In this document: positions 1-64,000 of the stretch, in pieces
How the letters are laid out: each line of letters starts with the position of its first letter
Numbering within the stretch: the first letter of the stretch is position 1
IMG/VR virus record: IMGVR_UViG_3300020154_000003
Span: 186,001-250,000 of that record
DNA: 64,000 nt
Direction: 5' to 3' (one strand)
Origin: a virus
The notes under the pieces: model-generated
Database searches by the model: none
Told to the model about the DNA's origin: nothing
The model's input: only the letters and a program-made list of their open reading frames with translations
Translations under genes and position numbers: made by a program

Positions 1-56
1 TCAGTCTTGCTCATCGAGTCCAGTACCTGCTTACCTTTTGGTTTTATTGTTGCCAT
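1..56 (-). CDS. N-terminal end of a leftward gene, cut by window edge
   Basis: The reading frame starts at an ATG ending at base 56, encodes a basic N-terminus (MATIKPKGKQVLDSMSK) and runs off the left edge without a stop. A TTTACGTATAAG promoter motif lies a few bases upstream. Product not recognisable. Confidence 0.6.
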   Translation of the reverse strand, partial: MATIKPKGKQVLDSMSKT

Positions 57-62
57 TTATTT

Positions 63-74
63 CTTATACGTAAA
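63..74 (-). promoter_or_regulatory. TTTACGTATAAG phage promoter motif
   Basis: Copy of the recurring TTT[AG]CGTATAA element, 6 bases upstream of the ATG of the gene running off the left edge. The short spacing implies a very short 5' leader. Confidence 0.55.
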
Positions 75-96
75 CATGAGGAAATTGTTCAAATCC

Positions 97-324
97 TTAA
101 TTAAGGATGTCTGCCATTACTTTCTCATATTCCTCATGTTCGCGGTTCAACTCTTCACACAATCTATTTAACTGATCACGGTGTGGAGAATTGCCAGCAG
201 AGAACCTTGATTTTCTAACGGTTACTTCCTCCACAACCTTCAATCCGTTCATCGTATCTAAAATACCAAAGGTTCGATAATTATGTATGGTCACCGACCT
301 AAGGATATATCTTTTATTCACCAT
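97..324 (-). CDS. Family B small orphan protein
   Basis: 75 aa. The C-terminal helix has LNREHEEYEKVMADIL, the pattern shared by family B paralogs in this window (LN..[FHY]..Y...[IL]..[FY]L). It lacks the central W-D-x-W-D motif of the fuller members, so it is a divergent member. It overlaps the next upstream gene by 11 bases. Its stop codon lies inside a CTTAATTAAG palindrome. Function unknown. Confidence 0.6.
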   Translation of the reverse strand: MVNKRYILRSVTIHNYRTFGILDTMNGLKVVEEVTVRKSRFSAGNSPHRDQLNRLCEELNREHEEYEKVMADILN

Positions 325-559
325 TATAATGAGGCCAACAACCTAATTCCATCAACTCTTTATTATACCACCTATATTCCCTATTCATCTGCTTACACAT
401 AAATTTAATATTTCTATGCCCATCATCTTCATAATTGAATATATTAAAAAATTCTTCCTTATGAATTATTTGATATTGATTATAAGTATCTCTGAGGATG
501 TAACGATGTTTTGAATCAACCATTTCCACATCCACAACATATCTTTCTTCAACTCCCAT
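314..559 (-). CDS. Family B small orphan protein
   Basis: 81 aa. It has the C-terminal helix MNREYRWYNKELMEL, matching the family B tail. The start is one base from the stop of the upstream membrane-peptide gene, indicating co-transcription. Function unknown; the family resemblance is seen by eye only. Confidence 0.6.
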   Translation of the reverse strand: MGVEERYVVDVEMVDSKHRYILRDTYNQYQIIHKEEFFNIFNYEDDGHRNIKFMCKQMNREYRWYNKELMELGCWPHYNGE

Positions 560-673
560 TCAACAACTACAGATTGACAATAGCACAATTATAAAAAACA
601 TGAGTAGACCTGACAGGCCAGCAAGACCGAGTATCCAAGGATTGGTTTCCTTTTCCAGTTTTTTGCCTTCCAT
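560..673 (-). CDS. 37-aa single-pass membrane peptide
   Basis: A short charged N-terminus (MEGKKLEKETNP) is followed by a long hydrophobic helix at about residues 13-35 ending in SICSC. The ORF fits exactly between the stop of one gene and the start of the next, with 2-base gaps, which supports its being real. Likely inner-membrane; role unknown. Confidence 0.6.
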   Translation of the reverse strand: MEGKKLEKETNPWILGLAGLSGLLMFFIIVLLSICSC

Positions 674-675
674 GT

Positions 676-1008
676 TTATCTATCTTGAAGGGATGCAGTC
701 ACAATAAATTTAGAGGCAATCATCTTGCAGCGTTTCAGCTTAACAAAATTGAATGTGGTTATTGTTGTGGTTTCTCCATCGCGATCACTCACTATCCAAG
801 AATCCTTAGTTTTAGTTCTTGTCTTCCAATTATTCTGATGGAGTTTTGTATATCCGTTACCTCTACGATGTTCCTTTTCCTTTTTATCAACATACTTCCT
901 AGCAGCCTTTCCATTTTCAAATAGAAGGTCACCCATTACGTATGAAGCAGAATGCTCGTAATCAGTTTTATAGTTTGAGTGTTGGATGTGTTTGAGAATA
1001 ACAACCAT
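676..1008 (-). CDS. Hypothetical protein, basic
   Basis: 110 aa, rich in Lys/Arg/Tyr, no recognised domain. The C-terminal half is more hydrophobic (TTITTFNFVKLKRCKMIA). It sits 3 bases from the next upstream gene, so it belongs to the same leftward operon. Function not recognised. Confidence 0.6.
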   Translation of the reverse strand: MVVILKHIQHSNYKTDYEHSASYVMGDLLFENGKAARKYVDKKEKEHRRGNGYTKLHQNNWKTRTKTKDSWIVSDRDGETTTITTFNFVKLKRCKMIASKFIVTASLQDR

Positions 1009-1011
1009 TAC

Positions 1012-1212
1012 TTAAAATTTAGGATCAAATCTTTCGTCAACATAGGTTCGTCTTGCCCTTGCAGCCATGTTACAGCGATCCTGTATCATTTGGTGCAGCT
1101 TCCAAGCATCTTCTTCTGCAAGGTAGATCACTAATGCTGTTTGACCATCCTCTTGGGTAAAGGTCATCTTGATCTTTCCTTGGTTGTAATCGACTGCTTC
1201 TGGATTTAACAT
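1012..1212 (-). CDS. Hypothetical protein
   Basis: 66 aa, a compact alpha/beta-looking sequence with an EEDAWKLHQMIQDRC helix and a basic C-terminus. It is 6 bases from the stop of the family A gene upstream. No family recognised. Confidence 0.6.
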   Translation of the reverse strand: MLNPEAVDYNQGKIKMTFTQEDGQTALVIYLAEEDAWKLHQMIQDRCNMAARARRTYVDERFDPKF

Positions 1213-1218
1213 GAGCGT

Positions 1219-1944
1219 TTACTTTATATGTTTTTGAAACCATTCATCGGAAGACATGTGTGTAATTTGGAACTTCTCAGGTGCAGTTCTATTTCCTTCC
1301 ATTGCCTTGATGAAGTTGTGATACTTATAGCAGAAGGTAATCACTTCGTCTCGCGTGTATTTTTCTTCTTCCTCAACACGATGGAGAGTAGTTTTATAGT
1401 TGGAATTTAGTTTGACTTCATATCGCCACTTATATCTATGCTCAACCCTATCCTCTGGATTAGGGTGATACACCTTTTCACATTCTACCAATACCTTATC
1501 ACCATTCTTCATCTTACCATCTACAATTGCTTGCATATGTTCAGGTGAGAATTGTTCAGGTAGGACAAGTACCTTCTTTCCCATTCCATTTGGTTCAAAA
1601 GCACCATAGTCTTTATCTTCTTTAGTATGAATTATATCGCCAGTGAAAGGCATCCACCATTTATCACCTGACTCTATATTCTCTGTTTCAGAAATGATAA
1701 TTGGTTTGTAGCATTTACCTTTAGAATCACCATCTGAGTTTATACCTAGGAATGGCTCACAGAGAAATAATCTACCGTCCGATTTCTTAAAAATTAGATA
1801 TTTATTTTCCTCCCAATGTGTTTCAATAAGAAGAAGTTTACCTTCAACAACAGGCACATCCATCGTTACCATTTGAGGTAGTCCATCATTATTATCAGGA
1901 TATGTGATGGTGTGATTTTTAATGTTTCTAACCTTAATTCCCAT
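1219..1944 (-). CDS. Family A paralog (SETE/GDW protein)
   Basis: 241 aa. Contains the family A signature in order: VEGKLLLIE (about 32-40), KPIIISETENIESGDKWW (about 80-97), VLVLPEQFSPEHMQAIVDG (about 125-143), GDKVLVECE and a VKLNS strand (about 178), then a C-terminal helical segment. Proteins with an IISE..EI..GDW motif are common in Bacteroidetes phages, without known function. It overlaps the next family A gene by 11 bases, consistent with tandem duplication. Confidence 0.75.
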   Translation of the reverse strand: MGIKVRNIKNHTITYPDNNDGLPQMVTMDVPVVEGKLLLIETHWEENKYLIFKKSDGRLFLCEPFLGINSDGDSKGKCYKPIIISETENIESGDKWWMPFTGDIIHTKEDKDYGAFEPNGMGKKVLVLPEQFSPEHMQAIVDGKMKNGDKVLVECEKVYHPNPEDRVEHRYKWRYEVKLNSNYKTTLHRVEEEEKYTRDEVITFCYKYHNFIKAMEGNRTAPEKFQITHMSSDEWFQKHIK

Positions 1945-2764
1945 GTCTTCCTTTTATGAAGTTTTTCTTTTTAAATTCTTCCCATGCAGTTTCATCACTA
2001 CGATCTCCAATAATACCAACAAAGGATTTGGGATTGCAGAAGAATGCTACTTTCACCATTTCCTCACCATACATTTGCTCATTATTTTCTGCAAATGCTT
2101 GAAACTTATCTCCAAGGTAATGCAGGCAAGCGGCCTTAACCATTTCCTTATCGGGATGGTTTAAAAGATAGATTCTAAGATCAGCAATTGTGTTGAATTG
2201 ATCAATGGAAACTTTTGTAGCGACAGTGGGGTATAATGTTAGAGGCGACTTAATTGGATATTGATAAACATATCCATTATATTCGTGGCCAGTACATTCG
2301 ATCATCAATTCTTGCTGATCTTTGAGTTTTTCATCAATGATTGCTTGAAGTTGTTCGTTTGAGAAATTTTCAGGGAGTGCTAACACCTTAGCTGACCAGA
2401 CAGTAACTGTAGGAGATTTACGTCTTATATCATCCATCAACCTTCCCATTTGATTATAGTGATCCGCTTCACGTTCATCCGCAACTTGTTTGAGCAAATG
2501 ATTCGATCTTTTGGCATTACCGTATACCACCCAATCACCGACTTCAATCTTTTCTGTTTCGGAAATAATGATTGGTGCAAACCATAATAATGGGTGAGTA
2601 ATATTACCACCAACAAAATCTTTGAAATAGCAGGTCGTTGTATATCCTCGTTGGTCAACCAGCAGAAGTTTTCCATCCGCTACCAGTACTTGTTCATTAG
2701 GAGGTAAAGCCTTTCCATCAGGCGACTCTCTGAGCCTCCTTGTTACTTTAGCTTTGATGTCCAT
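1934..2764 (-). CDS. Family A paralog (SETE/GDW protein)
   Basis: 276 aa, the longest family A member. Signature: VADGKLLLVD, APIIISETEKIEVGDWVV, VLALPENFSNEQLQAIIDEK and QELMIECTG, then a C-terminal extension of about 90 aa predicted to be helical. It overlaps the paralogs on both sides (11 and 17 bases), forming a three-gene tandem array. Function unknown. Confidence 0.75.
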   Translation of the reverse strand: MDIKAKVTRRLRESPDGKALPPNEQVLVADGKLLLVDQRGYTTTCYFKDFVGGNITHPLLWFAPIIISETEKIEVGDWVVYGNAKRSNHLLKQVADEREADHYNQMGRLMDDIRRKSPTVTVWSAKVLALPENFSNEQLQAIIDEKLKDQQELMIECTGHEYNGYVYQYPIKSPLTLYPTVATKVSIDQFNTIADLRIYLLNHPDKEMVKAACLHYLGDKFQAFAENNEQMYGEEMVKVAFFCNPKSFVGIIGDRSDETAWEEFKKKNFIKGRHGN

Positions 2765-3344
2765 GAGGTTTTTTTTTCAAATGTTCCTTATAAAATTTTT
2801 CAATCTTATCATACCACACGCCTTTTACGTAACCGTTTTCATATCCATCAACGTATGCTTGACGAATTAATTCTTTTACTTCGTCCGTGGTGTAAGTTGG
2901 TTCTTCATTATCGATAGGCAGGAATGTGACATGACCTTCAGAATTCAGTTTGACATAATATTGCACAGGAAGATACCAAGATTTATCCTCAACCTCTTCA
3001 CAGGCAACAACTACCTTTTGGTTTGGTGTGTATTCACCATCTTCAATGGCTTGAAGATACTCTGCTGATAAGTGTTCAGGAAGGACAATAACTTTCTTGC
3101 AATGAGTATGATAACCCTTTGAAGTGATTGTCGTTACATCATGTTCGCTTGCAGTTCTTATGCCAAGGGTAGTGTCTTTAATGTTAACCCATGAATCACC
3201 GAGCGTGATCGGTTCTGTTTCGGAGATGATTACGGATTTAACAAAATCTCCACCATCCTCAATAAGAAGGAATACGCCATCAGTCACAAAACACTTTGTT
3301 TTGTACCTTTGGTATTGTCTGGTATTTTTTACTTGAATTGCCAT
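2748..3344 (-). CDS. Family A paralog (SETE/GDW protein)
   Basis: 198 aa, shorter. Signature: VTDGVFLLIED, VIISETEPITLGDSWV, VIVLPEHLSAEYLQAIEDG, QKVVVACEEV and VKLNSEGHVTFLP, with a Lys-rich C-terminus. First gene of the tandem array. Function unknown. Confidence 0.75.
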   Translation of the reverse strand: MAIQVKNTRQYQRYKTKCFVTDGVFLLIEDGGDFVKSVIISETEPITLGDSWVNIKDTTLGIRTASEHDVTTITSKGYHTHCKKVIVLPEHLSAEYLQAIEDGEYTPNQKVVVACEEVEDKSWYLPVQYYVKLNSEGHVTFLPIDNEEPTYTTDEVKELIRQAYVDGYENGYVKGVWYDKIEKFYKEHLKKKPHGHQS

Positions 3345-3347
3345 ACT

Positions 3348-3779
3348 TTATCGTGGTACAAAAATAAGATCGTAACCCATCTTAGAGAGGATATTTTTCA
3401 ATCGCTTGATCTTTTCTTTTACTGTAGTATTTTGATCGTCATTAATTACGATTGCTTCATTTACTTCAGAAGTATTTCTAATCGTTCTACGCATTGAATT
3501 GGTGTGTGCATCAATATGATGATCAGCATATGTAAGATCAGGTATCAGCTTATTTAAGCTGTCAGGTGACACATTCGAAAGTAGATGTCTATCGGTAATG
3601 GTCTCATCCAATTGCATAGAGAATTGACCAAGGCAACACATGAACCCTTGCTCATTTAGAAGTCTGGTACACCCATTACCTCTGGCTGTTTCACTGGTGT
3701 TAATAGTTTCTTCTTGCTCCGTGCCACAACGCCAGAATTCCTCAAACAAAAGAAGGGGTTTCAGTTTAGTTTTTTTCAT
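3348..3779 (-). CDS. Conserved-looking phage protein (CCLG motif)
   Basis: 143 aa from the ATG whose TGA-coupled position (ATGA) overlaps the upstream stop; an in-frame upstream start would add 8 residues. It carries RCGTEQEETI, a LNEQGFMCCLGQ motif and a C-terminal NDDQNTTVKEKIKRLKNIL helix. The CCLG...LND layout resembles a small protein family seen in many phages, of unknown function. Confidence 0.65.
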   Translation of the reverse strand: MKKTKLKPLLLFEEFWRCGTEQEETINTSETARGNGCTRLLNEQGFMCCLGQFSMQLDETITDRHLLSNVSPDSLNKLIPDLTYADHHIDAHTNSMRRTIRNTSEVNEAIVINDDQNTTVKEKIKRLKNILSKMGYDLIFVPR

Positions 3780-4009
3780 ACGGGGAAATTTACTACTGAC
3801 CATGCCACGATTGTCTTACCTCCCGTGTAACCTTCCACAGACCAATGGTCTGTCTTAGAAAAGTAATTACCGAAAGCCACATGTTCAGTTTTGGTGTGTT
3901 GTGAAAGAAAGGCCACTAAGAGTCTTGGTGACACTCCGTTTTCTTTGTTCCACACATCATTTTGATCGATTGGTGGTTTCTTTTTATTGGGTGATGTCCA
4001 CTTTATCAT
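3776..4009 (-). CDS. DUF551-like protein
   Basis: 77 aa. The W-T-x(n)-P start, the central hydrophobic LLVAF strand, HVAFGNYFS and the C-terminal IVAWSVVNFPV fit the layout of DUF551 domains (W..P...VLV...Y...W...V..W..LP). Match judged by eye. It overlaps both neighbours, so it is translationally coupled. Function unknown. Confidence 0.55.
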   Translation of the reverse strand: MIKWTSPNKKKPPIDQNDVWNKENGVSPRLLVAFLSQHTKTEHVAFGNYFSKTDHWSVEGYTGGKTIVAWSVVNFPV

Positions 4010-4139
4010 GGTCGTTTTTTTTATCTTTGAGGTACTTATATATTTTCTCAGACGTTCGGAATTTAATGTAGGCTATCCACAATACGCCAAAAGCACAAAT
4101 GGTTAGCACTGACAGACCTATGATTTCTCGTATATCCAT
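3984..4139 (-). CDS. Small membrane protein
   Basis: 51 aa from the second ATG (MDIREIIGL); the first possible start would lie inside the tRNA-like element, so it was rejected. One transmembrane helix at about residues 6-24 and a basic C-terminal tail. It begins 6 bases after the encoded CCA of the tRNA-like element. Confidence 0.55.
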   Translation of the reverse strand: MDIREIIGLSVLTICAFGVLWIAYIKFRTSEKIYKYLKDKKNDHDKVDITQ

Positions 4140-4144
4140 TTTTC

Positions 4145-4206
4145 TGGTGAAGGGAGAGGGAATCGAACCCCCGATCAAAAACTCTAACCAACTGAGTTAT
4201 CCCTTC
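4145..4206 (-). tRNA. tRNA-like element lacking the anticodon arm
   Basis: 62 nt including an encoded CCA. Acceptor stem GAAGGGA/TCCCTTC is a perfect 7 bp, D arm ACTC/GAGT with an AGTTGGTTA loop is canonical, and the T arm has loop TTCGATT. Only TTTTGATC lies between D and T arms, so there is no anticodon stem. The remnant vaguely resembles a Lys(UUU) loop. It cannot decode as written: either a decayed tRNA or a tRNA mimic or processing signal. Confidence 0.6.
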
Positions 4207-4212
4207 ATTTTT

Positions 4213-4383
4213 TCAATTTTCCTTGAATGGCTTAACTTTACCAGTTTCGCTATCCACTACGAACTTTCGTTTCATAAACTCTCGGTTAAGATTGGCCTTA
4301 GGGTCATTCCTTAACACCATCGCTTTCTGAGATAGAGACAGTTCTGTGTAATATTTTATAATTTCAGCCATATGTTTATTCAT
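4213..4383 (-). CDS. Hypothetical protein, 56 aa
   Basis: The ORF starts at an ATG that overlaps the upstream stop as TAATG. N-terminal helix (MNKHMAEIIKYYTELSLSQ), then a basic middle and the strand-like end DSETGKVKPFKEN. It ends 6 bases before the tRNA-like element. Product not recognised. Confidence 0.55.
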   Translation of the reverse strand: MNKHMAEIIKYYTELSLSQKAMVLRNDPKANLNREFMKRKFVVDSETGKVKPFKEN

Positions 4384-4607
4384 TAACAATCAACATTGCA
4401 GGGGAATTGGCAGGTGCCACCCATAGTACAATTTTGACTACGACCAGTTGGGCTTGAAGGATCACCCCAAAACCCTCTTTTCACCAATTGTATAGAGACT
4501 TGAGCCTCAGTAGCCTTTCTGGAGAGTACTCGATATTTATCGTTGTACTTATCGGCTCTCCTTTTGGCCCTTGCTTTACGTTTTGCTATTTTTTCTGCTC
4601 TGGTCAT
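4383..4607 (-). CDS. Basic protein with Cys-rich C-terminus
   Basis: 74 aa. Residues 1-30 are very Lys/Arg-rich (nucleic-acid binding is plausible), and the C-terminus has four Cys (NCTMGGTCQFPCNVDC) that could bind a metal or form disulfides. Preceded by a TTTGCGTATAAT promoter motif. No family recognised. Confidence 0.6.
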   Translation of the reverse strand: MTRAEKIAKRKARAKRRADKYNDKYRVLSRKATEAQVSIQLVKRGFWGDPSSPTGRSQNCTMGGTCQFPCNVDC

Positions 4608-4617
4608 GATTTACAGT

Positions 4618-4629
4618 ATTATACGCAAA
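4618..4629 (-). promoter_or_regulatory. TTTGCGTATAAT phage promoter motif
   Basis: Copy of the recurring promoter element, 10 bases upstream of the start of the basic Cys-rich protein gene. Confidence 0.55.
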
Positions 4630-4642
4630 ATACTATAAATTG

Positions 4643-4903
4643 TTATTTTTCAACATGTTCATTCAAAATCTTCAGCAGTTCATCCAGATGTGCTTCTGTC
4701 TCGCGTGTGCCAAACGATGATCTTCTTTTGTGGATGTTGTCAAGGATTTCCATTACTCCCATCCCTCCACGTTCGTTCAGTCTTTTAAGGGTTTGCCCGT
4801 GGTTTTTTTGTGCCCATTCCTCATTCAATAGAGACATCGGGACAGATTTCGGACAGTTCTTATGAAACCTTCGAGACTCAGAATGAATTTCCATTGTGTC
4901 CAT
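4643..4903 (-). CDS. Hypothetical protein
   Basis: 86 aa, charged and helical (EEWAQKNHGQTLKRL...LDELLKILNEHVEK). A start at Met4 is also possible. A CTTAATTAAG palindrome lies directly upstream of the start. No family recognised. Confidence 0.6.
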   Translation of the reverse strand: MDTMEIHSESRRFHKNCPKSVPMSLLNEEWAQKNHGQTLKRLNERGGMGVMEILDNIHKRRSSFGTRETEAHLDELLKILNEHVEK

Positions 4904-4911
4904 ATCCTTAA

Positions 4912-5073
4912 TTAAGTTTTACCTCTTCGCATGGTCAGAGAAAACAACTCATCGGTTGCTTTCGTTTGATTGTAAAAGCCACCGTATTTTGTTAAGGTAG
5001 AATAGATGTCGTTCCAAATCCTTTGATCCTTCAAAGTCTTTTTCTTACGTGGATCGTATATAAGTTTTGCCAT
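4912..5073 (-). CDS. Hypothetical protein, 53 aa
   Basis: MAKLIYDPRKKKTLKDQRIW start, then a mixed charged sequence ending SLTMRRGKT. The stop lies inside the CTTAATTAAG palindrome. It fills the gap between flanking leftward genes neatly. Function unknown. Confidence 0.55.
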   Translation of the reverse strand: MAKLIYDPRKKKTLKDQRIWNDIYSTLTKYGGFYNQTKATDELFSLTMRRGKT

Positions 5074-5077
5074 GAGT

Positions 5078-5338
5078 TTAATCGCATTCACCTTGACAAA
5101 CTGATTTCAAATACCCACAGCTTGAGCATCGATTTTCTGATTCCCACGCATCCTGCTTGGCTTGTTCACGGTCATTCAATACCCATTCCTCTTTATCTTC
5201 GTCCCATACCATTCCTTCGTAAAAGCCTCCGGGGCCATTACTGGTAAAGAATTCTCTGTTAGTCATCTCACCTCTGGAACGATGATGGTCATCCCATTTG
5301 GTGTCATTTTCATTGTAACCCGGATATTTTTTAGCCAT
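5078..5338 (-). CDS. Small protein with C-terminal Cys motif
   Basis: 86 aa, acidic. It has a WDEDKEEWVL segment and a C-terminal CSSCGYLKSVCQGEC, compatible with a small zinc knuckle. It overlaps the upstream family B gene by 8 bases. Function unknown. Confidence 0.6.
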   Translation of the reverse strand: MAKKYPGYNENDTKWDDHHRSRGEMTNREFFTSNGPGGFYEGMVWDEDKEEWVLNDREQAKQDAWESENRCSSCGYLKSVCQGECD

Positions 5339-5618
5339 GTTGTAAATTTAGATAGGTCATAATTGTTTCATTATATTGTTTAAATTCAGTGTTTAACGCA
5401 CGTATAAGAACACCTCTGTTTCCGTTTTGTTCAAACTCCCATGCTTCATCTGCAGGGATGACAAATTTGTTTGTGTGTGTATCTAATATATCCCAAATTT
5501 GCTCGGTACGTCTATTCTTTTTGTTTCTTATTACGTATCGAGACTGTGTTTTATATCGTCTCAATCCTTTACGTATCAATCTCTGCTTACGATACTCATC
5601 AACAATATCTTCATACAT
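5331..5618 (-). CDS. Family B small orphan protein
   Basis: 95 aa. It has RYVIRNKKNRRTEQIWDILD, then the C-terminal LNTEFKQYNETIMTYL helix, the two hallmarks of family B (W-D-[VI]-x-D plus LN....xxY...[IL]..[YF]L). The N-terminus is strongly basic. Function unknown. Confidence 0.65.
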   Translation of the reverse strand: MYEDIVDEYRKQRLIRKGLRRYKTQSRYVIRNKKNRRTEQIWDILDTHTNKFVIPADEAWEFEQNGNRGVLIRALNTEFKQYNETIMTYLNLQHG

Positions 5619-5621
5619 AAC

Positions 5622-5816
5622 TTACATTTGGATGTAGTGCCTCCTGAGAACTTTTTCGTAAGCAACTAACAATTCTTCGTCATTAAACGTATTGAAATCC
5701 AACGTCTGAATCGACTTACCGAAGATTAGAAACTCACGCCACCGCATGAGACCTTTATCAAAACCATTATGTTCTTTTTTAATGTCTTCGATTCGTTGAA
5801 GAATAAGTTGTCTCAT
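5622..5816 (-). CDS. Small conserved-looking phage protein (NGF..G..RW)
   Basis: 64 aa, helical. It contains IKKEHNGFDKGLMRWREF and NDEELLVAYEKVLRRHY, resembling short phage proteins with an NGF.KG.MRW..F ... ELL..YE..LR layout. Function unknown. Confidence 0.6.
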   Translation of the reverse strand: MRQLILQRIEDIKKEHNGFDKGLMRWREFLIFGKSIQTLDFNTFNDEELLVAYEKVLRRHYIQM

Positions 5817-5827
5817 ATTATTATGGT

Positions 5828-6055
5828 TTAAAGGTTTTGCAGTTCACAAACATAAATGTCGGATTCAAATAAAGGTCTGAAATCTCTTTTGAATAAATCG
5901 GCAGGTCTATATGGTTTACCATTTACAGGAGCGTCAGGCAATTTCTTGTATTCCTCATCGGTTAAAAGACAAACATTTTCAAATCTAGCTGGCATAGACA
6001 CATTTCTTCCGATAGACTCTTTTTTTCTCCACGTATGGCCTTTATAACTAAACAT
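5828..6055 (-). CDS. Hypothetical protein
   Basis: 75 aa. LTDEEYKKLPDAPVNGKPYRPADLFKRDFRP occupies the middle (split here for length: LTDEEYKKLPD, then APVNGKPYRPADLF). It lies among family B genes but lacks their motifs. Function unknown. Confidence 0.55.
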   Translation of the reverse strand: MFSYKGHTWRKKESIGRNVSMPARFENVCLLTDEEYKKLPDAPVNGKPYRPADLFKRDFRPLFESDIYVCELQNL

Positions 6056-6059
6056 TTTA

Positions 6060-6365
6060 TTACGCCCTCACCAAAAAATCATACAAATTTATTTCATATG
6101 CAAAATGCTCGTTGCTCAGTGCAACATATAAGTTCTCCAATTCACCACGCTTATGATGTACCCAACCATCTACTTCATGTAAGAGAAATTTATTTTGAAA
6201 ATTATCCCATATGTCATACCATTTCTTTTCATCAGCATATGTGGTATCGTAAAATTTTCTCTCGGTATATTTATAGCGTCTCAGTTCTTGAGGCATGTAC
6301 TGACAAGTTATGACGATTGCCCTAACCTCTTCCAACTTCTCTAATACCTTTTCATAATCATTCAT
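6060..6365 (-). CDS. Family B small orphan protein
   Basis: 101 aa with a clear family B core: EKKWYDIWDNFQNKFLL, an acidic His-rich linker and the C-terminal LSNEHFAYEINLYDFL. It overlaps the next family B gene by 8 bases, so these are tandem copies. Function unknown. Confidence 0.7.
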   Translation of the reverse strand: MNDYEKVLEKLEEVRAIVITCQYMPQELRRYKYTERKFYDTTYADEKKWYDIWDNFQNKFLLHEVDGWVHHKRGELENLYVALSNEHFAYEINLYDFLVRA

Positions 6366-6591
6366 CTTTCAGATAATCATGTATTGTTTTTTCGTAATGA
6401 TAGTGTCCATCATTAAGAAACGACATCAAACCACTTATCTTTGATCTATGTCGTTCATGTCCTTCTTCAGCACTCAACACAAATTCTTTTTTAAATCGAT
6501 CCCATACGTCATCCCAATGAATTATACAATCATGTTCGTCATATCCTTGCCTTGACATCCAGACATACCTAACGTATTCAAAGTGGGGCAT
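6358..6591 (-). CDS. Family B small orphan protein
   Basis: 77 aa. HWDDVWDRFKKEFVLSAEEG followed by LMSFLNDGHYHYEKTIHDYL, nearly the same architecture as the downstream neighbour. Tandem paralog. Function unknown. Confidence 0.7.
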   Translation of the reverse strand: MPHFEYVRYVWMSRQGYDEHDCIIHWDDVWDRFKKEFVLSAEEGHERHRSKISGLMSFLNDGHYHYEKTIHDYLKDE

Positions 6592-6805
6592 TCCTAACGG
6601 CTTCCTGCCACTCCATTTCCAAATCCAACACAGTCTCAGCTTTCAAATCTCCACCAACGCTAGAGACCAAACCCATATGGTTTTCATAACCCATAAACCA
6701 CGTTGGAGTTAGGTCACTAACTTGTACTCGCACATAAGAATATTTGCTACCCTCACCTATTGGTTTGAATATCCAATACTGTGTTGTCTTTATAATGTGT
6801 TTCAT
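6578..6805 (-). CDS. Hypothetical protein
   Basis: 75 aa, beta-rich with several aromatics (YWIFKPIGEGSKYSYVRVQV) and a helical end (LDLEMEWQEAVRNA). It overlaps both neighbours. No family recognised. Confidence 0.6.
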   Translation of the reverse strand: MKHIIKTTQYWIFKPIGEGSKYSYVRVQVSDLTPTWFMGYENHMGLVSSVGGDLKAETVLDLEMEWQEAVRNAPL

Positions 6806-7035
6806 TTTCTTAAGAAATAATAAACGTCAAGATTGTAATACGTATACTCCATCAGGTTGTACTTGGCTGATAGTTGAATTTCTCTGCTTCGATAAATGGG
6901 TCTGTCTTCGAGAATATCCTTAGCAAATCTTTGCCATAACGATAATTGAGTTTTCCTTTTTAAGGATGGACAAGCATCGAAAAATGTTTTGATGTCATCA
7001 AGCACGTCATCGACTGATTGATTTGTGTGTATCAT
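6802..7035 (-). CDS. Hypothetical protein, possible divergent family B member
   Basis: 77 aa. The C-terminal NLMEYTYYNLDVYYFL resembles the family B tail, but the W-D core is absent. ATGA overlap with the next gene. Function unknown. Confidence 0.55.
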   Translation of the reverse strand: MIHTNQSVDDVLDDIKTFFDACPSLKRKTQLSLWQRFAKDILEDRPIYRSREIQLSAKYNLMEYTYYNLDVYYFLRK

Positions 7036-7502
7036 ATTCCAAGCTTTCTCGCAACAACCACATCAACATAATATATGACGGAAGCATAACTATCATCGGA
7101 GCGACCCTTTTCAAGTAGACCTTGCTTAACAAAGAAGTTTGCTACTCTAATTTCATCACTACTCATCAACTTCCTCAGTACAGGCCCATCTGCAAACCTA
7201 CTTAAAAATTCTAATCCTGTCTTGGAAAGGGGAGGAAGATTATCGAATCGACTAGCATGTTGGATGCACAGCCTAACCTTAGCTTCCTCAACAGCTTCAT
7301 CGAATGTGGTGTGCTCTTTTACGTCAAACATTGCTGGCAGACTACCGTGTCCTATTTCGTGGTATTCGTACAGTCCTTCCTCATTCTTTACTATTCTCCC
7401 ACGATAGGTGTCTTTGAAAAACACCTTAGCGATTTTAGGGTCGTTTAGGTCTTTTATCGGCACCTTTACTTTAACAAAATTTTCTGTATACCACATATTC
7501 AT
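7032..7502 (-). CDS. Hypothetical protein with winged-helix-like C-terminus
   Basis: 156 aa. The N-terminal half is beta-rich; residues about 95-156 (LSKTGLEFLSRFADG...NFFVKQGLLEKGRSD) look like a winged-helix layout with a following strand. No family assigned, and the fold is an inference from residue pattern only. Confidence 0.55.
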   Translation of the reverse strand: MNMWYTENFVKVKVPIKDLNDPKIAKVFFKDTYRGRIVKNEEGLYEYHEIGHGSLPAMFDVKEHTTFDEAVEEAKVRLCIQHASRFDNLPPLSKTGLEFLSRFADGPVLRKLMSSDEIRVANFFVKQGLLEKGRSDDSYASVIYYVDVVVARKLGI

Positions 7503-7882
7503 TATGCGTTTTGTCCTATCAGATTTTCGTAAAGAATCATATACCTTCTACGAATAGAAAAGTTCAACTTGTATTTCTTTTCTACCGCAAGCATTTTCTT
7601 AAAATCTGCCAACGTTATCCAGTAGTTGTTATTGCAGAAATTACCACAAAATCCTGCGATCTCATCTTTCACCTCAATGGGTAAATCTTTTCTACCCGAT
7701 GCCTGTTTCAAGCAGCCAACTAAGGTTTGAACATCAGCAGGATAGACTCTATGGTAGCATAGGATGGCGATGTCTCTCAACTTTTTTAGGGATGCTGGTT
7801 TGATTTCCACTTTAGAATATTGGAGATCACGCAGATGTGGTTCCAGTTCGCTTGCCTTAACGATTTTTCTTATAACTATCAT
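7502..7882 (-). CDS. Hypothetical protein
   Basis: 126 aa, mostly helical and basic. It has a CGNFCNNNYW segment and an FSIRRRYMILYENLIGQ C-terminus. It overlaps the family A gene upstream by 26 bases. Function unknown. Confidence 0.6.
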   Translation of the reverse strand: MIVIRKIVKASELEPHLRDLQYSKVEIKPASLKKLRDIAILCYHRVYPADVQTLVGCLKQASGRKDLPIEVKDEIAGFCGNFCNNNYWITLADFKKMLAVEKKYKLNFSIRRRYMILYENLIGQNA

Positions 7883-8468
7883 TATTAACTACGTTTTCTT
7901 CAAACCAACGATTGATTGTATTCTGTCCTAAGATATTACCAATTTGCCATTCTTTCGCAAATTCGACTGCGATAACTTTCATTTCATCAAGCGAGTATAA
8001 TCTTGGCAAACGAATGATTACATGCCCATTCATTAGTTCAACTCCCCAACAACCAACAGCACCGTAACATTCGATCAATAATTTATCACCTTTTCTCACA
8101 TTACCATCTGCGATCATTTGTAAATCTTTGAATGAAAAGTGATCCGGGAGTGCAAGAACCTTAAACCATCCTAAGGACTTCGCTTCTTCAGGAGGAAAGT
8201 TATTATCACATCTTTCAAGACTGCCGTTATTGTAATAAATCCAATCACCTATTTCAATCGGTTCTTTCTCCGAAATGAGTAACGGTTTTAAATATTTACC
8301 AATTCCCTTAATACGACCGTTGGAGGAAGTGAAGGCAACCCTCAAGGTCGAATTAGTTGCGTACCACAATTTAGCTTCTTCTGGTTGACATTCGATTAAA
8401 ACAAGTTTACCCTCTGCCATTGGGCAATTGGGTAGATCAGGTAAGGTAATGGTATGTTTTACTTTCAT
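7857..8468 (-). CDS. Family A paralog (SETE/GDW protein)
   Basis: 203 aa. Signature: MAEGKLVLIE, KPLLISEKEPIEIGDWIYY, VLALPDHFSFKDLQMIADG, GDKLLIECYG and a strand with VIIRLP, then a C-terminal helix. It is separated from the 1.2-3.3 kb array, so the family is dispersed in the left arm. Function unknown. Confidence 0.75.
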   Translation of the reverse strand: MKVKHTITLPDLPNCPMAEGKLVLIECQPEEAKLWYATNSTLRVAFTSSNGRIKGIGKYLKPLLISEKEPIEIGDWIYYNNGSLERCDNNFPPEEAKSLGWFKVLALPDHFSFKDLQMIADGNVRKGDKLLIECYGAVGCWGVELMNGHVIIRLPRLYSLDEMKVIAVEFAKEWQIGNILGQNTINRWFEENVVNNDSYKKNR

Positions 8469-8701
8469 GCTTGGGCTGCTAGTTGTGCAAATAACCTCTT
8501 GTCTTCGATTCCATAGCCTGTATTATCTCCCAAAAGTTCCAATGCATCTTTACGCATGGTGTTTACATCCGTTGTTTTGAGGACTTCATCGATGTCTTCA
8601 GGAGTCACATAGTCCCGGCCATTAGCAATGGCGATCTTTACAAGGGAATTATCCTTGTGCGCTTCCTGAAGGTGCTTATGATAATCTTCAATAACTGACA
8701 T
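8465..8701 (-). CDS. Hypothetical protein
   Basis: 78 aa, acidic and helical (VIEDYHKHLQEAHKDNSLVK...). First gene of a leftward operon: a TTTACGTATAAT promoter motif lies 20 bases upstream, and it overlaps the family A gene by ATGA. Function unknown. Confidence 0.65.
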   Translation of the reverse strand: MSVIEDYHKHLQEAHKDNSLVKIAIANGRDYVTPEDIDEVLKTTDVNTMRKDALELLGDNTGYGIEDKRLFAQLAAQA

Positions 8702-8720
8702 GATGACTGGTTTTTAGGTT

Positions 8721-8732
8721 ATTATACGTAAA
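8721..8732 (-). promoter_or_regulatory. TTTACGTATAAT phage promoter motif
   Basis: Perfect copy of the recurring element, upstream of the leftward operon that begins with the 78-aa gene. Confidence 0.6.
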
Positions 8733-8784
8733 GATAGTGGATTTGTTTTAATATGAAAAACTATTACAAACCATGAATAATGCA

Positions 8785-8792
8785 TATATTTG
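8785..8792 (+). promoter_or_regulatory. TATATTTG host-type -7 box
   Basis: Matches the Bacteroidetes housekeeping -7 consensus TAnnTTTG. The box ends 6 bases before the ATG at 8799, so the mRNA is probably leaderless or nearly so. Confidence 0.5.
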
Positions 8793-8798
8793 TACCTT

Positions 8799-9269
8799 AT
8801 GGATGAAAAACAGGATTTCGACCTAACTTCTGAAGATGTTCGAGAGGCCAGACGCATGGTCGATGAGGCTAGTGCCATCATAACAATTTATCGTCCCAAT
8901 GGTGGCGATATGAGTATTACCGTGGGCAAACCCGCTAAAAAAGTATTGGTACGCTATTTTCACCTGCTGACAGGGATAGAGTACACACGGGTTAAGGAAT
9001 CCTTAATTAACTATGGTACTAACGATTATTATGATGGGAATGAGATCGATGGTATTAAGAAGATATTTTTTAAAAATACGAAAACTAGATTTTATCACAC
9101 AATAAACGATATTAATCTCTATTACAAGAAAATCATATGTTTATCAAGATATGAATTTTTGGTTTACACCTTAAGTGAGGATGAAAACAGAGAACGTGAA
9201 ATGAAGAAAAAGTTTCGGTTGGATTATGTCGCTACTATGAGGGAATTCATTGCTCAACCAAAAAGTTAG
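8799..9269 (+). CDS. Hypothetical protein, isolated rightward gene
   Basis: 156 aa, counted from the ATG at 8799; an in-frame TTG 9 bases upstream lies inside the TATATTTG box and is rejected. Acidic N-terminus (MDEKQDFDLTSEDV), basic aromatic-rich C-terminal half (YHTINDINLYYKKIICL). It is an inverted single gene in a leftward region and ends overlapping a convergent gene by 23 bases. Function unknown; it may be an early gene. Confidence 0.65.
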   Translation: MDEKQDFDLTSEDVREARRMVDEASAIITIYRPNGGDMSITVGKPAKKVLVRYFHLLTGIEYTRVKESLINYGTNDYYDGNEIDGIKKIFFKNTKTRFYHTINDINLYYKKIICLSRYEFLVYTLSEDENREREMKKKFRLDYVATMREFIAQPKS

Positions 9270-9462
9270 AAATCTCTAACAGATAATACATATGATCAGC
9301 GACCAGCACCCTACTTTCAAGCGGATAATGAGTTTCAGAGATTAATTTGATGTGACTTCTGAATATAGTGTTTAATCGCAATTCAGTAATCACTTCATAA
9401 TTATTACTTAGAAGTTCGAAAACATTATGTGCTATGTTATTATGACAAGTAGGGATTGGCAT
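9247..9462 (-). CDS. Hypothetical protein
   Basis: 71 aa, helical, with a C-terminal LVADHMYYLLEISNFLVEQ. TAATG-like abutment with the upstream gene. Its 3' end overlaps the convergent rightward gene. No family recognised. Confidence 0.5.
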   Translation of the reverse strand: MPIPTCHNNIAHNVFELLSNNYEVITELRLNTIFRSHIKLISETHYPLESRVLVADHMYYLLEISNFLVEQ

Positions 9463-9719
9463 CAGTTGACAGGATACAAAATCAATGCCCGTGGCTTGGC
9501 CTTAATTTCTTTCCATTCTTCGTCATCCATGCCTGCATCATACGCACTCCATTTGGTGTCATATACTTCACCAGAATAGGTAGTATCAGGAACGTAAACG
9601 GCATCAGGGTCAACGTCAGCCAACGGTGAGTAACCATTACCTTCAGAATCTTTTTGAAGGATGACTTCCATATCATCAGGCAAGTCTTTGATGGCTGCTT
9701 TTAAATCTTTAACGGTCAT
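9462..9719 (-). CDS. Conserved phage protein (LPDDMEV..EGNGYSPL)
   Basis: 85 aa. It starts MTVKDLKAAIKDLPDDMEVI and has DSEGNGYSPLADVDPDAVY, then a DDEEWKEIKAKPRAL end. This layout is familiar from small proteins encoded by many unrelated phages, with no assigned function. ATGA overlap with the membrane-peptide gene upstream. Confidence 0.7.
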   Translation of the reverse strand: MTVKDLKAAIKDLPDDMEVILQKDSEGNGYSPLADVDPDAVYVPDTTYSGEVYDTKWSAYDAGMDDEEWKEIKAKPRALILYPVN

Positions 9720-9895
9720 ATTATCCCAAGTAATTTACACGGTACAAAGAGAACAATCAATCCAACAAGTAAGAGTATGCATTGAATGGTAATGTTTTTT
9801 GGTTGTTTGAATATTGGTTGAAGTCCCATGCCTGCTGAACAACCCAATAGAAGTCCTCCAATCAAAAGTAGTATGTAAGCGATGATTTCTGTCAT
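9716..9895 (-). CDS. Small two-helix membrane protein
   Basis: 59 aa with hydrophobic helices at about 4-26 (AYILLLIGGLLLG) and 40-55 (ILLLVGLIVLFVP). Both ends are coupled by ATGA overlaps to neighbouring genes, which confirms this frame over the longer antiparallel-looking alternative. Function unknown. Confidence 0.6.
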   Translation of the reverse strand: MTEIIAYILLLIGGLLLGCSAGMGLQPIFKQPKNITIQCILLLVGLIVLFVPCKLLGII

Positions 9896-10068
9896 TTGTC
9901 TTCGATGTCAATCCAACCAACCACTGCTCCCAAGCCAGTAAATACTGCAACCGTGTAGATCACTTCTGCTTTTCCAACTGGCTCCCAATTGCAAGTTACT
10001 GCTTTAACGATACACCTTATTTCACCAATGATGGCGAGTATAACGATAAGTATAATAATCAATCTCAT
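9892..10068 (-). CDS. Small membrane protein
   Basis: 58 aa: N-terminal helix MRLIIILIVILAIIGEI, a Cys-containing middle and a second hydrophobic stretch (VIYTVAVFTGLGAVVGWI). ATGA overlap with the next membrane-peptide gene. Just upstream (on its mRNA) is a run of nine C residues, unusual in this AT-rich DNA. Confidence 0.6.
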   Translation of the reverse strand: MRLIIILIVILAIIGEIRCIVKAVTCNWEPVGKAEVIYTVAVFTGLGAVVGWIDIEDK

Positions 10069-10097
10069 TTTATTTTGGGGGGGGGTTAAATTTAAAA

Positions 10098-11090
10098 TTA
10101 CTCAACTAATGACAGTTTAGAATAAATGGGGTTTCTTTTTTCATCGTCTTTTCTTGTGAAGAAATCAAAGTAATGCTCGATTCGCCACTTACCCTTCTTC
10201 ACCTTCGCCAGTACTGCATCTGCATAAGTATCTGTTTTAGTACTTATCTCTTTAATAGGTTCTTCTGCTTCCTCCAACACTTTTTTGTCAGCACATTGCC
10301 AACGCCAAACGTCAAGTGAGATCATTCCTATTTGTTTGAATCCCTCAAACTCAATCTCATATTCCTCATCCTTTTCTCCATCGTAACCATACGGATTGGT
10401 TACAATAATTTCAGTACCGTCATCTTTTAAATGAATACTAACACTCATATTACCCATTTGAGCATATCCCACATTTTGCTTGGCTAGGTATTGCATCAGA
10501 ACGTTGCGACCTAACACGGAATTAATGTCTGGATGACCATATCTATTTTTGGGATTAACGTACAGCTTTTCGGTTTTGAAAAAATTTTGAAAAATCAATT
10601 CACCAGAAGGAACCTCAATCTCAGAGACGAGTTTCTTTTTTCTTTTTAATGATTTTGCTTCACATGATGGTATTTCTTCTGGTTTAATTTGATAGTCGTA
10701 TTTACTAATGTTTTCCCTTACTGCACCTTCATCTCTTAATTTCCAATATGCGGGAGTAGGTATGAGACTTAGTGTGGTTTCATCTTTAATGACAATATAC
10801 ATTGTGGCACCACAATCGAAACACTGTCTTTCCATTCCAGTATAGCCAAGATAATCACCAATCTCATAAGCATCTGTCAATGATCTTTTATAGTGCTCCA
10901 ACATCCTAGTTTTATCTGCTTTGGAATCTTTTTGAGATTTGCCTTTACCTGTGGTGTATTCGCGAACCATTTCTTTAAGATGGTTGACTTCTTGGTCTAT
11001 TCTCTCCCCAACATCATGTACGCGATGACCCTTTAAATCAATTTTGATCGTGCCAGCCTTTATGCCGTTGTTAATGTCTTGGATATTCAT
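10098..11090 (-). CDS. Hypothetical protein, 330 aa
   Basis: N-terminal helical and basic part (about 1-85), a MERQCFDCGATMYIV segment (about 87-101) that could be half of a metal site, then a mixed alpha/beta region with FKQIGMISLDVWRWQ near 250 and a basic C-terminus. The largest gene in the first 16 kb. No recognised domain. Confidence 0.6.
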   Translation of the reverse strand: MNIQDINNGIKAGTIKIDLKGHRVHDVGERIDQEVNHLKEMVREYTTGKGKSQKDSKADKTRMLEHYKRSLTDAYEIGDYLGYTGMERQCFDCGATMYIVIKDETTLSLIPTPAYWKLRDEGAVRENISKYDYQIKPEEIPSCEAKSLKRKKKLVSEIEVPSGELIFQNFFKTEKLYVNPKNRYGHPDINSVLGRNVLMQYLAKQNVGYAQMGNMSVSIHLKDDGTEIIVTNPYGYDGEKDEEYEIEFEGFKQIGMISLDVWRWQCADKKVLEEAEEPIKEISTKTDTYADAVLAKVKKGKWRIEHYFDFFTRKDDEKRNPIYSKLSLVE

Positions 11091-11093
11091 GTC

Positions 11094-11456
11094 TTACGAT
11101 TCAGGAGTGTATTCTTTAAGTGCTATGTGATAGTGTCCACTCTTTTCAGGTACAGGAATTTTAAGAATGGTGTCAACGCCATTCATTCTGTAAGCGAGTA
11201 ATGGCGCTCCAGCACCACCGAAAAAGTTTATCACTCCTGCGATATTTTTAAACCGACCATCTGGTTCAGCACAAGGTATGATTTCAGGCCATGATGTTGA
11301 ACGAGAGGAATTCATTACAACAACAAAATCTTTATCCGGGTATTCGTCCATAGCTAGTTTAAGGAACGATACTGCAGTACTCATAGGGATATTAATCCCC
11401 GCATAAATTTCACCATGATTCAAGATGGCTAATACCAGTTCCTTAATTGTTTTCAT
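11094..11456 (-). CDS. Hypothetical protein
   Basis: 120 aa. The start chosen is MKTIKELVL because its ATG overlaps the upstream TGA (ATGA); an upstream in-frame ATG would overlap by 40 bases. It contains DKDFVVVMNSS and INFFGGAGAPLLAY. Function unknown. Confidence 0.6.
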   Translation of the reverse strand: MKTIKELVLAILNHGEIYAGINIPMSTAVSFLKLAMDEYPDKDFVVVMNSSRSTSWPEIIPCAEPDGRFKNIAGVINFFGGAGAPLLAYRMNGVDTILKIPVPEKSGHYHIALKEYTPES

Positions 11457-11656
11457 TTGATTAATTTCGGGAGATTCGGTTTCTTCATCCAAGCAGTAAC
11501 ACTTATCAAATTACCATCACGGTCTTCCCAATAAGGTTTCTTACGTTTGTCTGATGGAACTACATAGTGTGCTATGTCAACATCCGTTTCGAATGCGACA
11601 ACCAGTACATCCAACATTGGTTCTGGTGTCTTGCTTTTATCCGTTATCCACTTCAT
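11453..11656 (-). CDS. DUF551-like protein
   Basis: 67 aa. MKWITDKSKTPEPMLDVLVV, then an A-H-Y strand, W-E-D, and the C-terminal VTAWMKKPNLP: the classic W...P...VLV...A.Y...W...V..WM..P..P pattern of DUF551, found in many phages. Function unknown. It overlaps both neighbours. Confidence 0.65.
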   Translation of the reverse strand: MKWITDKSKTPEPMLDVLVVAFETDVDIAHYVVPSDKRKKPYWEDRDGNLISVTAWMKKPNLPKLIK

Positions 11657-11927
11657 TGACTTCGGCAGTTTGAGGTTGATCTTCGTAATAGCACATCGCG
11701 AAGGGGTTCATTTTGAAATCCTTCACGAATTGATATTGATGCTCAGGTGCAATGGCATCGAGTACCTTTCTGATATGGGGTGTATCGTTGATTAAAAAGC
11801 CACCTGTCATGAACTCCACACCATCTTTTTTAATTAGTGCCAAATGATTCTTCCTATTGATTCGGTTAGCCAACAGGGTTACTTCTTCGTAACCATTGGA
11901 GGTGGGAGTAATATGGAGAATTTTCAT
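11637..11927 (-). CDS. Hypothetical protein
   Basis: 96 aa, alpha/beta-looking start (MKILHITPTSNGYEEVTLLA) and acidic tail. First gene after an AATGCGTATAAT promoter motif. No family recognised. Confidence 0.6.
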   Translation of the reverse strand: MKILHITPTSNGYEEVTLLANRINRKNHLALIKKDGVEFMTGGFLINDTPHIRKVLDAIAPEHQYQFVKDFKMNPFAMCYYEDQPQTAEVNEVDNG

Positions 11928-11947
11928 GGTTTTAAGGTGTTTTCAAT

Positions 11948-11959
11948 ATTATACGCATT
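11948..11959 (-). promoter_or_regulatory. AATGCGTATAAT phage promoter motif
   Basis: Recurring promoter element in the gap upstream of the leftward operon starting with the 96-aa gene. Confidence 0.5.
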
Positions 11960-11972
11960 TCAATGAAAAATG

Positions 11973-12233
11973 TTATTCAACTAAGAAATCATATAGATCG
12001 TTGACATAGCAAGCATAATTGTCATTCAACCCCCGCACCTCAGAATAGACATCGCGTTCAGATAGATTCTTTAATTGTCGTAATCTCGAATATTTAAAAT
12101 CATTCTTCTCCTTATCCCACACATCAACCCATTTGTTGCCATTCTGCAAATCTTCTCTGACTTTGGCAGAGTATCGATCTATAGGAAATCGTTTATAAAT
12201 AACGAAGGCTACATGTCTAAATTCCTCTTCCAT
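11973..12233 (-). CDS. Family B small orphan protein
   Basis: 86 aa. GNKWVDVWDKEKNDFKYS followed by the C-terminal LNDNYACYVNDLYDFL, a textbook family B pair. Abuts the next family B gene with no gap. Function unknown. Confidence 0.7.
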   Translation of the reverse strand: MEEEFRHVAFVIYKRFPIDRYSAKVREDLQNGNKWVDVWDKEKNDFKYSRLRQLKNLSERDVYSEVRGLNDNYACYVNDLYDFLVE

Positions 12234-12494
12234 TTACCGTGTCAATACATAAAATAACGTATTCACATAATCAGTGAATGCAACATTCATTTGGTGAACC
12301 CTATCCTTCAATATTGGACGCAAAGGCAGGTTTGCGATCTCATCTTCTGTCAAATAAACAGACTGATCAACCCAAGTTTGTCTCACTTTATCATACACGT
12401 CAAGGTAACTGCTACCATCACGATGATCGTAACGTTCTCGTATACAATACCTTTCTAAGGGTATCTCATCGAATATTTGTTCAATAGCATCCAA
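12234..12494 (-). CDS. Family B small orphan protein
   Basis: 86 aa. GSSYLDVYDKVRQTWVDQ and the C-terminal MNVAFTDYVNTLFYVL. The central W-D-V-W-D is changed to YLDVYD. Adjacent tandem paralog. Function unknown. Confidence 0.65.
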   Translation of the reverse strand: MDAIEQIFDEIPLERYCIRERYDHRDGSSYLDVYDKVRQTWVDQSVYLTEDEIANLPLRPILKDRVHQMNVAFTDYVNTLFYVLTR

Positions 12495-12581
12495 TCGAGT
12501 AAAAGTAAAGAAATTTGTTTATTTCACCAAATCCTTAATTAAGTAAAGGTTTTAGGTCGGTCGCAGTCAGTATTTATAGAT

Positions 12582-13070
12582 ATGACAATAGTACTGATTC
12601 AATCCCTCATATTTTTAGCCTACATATCAATGGTTATTATTAGATTCGGGGTACTCCCATCAATTTCTGATTCGTGGTATGAATTGCAACCGAAAAAGCA
12701 ATCATACCTATTCACATTTTTTATTTGGGGATTGGCAGTACCAATGTTTTTCGTTGGTACGTTCTGGTATGCTTTGGCTTGTGGTTTTCTTTGTTTTGTT
12801 GGCGTTGCAACTCAGTTCAAAGAAGGTGGTATGACGAAGGTAGTACACAATTGGGGTGCTGCAGGAGGTATCGGGTTAGCTTTACTCGCGCTCTTAATTG
12901 AAGGATTCGTATTCCCGTTGGCGTTTACTTTGCTAGGTATAGCCTTCGTAGTTAAGAAGAAACTTCCCAACAAAATCTGGTGGATTGAAATTATTGCTTT
13001 TGTGAATATTGAATTGGCCTTAATCATAAGGGCAATCATTGAAGCTATCGATCCGTCAGTACTGCTTTAG
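12582..13070 (+). CDS. Polytopic integral membrane protein
   Basis: 162 aa with about five hydrophobic helices. Features: RFGVLPSISDSWYELQPK near the first loop, then TKVVHNWGAAGG (about 84-95). This FG..PS.S..YY..L ... VH..GA layout resembles small bacterial and phage membrane proteins of unknown function. It is the second isolated rightward gene in the left arm; a CTTAATTAAG palindrome and an AT-rich promoter region precede it. Its end overlaps the convergent gene by 15 bases. Confidence 0.7.
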   Translation: MTIVLIQSLIFLAYISMVIIRFGVLPSISDSWYELQPKKQSYLFTFFIWGLAVPMFFVGTFWYALACGFLCFVGVATQFKEGGMTKVVHNWGAAGGIGLALLALLIEGFVFPLAFTLLGIAFVVKKKLPNKIWWIEIIAFVNIELALIIRAIIEAIDPSVLL

Positions 13071-13331
13071 TGGTGTAGCAGATAGTAGATCATCGACTTC
13101 ACTAATCACACTCTCCACAGACATCTTATCAAACCATATGTCGTAATTCTTAGAAAACGAACCGGGAGGTGTTTTCAACATCTTTGCAGTATCAGGTATT
13201 TGATAAACGAATGGGTGATGCTTTGTAGCATTTGCTTCCATCGCAAGTTGATCATTGAACCATTGCTTGAACTCTTCCATTTTCATGCAATAGACTCTAT
13301 CCATGTGACGAATTCTTATTTTTCGTTTCAT
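13056..13331 (-). CDS. Hypothetical protein
   Basis: 91 aa. Basic start (MKRKIRIRHMDRVYCMKMEE), then PPGSFSKNYDIWFDKM and an acidic helix. No family recognised. Confidence 0.55.
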   Translation of the reverse strand: MKRKIRIRHMDRVYCMKMEEFKQWFNDQLAMEANATKHHPFVYQIPDTAKMLKTPPGSFSKNYDIWFDKMSVESVISEVDDLLSATPLKQY

Positions 13332-13335
13332 GATT

Positions 13336-13527
13336 TTATATATGTTTTTTTAAGACTTCTCGGACTTTTTTATGGAAGGTTCTACCTTTTCTGAATGATA
13401 CGGAGTGATTCGGTAGAACACCAAGCATTCCATGCTTGTTTAATACGCTATTCGCAGTATTTAATGCATTTTCCAAATGAACGATCTTCATTGCTAATGC
13501 GTATGATGTGTCGCCACGGTCTATCAT
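13336..13527 (-). CDS. Hypothetical protein
   Basis: 63 aa: N-terminal amphipathic helix (YALAMKIVHLENALNTANS) and a basic C-terminus. ATGA overlap with the family A gene upstream. Function unknown. Confidence 0.55.
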   Translation of the reverse strand: MIDRGDTSYALAMKIVHLENALNTANSVLNKHGMLGVLPNHSVSFRKGRTFHKKVREVLKKHI

Positions 13528-14213
13528 GTGGTTTGAGTTTTCATCCAGTCTTTAAAATTTTCATATACGTAATCCCAATCAGGATGTGTGATTTTTTCTC
13601 TCGCAGCATTAAAGGCTTTTTCTGCGATAGATAGTGGAACCATAATTTCTTGGAGAGGAATTATTCTAACCTCGTTACGTGAATTTAGTTTCACAACGAA
13701 ACCATCATATCCTTTCCAGTTATCGGTATCATAATCGCAAAGTACCGAGATACAACCGATGCGTCCATCGTTAGCACATACACCCTCAACCTCAAGCAAC
13801 ATCACGTCCTGATCTTTCATTCGTTCAATCTCCATATCACGGAAATGGTCAAATGAAAAGTTCTCTGGTTTAGCTAGTACTTTTTTCCATCCATACAACA
13901 TGGCGTGAGATACTGAGTTATGGGAATCAATAAGAAAAAATTGATTCTTGGCACCAACACCGTTCATGTTATATACATAATCCCCGATTTGAGGTTGTTC
14001 AGTGTCTGATACGAGCAGTGGCTTTAGAAATTTATTACCGATGTGTACCATGTGGTTTGATCGGATGTCGAAATCACAATTCTCTTTCAAGACTTCAACA
14101 GTCCAATTCACAAACACCAATCTAACATCAACAACATACAATGCTGGTCGTTTAAGGCGACCGTTTCCACGATCACTAGATAATCGAGCCTCCTTGATTT
14201 TTATCTCATTCAT
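13524..14213 (-). CDS. Family A paralog (SETE/GDW protein)
   Basis: 229 aa. LYVVDVRLVFVNW start of core, KPLLVSDTEQPQIGDYVYN, VLAKPENFSFDHFRDMEIER, VMLLEVEG, VKLNSRNEVRIIP, then a helical C-terminus. It is the most diverged member (SDTE, GDY). Function unknown. Confidence 0.7.
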   Translation of the reverse strand: MNEIKIKEARLSSDRGNGRLKRPALYVVDVRLVFVNWTVEVLKENCDFDIRSNHMVHIGNKFLKPLLVSDTEQPQIGDYVYNMNGVGAKNQFFLIDSHNSVSHAMLYGWKKVLAKPENFSFDHFRDMEIERMKDQDVMLLEVEGVCANDGRIGCISVLCDYDTDNWKGYDGFVVKLNSRNEVRIIPLQEIMVPLSIAEKAFNAAREKITHPDWDYVYENFKDWMKTQTT

Positions 14214-14509
14214 AAATCTTGTTGCCGTTGGTTTTTATGTTTCTGTATAGTCTCAACTAATTTCTTTATCTTATGATCAACATTTAAAGCTTCTGCTATC
14301 TTGTGGGAAACATTCGCATCTATTGCAATTTGTGCATCCTCCAAGTTGTCCCAAAAAGTAGTGAAATCATCATGAACCTTAAACGTTTTATCGCTCATGG
14401 ATTCCCATTTCGGTGATCCTATTGATCTTATGTCCCGGAAGAAATTAATACATTCCTGCTGACGTTTGGTCAGATCATCAACGATAGATATTAAACTTTC
14501 AGTTGTCAT
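14210..14509 (-). CDS. Hypothetical helical protein
   Basis: 99 aa, almost entirely helical (LTKRQQECINFFRDIRSIG...KIKKLVETIQKHKNQRQQDL), with a likely coiled coil near the C-terminus. It lies just downstream of an interrupted tRNA gene. Function unknown. Confidence 0.6.
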   Translation of the reverse strand: MTTESLISIVDDLTKRQQECINFFRDIRSIGSPKWESMSDKTFKVHDDFTTFWDNLEDAQIAIDANVSHKIAEALNVDHKIKKLVETIQKHKNQRQQDL

Positions 14510-14525
14510 TTTAACACGTTTAAAG

Positions 14526-14682
14526 TGGCGAAGGGAGGGACTCGAACCCTCATTCTGTAGATCGGTCTTGCTCGTCTACAGCGTTGGTCTCAGCCTTGGG
14601 CAAGAAATCGTAAGCCTTTACCTCACGACCTATCCATATTGGCCTGATCCACAACTGCGTTTACCAATTTCGCCACCTTGCC
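14526..14682 (-). tRNA. Interrupted tRNA-Leu-like gene (probable GAG anticodon)
   Basis: Acceptor GGCAAGG pairs with CCTT(C)GCC (one bulged C), D arm GCG/CGC has a class II loop, and T arm GAGGG/CCCTC has loop TTCGAGT. The anticodon region is split: GTTG (14652-14655) and CAAC flank loop CTGAGAC (14587-14593), with about 58 extra nt between (14594-14651, starting TGGATC). A long variable region holds a 7-bp CTGTAGA/TCTACAG stem. No encoded CCA. Boundaries are good to about 2 nt, and the anticodon is less certain than in the 26.8-kb gene. Confidence 0.6.
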
Positions 14683-14692
14683 AAAATATCTT

Positions 14693-15040
14693 TTAATTAA
14701 CTGAAATAAATTTCATAACCGCCCTATCATATTCTTTGAAGCCCTCACTGTTTTTAATGCTAACCCATTTCAAATAATCGTCAACTTTTTCAACGTCTTC
14801 TTTTCTTATCACATTCACTGTGATAAGCTTTTTGTGATTCATAAATTTATTCACATCGATAACTCCTTTGATGGTTGCCACATTTAATTTTCTTAATTGT
14901 GGTGTAGTAGCTGTCGTAATCACAAATCCCTTTGGTGGCTTACCTGATTTAACACAATCAATAAGAACCTCATTACTTAGTTTCAATTCTTCTATTGACG
15001 AATATATGATCTTAGGTTTATTCTTTACCTTCTTCGCCAT
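14693..15040 (-). CDS. Hypothetical protein
   Basis: 115 aa from MAKKVKNKP, chosen because it avoids overlap with the upstream gene. KGFVITTATTPQLRKLNVATI suggests a small alpha/beta fold. No family recognised. Confidence 0.55.
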   Translation of the reverse strand: MAKKVKNKPKIIYSSIEELKLSNEVLIDCVKSGKPPKGFVITTATTPQLRKLNVATIKGVIDVNKFMNHKKLITVNVIRKEDVEKVDDYLKWVSIKNSEGFKEYDRAVMKFISVN

Positions 15041-15045
15041 TTCAA

Positions 15046-15468
15046 TTACCAATTATTAAAGATGAAACGATATTTTTGATTGGGACTACCTATCTCCGCA
15101 ACTTCATCATTCTTAACGTTCATATAAACGTAATCTCGTCTAGTACCATCCACCGTCACTTCCTTAATGAACGAATGGTTACATTGGGCTTCAATTTGAA
15201 ATTTTTCTTCTTCATTGAAAAATGCTTTGAAGATTTCAAGCACATTACTATTACTTGAAATGTAATTGTCAATATAAATACCTGAAGGTTTCAGCGTATA
15301 GTGATACGCAATAATGCCTTTATAGTGGAACTGGTTAGAGATTAATTCCTGATAACTTCTCGCGCTTTTGTAATCGTTGGGCTTAATACCCCGTATAGGA
15401 AGATATATTGATTCCATACTTATGTGGGTTGTTACCATAACAACCGGCTCATTTATTGTATCAGTCAT
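15046..15468 (-). CDS. Hypothetical protein
   Basis: 140 aa from MTDTINEPVV; a longer form would overlap the upstream gene by 65 bases. Beta-rich with YIDNYISSNSNVLEIFKAFF and an RRDYVYMNVKNDEVAEIG end. Function unknown. Confidence 0.55.
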   Translation of the reverse strand: MTDTINEPVVMVTTHISMESIYLPIRGIKPNDYKSARSYQELISNQFHYKGIIAYHYTLKPSGIYIDNYISSNSNVLEIFKAFFNEEEKFQIEAQCNHSFIKEVTVDGTRRDYVYMNVKNDEVAEIGSPNQKYRFIFNNW

Positions 15469-15832
15469 ATAATTCTTTGAGTATGATTTTTCGACAATGA
15501 TTTTTTTCTTCAACGACAATCTCACCTGTCTTTCTATTTTTGAATTCGACTCGCTCTATCACACCACCATCAATAGGGAGTGGTATGATGTTTATCACTT
15601 CATGATCATGGAGAATGATTGTCATTCGAAGGTCTTCCTCAAATGGAAATTCCAACAAGAAATCACCAACATTACCCTTTTCAATTTCCTGACTGCTTTT
15701 AAGCCATTTGAAATTGGGTGTTTTAAGTTTTTGAACTGCAGCCTCCTTCATGAAGTCCAATACTTCATCTGGTATAGTGTGATCGGTCTTCCTGATCTTA
15801 GCCCATGCGTCAATAATGTCTCGTTCTTTCAT
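15461..15832 (-). CDS. Conserved-looking phage protein (AW.KIR...IPDEVLDFM)
   Basis: 123 aa. The N-terminal MKERDIIDAWAKIRKTDHTI followed by PDEVLDFMKEAA is a helix-turn pattern seen in small phage proteins. The rest is beta-rich. Function unknown. Confidence 0.6.
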   Translation of the reverse strand: MKERDIIDAWAKIRKTDHTIPDEVLDFMKEAAVQKLKTPNFKWLKSSQEIEKGNVGDFLLEFPFEEDLRMTIILHDHEVINIIPLPIDGGVIERVEFKNRKTGEIVVEEKNHCRKIILKELYD

Positions 15833-15833
15833 A

Positions 15834-16022
15834 TTAATATTTTCCTAAACCGACATAATCATCTTCTGGAACGTCAGTATAATCAAATTTGATGGTGATA
15901 GTTTTATTGACTTGATCAACTTCAATTATTTTATCCTCCCATCTATAGACCTCTCCATTTATGGTTGCCAAGCATTCATCCAATTCATTGGTGATTCGCT
16001 TTGCGATGTCTTCGTTTGTCAT
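15834..16022 (-). CDS. Hypothetical protein
   Basis: 62 aa: helix (EDIAKRITNELDECLAT), then two strands with acidic turns. ATGA overlap with the lipoprotein gene. No family recognised. Confidence 0.55.
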   Translation of the reverse strand: MTNEDIAKRITNELDECLATINGEVYRWEDKIIEVDQVNKTITIKFDYTDVPEDDYVGLGKY

Positions 16023-16237
16023 TTGATTAGGAAATTTTCAACTGAATCGCATGGAACTGTCGCAATACTCACAGTATAGAACCCCGAATGTGTGAATGAG
16101 GAAATCTGTGCAAAACATAATCCAGTACGATCATCCTTAAAATATGTGATTCTATCCTTTACTTCTTCGGATGTGCTAACTTCAGCATTGCAACTAATTA
16201 GTGTAATTGAGAGTAGAATTAGAATAATTTTTTTCAT
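16019..16237 (-). CDS. Phage lipoprotein (CFAQ/VPC family)
   Basis: 72 aa. Signal peptide MKKIILILLSITLIS with lipobox LISC (lipidated Cys16). The mature part has YFKDDRTGLCFAQISS and ATVPCDSVENFL. Small proteins with a D.RTGLCFA...VPC.SV layout are recurrent in phages. Likely envelope-anchored in the host; role unknown (superinfection exclusion is a guess only). Confidence 0.7.
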   Translation of the reverse strand: MKKIILILLSITLISCNAEVSTSEEVKDRITYFKDDRTGLCFAQISSFTHSGFYTVSIATVPCDSVENFLIK

Positions 16238-16473
16238 TTAATTTCGTTAATCATTGCCTTCAATTTTGCTATTTCATCATTCAAAGCAACAATTGTGTTT
16301 GCCGCTAATTGATGGAATTTGGTGTACGCATCGCGCTGTAGTTTGGCTTCAATTTGATAGTAAACCAATCTATCATAAAGCCATTCCCATTCTTTGGCAT
16401 TCTCCAAAAGAGCATTAACATCCTGTCCATCAGGATGATGTTCCTTGATAAAAGAAAGAAATAATGGATTCAT
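16234..16473 (-). CDS. Hypothetical helical protein
   Basis: 79 aa, helical throughout. The C-terminal NTIVALNDEIAKLKAMINEI is a likely short coiled coil. Preceded by a TTTACGTATAAT promoter motif with the ATG close by. ATGA overlap with the lipoprotein gene. Confidence 0.6.
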   Translation of the reverse strand: MNPLFLSFIKEHHPDGQDVNALLENAKEWEWLYDRLVYYQIEAKLQRDAYTKFHQLAANTIVALNDEIAKLKAMINEIK

Positions 16474-16479
16474 ATGTGA

Positions 16480-16491
16480 ATTATACGTAAA
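16480..16491 (-). promoter_or_regulatory. TTTACGTATAAT phage promoter motif
   Basis: Perfect copy, 6 bases upstream of the ATG of the 79-aa gene, implying a very short leader. Confidence 0.6.
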
Positions 16492-16539
16492 ACGTATAAA
16501 AATGTTTTTATTTACATAAAATACGTCTTTTTAACGTTT

Positions 16540-16785
16540 TTATGCTTTAAAAACACGGAAACCATATTTATTCACATATGGGTCGCTTTCCTCTTGCCAT
16601 TGAAGAGGATCAACGTGCTTGCGGGTTGGCTTGGGCAGGTCTTTAATGTCTTTGACAACACAATAATACTTGTCGTCAACCGCATACACTGCGCGGGTAA
16701 ACCTTCCGGGTTGGTAAGTGTAATCTCTGAGATCACGCATATCCATCCCTAAATGGGTGGCTAACGCCTCTTTGTTACTTTTCAT
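16540..16785 (-). CDS. Hypothetical protein (LATHLGMD...YTYQ)
   Basis: 81 aa from MKSNKEALAT; an upstream in-frame TTG lies in the promoter box and is rejected. The MKSNKEALATHLGMDMRDLR start and YTYQPGRF motif look like small conserved phage proteins. It is the first leftward gene at the divergent region. Function unknown. Confidence 0.6.
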   Translation of the reverse strand: MKSNKEALATHLGMDMRDLRDYTYQPGRFTRAVYAVDDKYYCVVKDIKDLPKPTRKHVDPLQWQEESDPYVNKYGFRVFKA

Positions 16786-16809
16786 AATCGGTTCAGTTAT
16801 AGGAAGGAT

Positions 16810-16817
16810 CAAATATA
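16810..16817 (-). promoter_or_regulatory. TATATTTG host-type -7 box
   Basis: Matches TAnnTTTG and lies about 24 bases upstream of the first leftward gene at the strand switch. Confidence 0.45.
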
Positions 16818-16956
16818 GGATAAAATCTGGAAGAACAAATAAAACCCCATATTTTTATGGCTAAACCACCCTACGACTGGCAAGATATACGGTAAATTCG
16901 TAGAATTGTTTTAAAATTTCTTACATGAGTTATCTTTTTTGTCTGAACGGTTATTA

Positions 16957-17004
16957 GTTTATTGTGTTGTACGATTTCACGTTTATTGTGTTGTACGATT
17001 TCAC
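16957..17004. repeat. Tandem 24-bp direct repeat (x2, plus partial third copy)
   Basis: Two exact head-to-tail copies of a 24-base unit containing TTGTGTTGTACGATTTCAC; the next bases (GTTTATTATGCGG) begin a third, degenerate copy. Iteron-like arrangement in the strand-switch region. Confidence 0.8.
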
Positions 17005-17108
17005 GTTTATTATGCGGAATAAGCTAATTTACGTACAGCAGAATAAGCTAATATCAGTACAATTCTTAATTAAGTCGCGAAGAAAAAGTTAAAATATTTT
17101 ATAACTTC

Positions 17109-17118
17109 GTAACCTTTT
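17109..17118 (+). promoter_or_regulatory. GTAACCTTTT element
   Basis: One of four exact copies, all upstream of rightward genes between 17 and 22 kb. Position relative to a downstream TATA-like stretch suggests an upstream promoter or activator site. Confidence 0.4.
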
Positions 17119-17161
17119 TAAATAGTTTACGTTAGAATACGTATATTTAAATGTCATCAAA

Positions 17162-18001
17162 ATGAAAGAGATCAAAACTTGGAAGGAATTTTACGGCATC
17201 TTGAACCCAAAGTTTCATGGAAGCTTCAACCAGAAGGTCTACCGTAGACTTTTCTCGTATGCTGTGCGTAATGCCTTCACGGTTTACTCAGATGAGAAGA
17301 ATTACGAGTTTAAAAGAGTTAAAGGAAACTTCGAAACCATTTGTAGAGGTAGCCATTTGACCGATAGTTCGCGTTATACAAAAGTGCCAACTGGCTTTAA
17401 GGCTACACTGCTGCGTTGTATTAGTACTGGCTATGAAGTTCAAATGCCTTGGAAGGGAGGTATCGAAGCAATCAAAGATTCGAAAGGAAACTACAAGGTA
17501 GGTAACTTCACCCACTTCAATTCGATAATCAATTCAGGATTGGAGGATGTTGCATGGTCAGGTCGTAAGGATGATCTCGAAAGAGATTTCTATTACGATA
17601 AGAACTATATCGTGGAAGTAGAGTACAAACATGCAAGAAGCTACGCTCTGAAACTTGTCGTTAAGGATTTCTTATGGTACAAAAAAGGGCAGTTGATCGA
17701 CTTCTACTACCAGCACAAGAAGTTTAATTACCATGATCGTAATCCGTTAGATTTGTTTTACGGTAGCTACGCTCATTCGGTGTATAATGTGGGTAACGAC
17801 TCACTTGCGTGTGACCTGAATAAGGTTACGTTGGAGCAGTTGAAAGCAATCAACGTCTCGCCATACTCTTGTTCTAAACAGCAGTTTGGATGCCAGCGTG
17901 GTTGTACTTCTTACTGCTATGCCGATTCAAGCAACCGTGCGGACGCAGCACGTAAAGCATTCTTAATTAAGGTGTACACTGACCTAGGGCTTGGAAAATA
18001 G
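17162..18001 (+). CDS. Hypothetical protein, first rightward gene
   Basis: 279 aa, rich in aromatic and basic residues. A Cys-rich C-terminal stretch (SCSKQQFGCQRGCTSYC, about 237-253) may bind metal. No recognised domain. It heads the rightward block, directly downstream of the repeat region, and its stop codon lies in the loop of an intrinsic terminator. It could be an early or abundantly made protein. Confidence 0.65.
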   Translation: MKEIKTWKEFYGILNPKFHGSFNQKVYRRLFSYAVRNAFTVYSDEKNYEFKRVKGNFETICRGSHLTDSSRYTKVPTGFKATLLRCISTGYEVQMPWKGGIEAIKDSKGNYKVGNFTHFNSIINSGLEDVAWSGRKDDLERDFYYDKNYIVEVEYKHARSYALKLVVKDFLWYKKGQLIDFYYQHKKFNYHDRNPLDLFYGSYAHSVYNVGNDSLACDLNKVTLEQLKAINVSPYSCSKQQFGCQRGCTSYCYADSSNRADAARKAFLIKVYTDLGLGK

Positions 18002-18013
18002 TCCTAGGTTTTT
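17982..18013 (+). terminator. Intrinsic terminator
   Basis: ACCTAGG ... CCTAGGT hairpin followed by TTTTT; overlaps the stop codon of the 279-aa gene. Confidence 0.75.
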
Positions 18014-18023
18014 GTAACCTTTT
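18014..18023 (+). promoter_or_regulatory. GTAACCTTTT element
   Basis: Exact copy directly after the terminator and before the 83-aa gene, so a new transcript probably starts here. Confidence 0.4.
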
Positions 18024-18061
18024 CATATATGTTACGTTATTATCATTATAACAACAAAATC

Positions 18062-18313
18062 ATGACACTCAATAGCTTACTCCACATACCAAAGACAGAC
18101 CTGAAAGCTAATGTCATCACAGGGTCGTTTGCTACTGTGGTTCTCTCATACTTCAAAGACAAGGGCGTAGAGGTGGTTAGCATCACTCCTGACGCATCCA
18201 AAACCTTTGACACCTTGGTGGTTATCTACAATGGTAAACGCAAGAAATTGAAGATCAATCGTGATGTCAGCGCATATAAAATTGGCAAGCGTATTGGTTG
18301 TGAAACTAAATAA
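18062..18313 (+). CDS. Hypothetical protein
   Basis: 83 aa from MTLNSLLHIP; the earlier in-frame ATG lies within the promoter region. Alternating strands and a basic NGKRKKLKINRDVS segment. Function unknown. Confidence 0.6.
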   Translation: MTLNSLLHIPKTDLKANVITGSFATVVLSYFKDKGVEVVSITPDASKTFDTLVVIYNGKRKKLKINRDVSAYKIGKRIGCETK

Positions 18314-18326
18314 CATATTCGAACTT

Positions 18327-18338
18327 TTTACGTATAAA
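18327..18338 (+). promoter_or_regulatory. TTTACGTATAAA phage promoter motif
   Basis: Recurring promoter element 5 bases upstream of the ATG of the membrane-protein gene. Confidence 0.5.
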
Positions 18339-18343
18339 TATAT

Positions 18344-18565
18344 ATGAAAATCAAGGTATTTAGGTTCCTAATTAAAAACAAAAGTGTACTTGCAATCATC
18401 TATATAACATTGCTGGTTGCTCTGTGCCCGATACTGCATTTCGTAACAACCGCGAATTCGACAATAGGGTTTTATCTTTTCGGTTTCATGTTATCCCTCG
18501 TTTTGGTTCTGGCATGGCATATGACAATATTGTTTCCTGATCGTAGCAACCCTCATTTTTTTTAA
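18344..18565 (+). CDS. Two-helix membrane protein
   Basis: 73 aa with helices at about 15-35 (VLAIIYITLLVALCPIL) and 43-65 (FYLFGFMLSLVLVLAW), and a basic N-terminus. Function unknown. Confidence 0.6.
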   Translation: MKIKVFRFLIKNKSVLAIIYITLLVALCPILHFVTTANSTIGFYLFGFMLSLVLVLAWHMTILFPDRSNPHFF

Positions 18566-18569
18566 CCTT

Positions 18570-18794
18570 ATGGCACGTACAACACGCGAGTTTAAAGGGA
18601 AAGAATACCCTGATAAATCCAAAAAGAAGCCTAAAGACAGAAAATGGTTCGGATGGCCTGAGGATTCATACGCTAGATTGGGTGGCCGCAATGGGAAAAA
18701 GAGAAGCTATGGTCACTTCAGTTCAATGGGTTCCCCCCGTACTGGTTCGAATTACAAGGTAATGAAAAACAAACCGATTGACGATAATGAGTGA
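18570..18794 (+). CDS. Very basic small protein
   Basis: 74 aa, Lys/Arg/Gly-rich (GKEYPDKSKKKPKDRKWFGW, then GGRNGKKRSYGHF). Likely binds nucleic acid or the ribosome, by composition only. Confidence 0.55.
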   Translation: MARTTREFKGKEYPDKSKKKPKDRKWFGWPEDSYARLGGRNGKKRSYGHFSSMGSPRTGSNYKVMKNKPIDDNE

Positions 18795-19143
18795 TCACAT
18801 TATGAAGAAGCCTTGCAAGCATTGTCCCTACAGGAACGATGTTAAACCCTTTCTGACACCAGAGCGGGGTGAGGAACTTGCATATCTTGCTCAGAACCGT
18901 TACAACTCATTTCCCTGCCATAAAACCACTGTATTCGATGAAAATAGCGAAGAAGGCGGTATGATGGCGACCAGTGATTCTAAAACTTGTGCTGGTTTTG
19001 TTACCTTGCAATGCAACGAAGGCATGAGCATACCCAAGGGGTTCGAACCAGCTTTTGAAATCGTCTATACTGATGCTTGCGAAATGTCACAAGCCTATAG
19101 TGAGGAATATCGGGATGAAGCCCTCAATCCACAACATTCTTGA
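18787..19143 (+). CDS. Cys/His-rich protein (CPYR...CHKT...CAG)
   Basis: 118 aa. KPCKHCPYRNDVKPFLTPER, FPCHKTTV and KTCAGFVTLQCNE give six conserved-looking Cys and one His. The order C..CP[YF]R...FPCHKT...CAG matches a recurrent phage and bacterial protein type thought to bind metal or an Fe-S cluster; the exact DUF is uncertain. Start chosen at the second Met, which overlaps the upstream stop. Confidence 0.65.
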   Translation: MSDHIMKKPCKHCPYRNDVKPFLTPERGEELAYLAQNRYNSFPCHKTTVFDENSEEGGMMATSDSKTCAGFVTLQCNEGMSIPKGFEPAFEIVYTDACEMSQAYSEEYRDEALNPQHS

Positions 19144-19147
19144 ATTG

Positions 19148-19159
19148 TTTACGTATAAG
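19148..19159 (+). promoter_or_regulatory. TTTACGTATAAG phage promoter motif
   Basis: Recurring promoter element in the gap before the 99-aa gene. Confidence 0.5.
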
Positions 19160-19180
19160 TAATTACAAACGCAAGAAACC

Positions 19181-19480
19181 ATGAAAGATTTATTTTATTC
19201 TCACCACGAAGGCATCCTTTTTTACATTGGTGGTTATGAAGATACCACCAACGTTAAGACGATGATCTCCATCCTGCAGAATAATTACAACTTCTTCGAG
19301 AAGCTTGCTAAGGTGAAAGAAATTCACACTGACGTTATCACCAAATCCAGTAGGTACAAGAACATGCGAGTTTATTGGGCTGTAACTTCCGAGAGACCTA
19401 TAGACGCATTCGTGATAGGTGCGAATGATTCTTCAGATAATCTGAAAAAATGGACGATGCGTAAATGGTTGGAGAATTAA
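19181..19480 (+). CDS. Hypothetical protein
   Basis: 99 aa, alpha/beta composition. It has a GGYEDTTNVKTMISILQNNY region and an RVYWAVTSERPIDAFVIG strand-turn-strand. Function unknown. Confidence 0.6.
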   Translation: MKDLFYSHHEGILFYIGGYEDTTNVKTMISILQNNYNFFEKLAKVKEIHTDVITKSSRYKNMRVYWAVTSERPIDAFVIGANDSSDNLKKWTMRKWLEN

Positions 19481-19483
19481 AGT

Positions 19484-20053
19484 ATGCACAGCGAGAAGTT
19501 TTTATGGAGAAAAAATAATCCTTACGGTTTAAGTAAACCTGAGGCTGAACACATTGAACATTTCATGCAAAGGATGTTGGAAAGATTCAATATCATCATT
19601 TCCATAGGTGAATACTACGCCATCATAAACGACATCCAAAACAATAAGGCGAGACATATCTACAGCACCAATTCCTCAAATGGTATTTTTTCAATCAACT
19701 TGCATGGTCAAGAGGTTTGGGTCATGTATGGTGGGGTATCTGATGACATACCTGCTCGATTGAAAACTGCAATAAGACCACACGATCAATTTATCCTGCC
19801 TGATGCTTTATCCCACGTCTATAATCAAACGAGTTTTAGTAAGGCTGTTTATGAAGTTATTGAACAATTCAAACAACTCTCAGAGCAGATCGATCTAAAT
19901 GATAAGAAAATATTTTTTATGACCAGTAAAGCACATCCAGTACTCAAGAAAGGTGCTTTGATGTATAAGCAATACGGAGAGAATTGTGACAAACTACATT
20001 TTTATTCGATGGCTATCCGACATTTAATTCGAGAAAATCAAGTAAAAGTGTAA
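19484..20053 (+). CDS. Hypothetical protein
   Basis: 189 aa. Helical N-terminus, a central strand region (SINLHGQEVWVMYGG) and a helical C-terminus with FYSMAIRHLIRENQ. Three bases after the previous gene. Function unknown. Confidence 0.6.
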   Translation: MHSEKFLWRKNNPYGLSKPEAEHIEHFMQRMLERFNIIISIGEYYAIINDIQNNKARHIYSTNSSNGIFSINLHGQEVWVMYGGVSDDIPARLKTAIRPHDQFILPDALSHVYNQTSFSKAVYEVIEQFKQLSEQIDLNDKKIFFMTSKAHPVLKKGALMYKQYGENCDKLHFYSMAIRHLIRENQVKV

Positions 20054-20059
20054 CCTTTT
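20050..20059 (+). promoter_or_regulatory. GTAACCTTTT element
   Basis: Exact copy; it extends into ACTGC[TC]G..TCCGT, shared with the copy at 21.7 kb, and precedes a CATATAAAC stretch before the next ATG. Confidence 0.45.
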
Positions 20060-20097
20060 ACTGCTGGTTCCGTATTAATACATATAAACAAACAGTC

Positions 20098-20394
20098 ATG
20101 GATTACACGGATTACAAAAAAGAAACAGCATCAAAGAATGCTACCGCCATCTGCGATTTGCTAAATTCTAGTGGTGCCTATCCGATGGAAACAGGTAAGG
20201 CCATCACGAATGAACATCGCTATCTTCAATCAGAGTTCTGGAACGTGGTTGAAGGGTTCATCCAAGAATCGGCTGTCAGACATGCTGCAGGATATTACGA
20301 TGATCGCAATTCATATGCAGTAAAAATGGCTGCAAAGATTGCTCCCCTCCTTGATCAATTCAGACAAGAAATCGCAAACGAAAGAAGTAAATAA
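20098..20394 (+). CDS. Hypothetical helical protein
   Basis: 98 aa, helical (ASKNATAICDLLNSSGAYPM ... MAAKIAPLLDQFRQEIANER). First gene after a GTAACCTTTT element; the following four genes are tightly spaced. Function unknown. Confidence 0.6.
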   Translation: MDYTDYKKETASKNATAICDLLNSSGAYPMETGKAITNEHRYLQSEFWNVVEGFIQESAVRHAAGYYDDRNSYAVKMAAKIAPLLDQFRQEIANERSK

Positions 20395-20396
20395 TT

Positions 20397-20693
20397 ATGA
20401 AAAAGCCAGTAAGTATAGCATTGGAATTTCTTGCACAGAGAAATCCGTTCGATGTGTCTCAAGCAGAATGGGTAATTATGCTCATGGACTTTACAGACAT
20501 TCATGGTGAGGATGCTCTCATTGCTTTGGCAGGATTTTACATCTACGCCATTAAAGAGATGGGAGAGAAAAGCACCCATGCGATTAAATCTACTTTCATG
20601 CATGACGTGATGGGTAGGAAAGATCGTTTCATGTGCCCTCGCTCATCAGCTTACGGAGAAATTTTTCGTACAGAATTTAACCTTGCAGCATAA
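20397..20693 (+). CDS. Hypothetical helical protein
   Basis: 98 aa. Helices with MLMDFTDIHGEDALIALAGF and a FMCPRSSAYGEIF C-terminal motif. Function unknown. Confidence 0.6.
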   Translation: MKKPVSIALEFLAQRNPFDVSQAEWVIMLMDFTDIHGEDALIALAGFYIYAIKEMGEKSTHAIKSTFMHDVMGRKDRFMCPRSSAYGEIFRTEFNLAA

Positions 20694-20695
20694 CC

Positions 20696-21100
20696 ATGAA
20701 AATCGAGAAATTTAATTGTGGCGACAGTTTCCGGGCCAAGTACTTCAAAGGTCTGGTCACCGTGAAAAGTGTTCTTGACAAGGACAACATACTCAAAGTC
20801 GAAATCGATCCTCAGGAAAAGGGCCGCTTTACTTGGGAAGAAGATTGGGATTTGCAACACACCATTTGGGGATTCGAACGTGGAGATTATAATCTTTATA
20901 AGCCAGCACCCGTGAAAAGCGAATTTGATTCTGCTCTTGACGAATACGTTAAGTATCATATCGATGAAGCTTGGAGAGATGAAAAAGAGCAAAAGGCTTT
21001 AAAAGCCAGTGACGGTACTGTCTCGTATCTTGACGTGTTAAGGCAAAACGTGATGAATGCTGCCGTTAAAGAAAGTATCCCGCTCCTTAACTTAGATTAA
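20696..21100 (+). CDS. Hypothetical protein
   Basis: 134 aa: beta N-terminal part (GDSFRAKYFKGLVTVKSVL), a Trp-rich loop and a helical acidic C-terminal half. Function unknown. Confidence 0.6.
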   Translation: MKIEKFNCGDSFRAKYFKGLVTVKSVLDKDNILKVEIDPQEKGRFTWEEDWDLQHTIWGFERGDYNLYKPAPVKSEFDSALDEYVKYHIDEAWRDEKEQKALKASDGTVSYLDVLRQNVMNAAVKESIPLLNLD

Positions 21101-21105
21101 TTCCA

Positions 21106-21390
21106 ATGGACGAATTAGTTAATTTCAACTTTGAAGTGATTGTCAATCTTTCAAACGGAGAAAATGCTGCTTGCGGTGCAATGTCATTTAAGCAGGTAAG
21201 GCGAGTGATGGACTCAGTACAAGAGTTCAAATCATCCAAGGGGATAAGCATTGTAAATGCAGAAATATACCCACAAACGGCTAAAGGTCGCCATCAAATG
21301 GAAAAAGATTTCGCGATCATGAACGCATCAGGAAACATCAATCACTATTCTTTTAAAGAGAAAGTCCCAACACAGACCGTTGAAATATGA
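21106..21390 (+). CDS. Hypothetical protein
   Basis: 94 aa. FEVIVNLSNGENAACGAMSF, then SFKQVRRVMDSVQEF, suggest a small alpha/beta domain. Coupled by ATGA to the downstream membrane-peptide gene. Confidence 0.6.
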   Translation: MDELVNFNFEVIVNLSNGENAACGAMSFKQVRRVMDSVQEFKSSKGISIVNAEIYPQTAKGRHQMEKDFAIMNASGNINHYSFKEKVPTQTVEI

Positions 21391-21545
21391 TTTCTAAATT
21401 GCGCTACTACGACTATATTGCATTTCTTGTCGGCATATCACTTGCTGTCTTTACACAATATTTCTTCAAATTACCGGGAATGTTCATATGGGCGTTTGTC
21501 TTGATTGAAGTTGTAATTTACTTAAGATTAAGACCATTATCGTAA
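21387..21545 (+). CDS. Two-helix membrane peptide, 52 aa
   Basis: ATGA overlap with the upstream stop. Hydrophobic segments IAFLVGISLAVFTQYFF and GMFIWAFVLIEVVIYL. Function unknown. Confidence 0.6.
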   Translation: MISKLRYYDYIAFLVGISLAVFTQYFFKLPGMFIWAFVLIEVVIYLRLRPLS

Positions 21546-21564
21546 ACATTGTCAGAAATTTTAC

Positions 21565-21697
21565 GTATATTTAAGTCCTAAGTATTTCTTATTTGTAGAA
21601 ATCATTTTATTAAATCTAATGTTACAGCCATGAAAAAGTAATTGATTTAAGTTGTTGAACGAAAACCCCGAATTATGTTTGGGGTTTTTTCGTTTAT
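21565..21697 (+). ncRNA. Candidate small RNA or leader transcript
   Basis: A TTTTACGTATATTTAAG promoter-like sequence (about 21551-21567) is followed about 90 bases later by a strong intrinsic terminator, with no ORF longer than 4 codons between (MLQP and MKK micro-ORFs). This makes a transcript of about 130 nt. Could also be a promoter plus an unrelated terminator. Confidence 0.45.
21659..21697 (+). terminator. Intrinsic terminator
   Basis: AAAACCCC / GGGGTTTT stem with an 11-base loop and a T6 tract, nested in a longer ACGAAAA/TTTTCGT pairing. Confidence 0.8.
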
Positions 21698-21699
21698 AT

Positions 21700-21709
21700 G
21701 TAACCTTTT
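21700..21709 (+). promoter_or_regulatory. GTAACCTTTT element
   Basis: Exact copy right after a terminator; extends into ACTGCCGCATCCGT, similar to the 20.05-kb copy. Likely promoter element for the SH3-like gene. Confidence 0.45.
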
Positions 21710-21774
21710 ACTGCCGCATCCGTTTAATAAATTAAGGTCAAAAAGCAAGTAAACATCAAAATTTCCTCATATTA

Positions 21775-22083
21775 ATGCCCAACACAATGAATAAGATAGA
21801 AAAATTTTTAGGAGAGAAGTTAGAGAAATTCATCCTATCCTTATTTGGGTCATCGAAAAATCGAGTACAATCCAAATATATCCCTGAATTAGGGGATAGA
21901 GTTCGTTTTGTTGGTACTCATTATAAGTATGGAGAATCTGCATATTACGGCTTTGAAGGGGTTGTAGATCAGGTAGGTGATGACTATATTTCCATCAATT
22001 CAGGTACTGGCATACTGGTTTGCAGCTTTCTAAAGAGCAGACACACTCGCTTCCAACGTGTTGAGGATCAGGTTCGTGGTTAG
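21775..22083 (+). CDS. SH3/KOW-like small protein
   Basis: 102 aa. After an amphipathic N-terminal helix, residues about 40-100 (GDRVRFVG, YYGFEGVVDQVGDDYISI, ILVCSFLKSRHTRFQRV) look like a five-stranded SH3/KOW barrel. Inference from strand and turn pattern only. A start at Met5 is possible. Confidence 0.6.
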   Translation: MPNTMNKIEKFLGEKLEKFILSLFGSSKNRVQSKYIPELGDRVRFVGTHYKYGESAYYGFEGVVDQVGDDYISINSGTGILVCSFLKSRHTRFQRVEDQVRG

Positions 22084-22252
22084 TTTTCCCCAAAGTGTTG
22101 ATTGAATTCCACTTTAAATAGTATAAACCTGTCAAAAAAGCGTGATTTTACCATAAAATAGGAACTTTTCAAGATTGGCACGAGTTTGAATAATAGTAAC
22201 GTAAAACAAGGACTTAAAACCAAACTTTTACAAAACCTTTAAAGCCCAATTT

Positions 22253-22789
22253 ATGAAAACTAACGCAAATCCGAAAAACGTAATCAAAGCCGTTGAAACA
22301 GTTTCAAAGAACATCTATGGTGGAAACGTAATCTTCAGGCGGTATCCTGAGAAATTGACCAAGAACGTGATTCGCTTCACCTTGAAGACAAAGGATGCCA
22401 ATAAACCCGGATCGATGGTCACCAAAGAAGGGTTGAAGCAACCCAAGGCCAACTGGCAGGTGCATGAGGACGTGATGAAGGAGTTATTCAAACTCGAACC
22501 CAAGCCAAACATCTACGTGGACACCACATATGGTCGCCAGTACAACGAAAACTTCTCCACGACCGAAGTTTCTGAGGCAGTTCGCGAAGAAAATACTGAA
22601 GAAACTGAGGCTGCGGAAGAATCTTCCCAAAAATCCGAAACTCTTACACGTAAAGAGAAAACCCCCCGAAACGCTCGTAAAGTTGCGAAGGTAACTAAGA
22701 AGCAGCAAAAAATGGAGTTTTCCAAGTTCGTTAAAGCCCTGAAATATGTCTTCGATCACAAAGAACTTCTTGACGAAGTGGAGGCATAG
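22253..22789 (+). CDS. Hypothetical protein with charged low-complexity linker
   Basis: 178 aa. Basic alpha/beta N-terminal domain (about 1-90), an acidic linker (about 105-130, TEETEAAEESSQKSE), then a Lys/Arg-rich stretch (RKEKTPRNARKVAKVTKKQQ) and a helical C-terminus. Higher G+C codon use than its neighbours. Could be a nucleic-acid-associated or structural protein; not identified. A clear terminator follows. Confidence 0.65.
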   Translation: MKTNANPKNVIKAVETVSKNIYGGNVIFRRYPEKLTKNVIRFTLKTKDANKPGSMVTKEGLKQPKANWQVHEDVMKELFKLEPKPNIYVDTTYGRQYNENFSTTEVSEAVREENTEETEAAEESSQKSETLTRKEKTPRNARKVAKVTKKQQKMEFSKFVKALKYVFDHKELLDEVEA

Positions 22790-22816
22790 CAACTATAAAA
22801 GCATTTTCTGCAATCT

Positions 22817-22850
22817 AACCCTTGATATTACCTATCAAGGGTTTTTTTTG
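22817..22850 (+). terminator. Intrinsic terminator
   Basis: ACCCTTGATA / TATCAAGGGT 10-bp stem, 5-base loop, T8 tract. Confidence 0.85.
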
Positions 22851-22941
22851 GTCTATATCGATTAACCCTTTACATTTGTTAATGTCAAACAGCAGCAGTA
22901 TATTTACCACTGTATTTACCACTTAATAACCTATATTTTTT

Positions 22942-23241
22942 ATGACAAAAACTAGTAACAGCAAAGGGGCTTCGGGCAACTGCAATGAACAAGAATTCGA
23001 TTTACTCTGCAATTATGGAGTGGTCGTGGCATCCAGATCAATTGTAGTTGAAAATGACGAGAGGGACAAGTATAGATACTCCCTATACAAAGTTCTCGAA
23101 CCATTCCCAACATTCGATGAGTATGTTAGGGGTGAAGAGTTTGACGAAGGTGAATTGATTGTGAATTGTAGGACGATGGATGAAATTCTTTTCGCTCAAA
23201 ACAAATATAAAATACAAGTAAACTCTCCCATATTGGTATAG
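22942..23241 (+). CDS. Hypothetical protein
   Basis: 99 aa, single-gene unit between two terminators. Acidic; strands with YGVVVASRSIVVENDERD and a Ser/Gly-rich N-terminus. Function unknown. Confidence 0.6.
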   Translation: MTKTSNSKGASGNCNEQEFDLLCNYGVVVASRSIVVENDERDKYRYSLYKVLEPFPTFDEYVRGEEFDEGELIVNCRTMDEILFAQNKYKIQVNSPILV

Positions 23242-23269
23242 GTGAAAGAAACAAGTTCACAAATCAAAA

Positions 23270-23302
23270 CACCTCTTATCTAGCCCAATAAGAGGTTTTT
23301 TT
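23270..23302 (+). terminator. Intrinsic terminator
   Basis: ACCTCTTAT / ATAAGAGGT stem with an 8-base loop and a T7 tract. Confidence 0.85.
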
Positions 23303-23338
23303 ATGCGCTGTTATTAAAACAATTTTGAAAAGTATACG

Positions 23339-23346
23339 TATATTTG
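23339..23346 (+). promoter_or_regulatory. TATATTTG promoter box (in TATACGTATATTTG)
   Basis: Combines the phage TACGTATA motif with the host TAnnTTTG box, directly upstream of the structured ncRNA. Predicted transcription start near 23352. Confidence 0.55.
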
Positions 23347-23351
23347 TGCAT

Positions 23352-23797
23352 AGGCTGCTAAAACAGCATAGATAGAATCCCGGAGGGATTGCTGGACGGT
23401 TGATCGGTTAGTTTAGATAGGATTTTAAAACATGCCTCCCGAATGAGGCAGAAGCGGGTGACAACCCCGCACGATCAGAGTAAAACATATGTTCTAATAG
23501 AAGGATGCCTGACTTTCATCAGGAGGTATCGGGTGAACCAATTCCCGGTTATGTTGAAATAAAGACCGATAGTACGAATCCGGGTGCAAAGTCCTGATAA
23601 ACGGCATAGCGAGTGTTGTAAACAGGCAGGCGGGAATCTCGCTTACATACCCGTTGGGATGGCTCCCGTTGACAAGCTGCAGGCATGTTAGTGAGTCAAT
23701 GACACAAAATGGGTTAGAGGTGACAGTTGATGGAACCTTAAAGTTGGTGGGAGTCCAACATTAAAGCCATCGGGGAGTAATCTTCGGTGGCTTTTTT
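23352..23797 (+). ncRNA. Large structured non-coding RNA (~445 nt)
   Basis: No ORF, own promoter and terminator, much G-richer than its surroundings, and dense with hairpins. Examples: GCTGCTAAAACAGC; AATCCCGGAGGGATT; GCCTCCCGAATGAGGC; GCGGGTGACAACCCCGC; CGGGTGAACCAATTCCCG; GTTGGTGGGAGTCCAAC. An AGTACGAA stretch near 23570 resembles a sarcin-ricin/loop-E motif. It does not match the conserved cores of RNase P RNA, tmRNA or group I introns as I know them. It is reminiscent of ornate phage RNAs such as GOLLD or ROOL, but class unassigned. Confidence 0.65.
23763..23797 (+). terminator. Intrinsic terminator with GNRA-capped hairpin
   Basis: AAGCCATCG ... CGGTGGCTT stem capped by a GTAA tetraloop, then T6; 3' end of the large ncRNA. 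Confidence 0.8.
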
Positions 23798-23832
23798 AAA
23801 TACAAATTTCCACACTTAACCTATTTATAGTC

Positions 23833-23925
23833 ATGAAAAGATTTATCTGGACTCTTATTGTCATTGTGATGGTACTGGCTACAGTTGCTGCTTGCAGCCC
23901 GCACACTTGCCCTACATATCATTAA
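23833..23925 (+). CDS. 30-aa lipoprotein
   Basis: Signal peptide MKRFIWTLIVIVMVLATVAA with lipobox VAAC (Cys22), mature part only CSPHTCPTYH. Very short lipoproteins ending CPT[YF]-like are familiar in Bacteroidetes genomes. Placed just after the ncRNA and before a terminator. Role unknown. Confidence 0.6.
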   Translation: MKRFIWTLIVIVMVLATVAACSPHTCPTYH

Positions 23926-23959
23926 TTAGCTGATTGCCCACGGTGGTAAAACAGTTACG

Positions 23960-23989
23960 AACCCGTTCAACTCAGTTGTAGCGGGTTTT
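23960..23989 (+). terminator. Intrinsic terminator, possible alternative fold
   Basis: AACCCG / CGGGTT stem followed by a short T run. The upstream TGGTAAAAC can instead pair with GTTTTGCCA, so two mutually exclusive structures are possible. Confidence 0.5.
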
Positions 23990-24093
23990 GCCATTTTATA
24001 ACATCCTTAATTTACTGTTAACTATTTTTTACAAAATCAGCGATCCTGATAAATATACCTAACGTTATTGCCAACTAAAACAATTTCCTTAAC

Positions 24094-24105
24094 TTTGCGT
24101 ATAAG
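24094..24105 (+). promoter_or_regulatory. TTTGCGTATAAG phage promoter motif
   Basis: Recurring promoter element upstream of the 103-aa membrane protein; the leader to the ATG is A-rich without a Shine-Dalgarno. Confidence 0.5.
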
Positions 24106-24134
24106 TTAACAAGTTCACGAAACAAAAAAATAAA

Positions 24135-24446
24135 ATGGGTTTCCTCTTAATTTTAGGTATTTTCATCCTCATGATCCTCTGGAATGCATTTTCATGGGGA
24201 GTCGTATTCTTCAATTTTTACAATTGGTTCATCTTCCCTGTATTTGGTTTCGGTATGATGCCAGAAATTGTGTTGAGTCAAGCTATCGGTATTATGTTGG
24301 TAATTGGTCTTTTCAAAAATCATGATGTCGGTACATTAAAGGAAGAGTTCTATGCGAATGATTTCATTAGCAGAATGCTTCTAGGACTTGCCTCACCTTG
24401 GCTAACGTTGTGTATAGGATGGCTCGTAAAAAATACTTTGCTTTGA
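24135..24446 (+). CDS. Membrane protein, 3 helices
   Basis: 103 aa. Helices at about 3-30, 38-58 and 85-102; motifs WNAFSWGVVFFNFYNWFIFP and SPWLTLCIGWLV resemble small phage membrane proteins of unknown function. Followed by about 160 bases before the next gene that contain short inverted repeats but no ORF. Confidence 0.65.
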   Translation: MGFLLILGIFILMILWNAFSWGVVFFNFYNWFIFPVFGFGMMPEIVLSQAIGIMLVIGLFKNHDVGTLKEEFYANDFISRMLLGLASPWLTLCIGWLVKNTLL

Positions 24447-24609
24447 GTGAAGTGGGTGTGTGAAGACGGTGAGTTTTCACGCCCCTTAAAAGTGAGGTGA
24501 GCGAGTTGAGGAAAGGTGATTCGCTATATGCGAAGGGTTGCGATACTACCTTAGAACCAAGTAACACAGTGCTCCCTCAGCTTCATTCAACTACAAAAAA
24601 ATATCAACC

Positions 24610-25083
24610 ATGAAAAAATACGTAGTAGTAAGTCTCGATCAAAACCCATACGATTATTCGTTCAATACGCCAGTACTGGCTTTGATCGAACTCGATGAGA
24701 AAGGTGAACGTATTAATGATGGAGATTTCCCAATACTCTATGGAGAGCAGGCCAGTAAACTTGTTGCTGGCAATGTCGTAGATGAAAGTCGCATCAAATT
24801 AGAATGGACATCAAAAAAATCTAAACACCTTTGTGTCAACGATAAGGTTGTCTTTGGTAAACATAAACATTGTGTTGGAACTGTATCAAAGATTGTGGAG
24901 CAAGATGAAGACCTTGACGCATTCTGGACAGACGAATTTCATCTTACAGACTGTCACATTCCTGCACACGAAATTTTTGTGAACGAAGCAATAGAAAAAG
25001 AAAAAATAATTAAAAGGAAGGATTTAGAGTGTCGCCCTTGGTTGGTAGCCACCATATCTTGTCCTTGTTGCGGAAGATTTTAA
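24610..25083 (+). CDS. Hypothetical protein with C-terminal CPCC
   Basis: 157 aa, beta-rich N-terminal part, a Lys/His-rich middle (VVFGKHKHCVGTVSKIV) and a CPCCGRF end that might bind metal. Function unknown. Confidence 0.6.
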   Translation: MKKYVVVSLDQNPYDYSFNTPVLALIELDEKGERINDGDFPILYGEQASKLVAGNVVDESRIKLEWTSKKSKHLCVNDKVVFGKHKHCVGTVSKIVEQDEDLDAFWTDEFHLTDCHIPAHEIFVNEAIEKEKIIKRKDLECRPWLVATISCPCCGRF

Positions 25084-25118
25084 GTAAACATATTTTTAAC
25101 TTTTAAACCCCCTTTAAA

Positions 25119-25214
25119 ATGCCACGTAGTTCAAAATTAGGTCTGCAAACAGTAGGTATCATGATGGTTGTTTTTGCTGCAATTGCAGGTTTCATTCATT
25201 TGTTCATGTTATAA
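25119..25214 (+). CDS. 31-aa membrane peptide
   Basis: Basic N-terminus MPRSSKLGLQ and one hydrophobic helix (VGIMMVVFAAIAGFIHLFML). Its stop overlaps the next start as TAATG, supporting translation. Confidence 0.5.
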   Translation: MPRSSKLGLQTVGIMMVVFAAIAGFIHLFML

Positions 25215-25780
25215 TGATATTGGAATATAAAGCGCAGAAGCATCAAGGTATTAATCCGGGTGGTGATTGTGGGCCTTGCTGTCTTGCGGGAATTACTGGC
25301 CTACCAGTACGAGAAATTTACGACAAATACCTCAGACGTATCGATGGCACTTCATATGATTGCATCATTGAAGCTTTATGGAAGCTAAGATTCGCAGGTA
25401 TCGTTCAATACCACCATACCGAATTACCAATAAGACGTAAACGGGACGATCATCAATACCAGACTTTTGGCAATCCTTCATGGGAAGGGTTTCGAGATTG
25501 GGCCGAGCATGTTGATGGGCTTATCCGTCAAGGTTATGTGGGTATTGCTGAGGTACATCAGGACGGTAATGCAATGGGTGATCGCAAGCACCAATGGCAC
25601 ACCAATCATTGGGTCTTAATTAAGGGAATTGATTATGACAAGCAAGCTGGTGGTAAGGAACTGATCGTTCATATATCTTGTCCAACCTACGGTGAATACT
25701 CGAAGCCAGTAATGGAGTTCCTTATGAACTATGGAGGGTATAATGCTATTTGGGTCTACATGCCAAAGAAAGATAAATAA
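25214..25780 (+). CDS. Candidate papain-like/C39-like cysteine peptidase
   Basis: 188 aa. GGDCGPCCLAGITGLP (about 16-31) matches the catalytic-Cys helix of papain-like folds (C39/NlpC-type D-C-G-P..[AL]), WHTNHWVLIKGIDY (about 132-145) supplies the His strand, and ISCPTYGE follows. By family knowledge such folds act as peptidases, amidases or transglutaminases. The substrate is unknown, and the call rests on motif order only. Confidence 0.55.
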   Translation: MILEYKAQKHQGINPGGDCGPCCLAGITGLPVREIYDKYLRRIDGTSYDCIIEALWKLRFAGIVQYHHTELPIRRKRDDHQYQTFGNPSWEGFRDWAEHVDGLIRQGYVGIAEVHQDGNAMGDRKHQWHTNHWVLIKGIDYDKQAGGKELIVHISCPTYGEYSKPVMEFLMNYGGYNAIWVYMPKKDK

Positions 25781-25810
25781 TTCATCTTTTACGCAACCTT
25801 ATTGACCCAT

Positions 25811-25822
25811 ATTGCGTATAAT
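25811..25822 (+). promoter_or_regulatory. ATTGCGTATAAT phage promoter motif
   Basis: Recurring element with an upstream TTGACC, 22 bases before the next ATG; looks like a complete promoter. Confidence 0.55.
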
Positions 25823-25844
25823 AACATAGTTAAACAATACAACT

Positions 25845-26147
25845 ATGATTAACGAAATGGAAGCAGTACAGAATTCAATATACGGATGGCCAATCATCAT
25901 AATGGTGCTCATCGCATTCGTACTTAATTTCATCATCGCCCGGAAACTCACGATAGTTCTGATCAATCAGGGCTTTCTGAATCATAAGAGCACAAACCCG
26001 AAGGACATCGATACGTTTGAGAAGTGCGTTCTTGCTTGGTTTATACCCATAGTTGGTCTTGCTTCAATTTTCATGCTTTTGTTAACCCATTGTGTTATCC
26101 GCACTTTCAAGAGCACTCGTAAGAGACTATTCCTTAAACACGTCTAA
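25845..26147 (+). CDS. Two-helix membrane protein
   Basis: 100 aa; helices at about 14-32 (WPIIIMVLIAFVLNFII) and 66-85 (WFIPIVGLASIFMLLL), basic C-terminus. Function unknown. Confidence 0.6.
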   Translation: MINEMEAVQNSIYGWPIIIMVLIAFVLNFIIARKLTIVLINQGFLNHKSTNPKDIDTFEKCVLAWFIPIVGLASIFMLLLTHCVIRTFKSTRKRLFLKHV

Positions 26148-26149
26148 GC

Positions 26150-26314
26150 ATGGACACACCCGAAAAAGCCTTTAAACTCAAATCTATCTTGGACTTAGGT
26201 AGCATGACCAAGGAAGAATTAATAACCTACATTGACAGCCTTCACAACACCGTCCTGAATTATCAGTTGGTTATTGATCAGGTGGTCGCAAAAAATGTGA
26301 ATGTGAAAAGATGA
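26150..26314 (+). CDS. Hypothetical helical protein, 54 aa
   Basis: MDTPEKAFKLKSILDLGSMT, then a helix with LITYIDSLHNTVLNYQLVID. Two bases after the previous stop; ATGA overlap with the next gene. Confidence 0.55.
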   Translation: MDTPEKAFKLKSILDLGSMTKEELITYIDSLHNTVLNYQLVIDQVVAKNVNVKR

Positions 26315-26496
26315 GTGCAGACCAATTAACAATGTTCAGTATGGTGGCCATCATGGTCATGCTGTACATCTGCGAGAAGTTCTACGAAATCAAGCTAGAC
26401 CCTGAATTTCCTCCCGCATTGATAAAGATCAAGAATACGATCTTGAATTTTATCATAATTTTCATCACCTTTGTTCTTATATCCAAAGCACTATGA
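26311..26496 (+). CDS. Two-helix membrane protein, 61 aa
   Basis: Hydrophobic stretches MFSMVAIMVMLYICEKFY and LNFIIIFITFVLISKAL; ATGA overlaps on both sides. Confidence 0.6.
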   Translation: MSADQLTMFSMVAIMVMLYICEKFYEIKLDPEFPPALIKIKNTILNFIIIFITFVLISKAL

Positions 26497-26585
26497 AACG
26501 GAAACTCGATAAAAGCGAAAGAACAGCCATATTGATTGCTGTTCTTTCTGCATTAGTATTGATCTCCATCATGGTGTTTACATAA
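26493..26585 (+). CDS. 30-aa membrane peptide
   Basis: Basic start MKRKLDKSERT and one hydrophobic helix (AILIAVLSALVLISIMVF). ATGA-coupled to the upstream gene. Last gene of the rightward block. Confidence 0.5.
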   Translation: MKRKLDKSERTAILIAVLSALVLISIMVFT

Positions 26586-26586
26586 A

Positions 26587-26649
26587 TAGTACTGGCAGCG
26601 TCCACGATCTCACCAGACGCATTTTAAGCCGTTTCGCACACCAGTACTA
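26587..26649. repeat. 9-bp inverted repeat TAGTACTGG / CCAGTACTA
   Basis: Perfect 9-base arms separated by 45 bases, at the point where rightward and leftward transcription converge. No T tract, so not a standard intrinsic terminator. Confidence 0.5.
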
Positions 26650-26701
26650 GCAGAACAATGTTCCCTCGCATATCATCGAATTAGCACATTGTAATGCATT
26701 G

Positions 26702-26872
26702 TGGATGATGACAGGACTCGAACCTGCATCGGAAGTCGATTGCCTCTATCCCGAACCTAAGTGTTTTTATTACCTTACTAAATTAAGGGAGCATTGAATG
26801 CGATCAGCTTAATCGAGAAGGATTGTGGTGTCAGTCCACGGGTAGCGGATAACCCATTTCGCCACATCATCC
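26702..26872 (-). tRNA. Interrupted tRNA-Leu(UAG) gene
   Basis: Acceptor GGATGATG/CATCATCC pairs perfectly, D arm GCG/CGC, T arm loop TTCGAGT. Exon 1 ends in CCCG (26839-26842) and exon 2 starts ACTTAGGTTCGGG. Joining them gives stem CCCGA/TCGGG and the canonical Leu(UAG) loop CTTAGGT. About 76 nt (26763-26838, starting TGGACTG) lie between. The variable arm contains ATCG/CGAT, as in a class II tRNA. No encoded CCA. Too small an insert for a known group I or II intron. Confidence 0.7.
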
Positions 26873-26881
26873 ATGACAATT

Positions 26882-27421
26882 TTATAGAACAGTTTTGTCC
26901 AAGTAATACATGAAGATTTTTGAGACTGGATTTGATGTCTCGTATTTATTTTCTCTTAAAACTTTAACCGCCTTATCCGATGGTCTGAAATCGTAGAAGT
27001 CCTTCGATCTATCTTTACCTTCAAATATAAACTCCTTATAGAAATCGCTGAAACTTTTAATCTCTGTTTCTTTGATCACTTTAACCTGAGGTTTGGATGT
27101 CTTTTCCTCTTCATCTTCGTCATCAGTCTTTTTAACTGCAACTGCCTTGTTAGTCTTAATTAAGAAATCATCTTCCCACGATTCGAATAATGTGGATTCA
27201 GCGACAACTTCAAGAGTAACCTTTCCAGAATTCTTAGGACAATTTTTCAGTGCTGGCACCTTAACCTTGCATTTACCAGAATCGCTCACAGTGCCTTTAA
27301 ACAAATAGCAAATACCATCGAAGTCTAATATCAACCTAACAAAAGTATCGTCCATAGAGGCTCCTTCGACCTCTACGTTACATTTAAATACCTTTTCCTT
27401 ATCTGTGTAAAAAACTTCCAT
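26882..27421 (-). CDS. Virion-region conserved protein (T4-like cluster type)
   Basis: 179 aa. N-terminal beta domain (about 1-100; VFKCNVEVEGASMDDTFVRL, GKCKVKVPALKNC, GKVTLEVVAES..FESWEDDF) resembles a protein encoded in the structural region of many T4-like marine phages, role unknown. An acidic linker and a helical C-terminal segment follow. Ends 9 bases from the interrupted tRNA-Leu. Confidence 0.55.
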   Translation of the reverse strand: MEVFYTDKEKVFKCNVEVEGASMDDTFVRLILDFDGICYLFKGTVSDSGKCKVKVPALKNCPKNSGKVTLEVVAESTLFESWEDDFLIKTNKAVAVKKTDDEDEEEKTSKPQVKVIKETEIKSFSDFYKEFIFEGKDRSKDFYDFRPSDKAVKVLRENKYETSNPVSKIFMYYLDKTVL

Positions 27422-27444
27422 ACTGCTATTGTCATAAATACTAT

Positions 27445-27816
27445 TTATTTGGCCAATTTTATATTGATACGTGGTTTATTCTTTGTTTCAATAATTTCCA
27501 CCTCAATATTGTCAATTGACACGTTTATGTCTTTAAACTTCTTCGACTTCTTAAGAACAACGCCATCTTTCTCGCACGTCACAGTAACAATCTTTACTTT
27601 TTTCTGTTCAGGTTGCCTGTAAATCTTGTTTGTTGATACTCCACCACCAACGCCAATGCCAGCATAATAATCAGGTACTGGTTTAGGTTGAACATTTGGT
27701 GCTGGACTATCATTAATGACAATCTCAACCTGCCATCCATTGAGAACCATGTTCAACGGTTTCGATCCAGCATAGATACCTTGCAACGCTATACTCAAAG
27801 GATCGATCTTAATCAT
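27445..27816 (-). CDS. Probable structural protein
   Basis: 123 aa, beta-rich with a Pro/Gly-rich central linker (SPAPNVQPKPVPDYYAGIGV). By position between virion-type genes, likely a virion component. Function unknown. Confidence 0.5.
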   Translation of the reverse strand: MIKIDPLSIALQGIYAGSKPLNMVLNGWQVEIVINDSPAPNVQPKPVPDYYAGIGVGGGVSTNKIYRQPEQKKVKIVTVTCEKDGVVLKKSKKFKDINVSIDNIEVEIIETKNKPRINIKLAK

Positions 27817-27818
27817 AA

Positions 27819-28361
27819 TTAATTTCTTTGTATGGTGACTTCATCACCATTCTTTATGATACTTTGATCGATGTCAGTATCCACATATCTCTTAAGTGGA
27901 TTAACCACCAAAGGTTTAGCTGGATTCAAACCATGAATCTTATGTAATTCATTTAATTGTATGGACTGCTCATTACTTAAACCACTACCAGCTTGTATTA
28001 ACTGTGTAAGTGAAGAGAAACCTTGACGAATTGCAACGGTATAATTACCAACAGTACCCAAGAATAATTCTATTGATGTATTCTCTGCAAATAAATTACC
28101 GTTGATGGTTAGCGTATGATTTTTTTCTTCAGGTTTTATTCTCCAGCCAGCAACATTGTTTAAGAAATAAAAGTCACCAGCAAAGCTACCACCACCCAAA
28201 GGGTCACCACCAAAGGTTCTGAAAGCAGGCTCCCATTGAGGATTTGTAAGTATCCATTCTTTCCATCTCGAATAAATTTCTTTTGCAGTAATAGTTACAT
28301 CAAATCCTTCATCTGAAATCGTTATTGTCTTTTCTCCACCATTTATCGTAACTGTCGCCAT
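27819..28361 (-). CDS. Virion-associated protein (YSRWKEW...AFR..GGD)
   Basis: 180 aa. TAKEIYSRWKEWIL, FRTFGGDPLGGGSFAGDFYF and NVAGWRIKPEE..HTL.INGNLF match the start of a structural protein type widespread in large tailed phages (tail or fibre-associated). The remainder is short and helical, lacking a long fibre. Five bases from the 503-aa gene. Confidence 0.6.
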   Translation of the reverse strand: MATVTINGGEKTITISDEGFDVTITAKEIYSRWKEWILTNPQWEPAFRTFGGDPLGGGSFAGDFYFLNNVAGWRIKPEEKNHTLTINGNLFAENTSIELFLGTVGNYTVAIRQGFSSLTQLIQAGSGLSNEQSIQLNELHKIHGLNPAKPLVVNPLKRYVDTDIDQSIIKNGDEVTIQRN

Positions 28362-28364
28362 ATC

Positions 28365-29876
28365 TTATGGATTTAAATATTGTCTATCAATAATTTGTTG
28401 TATCGGTAATGTTGCATCATTCGTAGTTGAATATGCTTTTATTCTTTGTATCTGATATGCGAGTGCTAAAATACTAATATCAACTGACACTCCTGCACCA
28501 GTTGAGAATACGAATGTTCCAGTCGTTACGTTCTCTTGTCCTGCAATTTCAGTTGTAGTTCCAGAGTTATATACTCTAACCTCACTAGGATTCACCAAAC
28601 CTGTTAATGTTATTTGAACGTTCGCATTGACTGTAGTTGAAGCACCAGCACCATTTCTTACTGACGGAGTGCTACCACCATTGGTAATATTAAGTGTGAC
28701 TGCACCACCAGAATTGTTGTATATTGCCTCATTACCAGTACTTCCATTAGAACCAGCATAACCAACAAATACGTTGCCTGAAAAAGTGTATGTGCCCGGA
28801 GTTGTGATTTGTATTGCATGACCAGTACCGGGACTAGTAAAGGTGGTACTCGTAATCAAGTTAGGAGCATTTGATAATAACGCAGCCGTTCCTGTTTGAC
28901 CTGCCACAGTACATTCAGTAATTGTTGCACCAGCCTGTGTGATTAAACCAGTAGAAGAAATATTACAGGATGTTAATGTTACTGCTGACGTTAACGTGAT
29001 AGCGCGAAGATTAGATAGTGTCATTGAGACTGCATCGAAATCACCCGCAGTGCCTGTAACTATGATGTCGCCTTTAATAGTGTTATTGGCTGAACGAATC
29101 ACACCAGATGCCCAATCTATATTTGTACTTGCGTTTTGAAGATCAATTGTTATTCCCATGAATGTCGTTGAAACAAGTGGCTGATCTGCGAATACTAATA
29201 CGAAGTTACTTTGATTGAAAATTAATGACGATGCTGACCCTAACGTAAGTCTGGCATAGCAATAATAGATTGCGGAGTTAACAATCAATACACCATATTT
29301 ATTTGCAGCAAGATTATCTGCAGTTGTAAAATCAGACCAAGCACCTGCTGTACCTGTCAATAATAACCCACCAGTGGTATAGTCTATTGCATCAAGGATC
29401 ATGTTGGCAACGTTACCACCAACTGTTGGAATTGTTAGCACAGGGCCAACATATCTAACAGCAGCTTCATCCAGTCCAGTACCACCAACTTCTTCTGGAG
29501 TTCTTGAAATATCTATCCATACTCTCATCCAACCACCAGTTGCGGGAATTGACGATAATGGTACTAGGTGTTGATCATAATTGGTTACAGCACTATTACT
29601 TGCAATCCTTATTTTCATGGCAGTTACCACAGAATAGTGAGTAACCCATACCCATGCTGCAATGTGAACATTATCTGCTGAAAGGTTGTTTGATGTGGCA
29701 TCATCTATTAAGTATCCACCATCCGTAACGTTGGAGGTACGTCTACCTAATGATTGAGCACCTTGAATGAAAATATCAGTATTGGCTGCAGCCCCCGGCC
29801 CACCACCTATAGAAACGGTGACTAGCGTTCCTTCAAGATCGTGTATTCGAGTAAGTTGAGATGTAACTGTAGCCAT
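28365..29876 (-). CDS. Beta-rich tail fibre/virion surface protein
   Basis: 503 aa, rich in Thr, Ser, Gly, Asn and short hydrophobic strands, poor in charged residues. The middle (about 250-430: repeated strand-turn segments such as ITLTSAVTLTSCNISSTGLI) looks like a parallel beta-helix as in fibres and adhesins. Ends DRQYLNP, like the 548-aa protein (ERNYQNP). Probably host-surface binding or decoration; not proven. Confidence 0.6.
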   Translation of the reverse strand: MATVTSQLTRIHDLEGTLVTVSIGGGPGAAANTDIFIQGAQSLGRRTSNVTDGGYLIDDATSNNLSADNVHIAAWVWVTHYSVVTAMKIRIASNSAVTNYDQHLVPLSSIPATGGWMRVWIDISRTPEEVGGTGLDEAAVRYVGPVLTIPTVGGNVANMILDAIDYTTGGLLLTGTAGAWSDFTTADNLAANKYGVLIVNSAIYYCYARLTLGSASSLIFNQSNFVLVFADQPLVSTTFMGITIDLQNASTNIDWASGVIRSANNTIKGDIIVTGTAGDFDAVSMTLSNLRAITLTSAVTLTSCNISSTGLITQAGATITECTVAGQTGTAALLSNAPNLITSTTFTSPGTGHAIQITTPGTYTFSGNVFVGYAGSNGSTGNEAIYNNSGGAVTLNITNGGSTPSVRNGAGASTTVNANVQITLTGLVNPSEVRVYNSGTTTEIAGQENVTTGTFVFSTGAGVSVDISILALAYQIQRIKAYSTTNDATLPIQQIIDRQYLNP

Positions 29877-29932
29877 AACTGATTAGTATTCATGTTTACT
29901 GAAGGGTCTTTAAACATTTTTTATCAAAAAAA

Positions 29933-29965
29933 TGGAGTATCTATACCAACTGTATAGATACACCA
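29933..29965 (-). terminator. Intrinsic terminator
   Basis: Perfect 10-bp GTATCTATAC / GTATAGATAC stem with a 5-base loop, followed on the minus strand by TCCATTTTTTT. Terminates the 165-aa structural gene and separates it from the 503-aa gene. Confidence 0.8.
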
Positions 29966-29989
29966 TTCAAATTTTACACAATTAAATTT

Positions 29990-30487
29990 TTATTCAAATG
30001 TTTCACCAAAAATACTTACATTGACTGACTGAAATGAGCCAGCTTCTCCATAACCATTTTCTTGGCATACAAGTTTAACACGAAAATTTGAACCTAATTT
30101 TCCTTGTTGACGTGAAATTTTTGCAATGGTGTTACCTGCAACATACATATCATCATCGATACCAGCATTATCAGTACTAATATCAGGTTGTAATAAAATA
30201 ATTCTAGTATCTCCATTACCCGGAGTATTGAAATTATTAAATTGATATGCAATAGGGAACCACTTAGTTCCTATTTGAGATTCAACTACTATAGTAATTC
30301 CGAAAGTGTTTGCCACATTGCTACTTCTACTATCAGGTACGATATTCGCATACTCGGTAATTAGTCTCAATGATGGTATTGAGTTACTGTTGTTGATGAT
30401 ATTACTAGTCCAGATGTTAAAAACACCGTTACCAGTAATTGCTTCATTTGTCACTAATAAATTGTCTGCTAGACTGATTTGTGCCAT
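29990..30487 (-). CDS. Probable structural protein
   Basis: 165 aa, beta-rich, few charges (ISLADNLLVTNEAITGNGVF, then FGITIVVESQIGTKWFPIAY). Its own terminator follows. Composition and position suggest a virion or decoration protein. Confidence 0.55.
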   Translation of the reverse strand: MAQISLADNLLVTNEAITGNGVFNIWTSNIINNSNSIPSLRLITEYANIVPDSRSSNVANTFGITIVVESQIGTKWFPIAYQFNNFNTPGNGDTRIILLQPDISTDNAGIDDDMYVAGNTIAKISRQQGKLGSNFRVKLVCQENGYGEAGSFQSVNVSIFGETFE

Positions 30488-30534
30488 GTTTTGTTTCCCT
30501 TGTTTGTTTTTGTTGTTTAAGTTATTTGTTTATT

Positions 30535-30732
30535 TTAGTTGTTTAATTCCCATGCTTCATCAATTCTTAATTCTTCGGGTAGTTCTGTTTGACCGCCATT
30601 ATCAGGATTGTATAAAGACCATTGATTACAGTTGATACATTTGTTGACACAACTATTCTCATATGGATGTGAAATACCATAAAAAGTATCATTCAATTCA
30701 GTGCAACCGCTATATGGACAATATCCCTTCAT
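30535..30732 (-). CDS. Cys-rich small protein
   Basis: 65 aa. KGYCPYSGC, NSCVNKCINC give five or six Cys, suggesting a zinc knuckle or disulfides. Placed between structural genes. Function unknown. Confidence 0.55.
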   Translation of the reverse strand: MKGYCPYSGCTELNDTFYGISHPYENSCVNKCINCNQWSLYNPDNGGQTELPEELRIDEAWELNN

Positions 30733-30736
30733 TTAA

Positions 30737-32383
30737 TTAAGGGTTTTGATAGTTACGTTCAAGAGCAGCAACCAATGAAACACTGTTAGTAGTACTTCTT
30801 GCAATTGTACCAGTAGCTTTTACATACTGACCAGTTGTCAAACCAATACCTACAACAGTCACATCAGCATCCGTAGCTGCAGTTCTACCACCTTGCTCGT
30901 TAGCATCATAATTGAAAGATAATTGAATGCTGTTCTGACCTGAAATATCACCAGTCATTGGATTACCATCATTGTCTTCAACTAACACTGCGCCAGATTC
31001 ATTAAAATCATTTCCAGCACCCGGAAGAGTGGTAAAATAAACCCAATATTTAGCACTAGCATCAGCAACCAAGTTAGCACCAAAGTTAAGAGTTAATACC
31101 GCAACGAATGGATATGTTCTTAATGTTCCGGTATTATCCGTAAACTGAATTCTGTTAGTATCTGCAGACTGGAATCCTTCAATTAATACACCACTACCAC
31201 CACCGTTAGGGTTAGTTGGGAGTGCGCTACCGCAAACCAACGTATCACCTACAAATCTTAATAATTCGTCTGTTGTCTTACCAATAACTGAATTTGTGGT
31301 TGAATCGATGTCAGTGTCTTGACGCAATTGATATTGCACCTTTTCATAAATTTCTTCCGCAGTTGCAGAGACAGGAACTGCTCTGTATAATGTGAATGAT
31401 TGATTACTCACAGCACTTGCGAAAGTTGTAGTTATTACAACTGTTGTTGCTCCCGGAGTACCACTTATATTATAAGTACCAGCATTTGCCCCTTCATGGA
31501 TAATTAACGTTCCACCAATGTAATCAGAACCAGCTATTCCACCTTCTGCACTTGTCAACGTAGTACCGCCTGCAGTAGTTGAACCATCAACTCCTGAATG
31601 AGTGCCTACATCTATTACGATACCAAAATTTCTATCTGTTGTTGAATCAATATCTTTAGTGAATGGCTGATCGAAATATTTAATGGTTATTTCACTATAT
31701 GGTGTATCACCAGATATAGTGCTATCATCTTCACTAATTTTCAAATCAGTACTTGTGTTTAACGCGAAGGCAAACACTTTAGGTGCTAAGAGATCAGTTG
31801 CACCAATTGAATTCAATGAAGACTGAGAGTAGACCTGACCTTGTTCACGCAAGAAGACCTGAAATGTTGACGATCTATTATAACCATCACCATAGTTTGC
31901 ATCACCATTAGGGTCATCAATGATTTGAACAACTTCGTTAACGGCACCTAAATAAACAAAATCAGTAGCACCATTGCCTTGGTTATAATAAACTTGGTCA
32001 TCTCCTTCTACTGTACCGATAGTTCTAATCCCTGCAAAATGCTTAATTACGTTGCCTGAGGTATTTCTTACAAGAAATCCACCATCACGAATGAGTTGAA
32101 TTGCGCCAGCATCTAGTAACTCCCAACCATTAACAAATTCGAAGAATTCGTCCGTGATAGGGTTCATCGGGAAGTCAAAGGCAGCTAAATTTTTGGTTTG
32201 AGGGTCATTACGCCATTCTTCCTTTAAGAAAGAGTAAAGGGCTTTAATGGTAAGACCGTCACTGGATAAATCACCAGTTTCGTTTAATTTAATGGTCTTA
32301 TTTGTTGTATTAATATAGACTTCGGTAGAGCCATTGTCAACCGAACCATCTGCCAGTAAATCTGGATCAATAATTTTTGCCAT
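30737..32383 (-). CDS. Large virion structural protein (tail/fibre type)
   Basis: 548 aa. N-terminal part: VYINTTNKTIKLNETGDLSS, IKALYSFLKEEWRNDPQT, then a long beta-rich body with many Thr/Ser/Gly. The IK.LYS..KEEWR.D start is familiar from structural proteins of very large phages. C-terminal ERNYQNP resembles the end of the 503-aa protein. Likely tail fibre or baseplate-associated. About 160 AT-rich bases upstream hold its promoter. Confidence 0.65.
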   Translation of the reverse strand: MAKIIDPDLLADGSVDNGSTEVYINTTNKTIKLNETGDLSSDGLTIKALYSFLKEEWRNDPQTKNLAAFDFPMNPITDEFFEFVNGWELLDAGAIQLIRDGGFLVRNTSGNVIKHFAGIRTIGTVEGDDQVYYNQGNGATDFVYLGAVNEVVQIIDDPNGDANYGDGYNRSSTFQVFLREQGQVYSQSSLNSIGATDLLAPKVFAFALNTSTDLKISEDDSTISGDTPYSEITIKYFDQPFTKDIDSTTDRNFGIVIDVGTHSGVDGSTTAGGTTLTSAEGGIAGSDYIGGTLIIHEGANAGTYNISGTPGATTVVITTTFASAVSNQSFTLYRAVPVSATAEEIYEKVQYQLRQDTDIDSTTNSVIGKTTDELLRFVGDTLVCGSALPTNPNGGGSGVLIEGFQSADTNRIQFTDNTGTLRTYPFVAVLTLNFGANLVADASAKYWVYFTTLPGAGNDFNESGAVLVEDNDGNPMTGDISGQNSIQLSFNYDANEQGGRTAATDADVTVVGIGLTTGQYVKATGTIARSTTNSVSLVAALERNYQNP

Positions 32384-32547
32384 AAAGATGGGAAATTGTT
32401 ATTTATAATGAGATTGCTAATTTGTATGTACAACTAATGTACTATACACAAAATAAATACAAGATTTTTGTCCAAAAAATACCCACCTAAGGCAAAATCC
32501 CCACTTTTTTTCAAAAATATCATAAATTTATATAATATTTTATAAAT

Positions 32548-32841
32548 TTAATGCTCGTAGTCGTTGTCGTAGGTCACATTAACCTTTTTACGTGGAGGTG
32601 CCCCATGATCTTCCATGCAATGAACTGAGATACCGCCTATCTTACGAATAACGTCCAATGCTTGCTCACAGCCCGGATTTAGCGTCCATTGGCGCACCAA
32701 TTCCATCTGATAATGTTGTAGCATCGTAATATAATCCCCTACAGTTCTATTTACACCATCAGTTCTATCGGTTCCTAGCGAATCTTGATACTCCCGCTCA
32801 CCGTCAAGGAGCCTGTAAACCTCTTCTCTATTCATTTTCAT
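32548..32841 (-). CDS. Conserved phage protein (LLDGEREYQD)
   Basis: 97 aa. EVYRLLDGEREYQDSLGTDR, a GDYITMLQHY helix and VIRKIGGISVHCMEDHGAPP. This order is recognisable in proteins from many unrelated phages; the helical E-R-x-Y-Q-D core loosely resembles MazG-like folds, which is inference. Function unknown. Confidence 0.7.
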   Translation of the reverse strand: MKMNREEVYRLLDGEREYQDSLGTDRTDGVNRTVGDYITMLQHYQMELVRQWTLNPGCEQALDVIRKIGGISVHCMEDHGAPPRKKVNVTYDNDYEH

Positions 32842-32900
32842 ATACTTATCTTTAAAGATGTACCTTTTTTATTTTTTTTAAATTTTTACAACGTCACCCC

Positions 32901-33512
32901 CTAAGTGTTTTCCCTTAGAGATTCGAACGATATTTTTATTAGTTTGTCCTTTTTAAAATTTTTCCACGTAAATGAATCAACGTATAGCGTAGATACTTCT
33001 GCTTCCATCGTAATAGTATTACCATACAAAGTTCTGAGATCGTTCACATATTTGGAAACTACTGGCGATTGATAAAACTTCACAACATCTTCAATCAAAT
33101 CCTTGGCAAACGTCTCTGCCTTACGTTTTGTTTCAATTATATCTTTACTTTTTGAAAATCTTTTCAACTTACCCCGATCATATAATCGTCTCGTTATTCC
33201 GAACGCAAGTGTGTAGATGAATGATGTTTCTCTTTGTATTTCAAAACTTGTATGTGCATTAATTACATGTCTTAATAACTCTTCAAGCATCACTGTCATT
33301 ATGAATTTATCGCCTTCTTCCAGACCATTCAGCACACCCGTACCAATCCATTTCGGAATAGCTGCATTTATCTTAACTTCAGTCCACACTTCCTTGCTTC
33401 TCTTCCTCTCCTTTTCGATAATGATTGATTGAATCAGATCATATGTCACTTCATCTAAAAGTTCGTCAAGTCGATCAGGATCGAACTTCAACTCTTTTCT
33501 TTTCTCTCTCAT
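32901..33512 (-). CDS. Hypothetical helical protein
   Basis: 203 aa, predominantly helical and charged (KFDPDRLDELLDEVTYDLIQ ...). ATGA overlap with the zinc-ribbon gene upstream. No family recognised. Confidence 0.6.
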   Translation of the reverse strand: MREKRKELKFDPDRLDELLDEVTYDLIQSIIIEKERKRSKEVWTEVKINAAIPKWIGTGVLNGLEEGDKFIMTVMLEELLRHVINAHTSFEIQRETSFIYTLAFGITRRLYDRGKLKRFSKSKDIIETKRKAETFAKDLIEDVVKFYQSPVVSKYVNDLRTLYGNTITMEAEVSTLYVDSFTWKNFKKDKLIKISFESLRENT

Positions 33513-33640
33513 CTACAGACAATTGGTTTCTTTGCTCCATCGCAATTTCTACAGTCTGTGATGATCACACCTTTTGTACTCTTAGGTTGATACTTACCAC
33601 AGTTGCAGTACTTTTTGATGATGATTCCTTTACCTCTCAA
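33509..33640 (-). CDS. 43-aa zinc-ribbon peptide
   Basis: KKYCNCGKYQPKS and ITDCRNCDGAKKPIVC provide Cys pairs for a zinc ribbon. The probable start is TTG overlapping the SLOG gene stop (TTGA), and its stop overlaps the next ATG (ATGA), a fully coupled chain. Non-ATG start lowers certainty. Confidence 0.5.
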   Translation of the reverse strand: MRGKGIIIKKYCNCGKYQPKSTKGVIITDCRNCDGAKKPIVCR

Positions 33641-33999
33641 AACTTAATTACTTTGACTTTAAGTTTATGTTTTCTCGCCAGATCAATCATGTGACCAGTA
33701 CCTGAACTTATTCCATCCCAAAAACAAACACATCCTCCATCGGGTGCTGCATACATTGCCATCTCTTCATTGCGAATATAACCAGCCCTAAGTCCATATT
33801 TTCCCCAATCGGCAGGCATCCGCTTAATTAAGTAACCACGTTCCTCAGCATACCTCTCTCCAAGCTTATCTGCACCACGGGCTGTACCAGACACGATCTC
33901 GATCTCATCCTCAATTTTGGATAAATAATAATCTAACCTTTCTTTAAGAAAGCCATAATTATTAAAACCTCTGGAGCCAGCAACAATTAATTTGAACAT
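33637..33999 (-). CDS. SLOG-fold protein (DUF2493/YspA-like)
   Basis: 120 aa. Family hallmarks in order: LIVAGSRGF (4-12), SGTARGADKLGERYA (about 41-55), MPADWGKYG, AGYIRNEEMAMYA and WDGISSGTGHMIDLA. SLOG (LOG/DprA-like Rossmann) domains bind nucleotide-derived ligands including NAD/ADP-ribose derivatives. The gene lies 8 bases from the NADAR gene, suggesting a joint role in NAD or ADP-ribose chemistry. Confidence 0.8.
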   Translation of the reverse strand: MFKLIVAGSRGFNNYGFLKERLDYYLSKIEDEIEIVSGTARGADKLGERYAEERGYLIKRMPADWGKYGLRAGYIRNEEMAMYAAPDGGCVCFWDGISSGTGHMIDLARKHKLKVKVIKF

Positions 34000-34007
34000 A
34001 ATTAATC

Positions 34008-34502
34008 TTAACTCCTGAAAGCTTCCCTTTCTTCTTCTTCAAAATTTGATCTTACTGTGGTTATGATTTCACCCAACCAATTGGTTCCTTGCCAAGTATT
34101 GCGATCTAACGCACGGCTATCGCTTTCACGTAATCCAATACCCCAAATCTTATCTTCAGGAGAAGCTTCAACTAACGTTGTTCCTCTGGTGAGCATTAAT
34201 CCATCATAGAGATCACTGTCTTGTGAGAACTTTGCATAATTGGCATCGTAAACAAATTTTCTACACCATTTCTCCCACAAATCTTTGTTGAAGTTCTTCA
34301 CTTCCCGACCAAATTGTTTCTGATCTTTTGGTTTTTTTGTGGCCATAATTTTGGCTGCAGTTTCAAAATCATTGAATAGCAATGCTTTCTTAACCATCAT
34401 GTATTGCTCACAGCAGTTATATTCAACACCATCTATAATGAATTTAGATGGACACCATTGACTGAAAATGCCTCCCCAAAAAAATGTGAATTTTTCTTTC
34501 AT
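34008..34502 (-). CDS. NADAR-family (YbiA-like) ADP-ribose/riboside hydrolase
   Basis: 164 aa. FFWGGIFSQWCPSKFIIDG, Y..CEQYMMVKKALLFND (catalytic-type Glu at about 32), EASPEDKIWGIGLRE and NWLGE are NADAR (DUF1768) signatures. Characterised members are N-glycosidases, including ones that remove DarT-type ADP-ribose from DNA guanine. In a phage this could undo a host ADP-ribosylation defence; that role is inference. Full length for the family. Confidence 0.85.
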   Translation of the reverse strand: MKEKFTFFWGGIFSQWCPSKFIIDGVEYNCCEQYMMVKKALLFNDFETAAKIMATKKPKDQKQFGREVKNFNKDLWEKWCRKFVYDANYAKFSQDSDLYDGLMLTRGTTLVEASPEDKIWGIGLRESDSRALDRNTWQGTNWLGEIITTVRSNFEEEEREAFRS

Positions 34503-34513
34503 ATATTATTTAC

Positions 34514-34753
34514 TTATAATTTTAAAGCGTCAACTAATTTTAATATTGATTTCCATTTCTCCGGGGTATTGTACTCACAAACAATCATCTTGGTTGGGGT
34601 GTGGTATTCAATACAATAGGTGCAATCTGCATTCTTATAAGCATGAATACCTATCAAATCACTTTGTTTAATGGCAACGTGTAATGTATCGTCAAGATAT
34701 ATCTTAATGTAATTGTTATGTATCTTGACTTCGTATTTTATTTCGCCATTCAT
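34514..34753 (-). CDS. Hypothetical beta-rich protein
   Basis: 79 aa of alternating strands (YEVKIHNNYIKIYL, CTYCIEYHTP, MIVCEYNT) and a PEKWKSILKLVDAL helix. ATGA overlap with the NUMOD1-repeat gene. Function unknown. Confidence 0.6.
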   Translation of the reverse strand: MNGEIKYEVKIHNNYIKIYLDDTLHVAIKQSDLIGIHAYKNADCTYCIEYHTPTKMIVCEYNTPEKWKSILKLVDALKL

Positions 34754-36015
34754 TTTACAATTCTCCAGAAGAATCCACCAGTCTTGCTTAGTCTGCCAGC
34801 ACAGCAGTTTGAAATACTGCTTGCTCTACAGCCAGAAGCTTTAGAAGCTTCGCGAAGATTATCGAATTCATTGATCAAGTTCCAGTTCAAATCATATTGT
34901 TTAATGATCTGGATAGGTTGAATCTTTTGAGCGATCTCGCCATCCTGCTTGTACCGCCATGCGAATCCACCAACTTTCTTAAGTTTACCTTCGCAACATG
35001 CTACTATGCTTGTTCTGATGATACCTAGTTCAGCGACAACATCTTTGATTGATGTCCATTCCTTCATGAACTCACCGTTAAGTTTATATTGAAGAACGGG
35101 GATGTGATTTGTTTTCCGTTTGGCAACCTCAGGTTTAATTAATGATTGAATCTCCAATGGATATGTAGTATCCGTCATTTCCAACCACTGATAACCACCT
35201 GCTGTTTTTTGGGTTCCTTTAATGCAGCCATAGATGCCTTCCTTATCTACACCAATTTCTTTTTCGATGACGTATAGACGTTCCCATTCTCTAATGAATT
35301 TACCGTCCAACCCATACTGAAGAAACGTTTTGATGGGCTGTATTTTCATCGGGTAATTATCTGTTTTGTACCTCCACTGATAATTCCATGCACTGTGATG
35401 TTTGTTGGTTAAACAAGCACTGATCATGCTGCCGTTTGTTTTTCCGTAATGACTTGATGCTTCAACGATGCTATCCCATTCTCTTACGAAATCACCATTG
35501 AGTTTGTATTGAAGGATCGGTTTGAAACCTTTGTTGGTGTTATCATAAGGTTCGATTGTGAGGGGAGTTTTATATGGTTCAATGGTGTCATGGTTTTCGA
35601 CTTCATCCACCGTCTTATATTTCCACTTAAAACCTACGGCAGTTTTTGACTTACCATTAACACAAGCATTCAAAGATGATGGATGAATGTTGTAATGACG
35701 AGCGGGTAAATTAATTGAATCCCATTCCTTAATCAAGTTATCTTGTAGATCGTACTGTTCGACAACTCGTTTAACTGTTTCACCATAACGCCACTGGAAA
35801 CCTCCAACGCTCTTTGCCTTTTTACGGCAACACTTAATGAGTAAATTATAATCTAATTTTAAATCTCTGGAAGCCTGTGCGATACTTTCCCACTCTTTAA
35901 TGAAGTTGCCTTCGAAATCGTATTGAAGTATTGTGTTTTTATGTCGTCCTGATCTTTCTTTACTGTGTCTCAGTTTTTCTTCTTCAGTCCAAGTTCCTCT
36001 ACCTGCTTGTTTCAT
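34750..36015 (-). CDS. NUMOD3 + six NUMOD1 repeats, no nuclease domain
   Basis: 421 aa. N-terminal NUMOD3-like segment (GTWTEEEKLRHSKERSGRHK, about 6-26), then six repeats of about 50 aa: Q-Y-[DKG]-L-x-G-x-[FL]-[IVM]-x-E-W-x-S, a helix-turn-helix with S-I-x-x-C-[CV]-x-G-x-x-K-[ST]-x-G-G-[FY]-x-W-R-Y. NUMOD modules are DNA-binding parts of homing endonucleases (GIY-YIG or HNH), yet no catalytic domain is present here. May be a multi-finger DNA-binding protein or partner of the nearby HNH enzyme. Confidence 0.75.
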   Translation of the reverse strand: MKQAGRGTWTEEEKLRHSKERSGRHKNTILQYDFEGNFIKEWESIAQASRDLKLDYNLLIKCCRKKAKSVGGFQWRYGETVKRVVEQYDLQDNLIKEWDSINLPARHYNIHPSSLNACVNGKSKTAVGFKWKYKTVDEVENHDTIEPYKTPLTIEPYDNTNKGFKPILQYKLNGDFVREWDSIVEASSHYGKTNGSMISACLTNKHHSAWNYQWRYKTDNYPMKIQPIKTFLQYGLDGKFIREWERLYVIEKEIGVDKEGIYGCIKGTQKTAGGYQWLEMTDTTYPLEIQSLIKPEVAKRKTNHIPVLQYKLNGEFMKEWTSIKDVVAELGIIRTSIVACCEGKLKKVGGFAWRYKQDGEIAQKIQPIQIIKQYDLNWNLINEFDNLREASKASGCRASSISNCCAGRLSKTGGFFWRIVK

Positions 36016-36306
36016 CTATTCTATGTTAGTTATGTTTTTAATAATAAAATCCGTTACCTTGAAATGTCTATGGAAATCTTCGGGTGCTAAAAAAATAGCA
36101 ATCGTATTCTCATCATAAGGGTGTGGTGTGAAAAATATTGTGTAGTGTTCGTCAGGAGGGAGTTCACCGCGCCTTGCTTCTATAGATAATGGAGTATAGA
36201 AATACTCGTATTCTTTACCAACAATAAATTTCTCAGTTTGTTTAAATGAGTATATTTCATGAATGCAGACACATATATCTTCTGCATATTCTATATCGAA
36301 ATCCAC
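36016..36306 (-). CDS. Hypothetical protein
   Basis: 96 aa; FIVGKEYEYFYTP strand pair, then an acidic loop and APEDFHRHFKVTDFII. The GKxYEY element occurs in small proteins of Bacteroidetes phages. Abuts the NUMOD1-repeat gene; a full host-type promoter lies upstream. Confidence 0.6.
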   Translation of the reverse strand: MDFDIEYAEDICVCIHEIYSFKQTEKFIVGKEYEYFYTPLSIEARRGELPPDEHYTIFFTPHPYDENTIAIFLAPEDFHRHFKVTDFIIKNITNIE

Positions 36307-36310
36307 TTAG

Positions 36311-36341
36311 CAAAAATACATCATTTCTTGAATAATGCAAA
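36311..36341 (-). promoter_or_regulatory. Host-type promoter TTTG-N19-TATTTTTG
   Basis: TTTG (36338-36341) and TATTTTTG (36311-36318) separated by 19 bases fit the Bacteroidetes -33/-7 consensus (TTTG, TAnnTTTG). Drives the 96-aa gene and the NUMOD1-repeat gene. The remaining bases to 36489 contain no convincing gene. Confidence 0.6.
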
Positions 36342-36489
36342 CTTTTCAAGAAAAGATGAAAAAAATTATTTTTTCTGGAGAGGGCAAAAATCCGGGTATT
36401 TCCTTAATTTATAATGGAGAAAACGGTCGCTATCGAAGCAGCTAACAATAGACCACCCAAAACGTCTCAGAATTGGATTTAAAAGGAGT

Positions 36490-37002
36490 TTAATTAGCGA
36501 TCTGTGCTGTTTCATACAACATCTTATGTTCGCTGAAATGCTTCCCTACGCCCCTCCAAAGGTCAGATATATTCTCAGGAAGACACTTTAATTCTTTGGC
36601 TAGTACTCGTGAGGTTTTTATCCCTTTCATCGAATAGATGTAAAAAGATTGCCTTTTAGTGAATCTGGCGTTCGGTCGTTTCTTCCCACCTCGAAGTTTT
36701 TTCAACTCCATGTTTTCTTGGTGGGTAACCCATTTGAGATTCCATGCGGCATTATTGGTCACATCGTTATCTCCGTGATCGACAAAAGGTTTGTTTTCTG
36801 GATTATCTACAAAGACGCTGGCAACCAGTACGTGAACACGTCTGCGTTTTCTGCCGATATTTACACTCAGATACCCACTCTTAATGAATGGGGTGAGTTT
36901 CATGATATAATCTTTACTTCTTACTCTTCCTTGGTTGGAAACAAAATAGGTGGTGTTTTCAAATCCTAATATGGAAGAAGGTATTAGCTTCCAAATCTCC
37001 AT
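36490..37002 (-). CDS. NUMOD4-HNH homing endonuclease
   Basis: 170 aa. NUMOD4 segment (EIWKLIPSSILGFENTTYFV..QGRVRS), strand KSGYLSVNIGRKRRRVHVLV, then the HNH core VDHGDNDVTNNAAWNLKWVT (about 78-97) and a C-terminal NUMOD/HTH-like part (FTKRQSFYIYSMKG). Matches freestanding HNH_3 homing endonucleases common in phages. It lies between ATPase and orphan genes with a one-base overlap, as inserted free-standing endonucleases often do. Confidence 0.85.
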   Translation of the reverse strand: MEIWKLIPSSILGFENTTYFVSNQGRVRSKDYIMKLTPFIKSGYLSVNIGRKRRRVHVLVASVFVDNPENKPFVDHGDNDVTNNAAWNLKWVTHQENMELKKLRGGKKRPNARFTKRQSFYIYSMKGIKTSRVLAKELKCLPENISDLWRGVGKHFSEHKMLYETAQIAN

Positions 37003-37634
37003 CAGTCTTTCTTTTCCTTATTGGCGTTTATTCTGTTTTGAATTTCCCTGAATACCAAATTTGATCTTTCTTCAAGGTCGTCCAAATCAACAGGTTCAAT
37101 GATTCTATTAACCCATTGATCTTTATCCAGACCATCAATGTTTACAAAGTTATCTGCTTTGAGATGCCTAACGATTAAACGTGAATGGGTGATTATCATC
37201 ACACCGAGACATTTCTCATTTTTAATTAGATTTCTCAACGTTTTGTTGAGATAGTGAACAAGACCCATCACGGTTTCCTCACCCATCCCGATCTCAGGTT
37301 CATCTATGACTATATAGCGATCTCCACAATTTTTGATCAAAGCTTTTATCTTACCAATAGTCTCAATAGATGTCGGAGACCAATCAACGTCACGCATGAT
37401 GCCACTTAATGCACCGAAGTCTGGACGCGATTCAGTTCTTTGTTGCATACTGGTTTGAGCCACGATATTTTTTGTTTCATCGCGTTTGAGTTTTGCAGCA
37501 ATTCTTGGCCCTAAGATTTTCCGAATCATACTCTTACCAGCACCATTGGAGCCAGTAAGAACTGTGATCTTATAAGGTTCGATGTTTTCTGCAATCTCGA
37601 TGAGATCATCAACATGATCGATGACATTCTTCAT
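37002..37634 (-). CDS. ABC-like ATPase (P-loop)
   Basis: 210 aa. Walker A TGSNGAGKSM (about 27-36), Walker B RYIVIDEPEIGMGEE (about 106-120) and an H-loop VMIITHSRLIV (about 147-157). Overall like the small ABC/SMC-type ATPases of phages; the Q-loop/signature region is short and no coiled coil is inserted. Partner and substrate unknown; could act on DNA ends or in regulation. ATGA overlap with the 157-aa gene upstream. Confidence 0.75.
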   Translation of the reverse strand: MKNVIDHVDDLIEIAENIEPYKITVLTGSNGAGKSMIRKILGPRIAAKLKRDETKNIVAQTSMQQRTESRPDFGALSGIMRDVDWSPTSIETIGKIKALIKNCGDRYIVIDEPEIGMGEETVMGLVHYLNKTLRNLIKNEKCLGVMIITHSRLIVRHLKADNFVNIDGLDKDQWVNRIIEPVDLDDLEERSNLVFREIQNRINANKEKKD

Positions 37635-38104
37635 AACAGTTCAAATGCTTTTTCAATCCCAACTCGTACAGCATCGTAGTAATTTTCATAGGATTGAATA
37701 ATCCCTATGCGCTCCCACTTACCTACAACATTATCATAGTTCCAACGCCATAGGGCCACTCTGTTGGTTCCAACCGCATCACTGTGACCTATATCAATTT
37801 TGATTTTATGAGTTTCCCGAAACCAATCAATAAGTTGTTGGTACATGGGCACTTCAAGAAGATGGTAAGCAAACTTATGTAATTCCGTTTCAGTGTCGTG
37901 GACATCCAAATTAGTGTCAGGATTAACACCCTCAATGAATAGATATGGTTCAGTTTCACCATACCTCCCATTTTCGTTCAATCGCCCACTTCCAAAAACA
38001 TAATAATTAGCAATACAATAGTCCTGAAAACCAGATTCTTTAGCTTTTTCAGCTAGTTCTTCAGGAACCAAAAGGTCAGCAATTGAAAACTTTCGTCCAT
38101 TCAT
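37631..38104 (-). CDS. Family C protein (DWxRExHxIxI..Y..A...GI..A)
   Basis: 157 aa. C-terminal part QQLIDWFRETHKIKIDI ... NYYDAVRVGIEKAFELL follows a layout common in small phage proteins (P.Q..V..WL.EKH.I.I...W...Y..A...GI..AL.LI). The 213-aa protein at 59.4 kb shares it. Preceded by a TTTACGTATAAA promoter. Function unknown. Confidence 0.65.
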   Translation of the reverse strand: MNGRKFSIADLLVPEELAEKAKESGFQDYCIANYYVFGSGRLNENGRYGETEPYLFIEGVNPDTNLDVHDTETELHKFAYHLLEVPMYQQLIDWFRETHKIKIDIGHSDAVGTNRVALWRWNYDNVVGKWERIGIIQSYENYYDAVRVGIEKAFELL

Positions 38105-38109
38105 ACCTT

Positions 38110-38121
38110 TTTATACGTAAA
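38110..38121 (-). promoter_or_regulatory. TTTACGTATAAA phage promoter motif
   Basis: Recurring element 5 bases upstream of the 157-aa family C gene. Confidence 0.55.
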
Positions 38122-38134
38122 AAACGTACAAAAG

Positions 38135-38539
38135 TTATTTTTTTATAGATACTATTTTGTAGGTGCGGAATAACAAAGGGTGAGTTTCCAAAGCTTTATT
38201 GATTGCCGCTCTAGCAGCTATTTCGCTATGGAAACGTCTGGCTCTATTATAGTCCAAAGTACGTGGTGGGTCACCAGCAGTACCTTCAGTTAACCAGCAA
38301 TTATCATCACCCACTGTCACTACAAATCTAGGCTTGACGTTTTCAGTAGGTGCTGGTATGATTTCAGGCTTACGTAAAAGATTAACCAGCGATGGATTTT
38401 TATTGAACAATTCAACTATTGCTTCCCAATCTTCACGCTTAACTATGACATGTTCATACGATAAACCAACTTCTCTTCCTAACGAAACATGTCTTTCAAG
38501 AAAATTGTGCCCAACAATTATTTTTTCTCTTCTATCCAT
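38135..38539 (-). CDS. Hypothetical protein
   Basis: 134 aa from the ATG at 38539; the longer frame would use TTG and overlap the upstream gene. Middle and C-terminal part KPRFVVTVGDDNCWLTEG ... ARRFHSEIAARAAINKALET looks like a small compact domain. Function unknown. Confidence 0.6.
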   Translation of the reverse strand: MDRREKIIVGHNFLERHVSLGREVGLSYEHVIVKREDWEAIVELFNKNPSLVNLLRKPEIIPAPTENVKPRFVVTVGDDNCWLTEGTAGDPPRTLDYNRARRFHSEIAARAAINKALETHPLLFRTYKIVSIKK

Positions 38540-38550
38540 CGCCGCATTAT

Positions 38551-39444
38551 TTATTCTTCCCAATCAATACCGGGGCAGTTGTCCTTCTTCAATGCTTTCA
38601 GTACTTCCCACAAAGTTGCAATTCCATTCCCCAACCATACGAAAGGAGATACAGTGGTTCTCAATGCACCACCAATCTTGGCTCTGCGCTCTTCGCAAGG
38701 GATGCAGTATTTTGCATATTTACATATCAGCATTATTATAAGCCTAATAATACCATAAAGAATTAGAAGTGCAGCACTAATGATGACGCAGGCCACGAGA
38801 ATAAGTAACGTCCATTTACCTATAATCAACCAATTCAGTGTGATCAACCAACTAACTAACAAATATAAAAGATATAGAACACCAATACCGATGGCAGCTA
38901 GAATGAATTTTGCTGATTTTTTTATCCACATCGTGGTATTTGCAATTCGCTTAGTTCTGCTTACTTCTCGCTCTTTAGCCAACTCTTTTTCCCTTTCGTT
39001 TTGGGCCACCAGTTTTTGATAGTATTTTAATTGAACTGTTTGGGTCGTTTCATAATCCAAATTGTACCAAAGTGATCTGTATTTCTTACCACCTTTAAAA
39101 TCTTTTGTATGCATTGCAAAAAGTCTTCTCAGGAACTCAGTATCCTTTCCATCAGCAATGTCTTTTTGAACTTTCAATCGCATTTGATCTACCCATTCAC
39201 GATGCTTGCGATCACAATAGTCGTTATACATATCAAACGGTATTGAAAGTTGCTTTCCAATTGATATAAGTAAGTTCTTTACACCAACGAAAATTGCGAA
39301 CGGAGTCACAATAATGACATTAAGAACTGATAACCAGAAATATGGACACATATTCCTAAATTCATAATATTCGTAACCCCAAATCCACCTCATCAGCTTT
39401 ACGTGCCACGAATTCTTTTTTAATACAAATACATCTTTAATCAT
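38551..39444 (-). CDS. Family D membrane protein (NSWH..CPYFW)
   Basis: 297 aa. N-terminal NSWHVKLMRWIWGYEYYEFR followed by NMCPYFWLSVLNVIIVTPFA, a charged central region (about 80-165), then two or three more transmembrane helices (about 178-240) and a C-terminal CPGIDWEE. The NSWH...CPYFW start is shared with the 186-aa protein at 49.6 kb and resembles phage-encoded inner-membrane proteins of unknown function. Confidence 0.7.
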   Translation of the reverse strand: MIKDVFVLKKNSWHVKLMRWIWGYEYYEFRNMCPYFWLSVLNVIIVTPFAIFVGVKNLLISIGKQLSIPFDMYNDYCDRKHREWVDQMRLKVQKDIADGKDTEFLRRLFAMHTKDFKGGKKYRSLWYNLDYETTQTVQLKYYQKLVAQNEREKELAKEREVSRTKRIANTTMWIKKSAKFILAAIGIGVLYLLYLLVSWLITLNWLIIGKWTLLILVACVIISAALLILYGIIRLIIMLICKYAKYCIPCEERRAKIGGALRTTVSPFVWLGNGIATLWEVLKALKKDNCPGIDWEE

Positions 39445-39456
39445 CTTGAATATTGT

Positions 39457-39816
39457 TTATTGTTCAAATTTAGCTTTTAATCTTAGATATTCCAAACGTT
39501 CTCGTTCTTCAAATTCTTTTTTTCTATCTTCTTCGATTTTTACTCGCTTAAAGTACTCGTCATCCGTTTCAGGTCTTTTTCTCGCAACAATTATGTAAAA
39601 CGTGTAGTATGTCCTTTCCGTATCGTCACAACTGAACGGCACCGCGCTAGTTTCCTCTCGCCACGTAAAATTTAGAACTCGATCAGTTTTGAGCAATACT
39701 TTACATTCGAGAAAATCGCCCCATGTAATATCACACTTATAACCTTCATTATGCTTTATTGCAAACTCTAGTGTGTCTTCAACAGTTCTACGTGGTTCCA
39801 TGATTTTATTGATCAA
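39457..39816 (-). CDS. Hypothetical protein with coiled-coil tail
   Basis: 119 aa. Beta-rich first part (YKCDITWGDFLECKVLL ... YYTFYIIVARKR) and a charged helix at the end (KIEEDRKKEFEERERLEYLR). Overlaps the upstream gene by 11 bases. Function unknown. Confidence 0.6.
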   Translation of the reverse strand: MINKIMEPRRTVEDTLEFAIKHNEGYKCDITWGDFLECKVLLKTDRVLNFTWREETSAVPFSCDDTERTYYTFYIIVARKRPETDDEYFKRVKIEEDRKKEFEERERLEYLRLKAKFEQ

Positions 39817-40024
39817 AAGACATTTTACTCAATTCCTCCAAAGTATAACCTTTATACTTTTCAACGGTTGGTATGAGGACTTGTTTTATCCATTCAGGAT
39901 GTGTGGTATCAATTTCAAAACTATCGCAGGCACCAAAGAATGAAGCAATAAAGCCAGCATGTCGAATTATTAACCAAGGTTTATCCTTGTATGGTCTACT
40001 TATTCTTCGCGTATCGCCTCTCAT
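39806..40024 (-). CDS. Hypothetical protein
   Basis: 72 aa from MRGDTRRISR, whose ATG overlaps the upstream TGA (ATGA); the earlier Met would sit deep in the neighbour. Contains KPWLIIRHAGFIASFFGACD. Function unknown. Confidence 0.6.
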   Translation of the reverse strand: MRGDTRRISRPYKDKPWLIIRHAGFIASFFGACDSFEIDTTHPEWIKQVLIPTVEKYKGYTLEELSKMSFDQ

Positions 40025-40269
40025 AGATATTTTTTCTGCAACTCCAAACCTTTGGCGTTCAACCCATAGCACCAGTACTCGTCATAATGGCCACCATCTT
40101 TCTTTTCAGTTAATTCAGCATCCTTGAATATTCTGATTTCTTTATCCCATTTCGCAATGAATGCATCATCACTTGATCGACCAGACCACCTATTTTTATG
40201 AGTTTCCTTTGCAGCTAATGCCTTCAAAAAAGCGATCTCACGGTCGGTTAAATTATACGTTATTTCCAT
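40021..40269 (-). CDS. Hypothetical winged-helix-like protein
   Basis: 82 aa. LTDREIAFLKALAAKET, then a Trp-containing helix and EYWCYGLNAKGLELQKKYL suggest a winged helix. Inference only. Seven bases from the helicase gene stop. Confidence 0.55.
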   Translation of the reverse strand: MEITYNLTDREIAFLKALAAKETHKNRWSGRSSDDAFIAKWDKEIRIFKDAELTEKKDGGHYDEYWCYGLNAKGLELQKKYL

Positions 40270-40275
40270 AATATT

Positions 40276-42369
40276 TTAGAGGCCACTACCGTTTCTTATC
40301 GCAGCTTCCTTAAGAAGTTGATTCAACATAATATTTTGTTTATTCAACACATCCACATTAACAACATCAGTGACACCCTCATGACAACCAGTTGCATTAT
40401 TGACATGTATTCTTATTTTGGCTATCTCATGTTTAATTCTAGGATCATTTTTCTTCAAAGATGAATTAGAAATATATACTAAATGATTGATTTTAGTTGA
40501 TATTTCGCTTCTTAATTTTCTAGCTTTTTCCGCAGGACTTATGTTATCGTCAACATTTTCATTTGATAGTAATGGCATTTGAGTAATTTCAAACTTAGGT
40601 TTGGATTCTAGTTTAGCTTTTTCAATTTCAATCAAAATATGTCTAGTTTGATCAATTGACATACCTAATCGGGAAGCACACATCCCAATAACATTCTCCG
40701 TAACATTTTCGTCATTATTTGTTGATATGCCATTTTCTGTAAAACTTATGCCATGAACTGAAATATCACTGTAATTTAATAACGGTAATGGTTGAGTCCC
40801 CTCAAATTCTGTATCAGAACTAATCATTTTATCAAATTCTTCTTCTCCGATCAAATGCTTCATATTAAATGTAATGTCTCTGGCAAGTCGTGTAAGTGGA
40901 GCATAATCAAACATGAAAAAATAAGCTAGATCATATATACGTGTACCTTTACTATCAACTAAATTGACGTTGGGGTTTCGTACACATCTACCAGAAACTT
41001 GACTAAAAAATAATGGTGTTGTTTTTGCACTCAAATACACAATACATCGTATTCTTGGTATATCAACGCCCTCACTAATCATATTCACTGAAATCAACCA
41101 TTTCTTATTTGATTTCTTAAATTCTTGAATTTTTTGATGAGAATCTTCATTTTCTGTATTAGAAACTATTAATGATGCATCTGCAGAAGGCAATGAATTG
41201 TAAAGATTAGTCGCATATTCAATTTTATCACAAACAACCAAAATTGCTGCGTTAGGCATATATTTCCTTACTTCATTTACCTTATTATTAGCTTCATGAA
41301 GTATTGTCTTAATTGCATTAGTTAGATGGTTTGACGATATATTGAGTAATGCACCATATTTACGTGAATCTTCAATAGAATCACTTAATATTTCTTGTTT
41401 GATACCACCAATTTCAAAATCTCTCAAATGGAAAAATTGGATTGGACAACATACATTATCACGTACTGCTTGAGCATACGAATATGAATAATCAGTAACT
41501 AATTCCTCCACTAAAGATTCACCAACAAGTTTGGTCACATACTTTACGTTAGGTATTGGATTTCTATCCGATCTGTATGGTGTACCAGTTAAATTCAATA
41601 TAAATTTCACATATTTGCTTAATTCTCTTATCGCATCCCCCCACGATTTATTATCCCCTAAATGGTGTACTTCATCACAAATTAGCAACACTTTCATATT
41701 TGCGTTCTTTATGATGTTAATAATAAACTCAAGATTATTTTGTTGGCTTAAGGTTGCATATGTTAATGAGATGCCTTGATAGTATTTATCTGTGGCATAT
41801 GCGATATTGCTCCAATCATTTCTGAATTTGTATTTCTCATTTAATACAATTCCTCCTTTTCTAAAGGTCTCTTCCCAATTATGTTTAATACTTATTGTTG
41901 GAGATATTGCAATAACTTGAAATTCTTCTCTTGAAACAAATAATTTTGCACTTTCAAATCCTGCACGGGTTTTACCCCCTCCAACGCTTGCATGTAAGAG
42001 AAATGCATTCCAATCTGGATTGGGAGAAAAATGATTATTCAAATACCGATTAAAAGGCAGACTATAAAAATCTTGTTGCCACGGACGCAATCCTTCAATT
42101 ATCTCTGGTTGAATTAATGTCTGCTCTTCTCTTATTTTCGGTATTCTTTTCTTCATTTCTAATTGATTAAAACTATATTTATTGCCTTTTTTTAAATTAC
42201 ATGGTTCACAAAGTGCTTGTCCGTTTACTAAGGTTGTTTCACCCCCTTTACTATAGGGCATGATATGATCGCTATGCCATCCATCTTCAAGAGGATTTCC
42301 GCAACGCTTACATTTTCCTTTCGCATCAATATATAGCTGCTGTTGTTGTCGTTTGGAAAAAAATCTCAT
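40276..42369 (-). CDS. HNH-SF2 helicase fusion
   Basis: 697 aa. HNH domain about 18-62 (C20, C23, SDHIMPYSKGGE, C54, C57), then an SF2 helicase: Walker A SVGGGKTRAG (128-137), DEVH (232-235), TGTPYRSD (261-268), motif V SEGVDIPRI (about 428), motif VI QVSGRCVRNP (about 447), and a C-terminal region of about 200 aa of unknown role. Resembles restriction-type DNA translocase/nucleases of defence or inter-element conflict systems. Very AT-rich DNA. Next to the DGQHR gene but separated from it by a terminator. Confidence 0.85.
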   Translation of the reverse strand: MRFFSKRQQQQLYIDAKGKCKRCGNPLEDGWHSDHIMPYSKGGETTLVNGQALCEPCNLKKGNKYSFNQLEMKKRIPKIREEQTLIQPEIIEGLRPWQQDFYSLPFNRYLNNHFSPNPDWNAFLLHASVGGGKTRAGFESAKLFVSREEFQVIAISPTISIKHNWEETFRKGGIVLNEKYKFRNDWSNIAYATDKYYQGISLTYATLSQQNNLEFIINIIKNANMKVLLICDEVHHLGDNKSWGDAIRELSKYVKFILNLTGTPYRSDRNPIPNVKYVTKLVGESLVEELVTDYSYSYAQAVRDNVCCPIQFFHLRDFEIGGIKQEILSDSIEDSRKYGALLNISSNHLTNAIKTILHEANNKVNEVRKYMPNAAILVVCDKIEYATNLYNSLPSADASLIVSNTENEDSHQKIQEFKKSNKKWLISVNMISEGVDIPRIRCIVYLSAKTTPLFFSQVSGRCVRNPNVNLVDSKGTRIYDLAYFFMFDYAPLTRLARDITFNMKHLIGEEEFDKMISSDTEFEGTQPLPLLNYSDISVHGISFTENGISTNNDENVTENVIGMCASRLGMSIDQTRHILIEIEKAKLESKPKFEITQMPLLSNENVDDNISPAEKARKLRSEISTKINHLVYISNSSLKKNDPRIKHEIAKIRIHVNNATGCHEGVTDVVNVDVLNKQNIMLNQLLKEAAIRNGSGL

Positions 42370-42385
42370 CTAGTAAATAAAAATA

Positions 42386-42408
42386 CCCCACAACCAAAAA
42401 TTGTGGGG
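42386..42408 (-). terminator. Intrinsic terminator between DGQHR and helicase genes
   Basis: CCCCACAA / TTGTGGGG 8-bp stem, followed on the minus strand by TATTTTTATTTA. It may end the DGQHR transcript or attenuate the downstream helicase. Confidence 0.75.
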
Positions 42409-42416
42409 TTTAAAAA

Positions 42417-43313
42417 TTATGAAAAAATAAAATGTTTATCTATTCTGGAACTACTCATTAATGACGACTGCCGTATAATTTTATCTGGAGTATTAAAATA
42501 TGTGTTATATGCTTTTATTATACAATCAACTAATACAGTAGGACTTGAACGCTTATCTTTTGTCTTGCTTAACTCTGCTACCAATAAGTTTCGACAAACC
42601 AAAACCATTCCATCGGCCTCCTTGCCAGTAAATAAACCTTTCCAAAATTCATTTTCGGCACGATCCCTATATATGCTGTGCATACGAGTATATAGCATCA
42701 TCCCGCCTATAAGTGATGGGCCAATAATCCTGAATGGCTCCCAATATTCTATTGATATTTTGTTTAATTCATCAGCATCTTCTTTCATTGATGCATAAAG
42801 TTTATATATGTCATCGGAACTAAGTCTATAAGCAACTAATGCACCGTCAACTTTTCTTGATTTTTGGTTTTCTGTACGACTGCGTAGTCTTGCATAAAAA
42901 GCGATTAGTGGTGCAATTCGTCTTCCATATGGAACTTGTTTTATATCAAACATGTCGCCTACAGTTCTTTTCGCTCCTATATCAATTGTGGTAAACACAT
43001 CCATAGGTAAACCCGTAACCACTAAAAAAGGTAAAGTTACGTTGGCTTCAATTAATGCAGTTAATCTGTGTTGTCCATCAAGTAATTTTCCTGACGTTAG
43101 TGAACCCGATATGCTGATTGTTTGACCATTCAGAGATTGAAAATTATTGTTTCTCATCAATTCAGCATATGTTTGAACATGATGAGGTTTGAGATTTCTA
43201 TTCATATCGTTTCTCGATAATAAATTATCAGCCAATTCAGGGGTGATGTTAATTATCTGAGAATTAATAGATGGCTTAGTTTGAGGTAAAGAATTAATTG
43301 TTAATGTATTCAT
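42417..43313 (-). CDS. DGQHR-domain protein (ParB/Srx-like fold)
   Basis: 298 aa. SGKLLDGQHRLTALIEANV (about 75-93) is the DGQHR motif, followed by TTIDIGAKRTVGDMF and a helical C-terminal half. DGQHR/ParB-like domains occur in DndB-type regulators and in phage ParB-like nucleases. The adjacent HNH-helicase suggests a two-gene module. An AT-rich region of about 115 bases upstream carries its promoter. Confidence 0.75.
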   Translation of the reverse strand: MNTLTINSLPQTKPSINSQIINITPELADNLLSRNDMNRNLKPHHVQTYAELMRNNNFQSLNGQTISISGSLTSGKLLDGQHRLTALIEANVTLPFLVVTGLPMDVFTTIDIGAKRTVGDMFDIKQVPYGRRIAPLIAFYARLRSRTENQKSRKVDGALVAYRLSSDDIYKLYASMKEDADELNKISIEYWEPFRIIGPSLIGGMMLYTRMHSIYRDRAENEFWKGLFTGKEADGMVLVCRNLLVAELSKTKDKRSSPTVLVDCIIKAYNTYFNTPDKIIRQSSLMSSSRIDKHFIFS

Positions 43314-43430
43314 TTGTTTATTATTTTATTTGAAAATATTGAGGTATTGCAATAATACGGTTTATGATGAAATTATCAAACTTTTTTTTATATATTATAA
43401 ATAATTTCAAACTTCAGATGGGATGAGATA

Positions 43431-43673
43431 TTACTTATCACCTATTTTCATTTTCAAGAAATCCTTTATTGATGAATTATAGTCTTTATAAGGAAGGGTT
43501 TCTCTTTCAAATATGATTAGTGGCGCACTACTCCCATCCTTTGGCATCAAAAATTCTTTCATGCGCCAACCTTCTTTGCTGTGAGTATCTAATGCGCATT
43601 TAATGGCCACTTTATACGGATCATACGCAATAGATAGTTCAACAACTTTATATTCGTACCTTTGTTCGTGCAT
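43431..43673 (-). CDS. DUF4177-like small protein
   Basis: 80 aa. YEYKVVELS, an ALDTHSKEGWRMKEF helix-strand and IIFERE fit DUF4177 (YEY..V.........EGW......I..R). Function unknown. A few bases from the 48-aa gene upstream. Confidence 0.6.
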   Translation of the reverse strand: MHEQRYEYKVVELSIAYDPYKVAIKCALDTHSKEGWRMKEFLMPKDGSSAPLIIFERETLPYKDYNSSIKDFLKMKIGDK

Positions 43674-43675
43674 GA

Positions 43676-43822
43676 TCAGTCTCTTTTTTTATAAAAACAC
43701 CACAATCCAAGGATGGGTAGGTATTTGACTTTTTTGTACTTCCTATATTTAGCAACCTGAGGATCATCAAACTGGCACAGCATCCATCCTGCCCAAATCT
43801 GCTGGTTAAACGTGAACTTCAT
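43676..43822 (-). CDS. Hypothetical protein, 48 aa
   Basis: MKFTFNQQIWAGWMLCQFDD start, basic middle and an aromatic end (LPILGLWCFYKKRD). Its start lies 17 bases inside the upstream gene in another frame. Weak transmembrane potential. Function unknown. Confidence 0.5.
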   Translation of the reverse strand: MKFTFNQQIWAGWMLCQFDDPQVAKYRKYKKVKYLPILGLWCFYKKRD

Positions 43823-44249
43823 TTTTCTTAGCTTTCTCTTGTTTATTTAGCGGAAGAATTTTACTGGATGGTTTCGGCAAGCCACCTAATTCGATAATTG
43901 TCGAATTACTTAATTTAGACAAGAAATACCATAAGGTCGCTTCATAGTAATCGTAGGTTTTGGAAGCGAGTTCTGGCCATCTTTCAACTGCCCAACGATG
44001 ATCTTTTGTGTAGTAGCCGTGCTTCCAACAATTGTGAGGACTGATAGATGAAATTAAATCCATAGTGTAATGCTCTATTCCCCATTGCTTAAATAATGGC
44101 GCAACGTTATTGGTGATGATGCTAAGAACATCATACTTTGTTTGAGGCTGATAATCATCTGCTTCAAGGCATTTGATCAAGTCGCCCCACACATCATCAG
44201 TGCGCTTGTACCAATGTTTGGAATAAAGGGCTACGTGTTTTAAATTCAT
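43806..44249 (-). CDS. Hypothetical phage protein
   Basis: 147 aa. HWYKRTDDVWGDLIKCLEAD, CWKHGYYTKDH and YDYYEATLWYFLSKL, an aromatic helical protein resembling small proteins of other large phages. ATGA overlap with the 85-aa gene. Function unknown. Confidence 0.6.
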   Translation of the reverse strand: MNLKHVALYSKHWYKRTDDVWGDLIKCLEADDYQPQTKYDVLSIITNNVAPLFKQWGIEHYTMDLISSISPHNCWKHGYYTKDHRWAVERWPELASKTYDYYEATLWYFLSKLSNSTIIELGGLPKPSSKILPLNKQEKAKKNEVHV

Positions 44250-44503
44250 TTTGATAATGCTTGTGTTACTGCAATTCTTCTATTGTTATCGTAGGTATTC
44301 GCACCATCCACATAACCAGCATCAAAACCAGTGCGGTACATGTCAAGGAGGCCAGCCATGATGGCTAATTTACGATGGGACTTAGAGGCTAGAGCATTTT
44401 GGGAGGAACTGAACGGTTTGAACGTTTCATCCATCTGGTCGGATAGGGCAATGATGCGTTCAGCTTTTTCAGCCAAAACTTCATCTGTGGGTTGATTCTC
44501 CAT
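44246..44503 (-). CDS. Hypothetical helical protein
   Basis: 85 aa, helical; GFDAGYVDGANTYDNNRRI near the C-terminus. Directly downstream of an ATTACGTATAAT promoter motif. Function unknown. Confidence 0.6.
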   Translation of the reverse strand: MENQPTDEVLAEKAERIIALSDQMDETFKPFSSSQNALASKSHRKLAIMAGLLDMYRTGFDAGYVDGANTYDNNRRIAVTQALSK

Positions 44504-44511
44504 ATTTGTAT

Positions 44512-44523
44512 ATTATACGTAAT
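44512..44523 (-). promoter_or_regulatory. ATTACGTATAAT phage promoter motif
   Basis: Recurring element 8 bases upstream of the 85-aa gene start. Confidence 0.55.
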
Positions 44524-44536
44524 ACTTAAGAATTTG

Positions 44537-44926
44537 TTAAACTATTTTTTTAGCATTTTCCTTAAAATCATAATGGAAAATCTTGCAATCCGGGTTCAAT
44601 TTGCTGAAATCCGGGTAAAAAGTGTCACCCATGTCATCGTTATCGATTTTAGAGATGTGAAGTTCAGTAAACAAAGGAGCGTATTTTTCATAAGTCTTTT
44701 TCCCTCCAATACACCAATCCACGTCATCCCGATATGTGCCTCTTTGATCAAGGATGACAGTACGGTTCTTTAATGGTGGTAATGAATGAAATGTATTGTA
44801 ACCTGCGAGTAGTACTTGACCCTCTGTAAGTTTTTTGAAGTGCTTCAGGTCATCTGAACATCGCCAAGGCAACGTATTATCTTTTCCGATGATACCACGG
44901 TTATTAACTGCAATGATTGCTTTCAT
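44537..44926 (-). CDS. folA: Dihydrofolate reductase
   Basis: 129 aa, short for DHFR (about 160 usual). IIAVNNRGIIGKDNTLPW (4-21), acidic D25/D26 followed by LKHFKKLTEGQVLLAGYNTF, LPPLKNRTVIL, CIGGKKTYEKYAPLFTELHI and GDTFYPDF cover the NADPH and folate sites. Reduces dihydrofolate for thymidylate synthesis in phage DNA replication. The C-terminal strand region is trimmed. ATGA overlap with the PQ-loop gene. Confidence 0.85.
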   Translation of the reverse strand: MKAIIAVNNRGIIGKDNTLPWRCSDDLKHFKKLTEGQVLLAGYNTFHSLPPLKNRTVILDQRGTYRDDVDWCIGGKKTYEKYAPLFTELHISKIDNDDMGDTFYPDFSKLNPDCKIFHYDFKENAKKIV

Positions 44927-45183
44927 ATTTTATTTGTGGGTAAAAATTTATATTTTGCTATTATTAAAAGAAAGAACATGTTCATAATATAGTTGGCGAT
45001 TAGTGGTAAGTCACCCATATCCCAAACATAAATTAACATAAAAACTTCTCCGAGGAACCAATATATCAAATACCATTTTGATACGCCAGTTGCATGTTTT
45101 TCTCTGTAAGATTTTAATGCCTGTGGTATTGCGCAAATAGCGAAGAAAGCCGAACCTAACCAACCAAATACTTCGATGTCCAT
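44923..45183 (-). CDS. PQ-loop (SemiSWEET-like) membrane protein
   Basis: 86 aa. GWLGSAFFAICAIPQALKSY holds the Pro-Gln motif, KHATGVSKWYLIYWFLGE matches the second helix, then a third helix. One three-helix unit, as in SemiSWEET half-transporters that dimerise to move small solutes. Unusual in a phage; the transport substrate is unknown. Coupled to folA by ATGA. Confidence 0.65.
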   Translation of the reverse strand: MDIEVFGWLGSAFFAICAIPQALKSYREKHATGVSKWYLIYWFLGEVFMLIYVWDMGDLPLIANYIMNMFFLLIIAKYKFLPTNKI

Positions 45184-45184
45184 A

Positions 45185-45430
45185 TTATTCTAACCGACCT
45201 CTCCTTATTGCAAACACATCATCTCTATCCTTGCTTCTGATGATGTCATGGCTAGGGACTGTTTTATATTTTTCTTTTATACCCTTGAGGTAACTCTTAT
45301 AGTCGCTTGACTGCACCTCCACATACTCACCACCTTCATCCTTATGAACAATACCATGAAAAAAGATACTGGAATCTTTACTCGGATCAGAATCCCAACA
45401 AACACTACTCCCCTTCTCAAACATTTTCAT
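45185..45430 (-). CDS. Hypothetical protein
   Basis: 81 aa; strands with FFHGIVHKDEGGEYVEVQSS and a basic C-terminus. May be SH3-like. Function unknown. Confidence 0.55.
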   Translation of the reverse strand: MKMFEKGSSVCWDSDPSKDSSIFFHGIVHKDEGGEYVEVQSSDYKSYLKGIKEKYKTVPSHDIIRSKDRDDVFAIRRGRLE

Positions 45431-45630
45431 TCGTAATTAACTATATAATAATGCGTAACTTTCTCTGTTAATCGCTTAATTAATTCATCTTTTTCTTCGC
45501 CAGTACATGTAAACCAGTTTACTGGTTGATTATAATAATCAACACCATCATTGAGAAGTCTGGCGTTAATTCTTATGAATCCTAACCCCCATCCGTCCCA
45601 CGCTAATATTGAAAATCCACCTTTATACAT
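45427..45630 (-). CDS. Hypothetical protein
   Basis: 67 aa. WDGWGLGFIRINARLLNDGV then a helical EEKDELIKRLTEKV. ATGA overlap downstream. Function unknown. Confidence 0.55.
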   Translation of the reverse strand: MYKGGFSILAWDGWGLGFIRINARLLNDGVDYYNQPVNWFTCTGEEKDELIKRLTEKVTHYYIVNYE

Positions 45631-45640
45631 AACTCACATT

Positions 45641-45820
45641 TTACAGTAAATTTAAGTCAGCCAATATTTTCTGAGTTTGTTTTGGCATCCAAATCCATAT
45701 CCAATGCTGCCCGTTTTCATCAATACGAGTTGCTGCAGCCCAATTCCATTTCACATAAACAATCTTATACTGTTCTTTGGTTACTGGTATTGGCCTTTTT
45801 AAATCTATCGCGGATTTCAT
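45641..45820 (-). CDS. Hypothetical protein, 59 aa, deep out-of-frame overlap
   Basis: Encodes KEQYKIVYVKWNWAAATRID then GQHWIWIWMPKQTQKILADL, clearly protein-like. Its only ATG lies 56 bases inside the upstream 196-aa gene (+1 frame). Either a real long overlap or the remainder of a once-fused gene. Function unknown. Confidence 0.55.
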   Translation of the reverse strand: MKSAIDLKRPIPVTKEQYKIVYVKWNWAAATRIDENGQHWIWIWMPKQTQKILADLNLL

Positions 45821-46355
45821 CGATTTTATTGTTGATTTGGTCGTTAATGTCTTTCCTAAATTTCTCTAAAGATTCAACGAATAAATCATGATCCGAAGGT
45901 TGTTGGAATGACTCTTCTTTTATTTCTATTGCATAGTCTTCAGCCTCTTCATCAAACACAATTTCACCCATGACTTCCATACCAGTATTTACCATTCCTG
46001 CTTTAATGACTTTTTTCCACTGATCAATCAATACTAGTAAACTCGTATGAGTTTTGATATATGACTTTCCTGTTTCGTGATCACCATTAACGCCAACTAT
46101 AGAAACTCTATCCGTTTCGTAAACAAACACTATCTCACTCAGTTTTTTCTTGTGAGTGCATTGCGATCTTGGAGATGTTGGATAAGGCATTATATCTATT
46201 GAACTATCTGCATCCATTGGAGTTTCCAACACCTCCCACACTTTAACTTTTGACGGACAACCAGTATAATAGACAGGCATACCTCCGATCACAATATCGA
46301 CTGGCTTTGTCTCAATGCGTCCCTTTAAAAACTCTCCTGTCTTTCTGTAGTTCAT
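45765..46355 (-). CDS. Hypothetical protein with helical tail
   Basis: 196 aa. Beta-rich part (VDIVIGGMPVYYTGC, EIVFVYETDRVSIVGVNGD), then an acidic helical C-terminus (about 150-196) likely to form a coiled coil. Overlaps the HAD gene by ATGA. Function unknown. Confidence 0.6.
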   Translation of the reverse strand: MNYRKTGEFLKGRIETKPVDIVIGGMPVYYTGCPSKVKVWEVLETPMDADSSIDIMPYPTSPRSQCTHKKKLSEIVFVYETDRVSIVGVNGDHETGKSYIKTHTSLLVLIDQWKKVIKAGMVNTGMEVMGEIVFDEEAEDYAIEIKEESFQQPSDHDLFVESLEKFRKDINDQINNKIDEIRDRFKKANTSNQRTV

Positions 46356-47134
46356 AATGAAACTGTCTTACTTTCCCCAAATGCAGCTTTTTTCATTCTT
46401 GGGTTGTCCGAACTGAAAATGAAAGTTTTCTTATCTACAAACGTGACTTTCACATCCATTTCGTTACCAATACTATTTTTGTGGAGTTCCCTTAACCAGA
46501 AGACTAGGAAAGTCAATTCTGCTGAATGCGAAGCAAGCATGTTATTATAATGCTCATCCGACTCTTTGCTTAGTTTCTTTCCTTCTTCAGAGGTTTCCAA
46601 CCATTCATCAAACCATTCTATTTCGTCATCAGTCTGTGGGAATACAGTGGAATCATTACTTGAAAGTCTTTCAAAGAATATTTCTTTTTCTGTTTTCTCA
46701 GGCTTAATGAGTAAGAAGTTCAGTACTGAAGTCCAATCAGGAAATTCTTCACTCCCAAAATGAATGTGCTTCCCTTCAAATTCTTCAACACCATTTACTT
46801 TCCGATCATCAATGAGGTAATCACCTTTAAGCAATCCTTTATTGTGTGAAAGGATTAACTTTTTCATACAAACTTCATCTCCGAATTGATGTTCTATCCA
46901 AACACGCTTTTCTTTCCATGCATATGGATTTGACCAAGGAGCAGTTGATAAAAAGTAAATCTCATATAACCCTGAATCGAACAATCTGTTAACCGCAGCA
47001 ATGGCTCCGGGTATTTGTGGTAGGTTTTGAAATAATCCTTCAACTCTTTTCTCACTGTCGGTTTTATTTGCAGCCACTAAATCATAGTCAGCGAGTACGC
47101 CATCCATGTCTATGTAAACAATGGGTTTTTTCAT
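46352..47134 (-). CDS. HAD-superfamily 5'-(deoxy)nucleotidase-like protein
   Basis: 260 aa. N-terminal HAD domain: VYIDMDGVLADYD (nucleophile D9, D11), LSTAPWSNPYAWKEKRVWIE and YLIDDRKVNG, as in the 5'(3')-deoxyribonucleotidase (NT5C) group. C-terminal region about 150-260 is an extension of unknown function. Likely adjusts nucleotide pools. ATGA overlaps on both sides. Confidence 0.75.
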   Translation of the reverse strand: MKKPIVYIDMDGVLADYDLVAANKTDSEKRVEGLFQNLPQIPGAIAAVNRLFDSGLYEIYFLSTAPWSNPYAWKEKRVWIEHQFGDEVCMKKLILSHNKGLLKGDYLIDDRKVNGVEEFEGKHIHFGSEEFPDWTSVLNFLLIKPEKTEKEIFFERLSSNDSTVFPQTDDEIEWFDEWLETSEEGKKLSKESDEHYNNMLASHSAELTFLVFWLRELHKNSIGNEMDVKVTFVDKKTFIFSSDNPRMKKAAFGESKTVSL

Positions 47135-47373
47135 TTCTTTCTTTTAGCTTGTATGATTGAGCGGACTTTTTTGCTTGAGAAGATGTGCTTCTTAAAATCA
47201 TCGATGGTGATTTTATTCTCTGCGATCATTAAATCGGCAAACTCATTGAACTGTTTGAGAGAATAATTTTTCCTCTCAACCAATTCCTGAAGTTCAATGA
47301 TCTGTCTTTTATGGTAGTTAACCCTTTTTTGATATGTTGATACCGCCTTTGACTGATTACTTTTTGCTGTCAT
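47131..47373 (-). CDS. Basic helical protein
   Basis: 80 aa; long basic coiled-coil-like helix (YQKRVNYHKRQIIELQELVE) and a SSKKVRSIIQAKRKK tail. Overlaps the RNA ligase gene by 17 bases. Possibly nucleic-acid binding. Confidence 0.55.
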   Translation of the reverse strand: MTAKSNQSKAVSTYQKRVNYHKRQIIELQELVERKNYSLKQFNEFADLMIAENKITIDDFKKHIFSSKKVRSIIQAKRKK

Positions 47374-48373
47374 AATGTTTGTTAATAATTTTGAAACTAC
47401 CTCTGCTATGCTTCACTACAACACCTTCAAACGGTTTTCCGTTTATTTTATTGATGCCAATTGAATATTTTTCAACAAGTTCACGGGTGAGAATGACATT
47501 TTCTTCGATCATGTCAGCAATCGGTAAGCCAAGTTCTTTAGCCACATTTACAAAGTAGTATTTATGACCTTTTTCAGCATATTCACGTTCATCCACCAAA
47601 TATGTGGCAAACATGGCCCAACCTTTTGGAAGCTTTGAATGCGGATTATTCTCATTAGCCTGAATACCTTCACCATAGCTTTCGCCCCGGATGCATAAAG
47701 ATACATTATTCTCTTTGCAAAATGCAACAAGTTTGTTCTTTAAATCATATCTTTCAATATGAGCGGTGTAATTATTCGAGAATATTTCATGTAATTCTAA
47801 AGAACGGCCCAATACTGAAAATTTATCATCCGTCAATTGGTACAAGTATGACGATGACTGACCATCCACTTTTAATTGAATATCAACAAGTTCACCATAT
47901 GGTAATTTATTCACCATATTCTCGAAACGCTCTTCATCGGTTTTAGGAACACCATATGGCAGTCCACCCTTCGCATTAAGTTCTTGAGGTACTGGTGGTT
48001 CGTAATGGGTAACGCCCAACAAACCAGAAACATCGTCACCTATATTGAATTTAGGTAAGTGTTCTCTCACATTCTCAGGAAGAATATCAAAAGGCACAAT
48101 AATACCTTCAGACCACATGTTTCTTAGCTTAACGGCTTTGATGCGCTTTGGCGAATATTTTCTATAATCTTCAGTCCACGGTTCAACAGGCAACAACGAG
48201 TCAGGTCTAATGTAGACTACTGTATCGCCTTCTTTATATAAACCTAGTTGAGTGATGCATTGAAAACCTAGAATTTTTACTAACTCAAGTCTGTCTGCCT
48301 CAGGGTGTTTGGTAATCGAATCGATTTTTTCGATTGTAGCATCTTTATTTTTGCTACCTTCTTGTATTTGCAT
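47357..48373 (-). CDS. ATP-dependent RNA ligase (OB + nucleotidyltransferase)
   Basis: 338 aa. N-terminal OB-like domain (about 1-120, GDTVVYIRPDSLLPVEPW) followed by the ligase core: motif I QLKVDGQSS (Lys168 is the predicted AMP acceptor), motif III LCIRGESYGEG (about 227-237) and motif IV/V KPFEGVVVKH (about 315-325). Order N-OB-ligase is that of the DraRnl/Rnl5-type ligases that seal nicked RNA. It could repair or join tRNA; the window's interrupted tRNAs are an attractive but unproven substrate. Confidence 0.8.
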   Translation of the reverse strand: MQIQEGSKNKDATIEKIDSITKHPEADRLELVKILGFQCITQLGLYKEGDTVVYIRPDSLLPVEPWTEDYRKYSPKRIKAVKLRNMWSEGIIVPFDILPENVREHLPKFNIGDDVSGLLGVTHYEPPVPQELNAKGGLPYGVPKTDEERFENMVNKLPYGELVDIQLKVDGQSSSYLYQLTDDKFSVLGRSLELHEIFSNNYTAHIERYDLKNKLVAFCKENNVSLCIRGESYGEGIQANENNPHSKLPKGWAMFATYLVDEREYAEKGHKYYFVNVAKELGLPIADMIEENVILTRELVEKYSIGINKINGKPFEGVVVKHSRGSFKIINKHYDSKK

Positions 48374-48422
48374 TTCTTGAATAATTTAAACTATTCAGCA
48401 AATCTAAGAGTTTTAGTATAAA

Positions 48423-49274
48423 TTACAAATTATTATCTGCAAGACCGATTAAATACTTTTCCTGCTTCATTAATTCTTCCATTATTTTCTCATCGAATTG
48501 AGCAAGATACAGCGTCTTGGCTGCGATCAATTGTTCGACAGTCAAACCCTTGGCTCCACGAAAATCAGCCTTATAAAGGCTTGCATTTGTGAAATCAGCC
48601 CCCATCAGGTAAGTGTTACTAAGATTGGCCTCCATTAGAAATGCTCCCCGGAAACTTGTCTTAATTAAGAATGCGTTTGAAAAATCAGCCTTGATTAGAA
48701 AAGTATTCTCGAAATTGGCTGCATTGGCATAGGCTCCTTTTAAACTCGCTTGATTCATATTTGAATCAGCGAAATTTGTTTGGTTTAATCTGGTGGAATC
48801 CAGTACTGTCTCAATAAAGGATGACTTTATGAGAGTCCCGGAATTAATGTTTGAATTAGTTAAATTAATATGACTTAAATTAACGTTGGGTAAATAAATA
48901 TTAACAAGATCGATCTCGTAAATCTTATGACGATTTAATCTTTTGATATTACCGACAGTTCGAAATGCAGATTCTTCCGACTTCCAAGTTCTGAAGTCAT
49001 CGATCTCATCTCGATACATCCTTATCTCTTTTCGTTTTTCACCATTTTGATTTAACCAAAACAGCAGAATACCAATGATGGCAATATCGAAGATCATTCC
49101 ATGCGCTTCGACTAGGACTTGCTCGTAAAATTTTATAAAGTTTGCAGTGTAGAAGGGAAGACTGAGAAGGATAACAACAGTAACAACAAATATAAATACA
49201 ACGAACGTTGTAATTAACGGTTTTTCAATGATACGACTAATTTTTTTTAGTAGTTTTTTTGCCTTTACCCTCAT
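48423..49274 (-). CDS. Membrane-anchored pentapeptide-repeat protein
   Basis: 283 aa. Two transmembrane helices (about 19-42 and 60-77), a charged linker, then about 25 pentapeptide repeats (A[DN]LxX type: ANFENTFLIKADFSNAFLIK...) at about 125-250 and a short helical tail. Pentapeptide solenoids can mimic DNA or act as scaffolds; the membrane anchor argues against a simple gyrase-inhibitor role. Followed by an isolated downstream cluster. Confidence 0.8.
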   Translation of the reverse strand: MRVKAKKLLKKISRIIEKPLITTFVVFIFVVTVVILLSLPFYTANFIKFYEQVLVEAHGMIFDIAIIGILLFWLNQNGEKRKEIRMYRDEIDDFRTWKSEESAFRTVGNIKRLNRHKIYEIDLVNIYLPNVNLSHINLTNSNINSGTLIKSSFIETVLDSTRLNQTNFADSNMNQASLKGAYANAANFENTFLIKADFSNAFLIKTSFRGAFLMEANLSNTYLMGADFTNASLYKADFRGAKGLTVEQLIAAKTLYLAQFDEKIMEELMKQEKYLIGLADNNL

Positions 49275-49289
49275 ACATATTAAATACCG

Positions 49290-49550
49290 TCAGGCAAATA
49301 AACTTTTAACTACTACTTTGTAGTTTAGCCCAAGCAGTGCTCTTTCCTGTATTTGAGGATCAATAAAATTGAAAAATATTTCTTTGTAGAATAGTCCGTA
49401 AAGCCAAGTCAGATGGATGGTGATAAGAACATCATATTCACTATCAGGATCATCCCATTTGTCTTCAACAATTACTTTTTTTACGTGTGGACTTATACCG
49501 TAGACGAAATTTTGAACATCATCCTTTGTTGCCAGCTTTGAAAAATACAT
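49290..49550 (-). CDS. Hypothetical protein
   Basis: 86 aa. DSEYDVLITIHLTWLYGLFY and VKKVIVEDKWDD; alpha/beta. Function unknown. Confidence 0.55.
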   Translation of the reverse strand: MYFSKLATKDDVQNFVYGISPHVKKVIVEDKWDDPDSEYDVLITIHLTWLYGLFYKEIFFNFIDPQIQERALLGLNYKVVVKSLFA

Positions 49551-49577
49551 TAATAACCAGAGGGTATTAAGATAAAA

Positions 49578-50138
49578 TTATTCCGATTCAAGGGTTTTTG
49601 TTTTCCAAACTATTTTGGTACAATATTTACTTCTGATATTATCTATCATAAGTCTTAATTGACTTGGGCCTTGTGGGATTGATTGAGCATTCTTAAATTT
49701 TTTCTTAAATTTTCTTTCCCTAAGTTCGTCATGAATATATGAATACCCACCTAAGATCAATACAATACACACTAAAGCACCAACTATAGTAAGTATTCCA
49801 CACACTAGTGATATTAAAATTAACCATCCACCTAAGTTCCAACCATGTATCACTTCGGCACTCCATATTTCCTCCATGATGCTACCACCAAATCCGGCAG
49901 TTAAAATCAGCCCAATATAGATAAGTAAGCTGATTACAATTTTGGCGTAAAGGGGCCGCTTTGATCTTCCATCGGTAAGATAATTATTTTGAATTTCAGA
50001 AGGAATTACCAACGGAAATAATAATATTGCTGCTAACAATTGCCAGAAGAATGGACAGAAATTGTCAGGCAATTCGCCATAAATGAATTTGTGGTATCTG
50101 GCGAACCAGTTGGTATCATTAAGTTCAATATTTTTCAT
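49578..50138 (-). CDS. Family D membrane protein (NWFARYH..CPFFW)
   Basis: 186 aa. NWFARYHKFIYGELPDNFCP then FFWQLLAAILLFPLVI parallels the start of the 297-aa protein at 38.6 kb, followed by two more hydrophobic regions (about 68-90 and 105-135) and a basic cytoplasmic tail. Function unknown. Confidence 0.65.
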   Translation of the reverse strand: MKNIELNDTNWFARYHKFIYGELPDNFCPFFWQLLAAILLFPLVIPSEIQNNYLTDGRSKRPLYAKIVISLLIYIGLILTAGFGGSIMEEIWSAEVIHGWNLGGWLILISLVCGILTIVGALVCIVLILGGYSYIHDELRERKFKKKFKNAQSIPQGPSQLRLMIDNIRSKYCTKIVWKTKTLESE

Positions 50139-50139
50139 A

Positions 50140-50913
50140 CTATTTAATAAGTGGTGTTATGACTTGTTTAACAAATATATCCATATCATCGTAATTCGCC
50201 AAATTAATTGTATCTCTTGTTGTGTGACAATTATACAAAATACTGAAATCCAGTTTACCCTTGGCATCCAGTGGCAGAGGGTTAAGTACCAGAGAATCAA
50301 TACCATTCCTTCTTAAAATTACTCCATCATGGAACGGTACTCTGGTGGTGTAAGTATTTGGAAATATGGACATAATTTTTTTATAAAGATTGCTGTCCGG
50401 GTAAGGTTCTGTAAAGAAATTCAATCCACCTACGGCAGTCAATTCAAGATTCACCACATACTCAATCTCACCAAAATGGCCTTCCTTGATCTTATCCGAA
50501 ACTCTTTGGGAACCCACACCCCCAAACTCTTCGCCATCGGTGATAGCCACATTCAGTTCAGGGTTCAAAATTTTGGCAGCAATGGCATTGATCACGGACG
50601 CACTGTTATCATTACAATTATCAACTTTGTGATTGGCCACATCATGGTGAGCCATTACCATTTTATTGCCAGTACCATGCAAATAAATGTTAAACAGATG
50701 AGTTGTGGTTTTTTCAGGTGAGACAGGGTATCGATTTGGCATTTCCCAAACATCTAATTCGTAGTCCAAATGTAGATCAGCCAAAAGATGACGAAGAAAT
50801 ACGATTCGTGGTGTTGTCTCAGTCGCATCCCCGTTGTCGAAGAAAGTTCCCTTATTTCTAACCGCACAAAACGCAGGTAGTATTTCGCTGAATGGAATTA
50901 TGTGGTTATTCAT
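50140..50913 (-). CDS. M28-like zinc aminopeptidase
   Basis: 257 aa. VMAHHDVAN (H90, D92-type metal ligand), CNDNSASV (bridging Asp about 102), AITDGEEFGGVGS (Glu pair about 128-129), VVNLELTAVGG and YNCHTTRDTINLAN (His about 235) reproduce the di-zinc site order of family M28. It would cleave N-terminal residues or modified peptides. No signal peptide seen, so cytoplasmic. Uncommon in phages. Confidence 0.7.
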   Translation of the reverse strand: MNNHIIPFSEILPAFCAVRNKGTFFDNGDATETTPRIVFLRHLLADLHLDYELDVWEMPNRYPVSPEKTTTHLFNIYLHGTGNKMVMAHHDVANHKVDNCNDNSASVINAIAAKILNPELNVAITDGEEFGGVGSQRVSDKIKEGHFGEIEYVVNLELTAVGGLNFFTEPYPDSNLYKKIMSIFPNTYTTRVPFHDGVILRRNGIDSLVLNPLPLDAKGKLDFSILYNCHTTRDTINLANYDDMDIFVKQVITPLIK

Positions 50914-51271
50914 AATGGATTATTATTTTCTCTGATAAATATTTTACGTTACCGTCATCGTTCAGTTCAACAAAGCATTTCTTATCGTACTTCAATTGTT
51001 CTGGCTTAATTTCTTCATAGTAGGTGTGATGATCAACTGGATACCCACCACTCTTAACAACTCTACGACCAATTTCCACATACCCAATCTGCTCGTGGTT
51101 GGCAACTACTCGTTTTATAGTATCGGGTCGGGCCTCACCATAGTCACCATTGTAATAGATGACCTCTTTGCGGGCCGTGTCGTATGCCAGCCCTTCCCTC
51201 CAATTCGAATCATCCGAGATAAGGTAAATCCTATCTTTGGATTCGATTATCGATACTTCAAGTTTTTTCAT
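50906..51271 (-). CDS. Hypothetical beta-rich protein
   Basis: 121 aa. LEVSIIESKDRIYLISDDSN, EVIYYNGDYGEARP and KYLSEKIIIHYE. Loosely resembles small Bacteroidetes-phage proteins with ISDD..W..G strands. ATGA overlaps. Function unknown. Confidence 0.6.
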   Translation of the reverse strand: MKKLEVSIIESKDRIYLISDDSNWREGLAYDTARKEVIYYNGDYGEARPDTIKRVVANHEQIGYVEIGRRVVKSGGYPVDHHTYYEEIKPEQLKYDKKCFVELNDDGNVKYLSEKIIIHYE

Positions 51272-51723
51272 GGGAAAGTGTATGCTGCTCTTACCCCTAC
51301 CGAATTAATGGCTACTGCCATTGCACCCGATATGGAAGATGGTTTACGTGTCAAATTATTGATGATAAATGTGTCGTGTTTAAATGGATTGTAAGTTACG
51401 TTTGCAGGAAGTAAACATTTTTCGCTTTCTTCTCCACCCTTCGCAGTAACACCCATAGCACCATGCAAACAAATTTTACCTTTCATATAGGCATGGACGT
51501 TTCGCTGCTTGGTCATTCGTGCTCTATTCTGTCCAGCTTTATTAACAAAGAATTTCACGTTGCGTAACATGAGGCAAGTTGCATGTGCAACAACCACACG
51601 ATTCTGACGTATGGAGTAAATCCTGCCCTTCCGAGTAAGACAACGATATACCTCAACCTCTGATTTGAAGTCGATTGTCCTTCCCTTAAATTGAGTTATC
51701 TCATTTCCAAGTCCTTGTATCAT
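51268..51723 (-). CDS. Conserved-looking phage protein (YR.L.....VHAYMKG)
   Basis: 151 aa. EVYRCLTRKGRIYSIRQNRV, VKFFVNKAGQNRARMTKQRN then VHAYMKGKI match a recurrent phage protein type (V.VYRNL....SV...G.V......F.V..AGR.R....KRKNVHA...G). Function unknown. Confidence 0.7.
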   Translation of the reverse strand: MIQGLGNEITQFKGRTIDFKSEVEVYRCLTRKGRIYSIRQNRVVVAHATCLMLRNVKFFVNKAGQNRARMTKQRNVHAYMKGKICLHGAMGVTAKGGEESEKCLLPANVTYNPFKHDTFIINNLTRKPSSISGAMAVAINSVGVRAAYTFP

Positions 51724-52034
51724 AATTCATTTTGCGGATATAGCAGAGTCTGCAATTCTTTGAGATATTGATCTCTTTCATTATCCTCACTACTTCGAAC
51801 AACTCTCAAATCTCGTATTTTTATTGCAATTAAATCACCTTTCTTCCCTAGAGGTATTTTATTACCACGCTCATCTTTCAAGAGACGATCAACTTCGTCT
51901 GCAAGTCTTTCACACACCGCAACGTATCCATCACTGTCTGAATGGGTGACAGAGTGTAAACGATATGTCTCACTAGGAATACGATGACGATTATACGCCT
52001 GATCTAGTATCGATTTTGGGACTACTTTCATCAT
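51720..52034 (-). CDS. Hypothetical protein
   Basis: 104 aa; LADEVDRLLKDERGNKIPLG and DLIAIKIRDLRVVRSS. Charged, mixed structure. Function unknown. Confidence 0.55.
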   Translation of the reverse strand: MMKVVPKSILDQAYNRHRIPSETYRLHSVTHSDSDGYVAVCERLADEVDRLLKDERGNKIPLGKKGDLIAIKIRDLRVVRSSEDNERDQYLKELQTLLYPQNEL

Positions 52035-52035
52035 A

Positions 52036-52461
52036 TCATTTCGTATTTAATAACCAACAGATTCCATTATATGCCAAAATAATGATACCTAGTACCAACA
52101 CAATATAACTGACAAGGGCAACTATCATTTTACAGAAAACAATGATAGCTTCAATATTGGTTTTAAACTCCTTCCTGAGGCTGAAGCAAAGTCGGTCGCC
52201 TTCAGAATGAGATACAAAGGTACTGGCACTCACTTCAAGGTCTCTCCTACCACGGTCATCGAAATCAATGACCATAATAAATTTATCGGATGCAGTATAT
52301 TTTCCAATTTCAACCGAAGTAATTTTTTTGAAAATCTTACCACAACAACGCTCGTCCAATGAATCATTCCCAATCATATCATAACCCCAAAACAATCCCT
52401 GAAAGAATAAAAATCCCAAGAGGAAGATGGTTATACCACGCAAAATTTTTCGAGTTTTCAT
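52036..52461 (-). CDS. Two-pass membrane protein with periplasmic domain
   Basis: 141 aa. N-terminal helix (about 8-26), a beta-rich middle domain (CGKIFKKITSVEIGKYTASD ... EVSASTFVSHSEGDRLCF) and a second helix (about 108-133). Topology suggests a domain between membrane segments. Function unknown. Confidence 0.6.
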   Translation of the reverse strand: MKTRKILRGITIFLLGFLFFQGLFWGYDMIGNDSLDERCCGKIFKKITSVEIGKYTASDKFIMVIDFDDRGRRDLEVSASTFVSHSEGDRLCFSLRKEFKTNIEAIIVFCKMIVALVSYIVLVLGIIILAYNGICWLLNTK

Positions 52462-52463
52462 AC

Positions 52464-53021
52464 TTAGCGATATTGAAGGTTTCTAATATTAAAATCAATT
52501 ACAGGGTTTCCAGTTTCATCCAATGCCAGTCGGTATCTTGATCGAACCATTTCGCACATATTTACCTCAGGCATTTTCATTATAACTCTAAGAGATGCCT
52601 GAACGAATGAATCTCTAATTGCCTCAGCAAAAAACTTGTTGGAAATATTTATTTCCTCATCTGTCGCTTGCACGGCAAAGTTCAAAGCTTCCTCATATTC
52701 AGATATGATCATACCCGTGTTGAAGCCTCTCAGCCCATATCTGTTCACAAATCGATCTGCATTACACCAAACATAAACAGCATTTGGTTTCTCTCTTAAC
52801 AAATATACAAAGGTTGAATCTATGACCATTCTCTTATGGCCTATGAGACCTTTTTCAGTACCATGACCCAACATAACGATAAAATCATGCTCCTTTATAG
52901 ACTGCTTTAAATGCGATTTAGAGCATGGTTCATTTATGACGGTAGCACCATTCAAATCCTTGTATATTTCACGTAGGAAATCAGTCGTATGATCCTTTGG
53001 ATGTATTACCAATATTTTCAT
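52464..53021 (-). CDS. Caspase-like-fold protein (H/C dyad)
   Basis: 185 aa. KILVIHPKDHTTDFLREIYK, KEHDFIVMLGHGTEKGLIG (His53-Gly) and AVYVWCNADRF (Cys86) give the strand-HG ... strand-C order of caspase/CHAT folds; NRYGLRGFNTGMIISEYEEA follows. Proteins of this layout occur in Bacteroidetes and their phages. Protease activity is inference; no experimental role known to me. ATGA overlap upstream. Confidence 0.6.
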   Translation of the reverse strand: MKILVIHPKDHTTDFLREIYKDLNGATVINEPCSKSHLKQSIKEHDFIVMLGHGTEKGLIGHKRMVIDSTFVYLLREKPNAVYVWCNADRFVNRYGLRGFNTGMIISEYEEALNFAVQATDEEINISNKFFAEAIRDSFVQASLRVIMKMPEVNMCEMVRSRYRLALDETGNPVIDFNIRNLQYR

Positions 53022-53395
53022 CTCATTACTGCTTGCAGCTTTGAAACGTGATCATTTTCAACCAACCACCGCTTGGCCTCATCCAGAATGAATTGAAAAT
53101 CGTCAGGTCTGCCAACTTCTCCAAGGCTTTCCTTCATTTCAGGGGATAGGGTTGCAAGCAACTTCTCCCGCACTTGCATGACATTATAAGCGGGGGTGAT
53201 TACCTCCCCATCTTCCAGTACTGCTGCTACCCAATGGCCATAAGGCTCTGGATAGATGACCAGTAGCGGCTTTTTGTCAAGTTTTATGTGTTGAAAATAG
53301 TCGGTTGGGAGGTTCCTGAAGTCATAATGACTGTACGGGACATCAAGGATGTCGCATATTTTGAGCACAATATCAGTAATTTCAGGACTCTTCAT
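53018..53395 (-). CDS. Hypothetical protein
   Basis: 125 aa from MKSPEITDIV; an in-frame TTG two codons earlier is part of the TATATTTG promoter box. KKPLLVIYPEPYGHWVAAVL and a helical C-terminus. Heads a transcript that includes the caspase-like gene. Probably leaderless. Function unknown. Confidence 0.6.
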   Translation of the reverse strand: MKSPEITDIVLKICDILDVPYSHYDFRNLPTDYFQHIKLDKKPLLVIYPEPYGHWVAAVLEDGEVITPAYNVMQVREKLLATLSPEMKESLGEVGRPDDFQFILDEAKRWLVENDHVSKLQAVMR

Positions 53396-53398
53396 GCT

Positions 53399-53406
53399 CA
53401 AATATA
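53399..53406 (-). promoter_or_regulatory. TATATTTG box 3 bases before ATG
   Basis: Part of AACGTATATTTG; only AGC separates it from the ATG, so the start of transcription should fall at or inside the start codon (leaderless mRNA). Confidence 0.5.
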
Positions 53407-53432
53407 CGTTAAAAGTCTGAAAATGTTATGTT

Positions 53433-53855
53433 TTACGAATCGATAGTCAAATCCACTACGGATTCAAGAATGATTTCGTGCTCATTTTCCTTATACCTTT
53501 CCTTAATTAAGCGACTGCGAACGTTGTTGAAACTGGCATCTTTCGGGGCATAAATGAAGGCGTACTCAGAACCACGATCCGGGGTTCCTTGGGCATATTT
53601 AATATAATCGTATTTGAGTAACCTCGCTTTAATATCTTCTTCTTTCAGGAAGGAATTGATATTACTATTATATTCAACTGAGGCAGGGTCGGAATCTAAA
53701 AAAACAACCTCCCTTACGCCAAATATTGTTAATTTTCCAAAGTCTTCTTTACTATGTGGATTTAATGGCAGACATGCAATTGTATCGCCAACAAATCCAA
53801 CAAATTCATAAATATTCCATTCGGTAGTGTTGCCGTGAAAACGTAATCGTCTCAT
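53433..53855 (-). CDS. Hypothetical protein
   Basis: 140 aa. Beta-rich N-terminal half (NIYEFVGFVGDTIACLPLNP) and helical basic C-terminal half; a CTTAATTAAG site lies in its coding sequence. Function unknown. Confidence 0.6.
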   Translation of the reverse strand: MRRLRFHGNTTEWNIYEFVGFVGDTIACLPLNPHSKEDFGKLTIFGVREVVFLDSDPASVEYNSNINSFLKEEDIKARLLKYDYIKYAQGTPDRGSEYAFIYAPKDASFNNVRSRLIKERYKENEHEIILESVVDLTIDS

Positions 53856-54298
53856 AAATCTTCAATTTCGCGTAGGTATTTTTGGCGTTCTTCGTGCCAT
53901 TTCTTAAACTCTTTTTTTATCATCAAATACAATAGCGATGCTAAGTAATCGTCAAAAGCTTCTAATGTGTTACCTGCTTTATCGAAAGAAACGCCCAAAC
54001 GTTTTGACTTCCAAAGATGCATCACGAAGACTCGGATTTCTTTCTTTTTATTTGGGACACTATCACTTATTTGTCTTTCGAATTTACAAACGTAATACGT
54101 TGTCCTCTTTTCTAAGTCGATACCGTCTTCAACAACAACACCACCATTAACAAGTGCGGAGCCTATTTTAGTATCTATCCGAATTTCACCTTTCCTAAAG
54201 ACTTGGAGATAGTAAATATCATTACGGTTAATAAGACGAGCACCTGATATTACTCGTAATAATACTTCTTTAACCGTATAGGTATCTACTTTTCCCAT
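53852..54298 (-). CDS. Hypothetical protein
   Basis: 148 aa. NRNDIYYLQVFRKGEIRIDT, KEIRVFVMHLWKSK, then helical acidic-basic tail (LYLMIKKEFKKWHEERQKYL). Function unknown. Confidence 0.6.
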   Translation of the reverse strand: MGKVDTYTVKEVLLRVISGARLINRNDIYYLQVFRKGEIRIDTKIGSALVNGGVVVEDGIDLEKRTTYYVCKFERQISDSVPNKKKEIRVFVMHLWKSKRLGVSFDKAGNTLEAFDDYLASLLYLMIKKEFKKWHEERQKYLREIEDL

Positions 54299-54534
54299 TC
54301 GTTAGGGAAATTATCAGCATCAATAATTGGTTTGTTGAATGCCTCGCTAATAAGTTTATGTGTTGACATAACATCCTCCAAAGAATCAAACTCGTAAAAA
54401 TTTTCTTTGGTAGAATAACCATCCAGCACACCATTGGTATAGTAGCATTCAGTGACGTAAAATGTTCTTGAGTCGTGTTCCTTGTGAAATTTCGTGAACA
54501 CTCTATAATTCCAATGGGTCTTAGGAAAACTCAT
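54286..54534 (-). CDS. Conserved-looking phage protein (HWNYRV...CYYTNG)
   Basis: 82 aa. HWNYRVFTKFHKE, FYVTECYYTNGVLDGYST and LISEAFNKPIIDADNF match small phage proteins with HWNYR...E.YYD..G. Function unknown. Confidence 0.65.
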   Translation of the reverse strand: MSFPKTHWNYRVFTKFHKEHDSRTFYVTECYYTNGVLDGYSTKENFYEFDSLEDVMSTHKLISEAFNKPIIDADNFPNEWEK

Positions 54535-54710
54535 ACTGCTTTAGGTTTTATTTCGTATCCAGCCTTATCCAATTCTTCAAAAATATCAGCAACCATTTGC
54601 TGTGCTTCCTCAGGAGTTAACACTGAATGCATTGAAGTTTTTTCTTTATTCCATCTCATCACCCAAATGGCTTCGAGTAATGCTTCTTCTACCTCGTCTG
54701 GTTTATTCAT
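54531..54710 (-). CDS. Hypothetical helical protein, 59 aa
   Basis: MNKPDEVEEALLEAIWVMRW, then VLTPEEAQQMVADIFEELDK. ATGA overlaps with both neighbours support translation. Function unknown. Confidence 0.6.
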   Translation of the reverse strand: MNKPDEVEEALLEAIWVMRWNKEKTSMHSVLTPEEAQQMVADIFEELDKAGYEIKPKAV

Positions 54711-55507
54711 GATTTTAAAGCCTCTTTTTGTAACCTTTGTGATAATGCAGCATAGAATGTTTTAGGATTAATCTCGCTGAGTCCACCCATTTGTGCATCG
54801 TTAATTTCAACTACAACCCAACCACCGGAAACTTTTTCTGCAATATCGATCACATAAAAGTTAGAATATTTGCGAACCAAACTGCTCATCTTAGCTGCAA
54901 ATTGGTAACCTTCCAAACCTATTTCCCGTTCAGTCTCTTTAGCCATAGTCCAATAATAACCATAGGCAAGTAGTTTACCTTTATAGAAATAAAATCTATA
55001 TTCGTTTGTGAATGGCAATCCATTGTTCCCGATCTCATAAGTTACCAATGGCTCATACTTCCTAAACACTACACCTTGCGGAGCAATGAGTGAATCCTCA
55101 TTAAGTGCAAGCATGATCTCAATAGCACGTTGCTTGTTTTCAGCAAACATCAATCTATTCCACTCATGCTTCCGGGAATTAGTGCGACCCTTAACTACGA
55201 ATTGTGTCCCATCATCTGGCAAGTCTTGTGCCCTGAACCAAGTTTTGAAAGTATACTCAGACAAGGCTTCGTACCAATCAAAATTAGCAATCCAGTTGTA
55301 CTGACTGAAACTATTAACCAACTTAGAATCGTTATTGAGCAAATCAATTTCCAGTTCCTTATAAAATGGAAGTGTTGAGTATCTACCAAACACCAGAGAC
55401 TTCGCAGGAACTTCACTCCGATATTCATATACATCAAAGTATCGCTTTGCAATTTCGAATTCTTCTTCGGTGTTATAATCCTTGCGGAAAAGTAGTACTG
55501 GCTTCAT
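54707..55507 (-). CDS. ATP-grasp protein (R2K-clade-like)
   Basis: 266 aa. TQFVVKGRTNSRKHEWNRLM (ATP-binding Lys region, about 101-120), GVVFRKYEPL, FTNEYRFYFYKGKLLAYGYY and VVEINDAQMGGLSEI (metal/phosphate site, about 233-247) follow the ATP-grasp order, closest to the R2K clade seen in phages and polymorphic conflict systems. Likely ligates a carboxylate to an amine; substrate unknown. Confidence 0.75.
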   Translation of the reverse strand: MKPVLLFRKDYNTEEEFEIAKRYFDVYEYRSEVPAKSLVFGRYSTLPFYKELEIDLLNNDSKLVNSFSQYNWIANFDWYEALSEYTFKTWFRAQDLPDDGTQFVVKGRTNSRKHEWNRLMFAENKQRAIEIMLALNEDSLIAPQGVVFRKYEPLVTYEIGNNGLPFTNEYRFYFYKGKLLAYGYYWTMAKETEREIGLEGYQFAAKMSSLVRKYSNFYVIDIAEKVSGGWVVVEINDAQMGGLSEINPKTFYAALSQRLQKEALKS

Positions 55508-55869
55508 TCACTTAAAAATTTTTGTATTTTATCATCATATCTTCGTTCTTCCTCGAACGCAACAATTTCATCAAAACTCATGAAGCTGTAAAGAATCTTT
55601 AATTGCTTTACCTTATTGTAAAGACCAATTTCAGTTTCATCTATATCAACAACCAATTGATTTTGACCCAATAACAAATAGACAATTTCCTCACCCTTTC
55701 TCACGGTGAAAGCAACGTACTCTAATTTAGGATGCTTTCCACCGCCCCACAAATAATCATCCTTTTGTGCAAATTGTGTTAGATTCTTATTGACGTACCA
55801 CTCGTACCCTTCTTCATTAACGAAGTATGGCTTCTCACCATTTTCCCAAGGGTAGAAAAGAAGATTCAT
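55504..55869 (-). CDS. Hypothetical protein
   Basis: 121 aa. Aromatic N-terminus (FYPWENGEKPYFVNEEGYEW), IVYLLLGQNQLVVDI and a helical charged end. ATGA-coupled to the ATP-grasp gene, so functionally linked by context. Function unknown. Confidence 0.6.
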   Translation of the reverse strand: MNLLFYPWENGEKPYFVNEEGYEWYVNKNLTQFAQKDDYLWGGGKHPKLEYVAFTVRKGEEIVYLLLGQNQLVVDIDETEIGLYNKVKQLKILYSFMSFDEIVAFEEERRYDDKIQKFLSE

Positions 55870-56144
55870 ACGACATTCTGTTTGAGTTCGTCAGAACCAT
55901 TTAAAATATTGTCTATATCCACAAAAAGGTTTGATGAAACTTGAATCAAACCAAGTACGGTGAACATATTGTTTTCTAACAGATACGGCATCGTAGTTTC
56001 CTTTTGATTTGTCTCTGGATTTGGCATGACCTTACCTTCTTTGGTGGCTACCATAAAAGTGACAGTTTTCTTAGTTTTATCAATAGAACTAAAGAAAATA
56101 TCAAAATTATTATTAGGTAATGTCAGTTTATAGTAATGCTTCAT
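55866..56144 (-). CDS. Hypothetical protein
   Basis: 92 aa, beta-rich (FDIFFSSIDKTKKTVTFMVA) with a hydrophobic LLENNMFTVLGLIQ stretch. ATGA overlap downstream. Function unknown. Confidence 0.55.
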   Translation of the reverse strand: MKHYYKLTLPNNNFDIFFSSIDKTKKTVTFMVATKEGKVMPNPETNQKETTMPYLLENNMFTVLGLIQVSSNLFVDIDNILNGSDELKQNVV

Positions 56145-56358
56145 GTTCTGTCAATGCTTTTTTAAATTCTTTGTCATTTCCATTCCAGAATTCTCTCATG
56201 AATTCAGGTGAAAATAATCTTAGGAAAACGGCCAGTATCGCAGCACCTGAGTCTACCCCATAGATGTCGATAGCCGCATTCAACTCCAATTGATTTTCTT
56301 TGCTTAAATATCTTCTAGTATCTTTAGATGCTCTGTATAGTTTGTAACTATTCCACAT
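56128..56358 (-). CDS. Hypothetical helical protein
   Basis: 76 aa, helical: ENQLELNAAIDIYGVDSGAA, FMREFWNGNDKEFKKAL. Function unknown. Confidence 0.55.
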   Translation of the reverse strand: MWNSYKLYRASKDTRRYLSKENQLELNAAIDIYGVDSGAAILAVFLRLFSPEFMREFWNGNDKEFKKALTEHEALL

Positions 56359-56363
56359 ATTTC

Positions 56364-56594
56364 TTAATAAGTTTTAGCTGTTCCAGTAATCCGTGGTCGC
56401 TTTCTTTTTAAGAGTGGTTTCTCATAATTAGCAATTTCGGATAATTCATTGAATTTCTTAGCAGCAGATTCAATCAATCTATTTTTTTCGGTTTCATCAC
56501 AGGATTCAGGAAGCACGATAATGACATCTGAATCACTATTTTTAATGGCATTACCTAAACCATTCAATGAAACAATATTAATCGATGGCTTCAT
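56364..56594 (-). CDS. Hypothetical protein
   Basis: 76 aa. SDVIIVLPESCDETEKNRLI suggests a short alpha/beta unit; very basic C-terminus (KKRPRITG-like). Overlaps the membrane gene by 17 bases. Confidence 0.55.
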   Translation of the reverse strand: MKPSINIVSLNGLGNAIKNSDSDVIIVLPESCDETEKNRLIESAAKKFNELSEIANYEKPLLKRKRPRITGTAKTY

Positions 56595-56802
56595 TTTCCT
56601 TTTTACTCCAGTACTTTAGGAAGCCTTTCAACATACCCATCCTTACAAGGAAGAATAGCCCATACTCCCATGTTGCTGCACCGATCAAGAAAGTGAGTGC
56701 ATCGACCAATTGTTCGTTCAATAAGAACTTAATAAAAATCAACACGCCAATTATAAAAATTGGTACTCTGAATAATAATTCAGTTAGTTTGAAGTTTTTC
56801 AT
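56578..56802 (-). CDS. Two-helix membrane protein
   Basis: 74 aa; helices at about 10-27 (FRVPIFIIGVLIFIKFL) and 33-55 (ALTFLIGAATWEYGLFFLV), basic tail. Function unknown. Confidence 0.6.
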   Translation of the reverse strand: MKNFKLTELLFRVPIFIIGVLIFIKFLLNEQLVDALTFLIGAATWEYGLFFLVRMGMLKGFLKYWSKKENEAID

Positions 56803-57070
56803 TTTTATTCGCTCGGTTTTTACCTAGATGATACCCATCACAAAAAAGACATTTATAGTTACTGAACCACACACCATGCTTTTCAGACATTTTTTTAGCA
56901 GCCTTTGTCGCACTAGCCTTCGTATTATACATCACTTTGGCCTGACCATTTTCCCTATAGTGGCTCCGCTTATGGAACAACCCCAAAACATGTCCTTTCA
57001 AGAGATTTCTTACGAATCTCGTAAATGGGCCTTGATCCTTTAGTGCCAATATGATGTTCTTAACTTTCAT
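56780..57070 (-). CDS. Zinc-knuckle-like basic protein (C..C..YHLG)
   Basis: 96 aa. VMYNTKASATKAAKKMSEKH then YKCLFCDGYHLGKNR: a CxxC plus His ending typical of short bacterial and phage proteins with Y.C..C..[YW]H[LI]. Possibly RNA- or DNA-binding; function unknown. Confidence 0.6.
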   Translation of the reverse strand: MKVKNIILALKDQGPFTRFVRNLLKGHVLGLFHKRSHYRENGQAKVMYNTKASATKAAKKMSEKHGVWFSNYKCLFCDGYHLGKNRANKNEKLQTN

Positions 57071-57097
57071 CCGATGCCAAGATATGAATAATTTACA

Positions 57098-58522
57098 TTA
57101 TTCACAAAATATTTCTTTGAACCCCAAAATAGTTTCATCCAAAATCACATCTTTTTCATAAATGGGACGTTTTAACTTCAAACGTTCGAGCGTTCTGCAT
57201 CGAGACAGTGCAACATATGTTTGGCCGCTCGTAAAGGCACCACCAGCACCCATATCAATGAGTACATCATCATAAGTCTGACCTTGACTTTTGTGTATTG
57301 TTATCGCCCATGCGAGACGTATCGGATACTGTTCAAATGAACCAACAATATACTTTTCAAGCTTTTCAGTACCGGGAATTGGGTCGCCATTCTCGTCCTT
57401 CTGAACTATCTTTCGATACTTAATTTTGTCCCATTTCTCCTTTTCCAGCGTGAGCATTTTTTCTCTGCACTCAACAGTAATCGAATTCTTATCAAGCTTT
57501 CTAACGATAGCAACGTCACCATTCACGAATTTGCGCATACTATCATTCTTGATCATTATCAGTTTAGCCCCTTCCTTAAGGACAAGAATGCGTTCAGTTG
57601 GATACGACTTCTCATCAAAATCACCAGTTATTCTTCCCTCATATGAATAAGGCATAGTATCTAACTTATTCAAAAAGAAGTCATTTATTTCTTTGGCTTT
57701 TGAATTTGTTGAACAAAGCACAATAGTCCCATTTTCTCGCAATCCCTTTACATTGGTCACTAACCGCTTATTCAGTTTGGCTAATGTCGCTCGAAGGTTT
57801 TTTTTCTCTCTGATATTATTAAGAATACTGATGAATTCAGGATCGGTTTGCCTGTGAATTTTTTCAAGGCTAATTAAGGGAAGGCGCAGTCCTTTAAATA
57901 CATTAGCATGGAAGAAATATGGACTTTGGTAGTAATTGTTATACAGTGCTGTTAATTCAGTTTCCAGTACTGGAGGAAGTTGATGCAGGTCACCGATAAA
58001 GATCATTTGAACGCCTCCAAACGGTGCGTCATTATTACGATGTATCTGCAAGGATTTGTCGATGGCATCAATTAAGTCTGCACGACACATTGATATTTCA
58101 TCTATAACGATGGTGTTGACAGTTCTTAGAATAGGGAGTAATAATTCTTGTACTCTAATCCTATTCAAACTAATAAAGCCGACAGGGAAATGAAAAAAGG
58201 AGTGAATCGTTTGACCTTCAACATTGATTGCTGCAAGTCCTGTGAAAGACAATACTGCAACATTTTTCTGCGTGATTGATCTGAAATACTTCAGCAATGT
58301 GGACTTACCAGTTCCTGCCTTACCTGTGATAAAGGTCGATTGATTATTATGTTCAAGAATATTAACGGCTCGAACAAACTCTTCAGTTTTTTTTATCTTG
58401 ATGATGTCCTTACCAAGGACTAAGGAAATTTCTTCGTCAATAGCAGCATCTTCAGAAAAGAAGTTATTTATTTCTGCCAAGTAAGCTTTCTTCTCCTGCT
58501 CCTTATTTCCTAATTTGCTCAT
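57098..58522 (-). CDS. SF1B DNA helicase, Pif1/RecD2/Dda-like
   Basis: 474 aa. Motif I TGKAGTGKST (66-75), Ia SFTGLAAINVEGQTIHSF, II IVIDEISMC (138-146), III MIFIGDLHQLPPV (173-185), IV VLCSTNSKA, V AWAITIHKSQGQTYD (about 413-427), VI TYVALSRCR (about 440). Complete helicase core with 5'-3' SF1B character; likely used in phage replication, recombination or fork restart like T4 Dda. No extra domains. ATGA overlap with a small membrane-peptide gene. Confidence 0.9.
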   Translation of the reverse strand: MSKLGNKEQEKKAYLAEINNFFSEDAAIDEEISLVLGKDIIKIKKTEEFVRAVNILEHNNQSTFITGKAGTGKSTLLKYFRSITQKNVAVLSFTGLAAINVEGQTIHSFFHFPVGFISLNRIRVQELLLPILRTVNTIVIDEISMCRADLIDAIDKSLQIHRNNDAPFGGVQMIFIGDLHQLPPVLETELTALYNNYYQSPYFFHANVFKGLRLPLISLEKIHRQTDPEFISILNNIREKKNLRATLAKLNKRLVTNVKGLRENGTIVLCSTNSKAKEINDFFLNKLDTMPYSYEGRITGDFDEKSYPTERILVLKEGAKLIMIKNDSMRKFVNGDVAIVRKLDKNSITVECREKMLTLEKEKWDKIKYRKIVQKDENGDPIPGTEKLEKYIVGSFEQYPIRLAWAITIHKSQGQTYDDVLIDMGAGGAFTSGQTYVALSRCRTLERLKLKRPIYEKDVILDETILGFKEIFCE

Positions 58523-58662
58523 TTCTTGTTTTCCAATTTTTTATTAATGGATGTTAAGAATAGAATGATCAGAGATAGACAAATAATAAGAACTATTTCA
58601 ATCCCCAAGAAGTGGTTAAGTAGTACTAATGCCAATACGAATAATATATATGACCAGTTCAT
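58519..58662 (-). CDS. 47-aa membrane peptide
   Basis: MNWSYILFVLALVLLNHFLG then two more hydrophobic stretches (IEIVLIICLSLIILFLTS) and a basic tail INKKLENKK. ATGA-coupled to the helicase gene. Function unknown. Confidence 0.6.
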   Translation of the reverse strand: MNWSYILFVLALVLLNHFLGIEIVLIICLSLIILFLTSINKKLENKK

Positions 58663-58665
58663 GTT

Positions 58666-58923
58666 TTATTGTTTATAGTCATCATCCCCTTCGACAGCCT
58701 TGGGCCAAAGGTTTTCAGATATTTCCAAGATTTTATCAGATTGGTCTATAAGATTTTTAGCCCAATTGATAAATGTTTCTTTGCTTATGCCACTAATATC
58801 GCCATCGTGATTGACAATATACTCACCAATCCTTCTCGTGGTTGATGCACTTTGATTCAACCTAAACGCTTTGTCATATATCTCTCGTTGACTATACTCA
58901 ACTGTTACTCTTTTCTTTGCCAT
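58666..58923 (-). CDS. Hypothetical helical protein
   Basis: 85 aa. EIYDKAFRLNQSASTTRRIG then ISKETFINWAKNLIDQSDKI; helical. Overlaps upstream gene by 26 bases. Function unknown. Confidence 0.55.
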   Translation of the reverse strand: MAKKRVTVEYSQREIYDKAFRLNQSASTTRRIGEYIVNHDGDISGISKETFINWAKNLIDQSDKILEISENLWPKAVEGDDDYKQ

Positions 58924-59302
58924 CTTGGATTGAATTAACTATTGTGTGTGCTTCCAGTAAATGCTGATCTATATCTTTGAGATTTTCTTGACATACACGG
59001 AATTCTTTCACAAAAATCTCATTAAAAGCTTCATCCTCAAAGGGCATATTGAATGACTCGTGGTGCGACAACATTGAAACCAAATTCATGAAAGGAGATA
59101 ATTTATTTCTTAACCTTTCAATAGGATCGTTTTCTGTTGGAGTTAAAATCTCTTGAAGAACAGGTTTAAGTTCAGCAAATATTTTGGCACCAATTTGATC
59201 TCCTTCGTCTGGCGTAATTACCTTAGAATTCCTCCACAAGGCATTAGATATTATTTCAATCCAATACTCATCATCTCTAATTAGTTGCGCTCTACTTATC
59301 AT
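58898..59302 (-). CDS. Hypothetical helical protein
   Basis: 134 aa, acidic and helical; NALWRNSKVITPDEGDQIGA and LSPFMNLVSMLSHHESFNMP. Function unknown. Confidence 0.6.
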   Translation of the reverse strand: MISRAQLIRDDEYWIEIISNALWRNSKVITPDEGDQIGAKIFAELKPVLQEILTPTENDPIERLRNKLSPFMNLVSMLSHHESFNMPFEDEAFNEIFVKEFRVCQENLKDIDQHLLEAHTIVNSIQDGKEKSNS

Positions 59303-59477
59303 TCCACTTGTTATTTTTCCTTCGATTCTTATTTCTGTTCTCTAATTTAAGTTTTGTCATTTTCAACTGATATTCCCAAAACTTAACACCATATTCATCT
59401 TTTTTGATTTGTGCTTGACGGATGTATTCGGGATATGTTACTTCAATTTTCTTTTTTAGATTCTTCGAGTCCTGCAT
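59292..59477 (-). CDS. Basic helical protein
   Basis: 61 aa, Lys/Asn/Arg-rich with a long helix (VKFWEYQLKMTKLKLENRNK). Overlaps the family C gene by 35 bases. Function unknown. Confidence 0.5.
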   Translation of the reverse strand: MQDSKNLKKKIEVTYPEYIRQAQIKKDEYGVKFWEYQLKMTKLKLENRNKNRRKNNKWNDK

Positions 59478-60084
59478 TGAATGGATTTCCTAATTTTGTT
59501 ACAATAATTTGCATTTGTTCCATAGTCAAATCTCTGAAACTCCATTCACCCAATTCATTGGAGAATGGCTTGATGCGAGTCAACATCTCATTCATTGAGA
59601 TACTATAGGCTTTCGCTAACTTATCACATGAATTATTCATACACAGAGGATCAAGTTTCATCAGTCCCATATGTAATGCTGCTTCGAGTGCTTGGTGTCG
59701 TGTTGGAAATTCACCATTGTCGCCATACCAACCAGTACCATCTGTAATGTGGGTAGGGACTTTCTCACGACCATTCTCAGTGTCTATTTCCGTATATTTC
59801 CATTCTTCCTTAGGAAGATACCACAACACCTGCCAATTCCAATTAATACCATCAACATACATTTCAGGCATCAATGGTAGAAACATCCCCTTACCTTCGA
59901 GAAAGGCTATTGCATCATCCTGAGTGGGTCTAAATAAAACCTCATCGTCCGTTTCATCACCAACCCAATCATTGGATTCCGTAACCGTACCGTCAGTACG
60001 AATTAAGAAAGCATTTTCTGTAGGTTTATCGAAACCACGCTTTTGTAATAATTTAGCTACTTCTAACCCTACTAATTTGCTCAT
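59443..60084 (-). CDS. Family C protein (PTQ...W...Y..A...G)
   Basis: 213 aa. LQKRGFDKPTENAFLI start, FRPTQDDAIAFLEGKGMFLP, NWQVLWYLPKEEWKY and TRHQALEAALHMGLMKLDPL follow the family C layout also seen in the 157-aa protein at 37.6 kb, with a C-terminal extension (about 155-213). Function unknown. Confidence 0.65.
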   Translation of the reverse strand: MSKLVGLEVAKLLQKRGFDKPTENAFLIRTDGTVTESNDWVGDETDDEVLFRPTQDDAIAFLEGKGMFLPLMPEMYVDGINWNWQVLWYLPKEEWKYTEIDTENGREKVPTHITDGTGWYGDNGEFPTRHQALEAALHMGLMKLDPLCMNNSCDKLAKAYSISMNEMLTRIKPFSNELGEWSFRDLTMEQMQIIVTKLGNPFNAGLEESKKEN

Positions 60085-60451
60085 AATGTTTATTTAATAT
60101 TCTTTGTAAATGTAGCGTTTCTCCTTCAACAATTTCACCATCCTTCGAAATTTGTTTGATTAAATTTACGGGATGATTTTCCAACGTGTTTAAAATCGAT
60201 AAATTATAGAATTCATCATCACCTAAACCAACTGGAAATATTTTTACGCCATGTATGTCATCCTTCAAAACAAGATCACCATCAAAATCAAGAAAACAGG
60301 ATTCATAGACCAGTCCGTCATATAGTACTGGTTTGGTTGAATCTTGGAATTGAACAATTTCAATATCCACCCTAGGCTCGATGATTTGTGGTTTTAAATT
60401 TTTCTTGAATTTGCTGACTATTTCTTTTAATAAAGCTGACACGACTTTCAC
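60053..60451 (-). CDS. Hypothetical protein
   Basis: 132 aa, beta-rich centre (VYESCFLDFDGDLVLKDDIH) with an SH3-like feel (ILNTLENHPVNLIKQIS). Overlaps next gene by 32 bases. Function unknown. Confidence 0.55.
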   Translation of the reverse strand: MKVVSALLKEIVSKFKKNLKPQIIEPRVDIEIVQFQDSTKPVLYDGLVYESCFLDFDGDLVLKDDIHGVKIFPVGLGDDEFYNLSILNTLENHPVNLIKQISKDGEIVEGETLHLQRILNKHYEQISRVRSS

Positions 60452-60457
60452 GGCGAT

Positions 60458-60667
60458 TTATGTTTCACTTACAAAATTAATTACTTCAGATATATAAGCT
60501 TGATAGAGTTCCAGACGAACAATATAAAGATGTTCCATCCTCAATGACTCTTTCAATCTTTTGTATTTTGGAACATTCATACAATCATCACATTCCAACC
60601 CATCAGCAACAATTCCAAATTCGCTAGGACGTTTCCCACAAATGAAACATTCACAATTTATTTCCAC
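60458..60667 (-). CDS. Zinc-finger-like protein
   Basis: 69 aa. CECFICGKRPSEFGIVADGL followed by ECDDCMNVPKY gives two CxxC pairs, then a helix. Small zinc ribbon; function unknown. Confidence 0.6.
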   Translation of the reverse strand: MEINCECFICGKRPSEFGIVADGLECDDCMNVPKYKRLKESLRMEHLYIVRLELYQAYISEVINFVSET

Positions 60668-60885
60668 AGAACGTGAGCATTTAACATTTTCATGACTTCA
60701 TCATAAGGCATGTTGAGTATGCTGTTAAAGTACGCCTGATCACTCAAATCCACATCCAACTCCAGAAAATTCATCACGTCATTCAAATGTTCATTTCTAT
60801 CCCACTTCTTAAAATCGATTTTAAGCAATTGAGCCTCGTATGCTGCTCTTTTCGCAATAAACATCTCTTTTATTTCTTCATTCAT
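60658..60885 (-). CDS. Hypothetical helical protein
   Basis: 75 aa. IKEMFIAKRAAYEAQLLKID, DLSDQAYFNSILNMPYDEVM. Overlaps the zinc-finger gene by 10 bases. Function unknown. Confidence 0.55.
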   Translation of the reverse strand: MNEEIKEMFIAKRAAYEAQLLKIDFKKWDRNEHLNDVMNFLELDVDLSDQAYFNSILNMPYDEVMKMLNAHVLWK

Positions 60886-60945
60886 CTCTACACTTCAAAT
60901 CCCTTTATGAAAATCACCACTCCCACAAATATAAGTGAAAAATAG

Positions 60946-60967
60946 AACCTATGCTTGAACATAGGTT
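60946..60967 (-). terminator. Intrinsic terminator
   Basis: AACCTATG / CATAGGTT 8-bp stem, followed on the minus strand by CTATTTTTCAC. Ends the operon containing the 51-aa zinc-ribbon gene. Confidence 0.7.
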
Positions 60968-61037
60968 TGTTACGGTGAAGATAGATTTTTGGCCTAAATT
61001 TGAATTTAGGTGCCAGATAAATTCGAATCGACATCTC

Positions 61038-61193
61038 TTAGAGTTTACCGATACAGTCCGGGCAATTCAAGTAACCGTCCAGTACATCGACTGGATTCTG
61101 GTTGCAACATGCACACATAATCAAGATCGGTTGTTGAACTTTTGCCTTTGGAGAAACCTTGTTATCCTTGGGCTTCATGGTTTGAGTCTTCAT
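61038..61193 (-). CDS. 51-aa zinc-ribbon protein
   Basis: Basic start MKTQTMKPKDNKVSPKAK, then CACCNQNPV and LNCPDCIGKL, a four-Cys zinc ribbon. ATGA overlap with the upstream membrane-protein gene. Function unknown. Confidence 0.65.
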   Translation of the reverse strand: MKTQTMKPKDNKVSPKAKVQQPILIMCACCNQNPVDVLDGYLNCPDCIGKL

Positions 61194-61714
61194 TTTAATA
61201 TTGCTTTAGCACTATCAAGTTTTTCAATGGCTAGTTTTTCGAGTTCTTCCCTTGACATACTCTTAATTTTTTCAAGATTCGGGTCAAGTTCCATATTCAA
61301 ATCAGCAGTAGCTTTAAGAATTTCAGCACGAAGGAATTTTGTAATGTCAGCAGGGAGTGCCTTTGCATTTGCATCGGTAGTGACAAACTCTCCAACAGCA
61401 CCGCCTGCGATGATCAAAAGCATATCTTTTTTTGCGGGAGTTGCAATGTAAGCAAGCCAGAAAAATATAAACATAGGAGTGGAGTACCACAGCCATTTAC
61501 GCATAATTCTGAGATTTTCTTTATCTTCGTCAGTTTCATCTTTAGAAGTAATAGTACCATCGTAGGTCGTTTTCGTGTTTGCAGAAAATTTATAGCAAAC
61601 AAAAATAAGGAACGATACAGCAAAAATGATAGTTGTAAGAACGCACATCCATCCGAAGAAGGTGCTCAGGTTATCGACAATTGAAAACAAGTAGAAAATT
61701 AGATACCAATTCAT
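61190..61714 (-). CDS. Phage membrane protein with helical C-terminal domain
   Basis: 174 aa. Two hydrophobic helices N-terminally (about 14-40) and near 80-95; PAKKDMLLIIAGGAVGEFVT (about 93-112) is a motif seen in membrane proteins of Bacteroidetes phages. Acidic helical C-terminal domain (LRAEILKATADLNMELDPN). Function unknown. Confidence 0.65.
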   Translation of the reverse strand: MNWYLIFYLFSIVDNLSTFFGWMCVLTTIIFAVSFLIFVCYKFSANTKTTYDGTITSKDETDEDKENLRIMRKWLWYSTPMFIFFWLAYIATPAKKDMLLIIAGGAVGEFVTTDANAKALPADITKFLRAEILKATADLNMELDPNLEKIKSMSREELEKLAIEKLDSAKAILK

Positions 61715-61722
61715 AATGATTT

Positions 61723-62001
61723 TTATTTAGATTTTTTTCTTTTTTTAGGTTGATTATAAGGTTGCTTCAAAAACGACACTAATTCGGCATGATTCAGTTT
61801 TCCTGAACTGATGTCGAAATAGATTTTTCGCAATGTGTCAACTCTTGGGTTATTGATGTTCACTACATCATCAAGCACTTTATCCAGAACTTTCATCGCA
61901 TCCACCTTAACGGAGCGAGAAACCTTCCTAGACACAGGTTTTTGTGCGATAATTTCCTCGTGTTTCTGTGGTTTTGCGGGTATGTTGAATAAGTTAAACA
62001 T
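61723..62001 (-). CDS. Hypothetical protein
   Basis: 92 aa from MFNLFNIPAK; an in-frame TTG two codons upstream belongs to the promoter box. Helical C-terminus with DVVNINNPRVDTLRKIYFDI and a PKKRKKSK tail. Function unknown. Confidence 0.6.
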   Translation of the reverse strand: MFNLFNIPAKPQKHEEIIAQKPVSRKVSRSVKVDAMKVLDKVLDDVVNINNPRVDTLRKIYFDISSGKLNHAELVSFLKQPYNQPKKRKKSK

Positions 62002-62004
62002 ATT

Positions 62005-62012
62005 CAAATATA
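62005..62012 (-). promoter_or_regulatory. TATATTTG box 3 bases before ATG
   Basis: Part of TTTGCGTATATTTG; AAT separates it from the ATG, the same geometry as at 53.4 kb. Predicted leaderless mRNA. Confidence 0.5.
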
Positions 62013-62064
62013 CGCAAACCAGAGGAAAATGTTACAAAAAAGGCTACTTTTTTATCATCCTGAA

Positions 62065-62247
62065 TTAAGGATGGAGGTAGTAAACAAGGGTGTTAAAGAC
62101 AAGAAATGCAGCACCGAATGCTACTAGTATTGAAACCACTATTGAAATTTTTAACGCCCTTGCCCTTGCTTTATTTTTTGCGATCTCCTTCCTCACGTTT
62201 CTTTTCAATAAATTGGTATAATAAGATGAACAGGATAAGAGTGACAT
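62065..62247 (-). CDS. Small membrane protein
   Basis: 60 aa. Basic region (KRNVRKEIAKNKARARALK) then one transmembrane helix (ISIVVSILVAFGAAFLVF). Function unknown. Confidence 0.5.
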   Translation of the reverse strand: MSLLSCSSYYTNLLKRNVRKEIAKNKARARALKISIVVSILVAFGAAFLVFNTLVYYLHP

Positions 62248-62292
62248 AAAAGCTAATGAATAGGTTTATAAACATTCTTATAAATAGTAAAA

Positions 62293-63725
62293 GTTTTAGG
62301 CAAGTGCATCGACCATTTGGGTTCGCAGCAATGGTCTTGCCTAAAACATAACTGAGAGTTTCTCAGTTTTTCTTTAAATAGTAACCCACGCCTTAATAGT
62401 ATAGGTTCGGTTCTTACTCTGTTCGAGCACTGAGTTTTTCAGAACCTACGACTGTTTGTACATCTGCCAGTACGACCCACAGACAAATTACTGGCATCAT
62501 GGTATTCCAATGGCTCTCACGTTCGCCAATCCTCTCTTCCCTCTCTTTTGCTTGGCCATCATGACGATGGTTTTCATTCTGACAAGGATCAAGGTCGCTA
62601 CAATACTTACGGGTTTGTAGGGCATATTGCAAGCCCCTTGCAACACGACCGAGTTTTTTTAGAGATAGATAGAAATGCTTACTTATGTGTTCAAGTTCGG
62701 CATCCCCGTGTGGCAGCTTTGCAATCCGTACTTCACGATGAATGAGACCGTGGAGCAAAGTTTTCTCTTTAAGTCGCTAACCATGCGACAGCCAGTCTTA
62801 TTTTCAATGTCACGATCTAAAGGATGTTTAACAGTCGATCTTAATGGGTATTTCAAGGTTCCTGACTTCATCCACTACTACGAACCCTTTTTCGTAACCA
62901 TGACATTCAAAAAAACAGCAACTACACAGAAGGTTTTTTAATGTTGTTTCACTCAATCAGCAGCTATACAACTGTGTAGTCCCTTACGTTATCCCCCTTA
63001 TCATCAGTGTGGCCACACGGATTTACGGTTGGTTCCCATATCAGTTTACCGTTCAAAAATCATTATGTTGTGATCAGCCATCGAGTACTTTTATCCACCA
63101 ACGCCACTCTATGTATTGGCGCACAACTTTGGCTGGCTATGGTCACCATCTTAAAATCACAACATTAAATAACATGTGGTCAGGGATTATGGCATCTCGC
63201 TTGCAGTGCCAAACTTGCGGATAATCCTCCCCTCCACAATGAGATAATAAATTGACGAATGATCGAGATTTATATAGCCGCGAAGTAGAACAACGCTCTC
63301 TTTCTGTGCTGCGCATTTATCGCCAATTTAAAATAAAAAATTAAGTCTCATCACTACAGTTGTAATGAGATTGTCGTAACTTCCTCTTACTTTCTTCAGA
63401 GCGAGATTTAATATGATCAGAGCGTACTCGCGAAGGAGCGACACATTTAAGCGTTCTAAGACCAGTACCGAAGTACCGACCCAATGAGTAATCACATTAC
63501 GAAACCAACTTTACCAACTTACTGTACGCATACACAGGTGTCATTACTCTGTTTACCAATGTGTGTCGGTGAGCCTCTGCAGCGAGACCCTTGGCTTAAT
63601 TTCTATTTTTTCAAAGAACAATGAGGTGCAGGAAGGTCGGTTATGCCTCCTTTTTCCAATACGTACATTTAAACGTTCATCCTGCAAACCTTGCAGTAAC
63701 CACACCTCCAACCCTATAGGAGTTG
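62293..63725 (-). ncRNA. Candidate giant structured non-coding RNA (~1.4 kb)
   Basis: No convincing gene on either strand over about 1.4 kb, unlike the rest of this gene-dense window. It holds many perfect inverted repeats: TGCCAGTA/TACTGGCA (62465, 62489), CTACACAG/CTGTGTAG (62922, 62972), GTTGTGAT/ATCACAAC (63067, 63156), TCTCAT/ATGAGA (63346, 63365), CTGCAA/TTGCAG (63682, 63691). An 11-bp TTTTAGGCAAG stem (62293-62347) with a T-rich minus-strand tail could be the 3' terminator. A tRNA gene with its own promoter lies just upstream. GOLLD and ROOL RNAs of phages have this size range and tRNA proximity. Strand and ends uncertain. Confidence 0.5.
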
Positions 63726-63729
63726 TTTG

Positions 63730-63819
63730 TAGGGGTGAGAGGATTCGAACCTCCACTCTTCGGGGCTTCAGTAATGCAACCACAGCCCCGATGTTTTATC
63801 CAGTTAAACTACCTCCCCT
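63730..63819 (-). tRNA. Interrupted class I tRNA (probable Phe GAA)
   Basis: D arm GTTT/AAAC, T arm GGAGG/CCTCT with loop TTCGAAT, variable AGAGT and a perfect anticodon stem TCGGG/CCCGA. The loop, however, is 22 nt. Removing 15 nt (63772-63786) leaves loop CTGAAGC, a normal Phe(GAA) loop. An alternative reading keeps CTGTGGT (His GUG). The acceptor stem has one mismatch. No encoded CCA. A TCTCCGTATAAT promoter lies just upstream. Confidence 0.65.
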
Positions 63820-63832
63820 GTAATCATATGCA

Positions 63833-63844
63833 ATTATACGGAGA
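63833..63844 (-). promoter_or_regulatory. TCTCCGTATAAT promoter motif for tRNA
   Basis: Variant of the recurring element, 14 bases upstream of the tRNA 5' end, the only copy seen directly before an RNA gene on the minus strand. Confidence 0.5.
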
Positions 63845-63863
63845 ATAATGTGAATTGTTCACA

Positions 63864-63971
63864 CTATTCAATCTTTTTTCGACAAAATTCTTTATTCGCT
63901 TTTTTCTTTTTGTCAGGGACAACCATAGGTTTGGGCATGATATTAGTTTCACGACTAATTTTTTTAGCCAT
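63864..63971 (-). CDS. Small basic protein (MPKPMVVPDKK)
   Basis: 35 aa if it starts at the ATG at 63971; the frame stays open to the window edge, so it may be longer. NIMPKPMVVPDKKKKANKEF then CRKKIE. Short Lys-rich proteins with a PKPMVVPDKK motif are familiar in Bacteroidetes phages. Function unknown. Confidence 0.55.
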   Translation of the reverse strand: MAKKISRETNIMPKPMVVPDKKKKANKEFCRKKIE

Positions 63972-64000
63972 CTTAAGTCTGTCCAAATTCGTTATGGTTT

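Follow-up and report, generated by a model that had tools for sequence, protein, structure and literature searches.

Group I introns interrupt the anticodon arm of tRNA-Leu genes in bacteria and phages and carry a catalytic core; introns of group I or group II are about 200 nt long or more. The protein-spliced tRNA introns of archaea and eukaryotes (bulge-helix-bulge, EndA) are short and, in archaea, occupy several tRNA positions. Bacterial Y RNAs (YrlA, RF02553), found in bacteria and phages, are tRNA-like without taking part in decoding; a stem that binds Ro60 closes their permuted tRNA-like module, and they go with a TROVE protein. In the Lak megaphages, phage tRNAs were reported with 'enigmatic' introns that had been tested against Rfam (Devoto et al. 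2019, PMC6784885). Here we describe an interrupted tRNA-Leu(UAG)-like element in a 64,000-nt stretch (the window, G000:186001-250000) of G000, a 366,038-base virus record that represents a very large phage (366 kb).

Anatomy and descent of the interrupted tRNA-Leu(UAG)-like element

The element lies on the minus strand at 26872-26702 of the window (G000:212702-212872). Its 5' half reads GGATGATG-TG-GCG-AAATGGGTTATC-CGC-TA-CCCG-[76 nt] and its 3' half A-CTTAGGT-TCGGG-[22 nt]-GCAGG-TTCGAGT-CCTGT-CATCATCC-A. The 5' strand of the acceptor stem, GGATGATG (26865..26872), forms eight Watson-Crick pairs with 26710-26703, and the acceptor 3' strand CATCATCC is followed by A73 (26702..26710), with CCA not encoded. 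Both the sequence and the ARAGORN drawing place the D arm, GCG-AAATGGGTTATC-CGC with a 3-bp stem and a Leu-type TGGCGAAAT.GG, at 26845..26862, and the T arm GCAGG-TTCGAGT-CCTGT occupies 26711..26727. A sequence-only reading of this DNA had held the 8-bp acceptor, the D arm and the T arm to be intact, and every piece that it named was found in place on the minus strand.

The anticodon arm is divided. CCCG (26839..26842) supplies four bases of the 5' stem strand and pairs with 26753-26750; it is followed by the 76-nt insert (TGGACTGAC...AAAAAC, 26763..26838), and then by A, the anticodon loop CTTAGGT (anticodon TAG) and the 3' strand TCGGG (26750..26762). The insert interrupts the 5' strand of the anticodon stem, confirming that the break is 5' of the anticodon loop. 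When 26838-26763 is excised in silico, CCCG and A complete a five-pair anticodon stem with the tRNA-Leu(UAG) loop (CCCGA-CTTAGGT-TCGGG), the perfect arm that had been claimed for removal of the 76 nt. Measured against a working tRNA-Leu(UAG), the spliced form would have a 5-bp anticodon arm and a canonical loop, and the Leu-type variable arm of a stem and short loop is absent: the variable region (26728..26749) is 22 nt long without a canonical Leu variable stem. The D stem and the anticodon stem are separated by two nucleotides, where one is usual. The element is intergenic and begins 9 nt past the stop codon of a co-directional upstream gene. Just 3' of it is an inverted repeat (AGTACTGG/CCAGTACT, 8-9 bp around ~45 nt, window 26587-26649), which may encode a further small RNA, tRNA-like or hairpin-shaped.

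The anticodon arm of a tRNA that is otherwise normal, its abnormal variable region apart, is broken by an insert without a known RNA class. The insert matched no Rfam family, and Rfam over the window gave no group I or group II catalytic core, either at the gathering score or with the E limit raised to 5, in agreement with the earlier statement that the 76 nt hold no group I intron; their length is also below the ~200 nt of such introns. Folding of the insert is no better than chance against shuffles (z -1.26), and that of the whole element is slightly better (z -1.57). Inspection of the junctions by eye found no 4-bp helix joining the two as in a bulge-helix-bulge. A second copy of the insert was not found elsewhere in G000, and an origin as a copied piece of the genome was rejected because this search was empty.

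Standard annotation misses the element: ARAGORN at default settings reports zero tRNAs in the window, which holds four tRNA-like genes. With introns allowed, ARAGORN returns Leu(tag) with a 76-nt intron at this place. We dropped this call as proof, since 241 of 1,333 arbitrary deletions (18%) between the D and T arms of the element are also accepted as tRNA. In other contigs, most of the introns called by ARAGORN corresponded to tandem tRNAs, and these calls were likewise set aside, as was a tandem-tRNA pattern scan of IMG/VR, which gave, among the matches listed, mostly adjacent normal tRNAs.

The split arm was therefore judged by shuffling, in which the bases beside the D arm were kept, the rest of the region between the D and T arms was randomized in 20,000 shuffles, and restoration of a canonical loop with a paired stem was scored. 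The arm was restored with five Watson-Crick pairs around a Leu anticodon in 0.18% of the shuffles (P 0.0018), while any canonical loop with at least four Watson-Crick pairs occurred in 2.0% (1.7% in another run). Because a Leu anticodon with five pairs arises in just 0.18% of shuffles, the element very probably descends from a tRNA-Leu(UAG) gene, and the split anticodon arm is a real feature. We consider it very improbable that the arm is a coincidence and the element an unrelated structured RNA whose shell is tRNA-like. A free break point does yield split arms, as the 2% for any canonical loop indicates, and about nine odd elements were inspected; against this, the five pairs here enclose a Leu anticodon inside a Leu-type frame, and a sister element, F2, gives the same indication.

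Odd tRNA-like genes in the same genome and in other phages

More than 50 tRNA genes are carried by G000, nearly all clustered at 89-126 kb, and a normal tRNA-Leu(UAG) gene is present at G000:122348. Scanning for T arms that do not belong to ordinary tRNAs identified nine tRNA-like places, and G000 has at least eight odd tRNA-like genes besides the Leu(UAG)-like element. Four of the nine places stand alone in the window, each with a defective anticodon region. F2 (14526..14682, minus strand) is Leu(GAG)-like and reads GTTG, 58 nt (14651-14594), CTGAGAC CAAC; its break is at nearly the same place as that of the Leu(UAG)-like element. Its inner four pairs and Leu loop are restored with a shuffle P of 0.007, its acceptor has one bulge, and ARAGORN rejects it in spliced form. 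Both inserts begin G/TGGA (TGGA at the insert start). The similarity between the two elements is not significant for the inserts (P 0.62) or for the variable regions (P 0.72), and kinship of either was rejected.

The gene at 4148..4206 (minus strand; 59 nt, CCA encoded; Rfam tRNA 45.4 bits) has no anticodon arm. Because the arm is absent no splicing could mend it, and it is beyond repair by that route. The gene at 63730..63819 (minus strand; Rfam tRNA 44.3 bits) has a ~22-nt loop replacing the 7-nt anticodon loop. The Leu(UAG)-like element, F2 and 4206-4148 each begin 6 to 10 nt past the stop of a co-directional reading frame, and because of these positions all three are probably cut out of operon transcripts. 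Elsewhere in the genome, a tRNA-like gene at G000:93972-94085 has a 7-bp acceptor stem and, in the D loop, ~38 extra nt that look like a Tyr anticodon arm, and two CTA-anticodon tRNAs (amber suppressors) are located at G000:123540 and 125586. Despite these two tRNAs, the open reading frames give no sign of TAG recoding.

Genes neighbouring the Leu(UAG)-like element offered no route to relatives close by. A relative, G013, was reached via alignment of HNH-RNA ligases; it is a 371-kb phage, most of which aligns collinearly with G000 at ~65-75% DNA identity. It contains no copy of the Leu(UAG)-like element, of F2 or of the anticodon-arm-less gene. Only T arms match, and the sole other match is an 18-nt stretch of the 22-nt variable region, at G013:340784-340801. 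The first third of the window is a variable region, with few conserved genes at 186-220 kb.

A different long tRNA-like gene is shared by the two phages. Element E (G000:115090-115263, L033:3090-3263) is 174 nt long and consists of a Leu-like tRNA shell whose variable arm carries a long insert; the homolog of element E at G013:323719-323543 has 74% identity. Among 43 consensus pairs, 8 differ on both sides, 3 differ on a single side and 0 are broken, and part of this covariation, which rests on two sequences, sits in a hairpin inside the insert. With both-sided changes and no broken pair, the comparison indicates, short of proof, that the phage group preserves the structure of one or more of its long tRNA-like RNAs, and does so with the insert in place.

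Interrupted frames also occur in other phages. In 124 other tRNA-array contigs together with G000, 36 of 103 orphan T arms have an upstream acceptor partner, against 7.4 expected. Across 28 interrupted tRNA frames, restorable split arms numbered 9 for breaks in the 5' stem strand (1.7 in shuffles) and 16 for breaks in the loop (4.4 in shuffles), where counts are per break position and a single gene may count repeatedly. Clear cases are found in L141 (41-nt insert, Rfam tRNA 46 bits) and at L087 4005-4120 (Rfam tRNA 47 bits). The same T-arm scan recovered the published insert of Lak-A1 tRNA-Thr(TGT). In Salicola phage SCTP-2 (L204:3730-3847), the anticodon arm of a tRNA-His(GTG) holds a T-arm minihelix closed by GGCCTT/AAGGCC.

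Several of these arrays have features of their own. A motif around TTCCTATT occurs about ten times in the tRNA array of L141 (reverse complement ~2439-9004), both inside interrupted tRNAs and in other non-coding places. Nested tRNA-like genes at L060:7527-7829 and L072:190-505 have acceptor halves that are swapped, and share CCCTTAAATGGG in an insert hairpin. The acceptor stem AGTCAGG/CCTGACT is common to several different odd tRNA-like genes per phage in L056, L077, L147 and L158. Permuted tRNA-like genes gave 13 matches in other phages. The two best, both in L096, match the YrlA Y RNA family below its gathering score of 69 (49.1 bits with E 9e-10, and 42.5 bits with E 7e-8) and are adjoined by a TROVE gene, and permuted genes were accordingly dropped as proof of splicing. 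The L096 array (L096:10085-11040) comprises about seven Y RNA-like elements beside the TROVE gene with the motif GTTTGNGGGCCG...GGGTTAYC...TTTGCCC; some hold a permuted tRNA-like module and others only an anticodon-like hairpin. At L087:2640-2790 is a permuted tRNA-Asn(GTT)-like element with pairing flanks and a weak YrlA match (36 bits).

A retained insert, splicing or decay

Sequence alone cannot decide whether the 76 nt are retained, are spliced out or mark a decaying gene. We lean, tentatively, to a tRNA-Leu(UAG)-derived gene whose tRNA-shaped RNA retains the insert, and slightly favour this over a spliced tRNA. The grounds are a sibling that lacks the anticodon arm, a variable region that is abnormal, the presence of a normal Leu(UAG) gene, and element E. 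The tRNA shell is intact though its middle is not, and the siblings have an anticodon arm that is enlarged or, past any mending by splicing, missing. The variable region is unlike that of a working tRNA-Leu, and the normal Leu(UAG) gene would make a spliced product redundant. The excess of orphan T arms that keep an acceptor partner and the covarying hairpin within the insert of element E, conserved in G013, are also consistent with retention. Other observations fit less well. The restored Leu(UAG) arm is perfect and the sister is split near the same place, as an intron would leave them; the element has no homolog and selection on it is not evident; its fold as a whole is just slightly above shuffles; and the analogy with element E may fail.

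If the insert is retained, a tRNA-Leu(UAG) gene would have acquired 76 nt that split the 5' strand of the anticodon stem, while the part made of the acceptor, T and D arms would still fold as in a tRNA. RNase P and 3'-end enzymes could then release a tRNA-shaped RNA from the operon transcript, and the anticodon region, with decoding no longer required, would vary freely. Such a product might persist as a stable small RNA, might provide a site at which the transcript is processed, or might act as a decoy that draws host enzymes which bind or cut tRNA. A retained insert would place the element among the little-studied tRNA-shaped RNAs of phage tRNA arrays; at least one of these, element E, shows conservation accompanied by compensatory changes.

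Removal of the 76 nt by splicing, as the sequence-only reading proposed, is no more than a candidate reading: the variable arm is abnormal, the spliced form would be redundant beside the normal gene, 4148-4206 is unmendable, and the conserved sibling retains its insert with covariation. A true intron, removed from the RNA to give a working tRNA-Leu(UAG) by a route that would probably be protein-based, with a nuclease and a phage RNA ligase, nonetheless has evidence behind it, although we hold it to be unlikely. The perfect restored arm, the restorable F2 with its near-identical break and the shared G/TGGA all point this way, as do the excess of restorable arms broken in the 5' stem strand and the published Lak tRNA introns (PMC6784885). 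Two RNA ligases are encoded in G000, one in the window (48373-47357) and the other an HNH-RNA ligase fusion (phrog_24030; G000:110759-111874, L040:11759-12874) within the tRNA cluster. Against an intron, the insert has no group I or group II core and no bulge-helix-bulge visible by eye, the inserts of the two split genes are dissimilar, and spliced F2 is rejected by ARAGORN. Neither the tRNA-splicing endonuclease EndA (PF01974) nor RtcB (PF01139) was found in G000.

The HNH-RNA ligase fusion has relatives at 302 loci in viral contigs, and such fusions have been described as RNA repair proteins (PMC7824862). Caulobacter phage CcrBL9 encodes an HNH-ligase together with 28 canonical tRNAs and has zero orphan T arms, and a restorable split tRNA was found near HNH-RNA ligases at 1 of 82 loci, against 0.3 expected. 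The presence of this ligase does not predict split tRNAs, and we judged the case for it as the splicing enzyme insufficient on these grounds. It is doubtful, more so than splicing in general, that large phages have their own tRNA splicing route, neither group I nor EndA/RtcB, which would remove short anticodon-arm inserts with the Leu(UAG)-like element and F2 (14526-14682) as substrates. In such a route the exons would be sealed by an RNA ligase of the phage, for which the HNH-RNA ligase fusion is a candidate. If the element is spliced, it would represent a bacterial virus with tRNA splicing by a new mechanism.

Decay would mean that a lone tRNA-Leu(UAG) gene in a variable part of the genome was broken by insertion and is being lost. 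Its absence from the collinear G013, the scarcity of conserved genes at 186-220 kb, the normal Leu(UAG) gene elsewhere in G000 and the defects in the other lone tRNA-like genes of the window would all suit such a loss. We nevertheless rate decay as somewhat less probable than an intron: the acceptor stem retains all eight pairs, the D and T arms are intact, two genes are broken at nearly the same spot, which is unexpected for random damage, and the sibling element E appears to be under selection.

Comparison with described systems

Group I introns share with this element the interruption of a tRNA-Leu anticodon arm and differ in their catalytic core, of which the 76-nt insert has none. Two group I-like examples among the phages compared here (L095 and L160) are ~300 nt long and were assigned to group I from their appearance rather than through an Rfam match. 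The short insert recalls the protein-spliced introns of archaea and eukaryotes, whereas G000 has no EndA gene and no bulge-helix-bulge was seen by eye at the junctions. Y RNAs are alike in being tRNA-like; the YrlA-like elements have a permuted order and stand beside a TROVE protein in G002, whereas the Leu(UAG)-like element is not permuted, G000 has no TROVE gene, and no YrlA match occurs near the element.

The Lak tRNA introns are similar in several respects: the phage is large with many tRNAs, a short insert without a reported class breaks the anticodon arm, and a normal tRNA results when the insert is removed. The Lak Thr insert is 114 nt long, lies in the anticodon loop and contains a tRNA-like fold, whereas the insert described here is 76 nt long, lies in the 5' stem strand instead of the loop and contains no tRNA. 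Lak inserts do not differ between cohorts, whereas the Leu(UAG)-like element has no homolog. The sequence-only reading had called this kind of interruption undescribed, which cannot be maintained given the unclassified phage tRNA inserts reported for Lak phages in 2019 (PMC6784885). The kind is already known; what is new in detail is that the insert lies in the stem and that two Leu genes are split.
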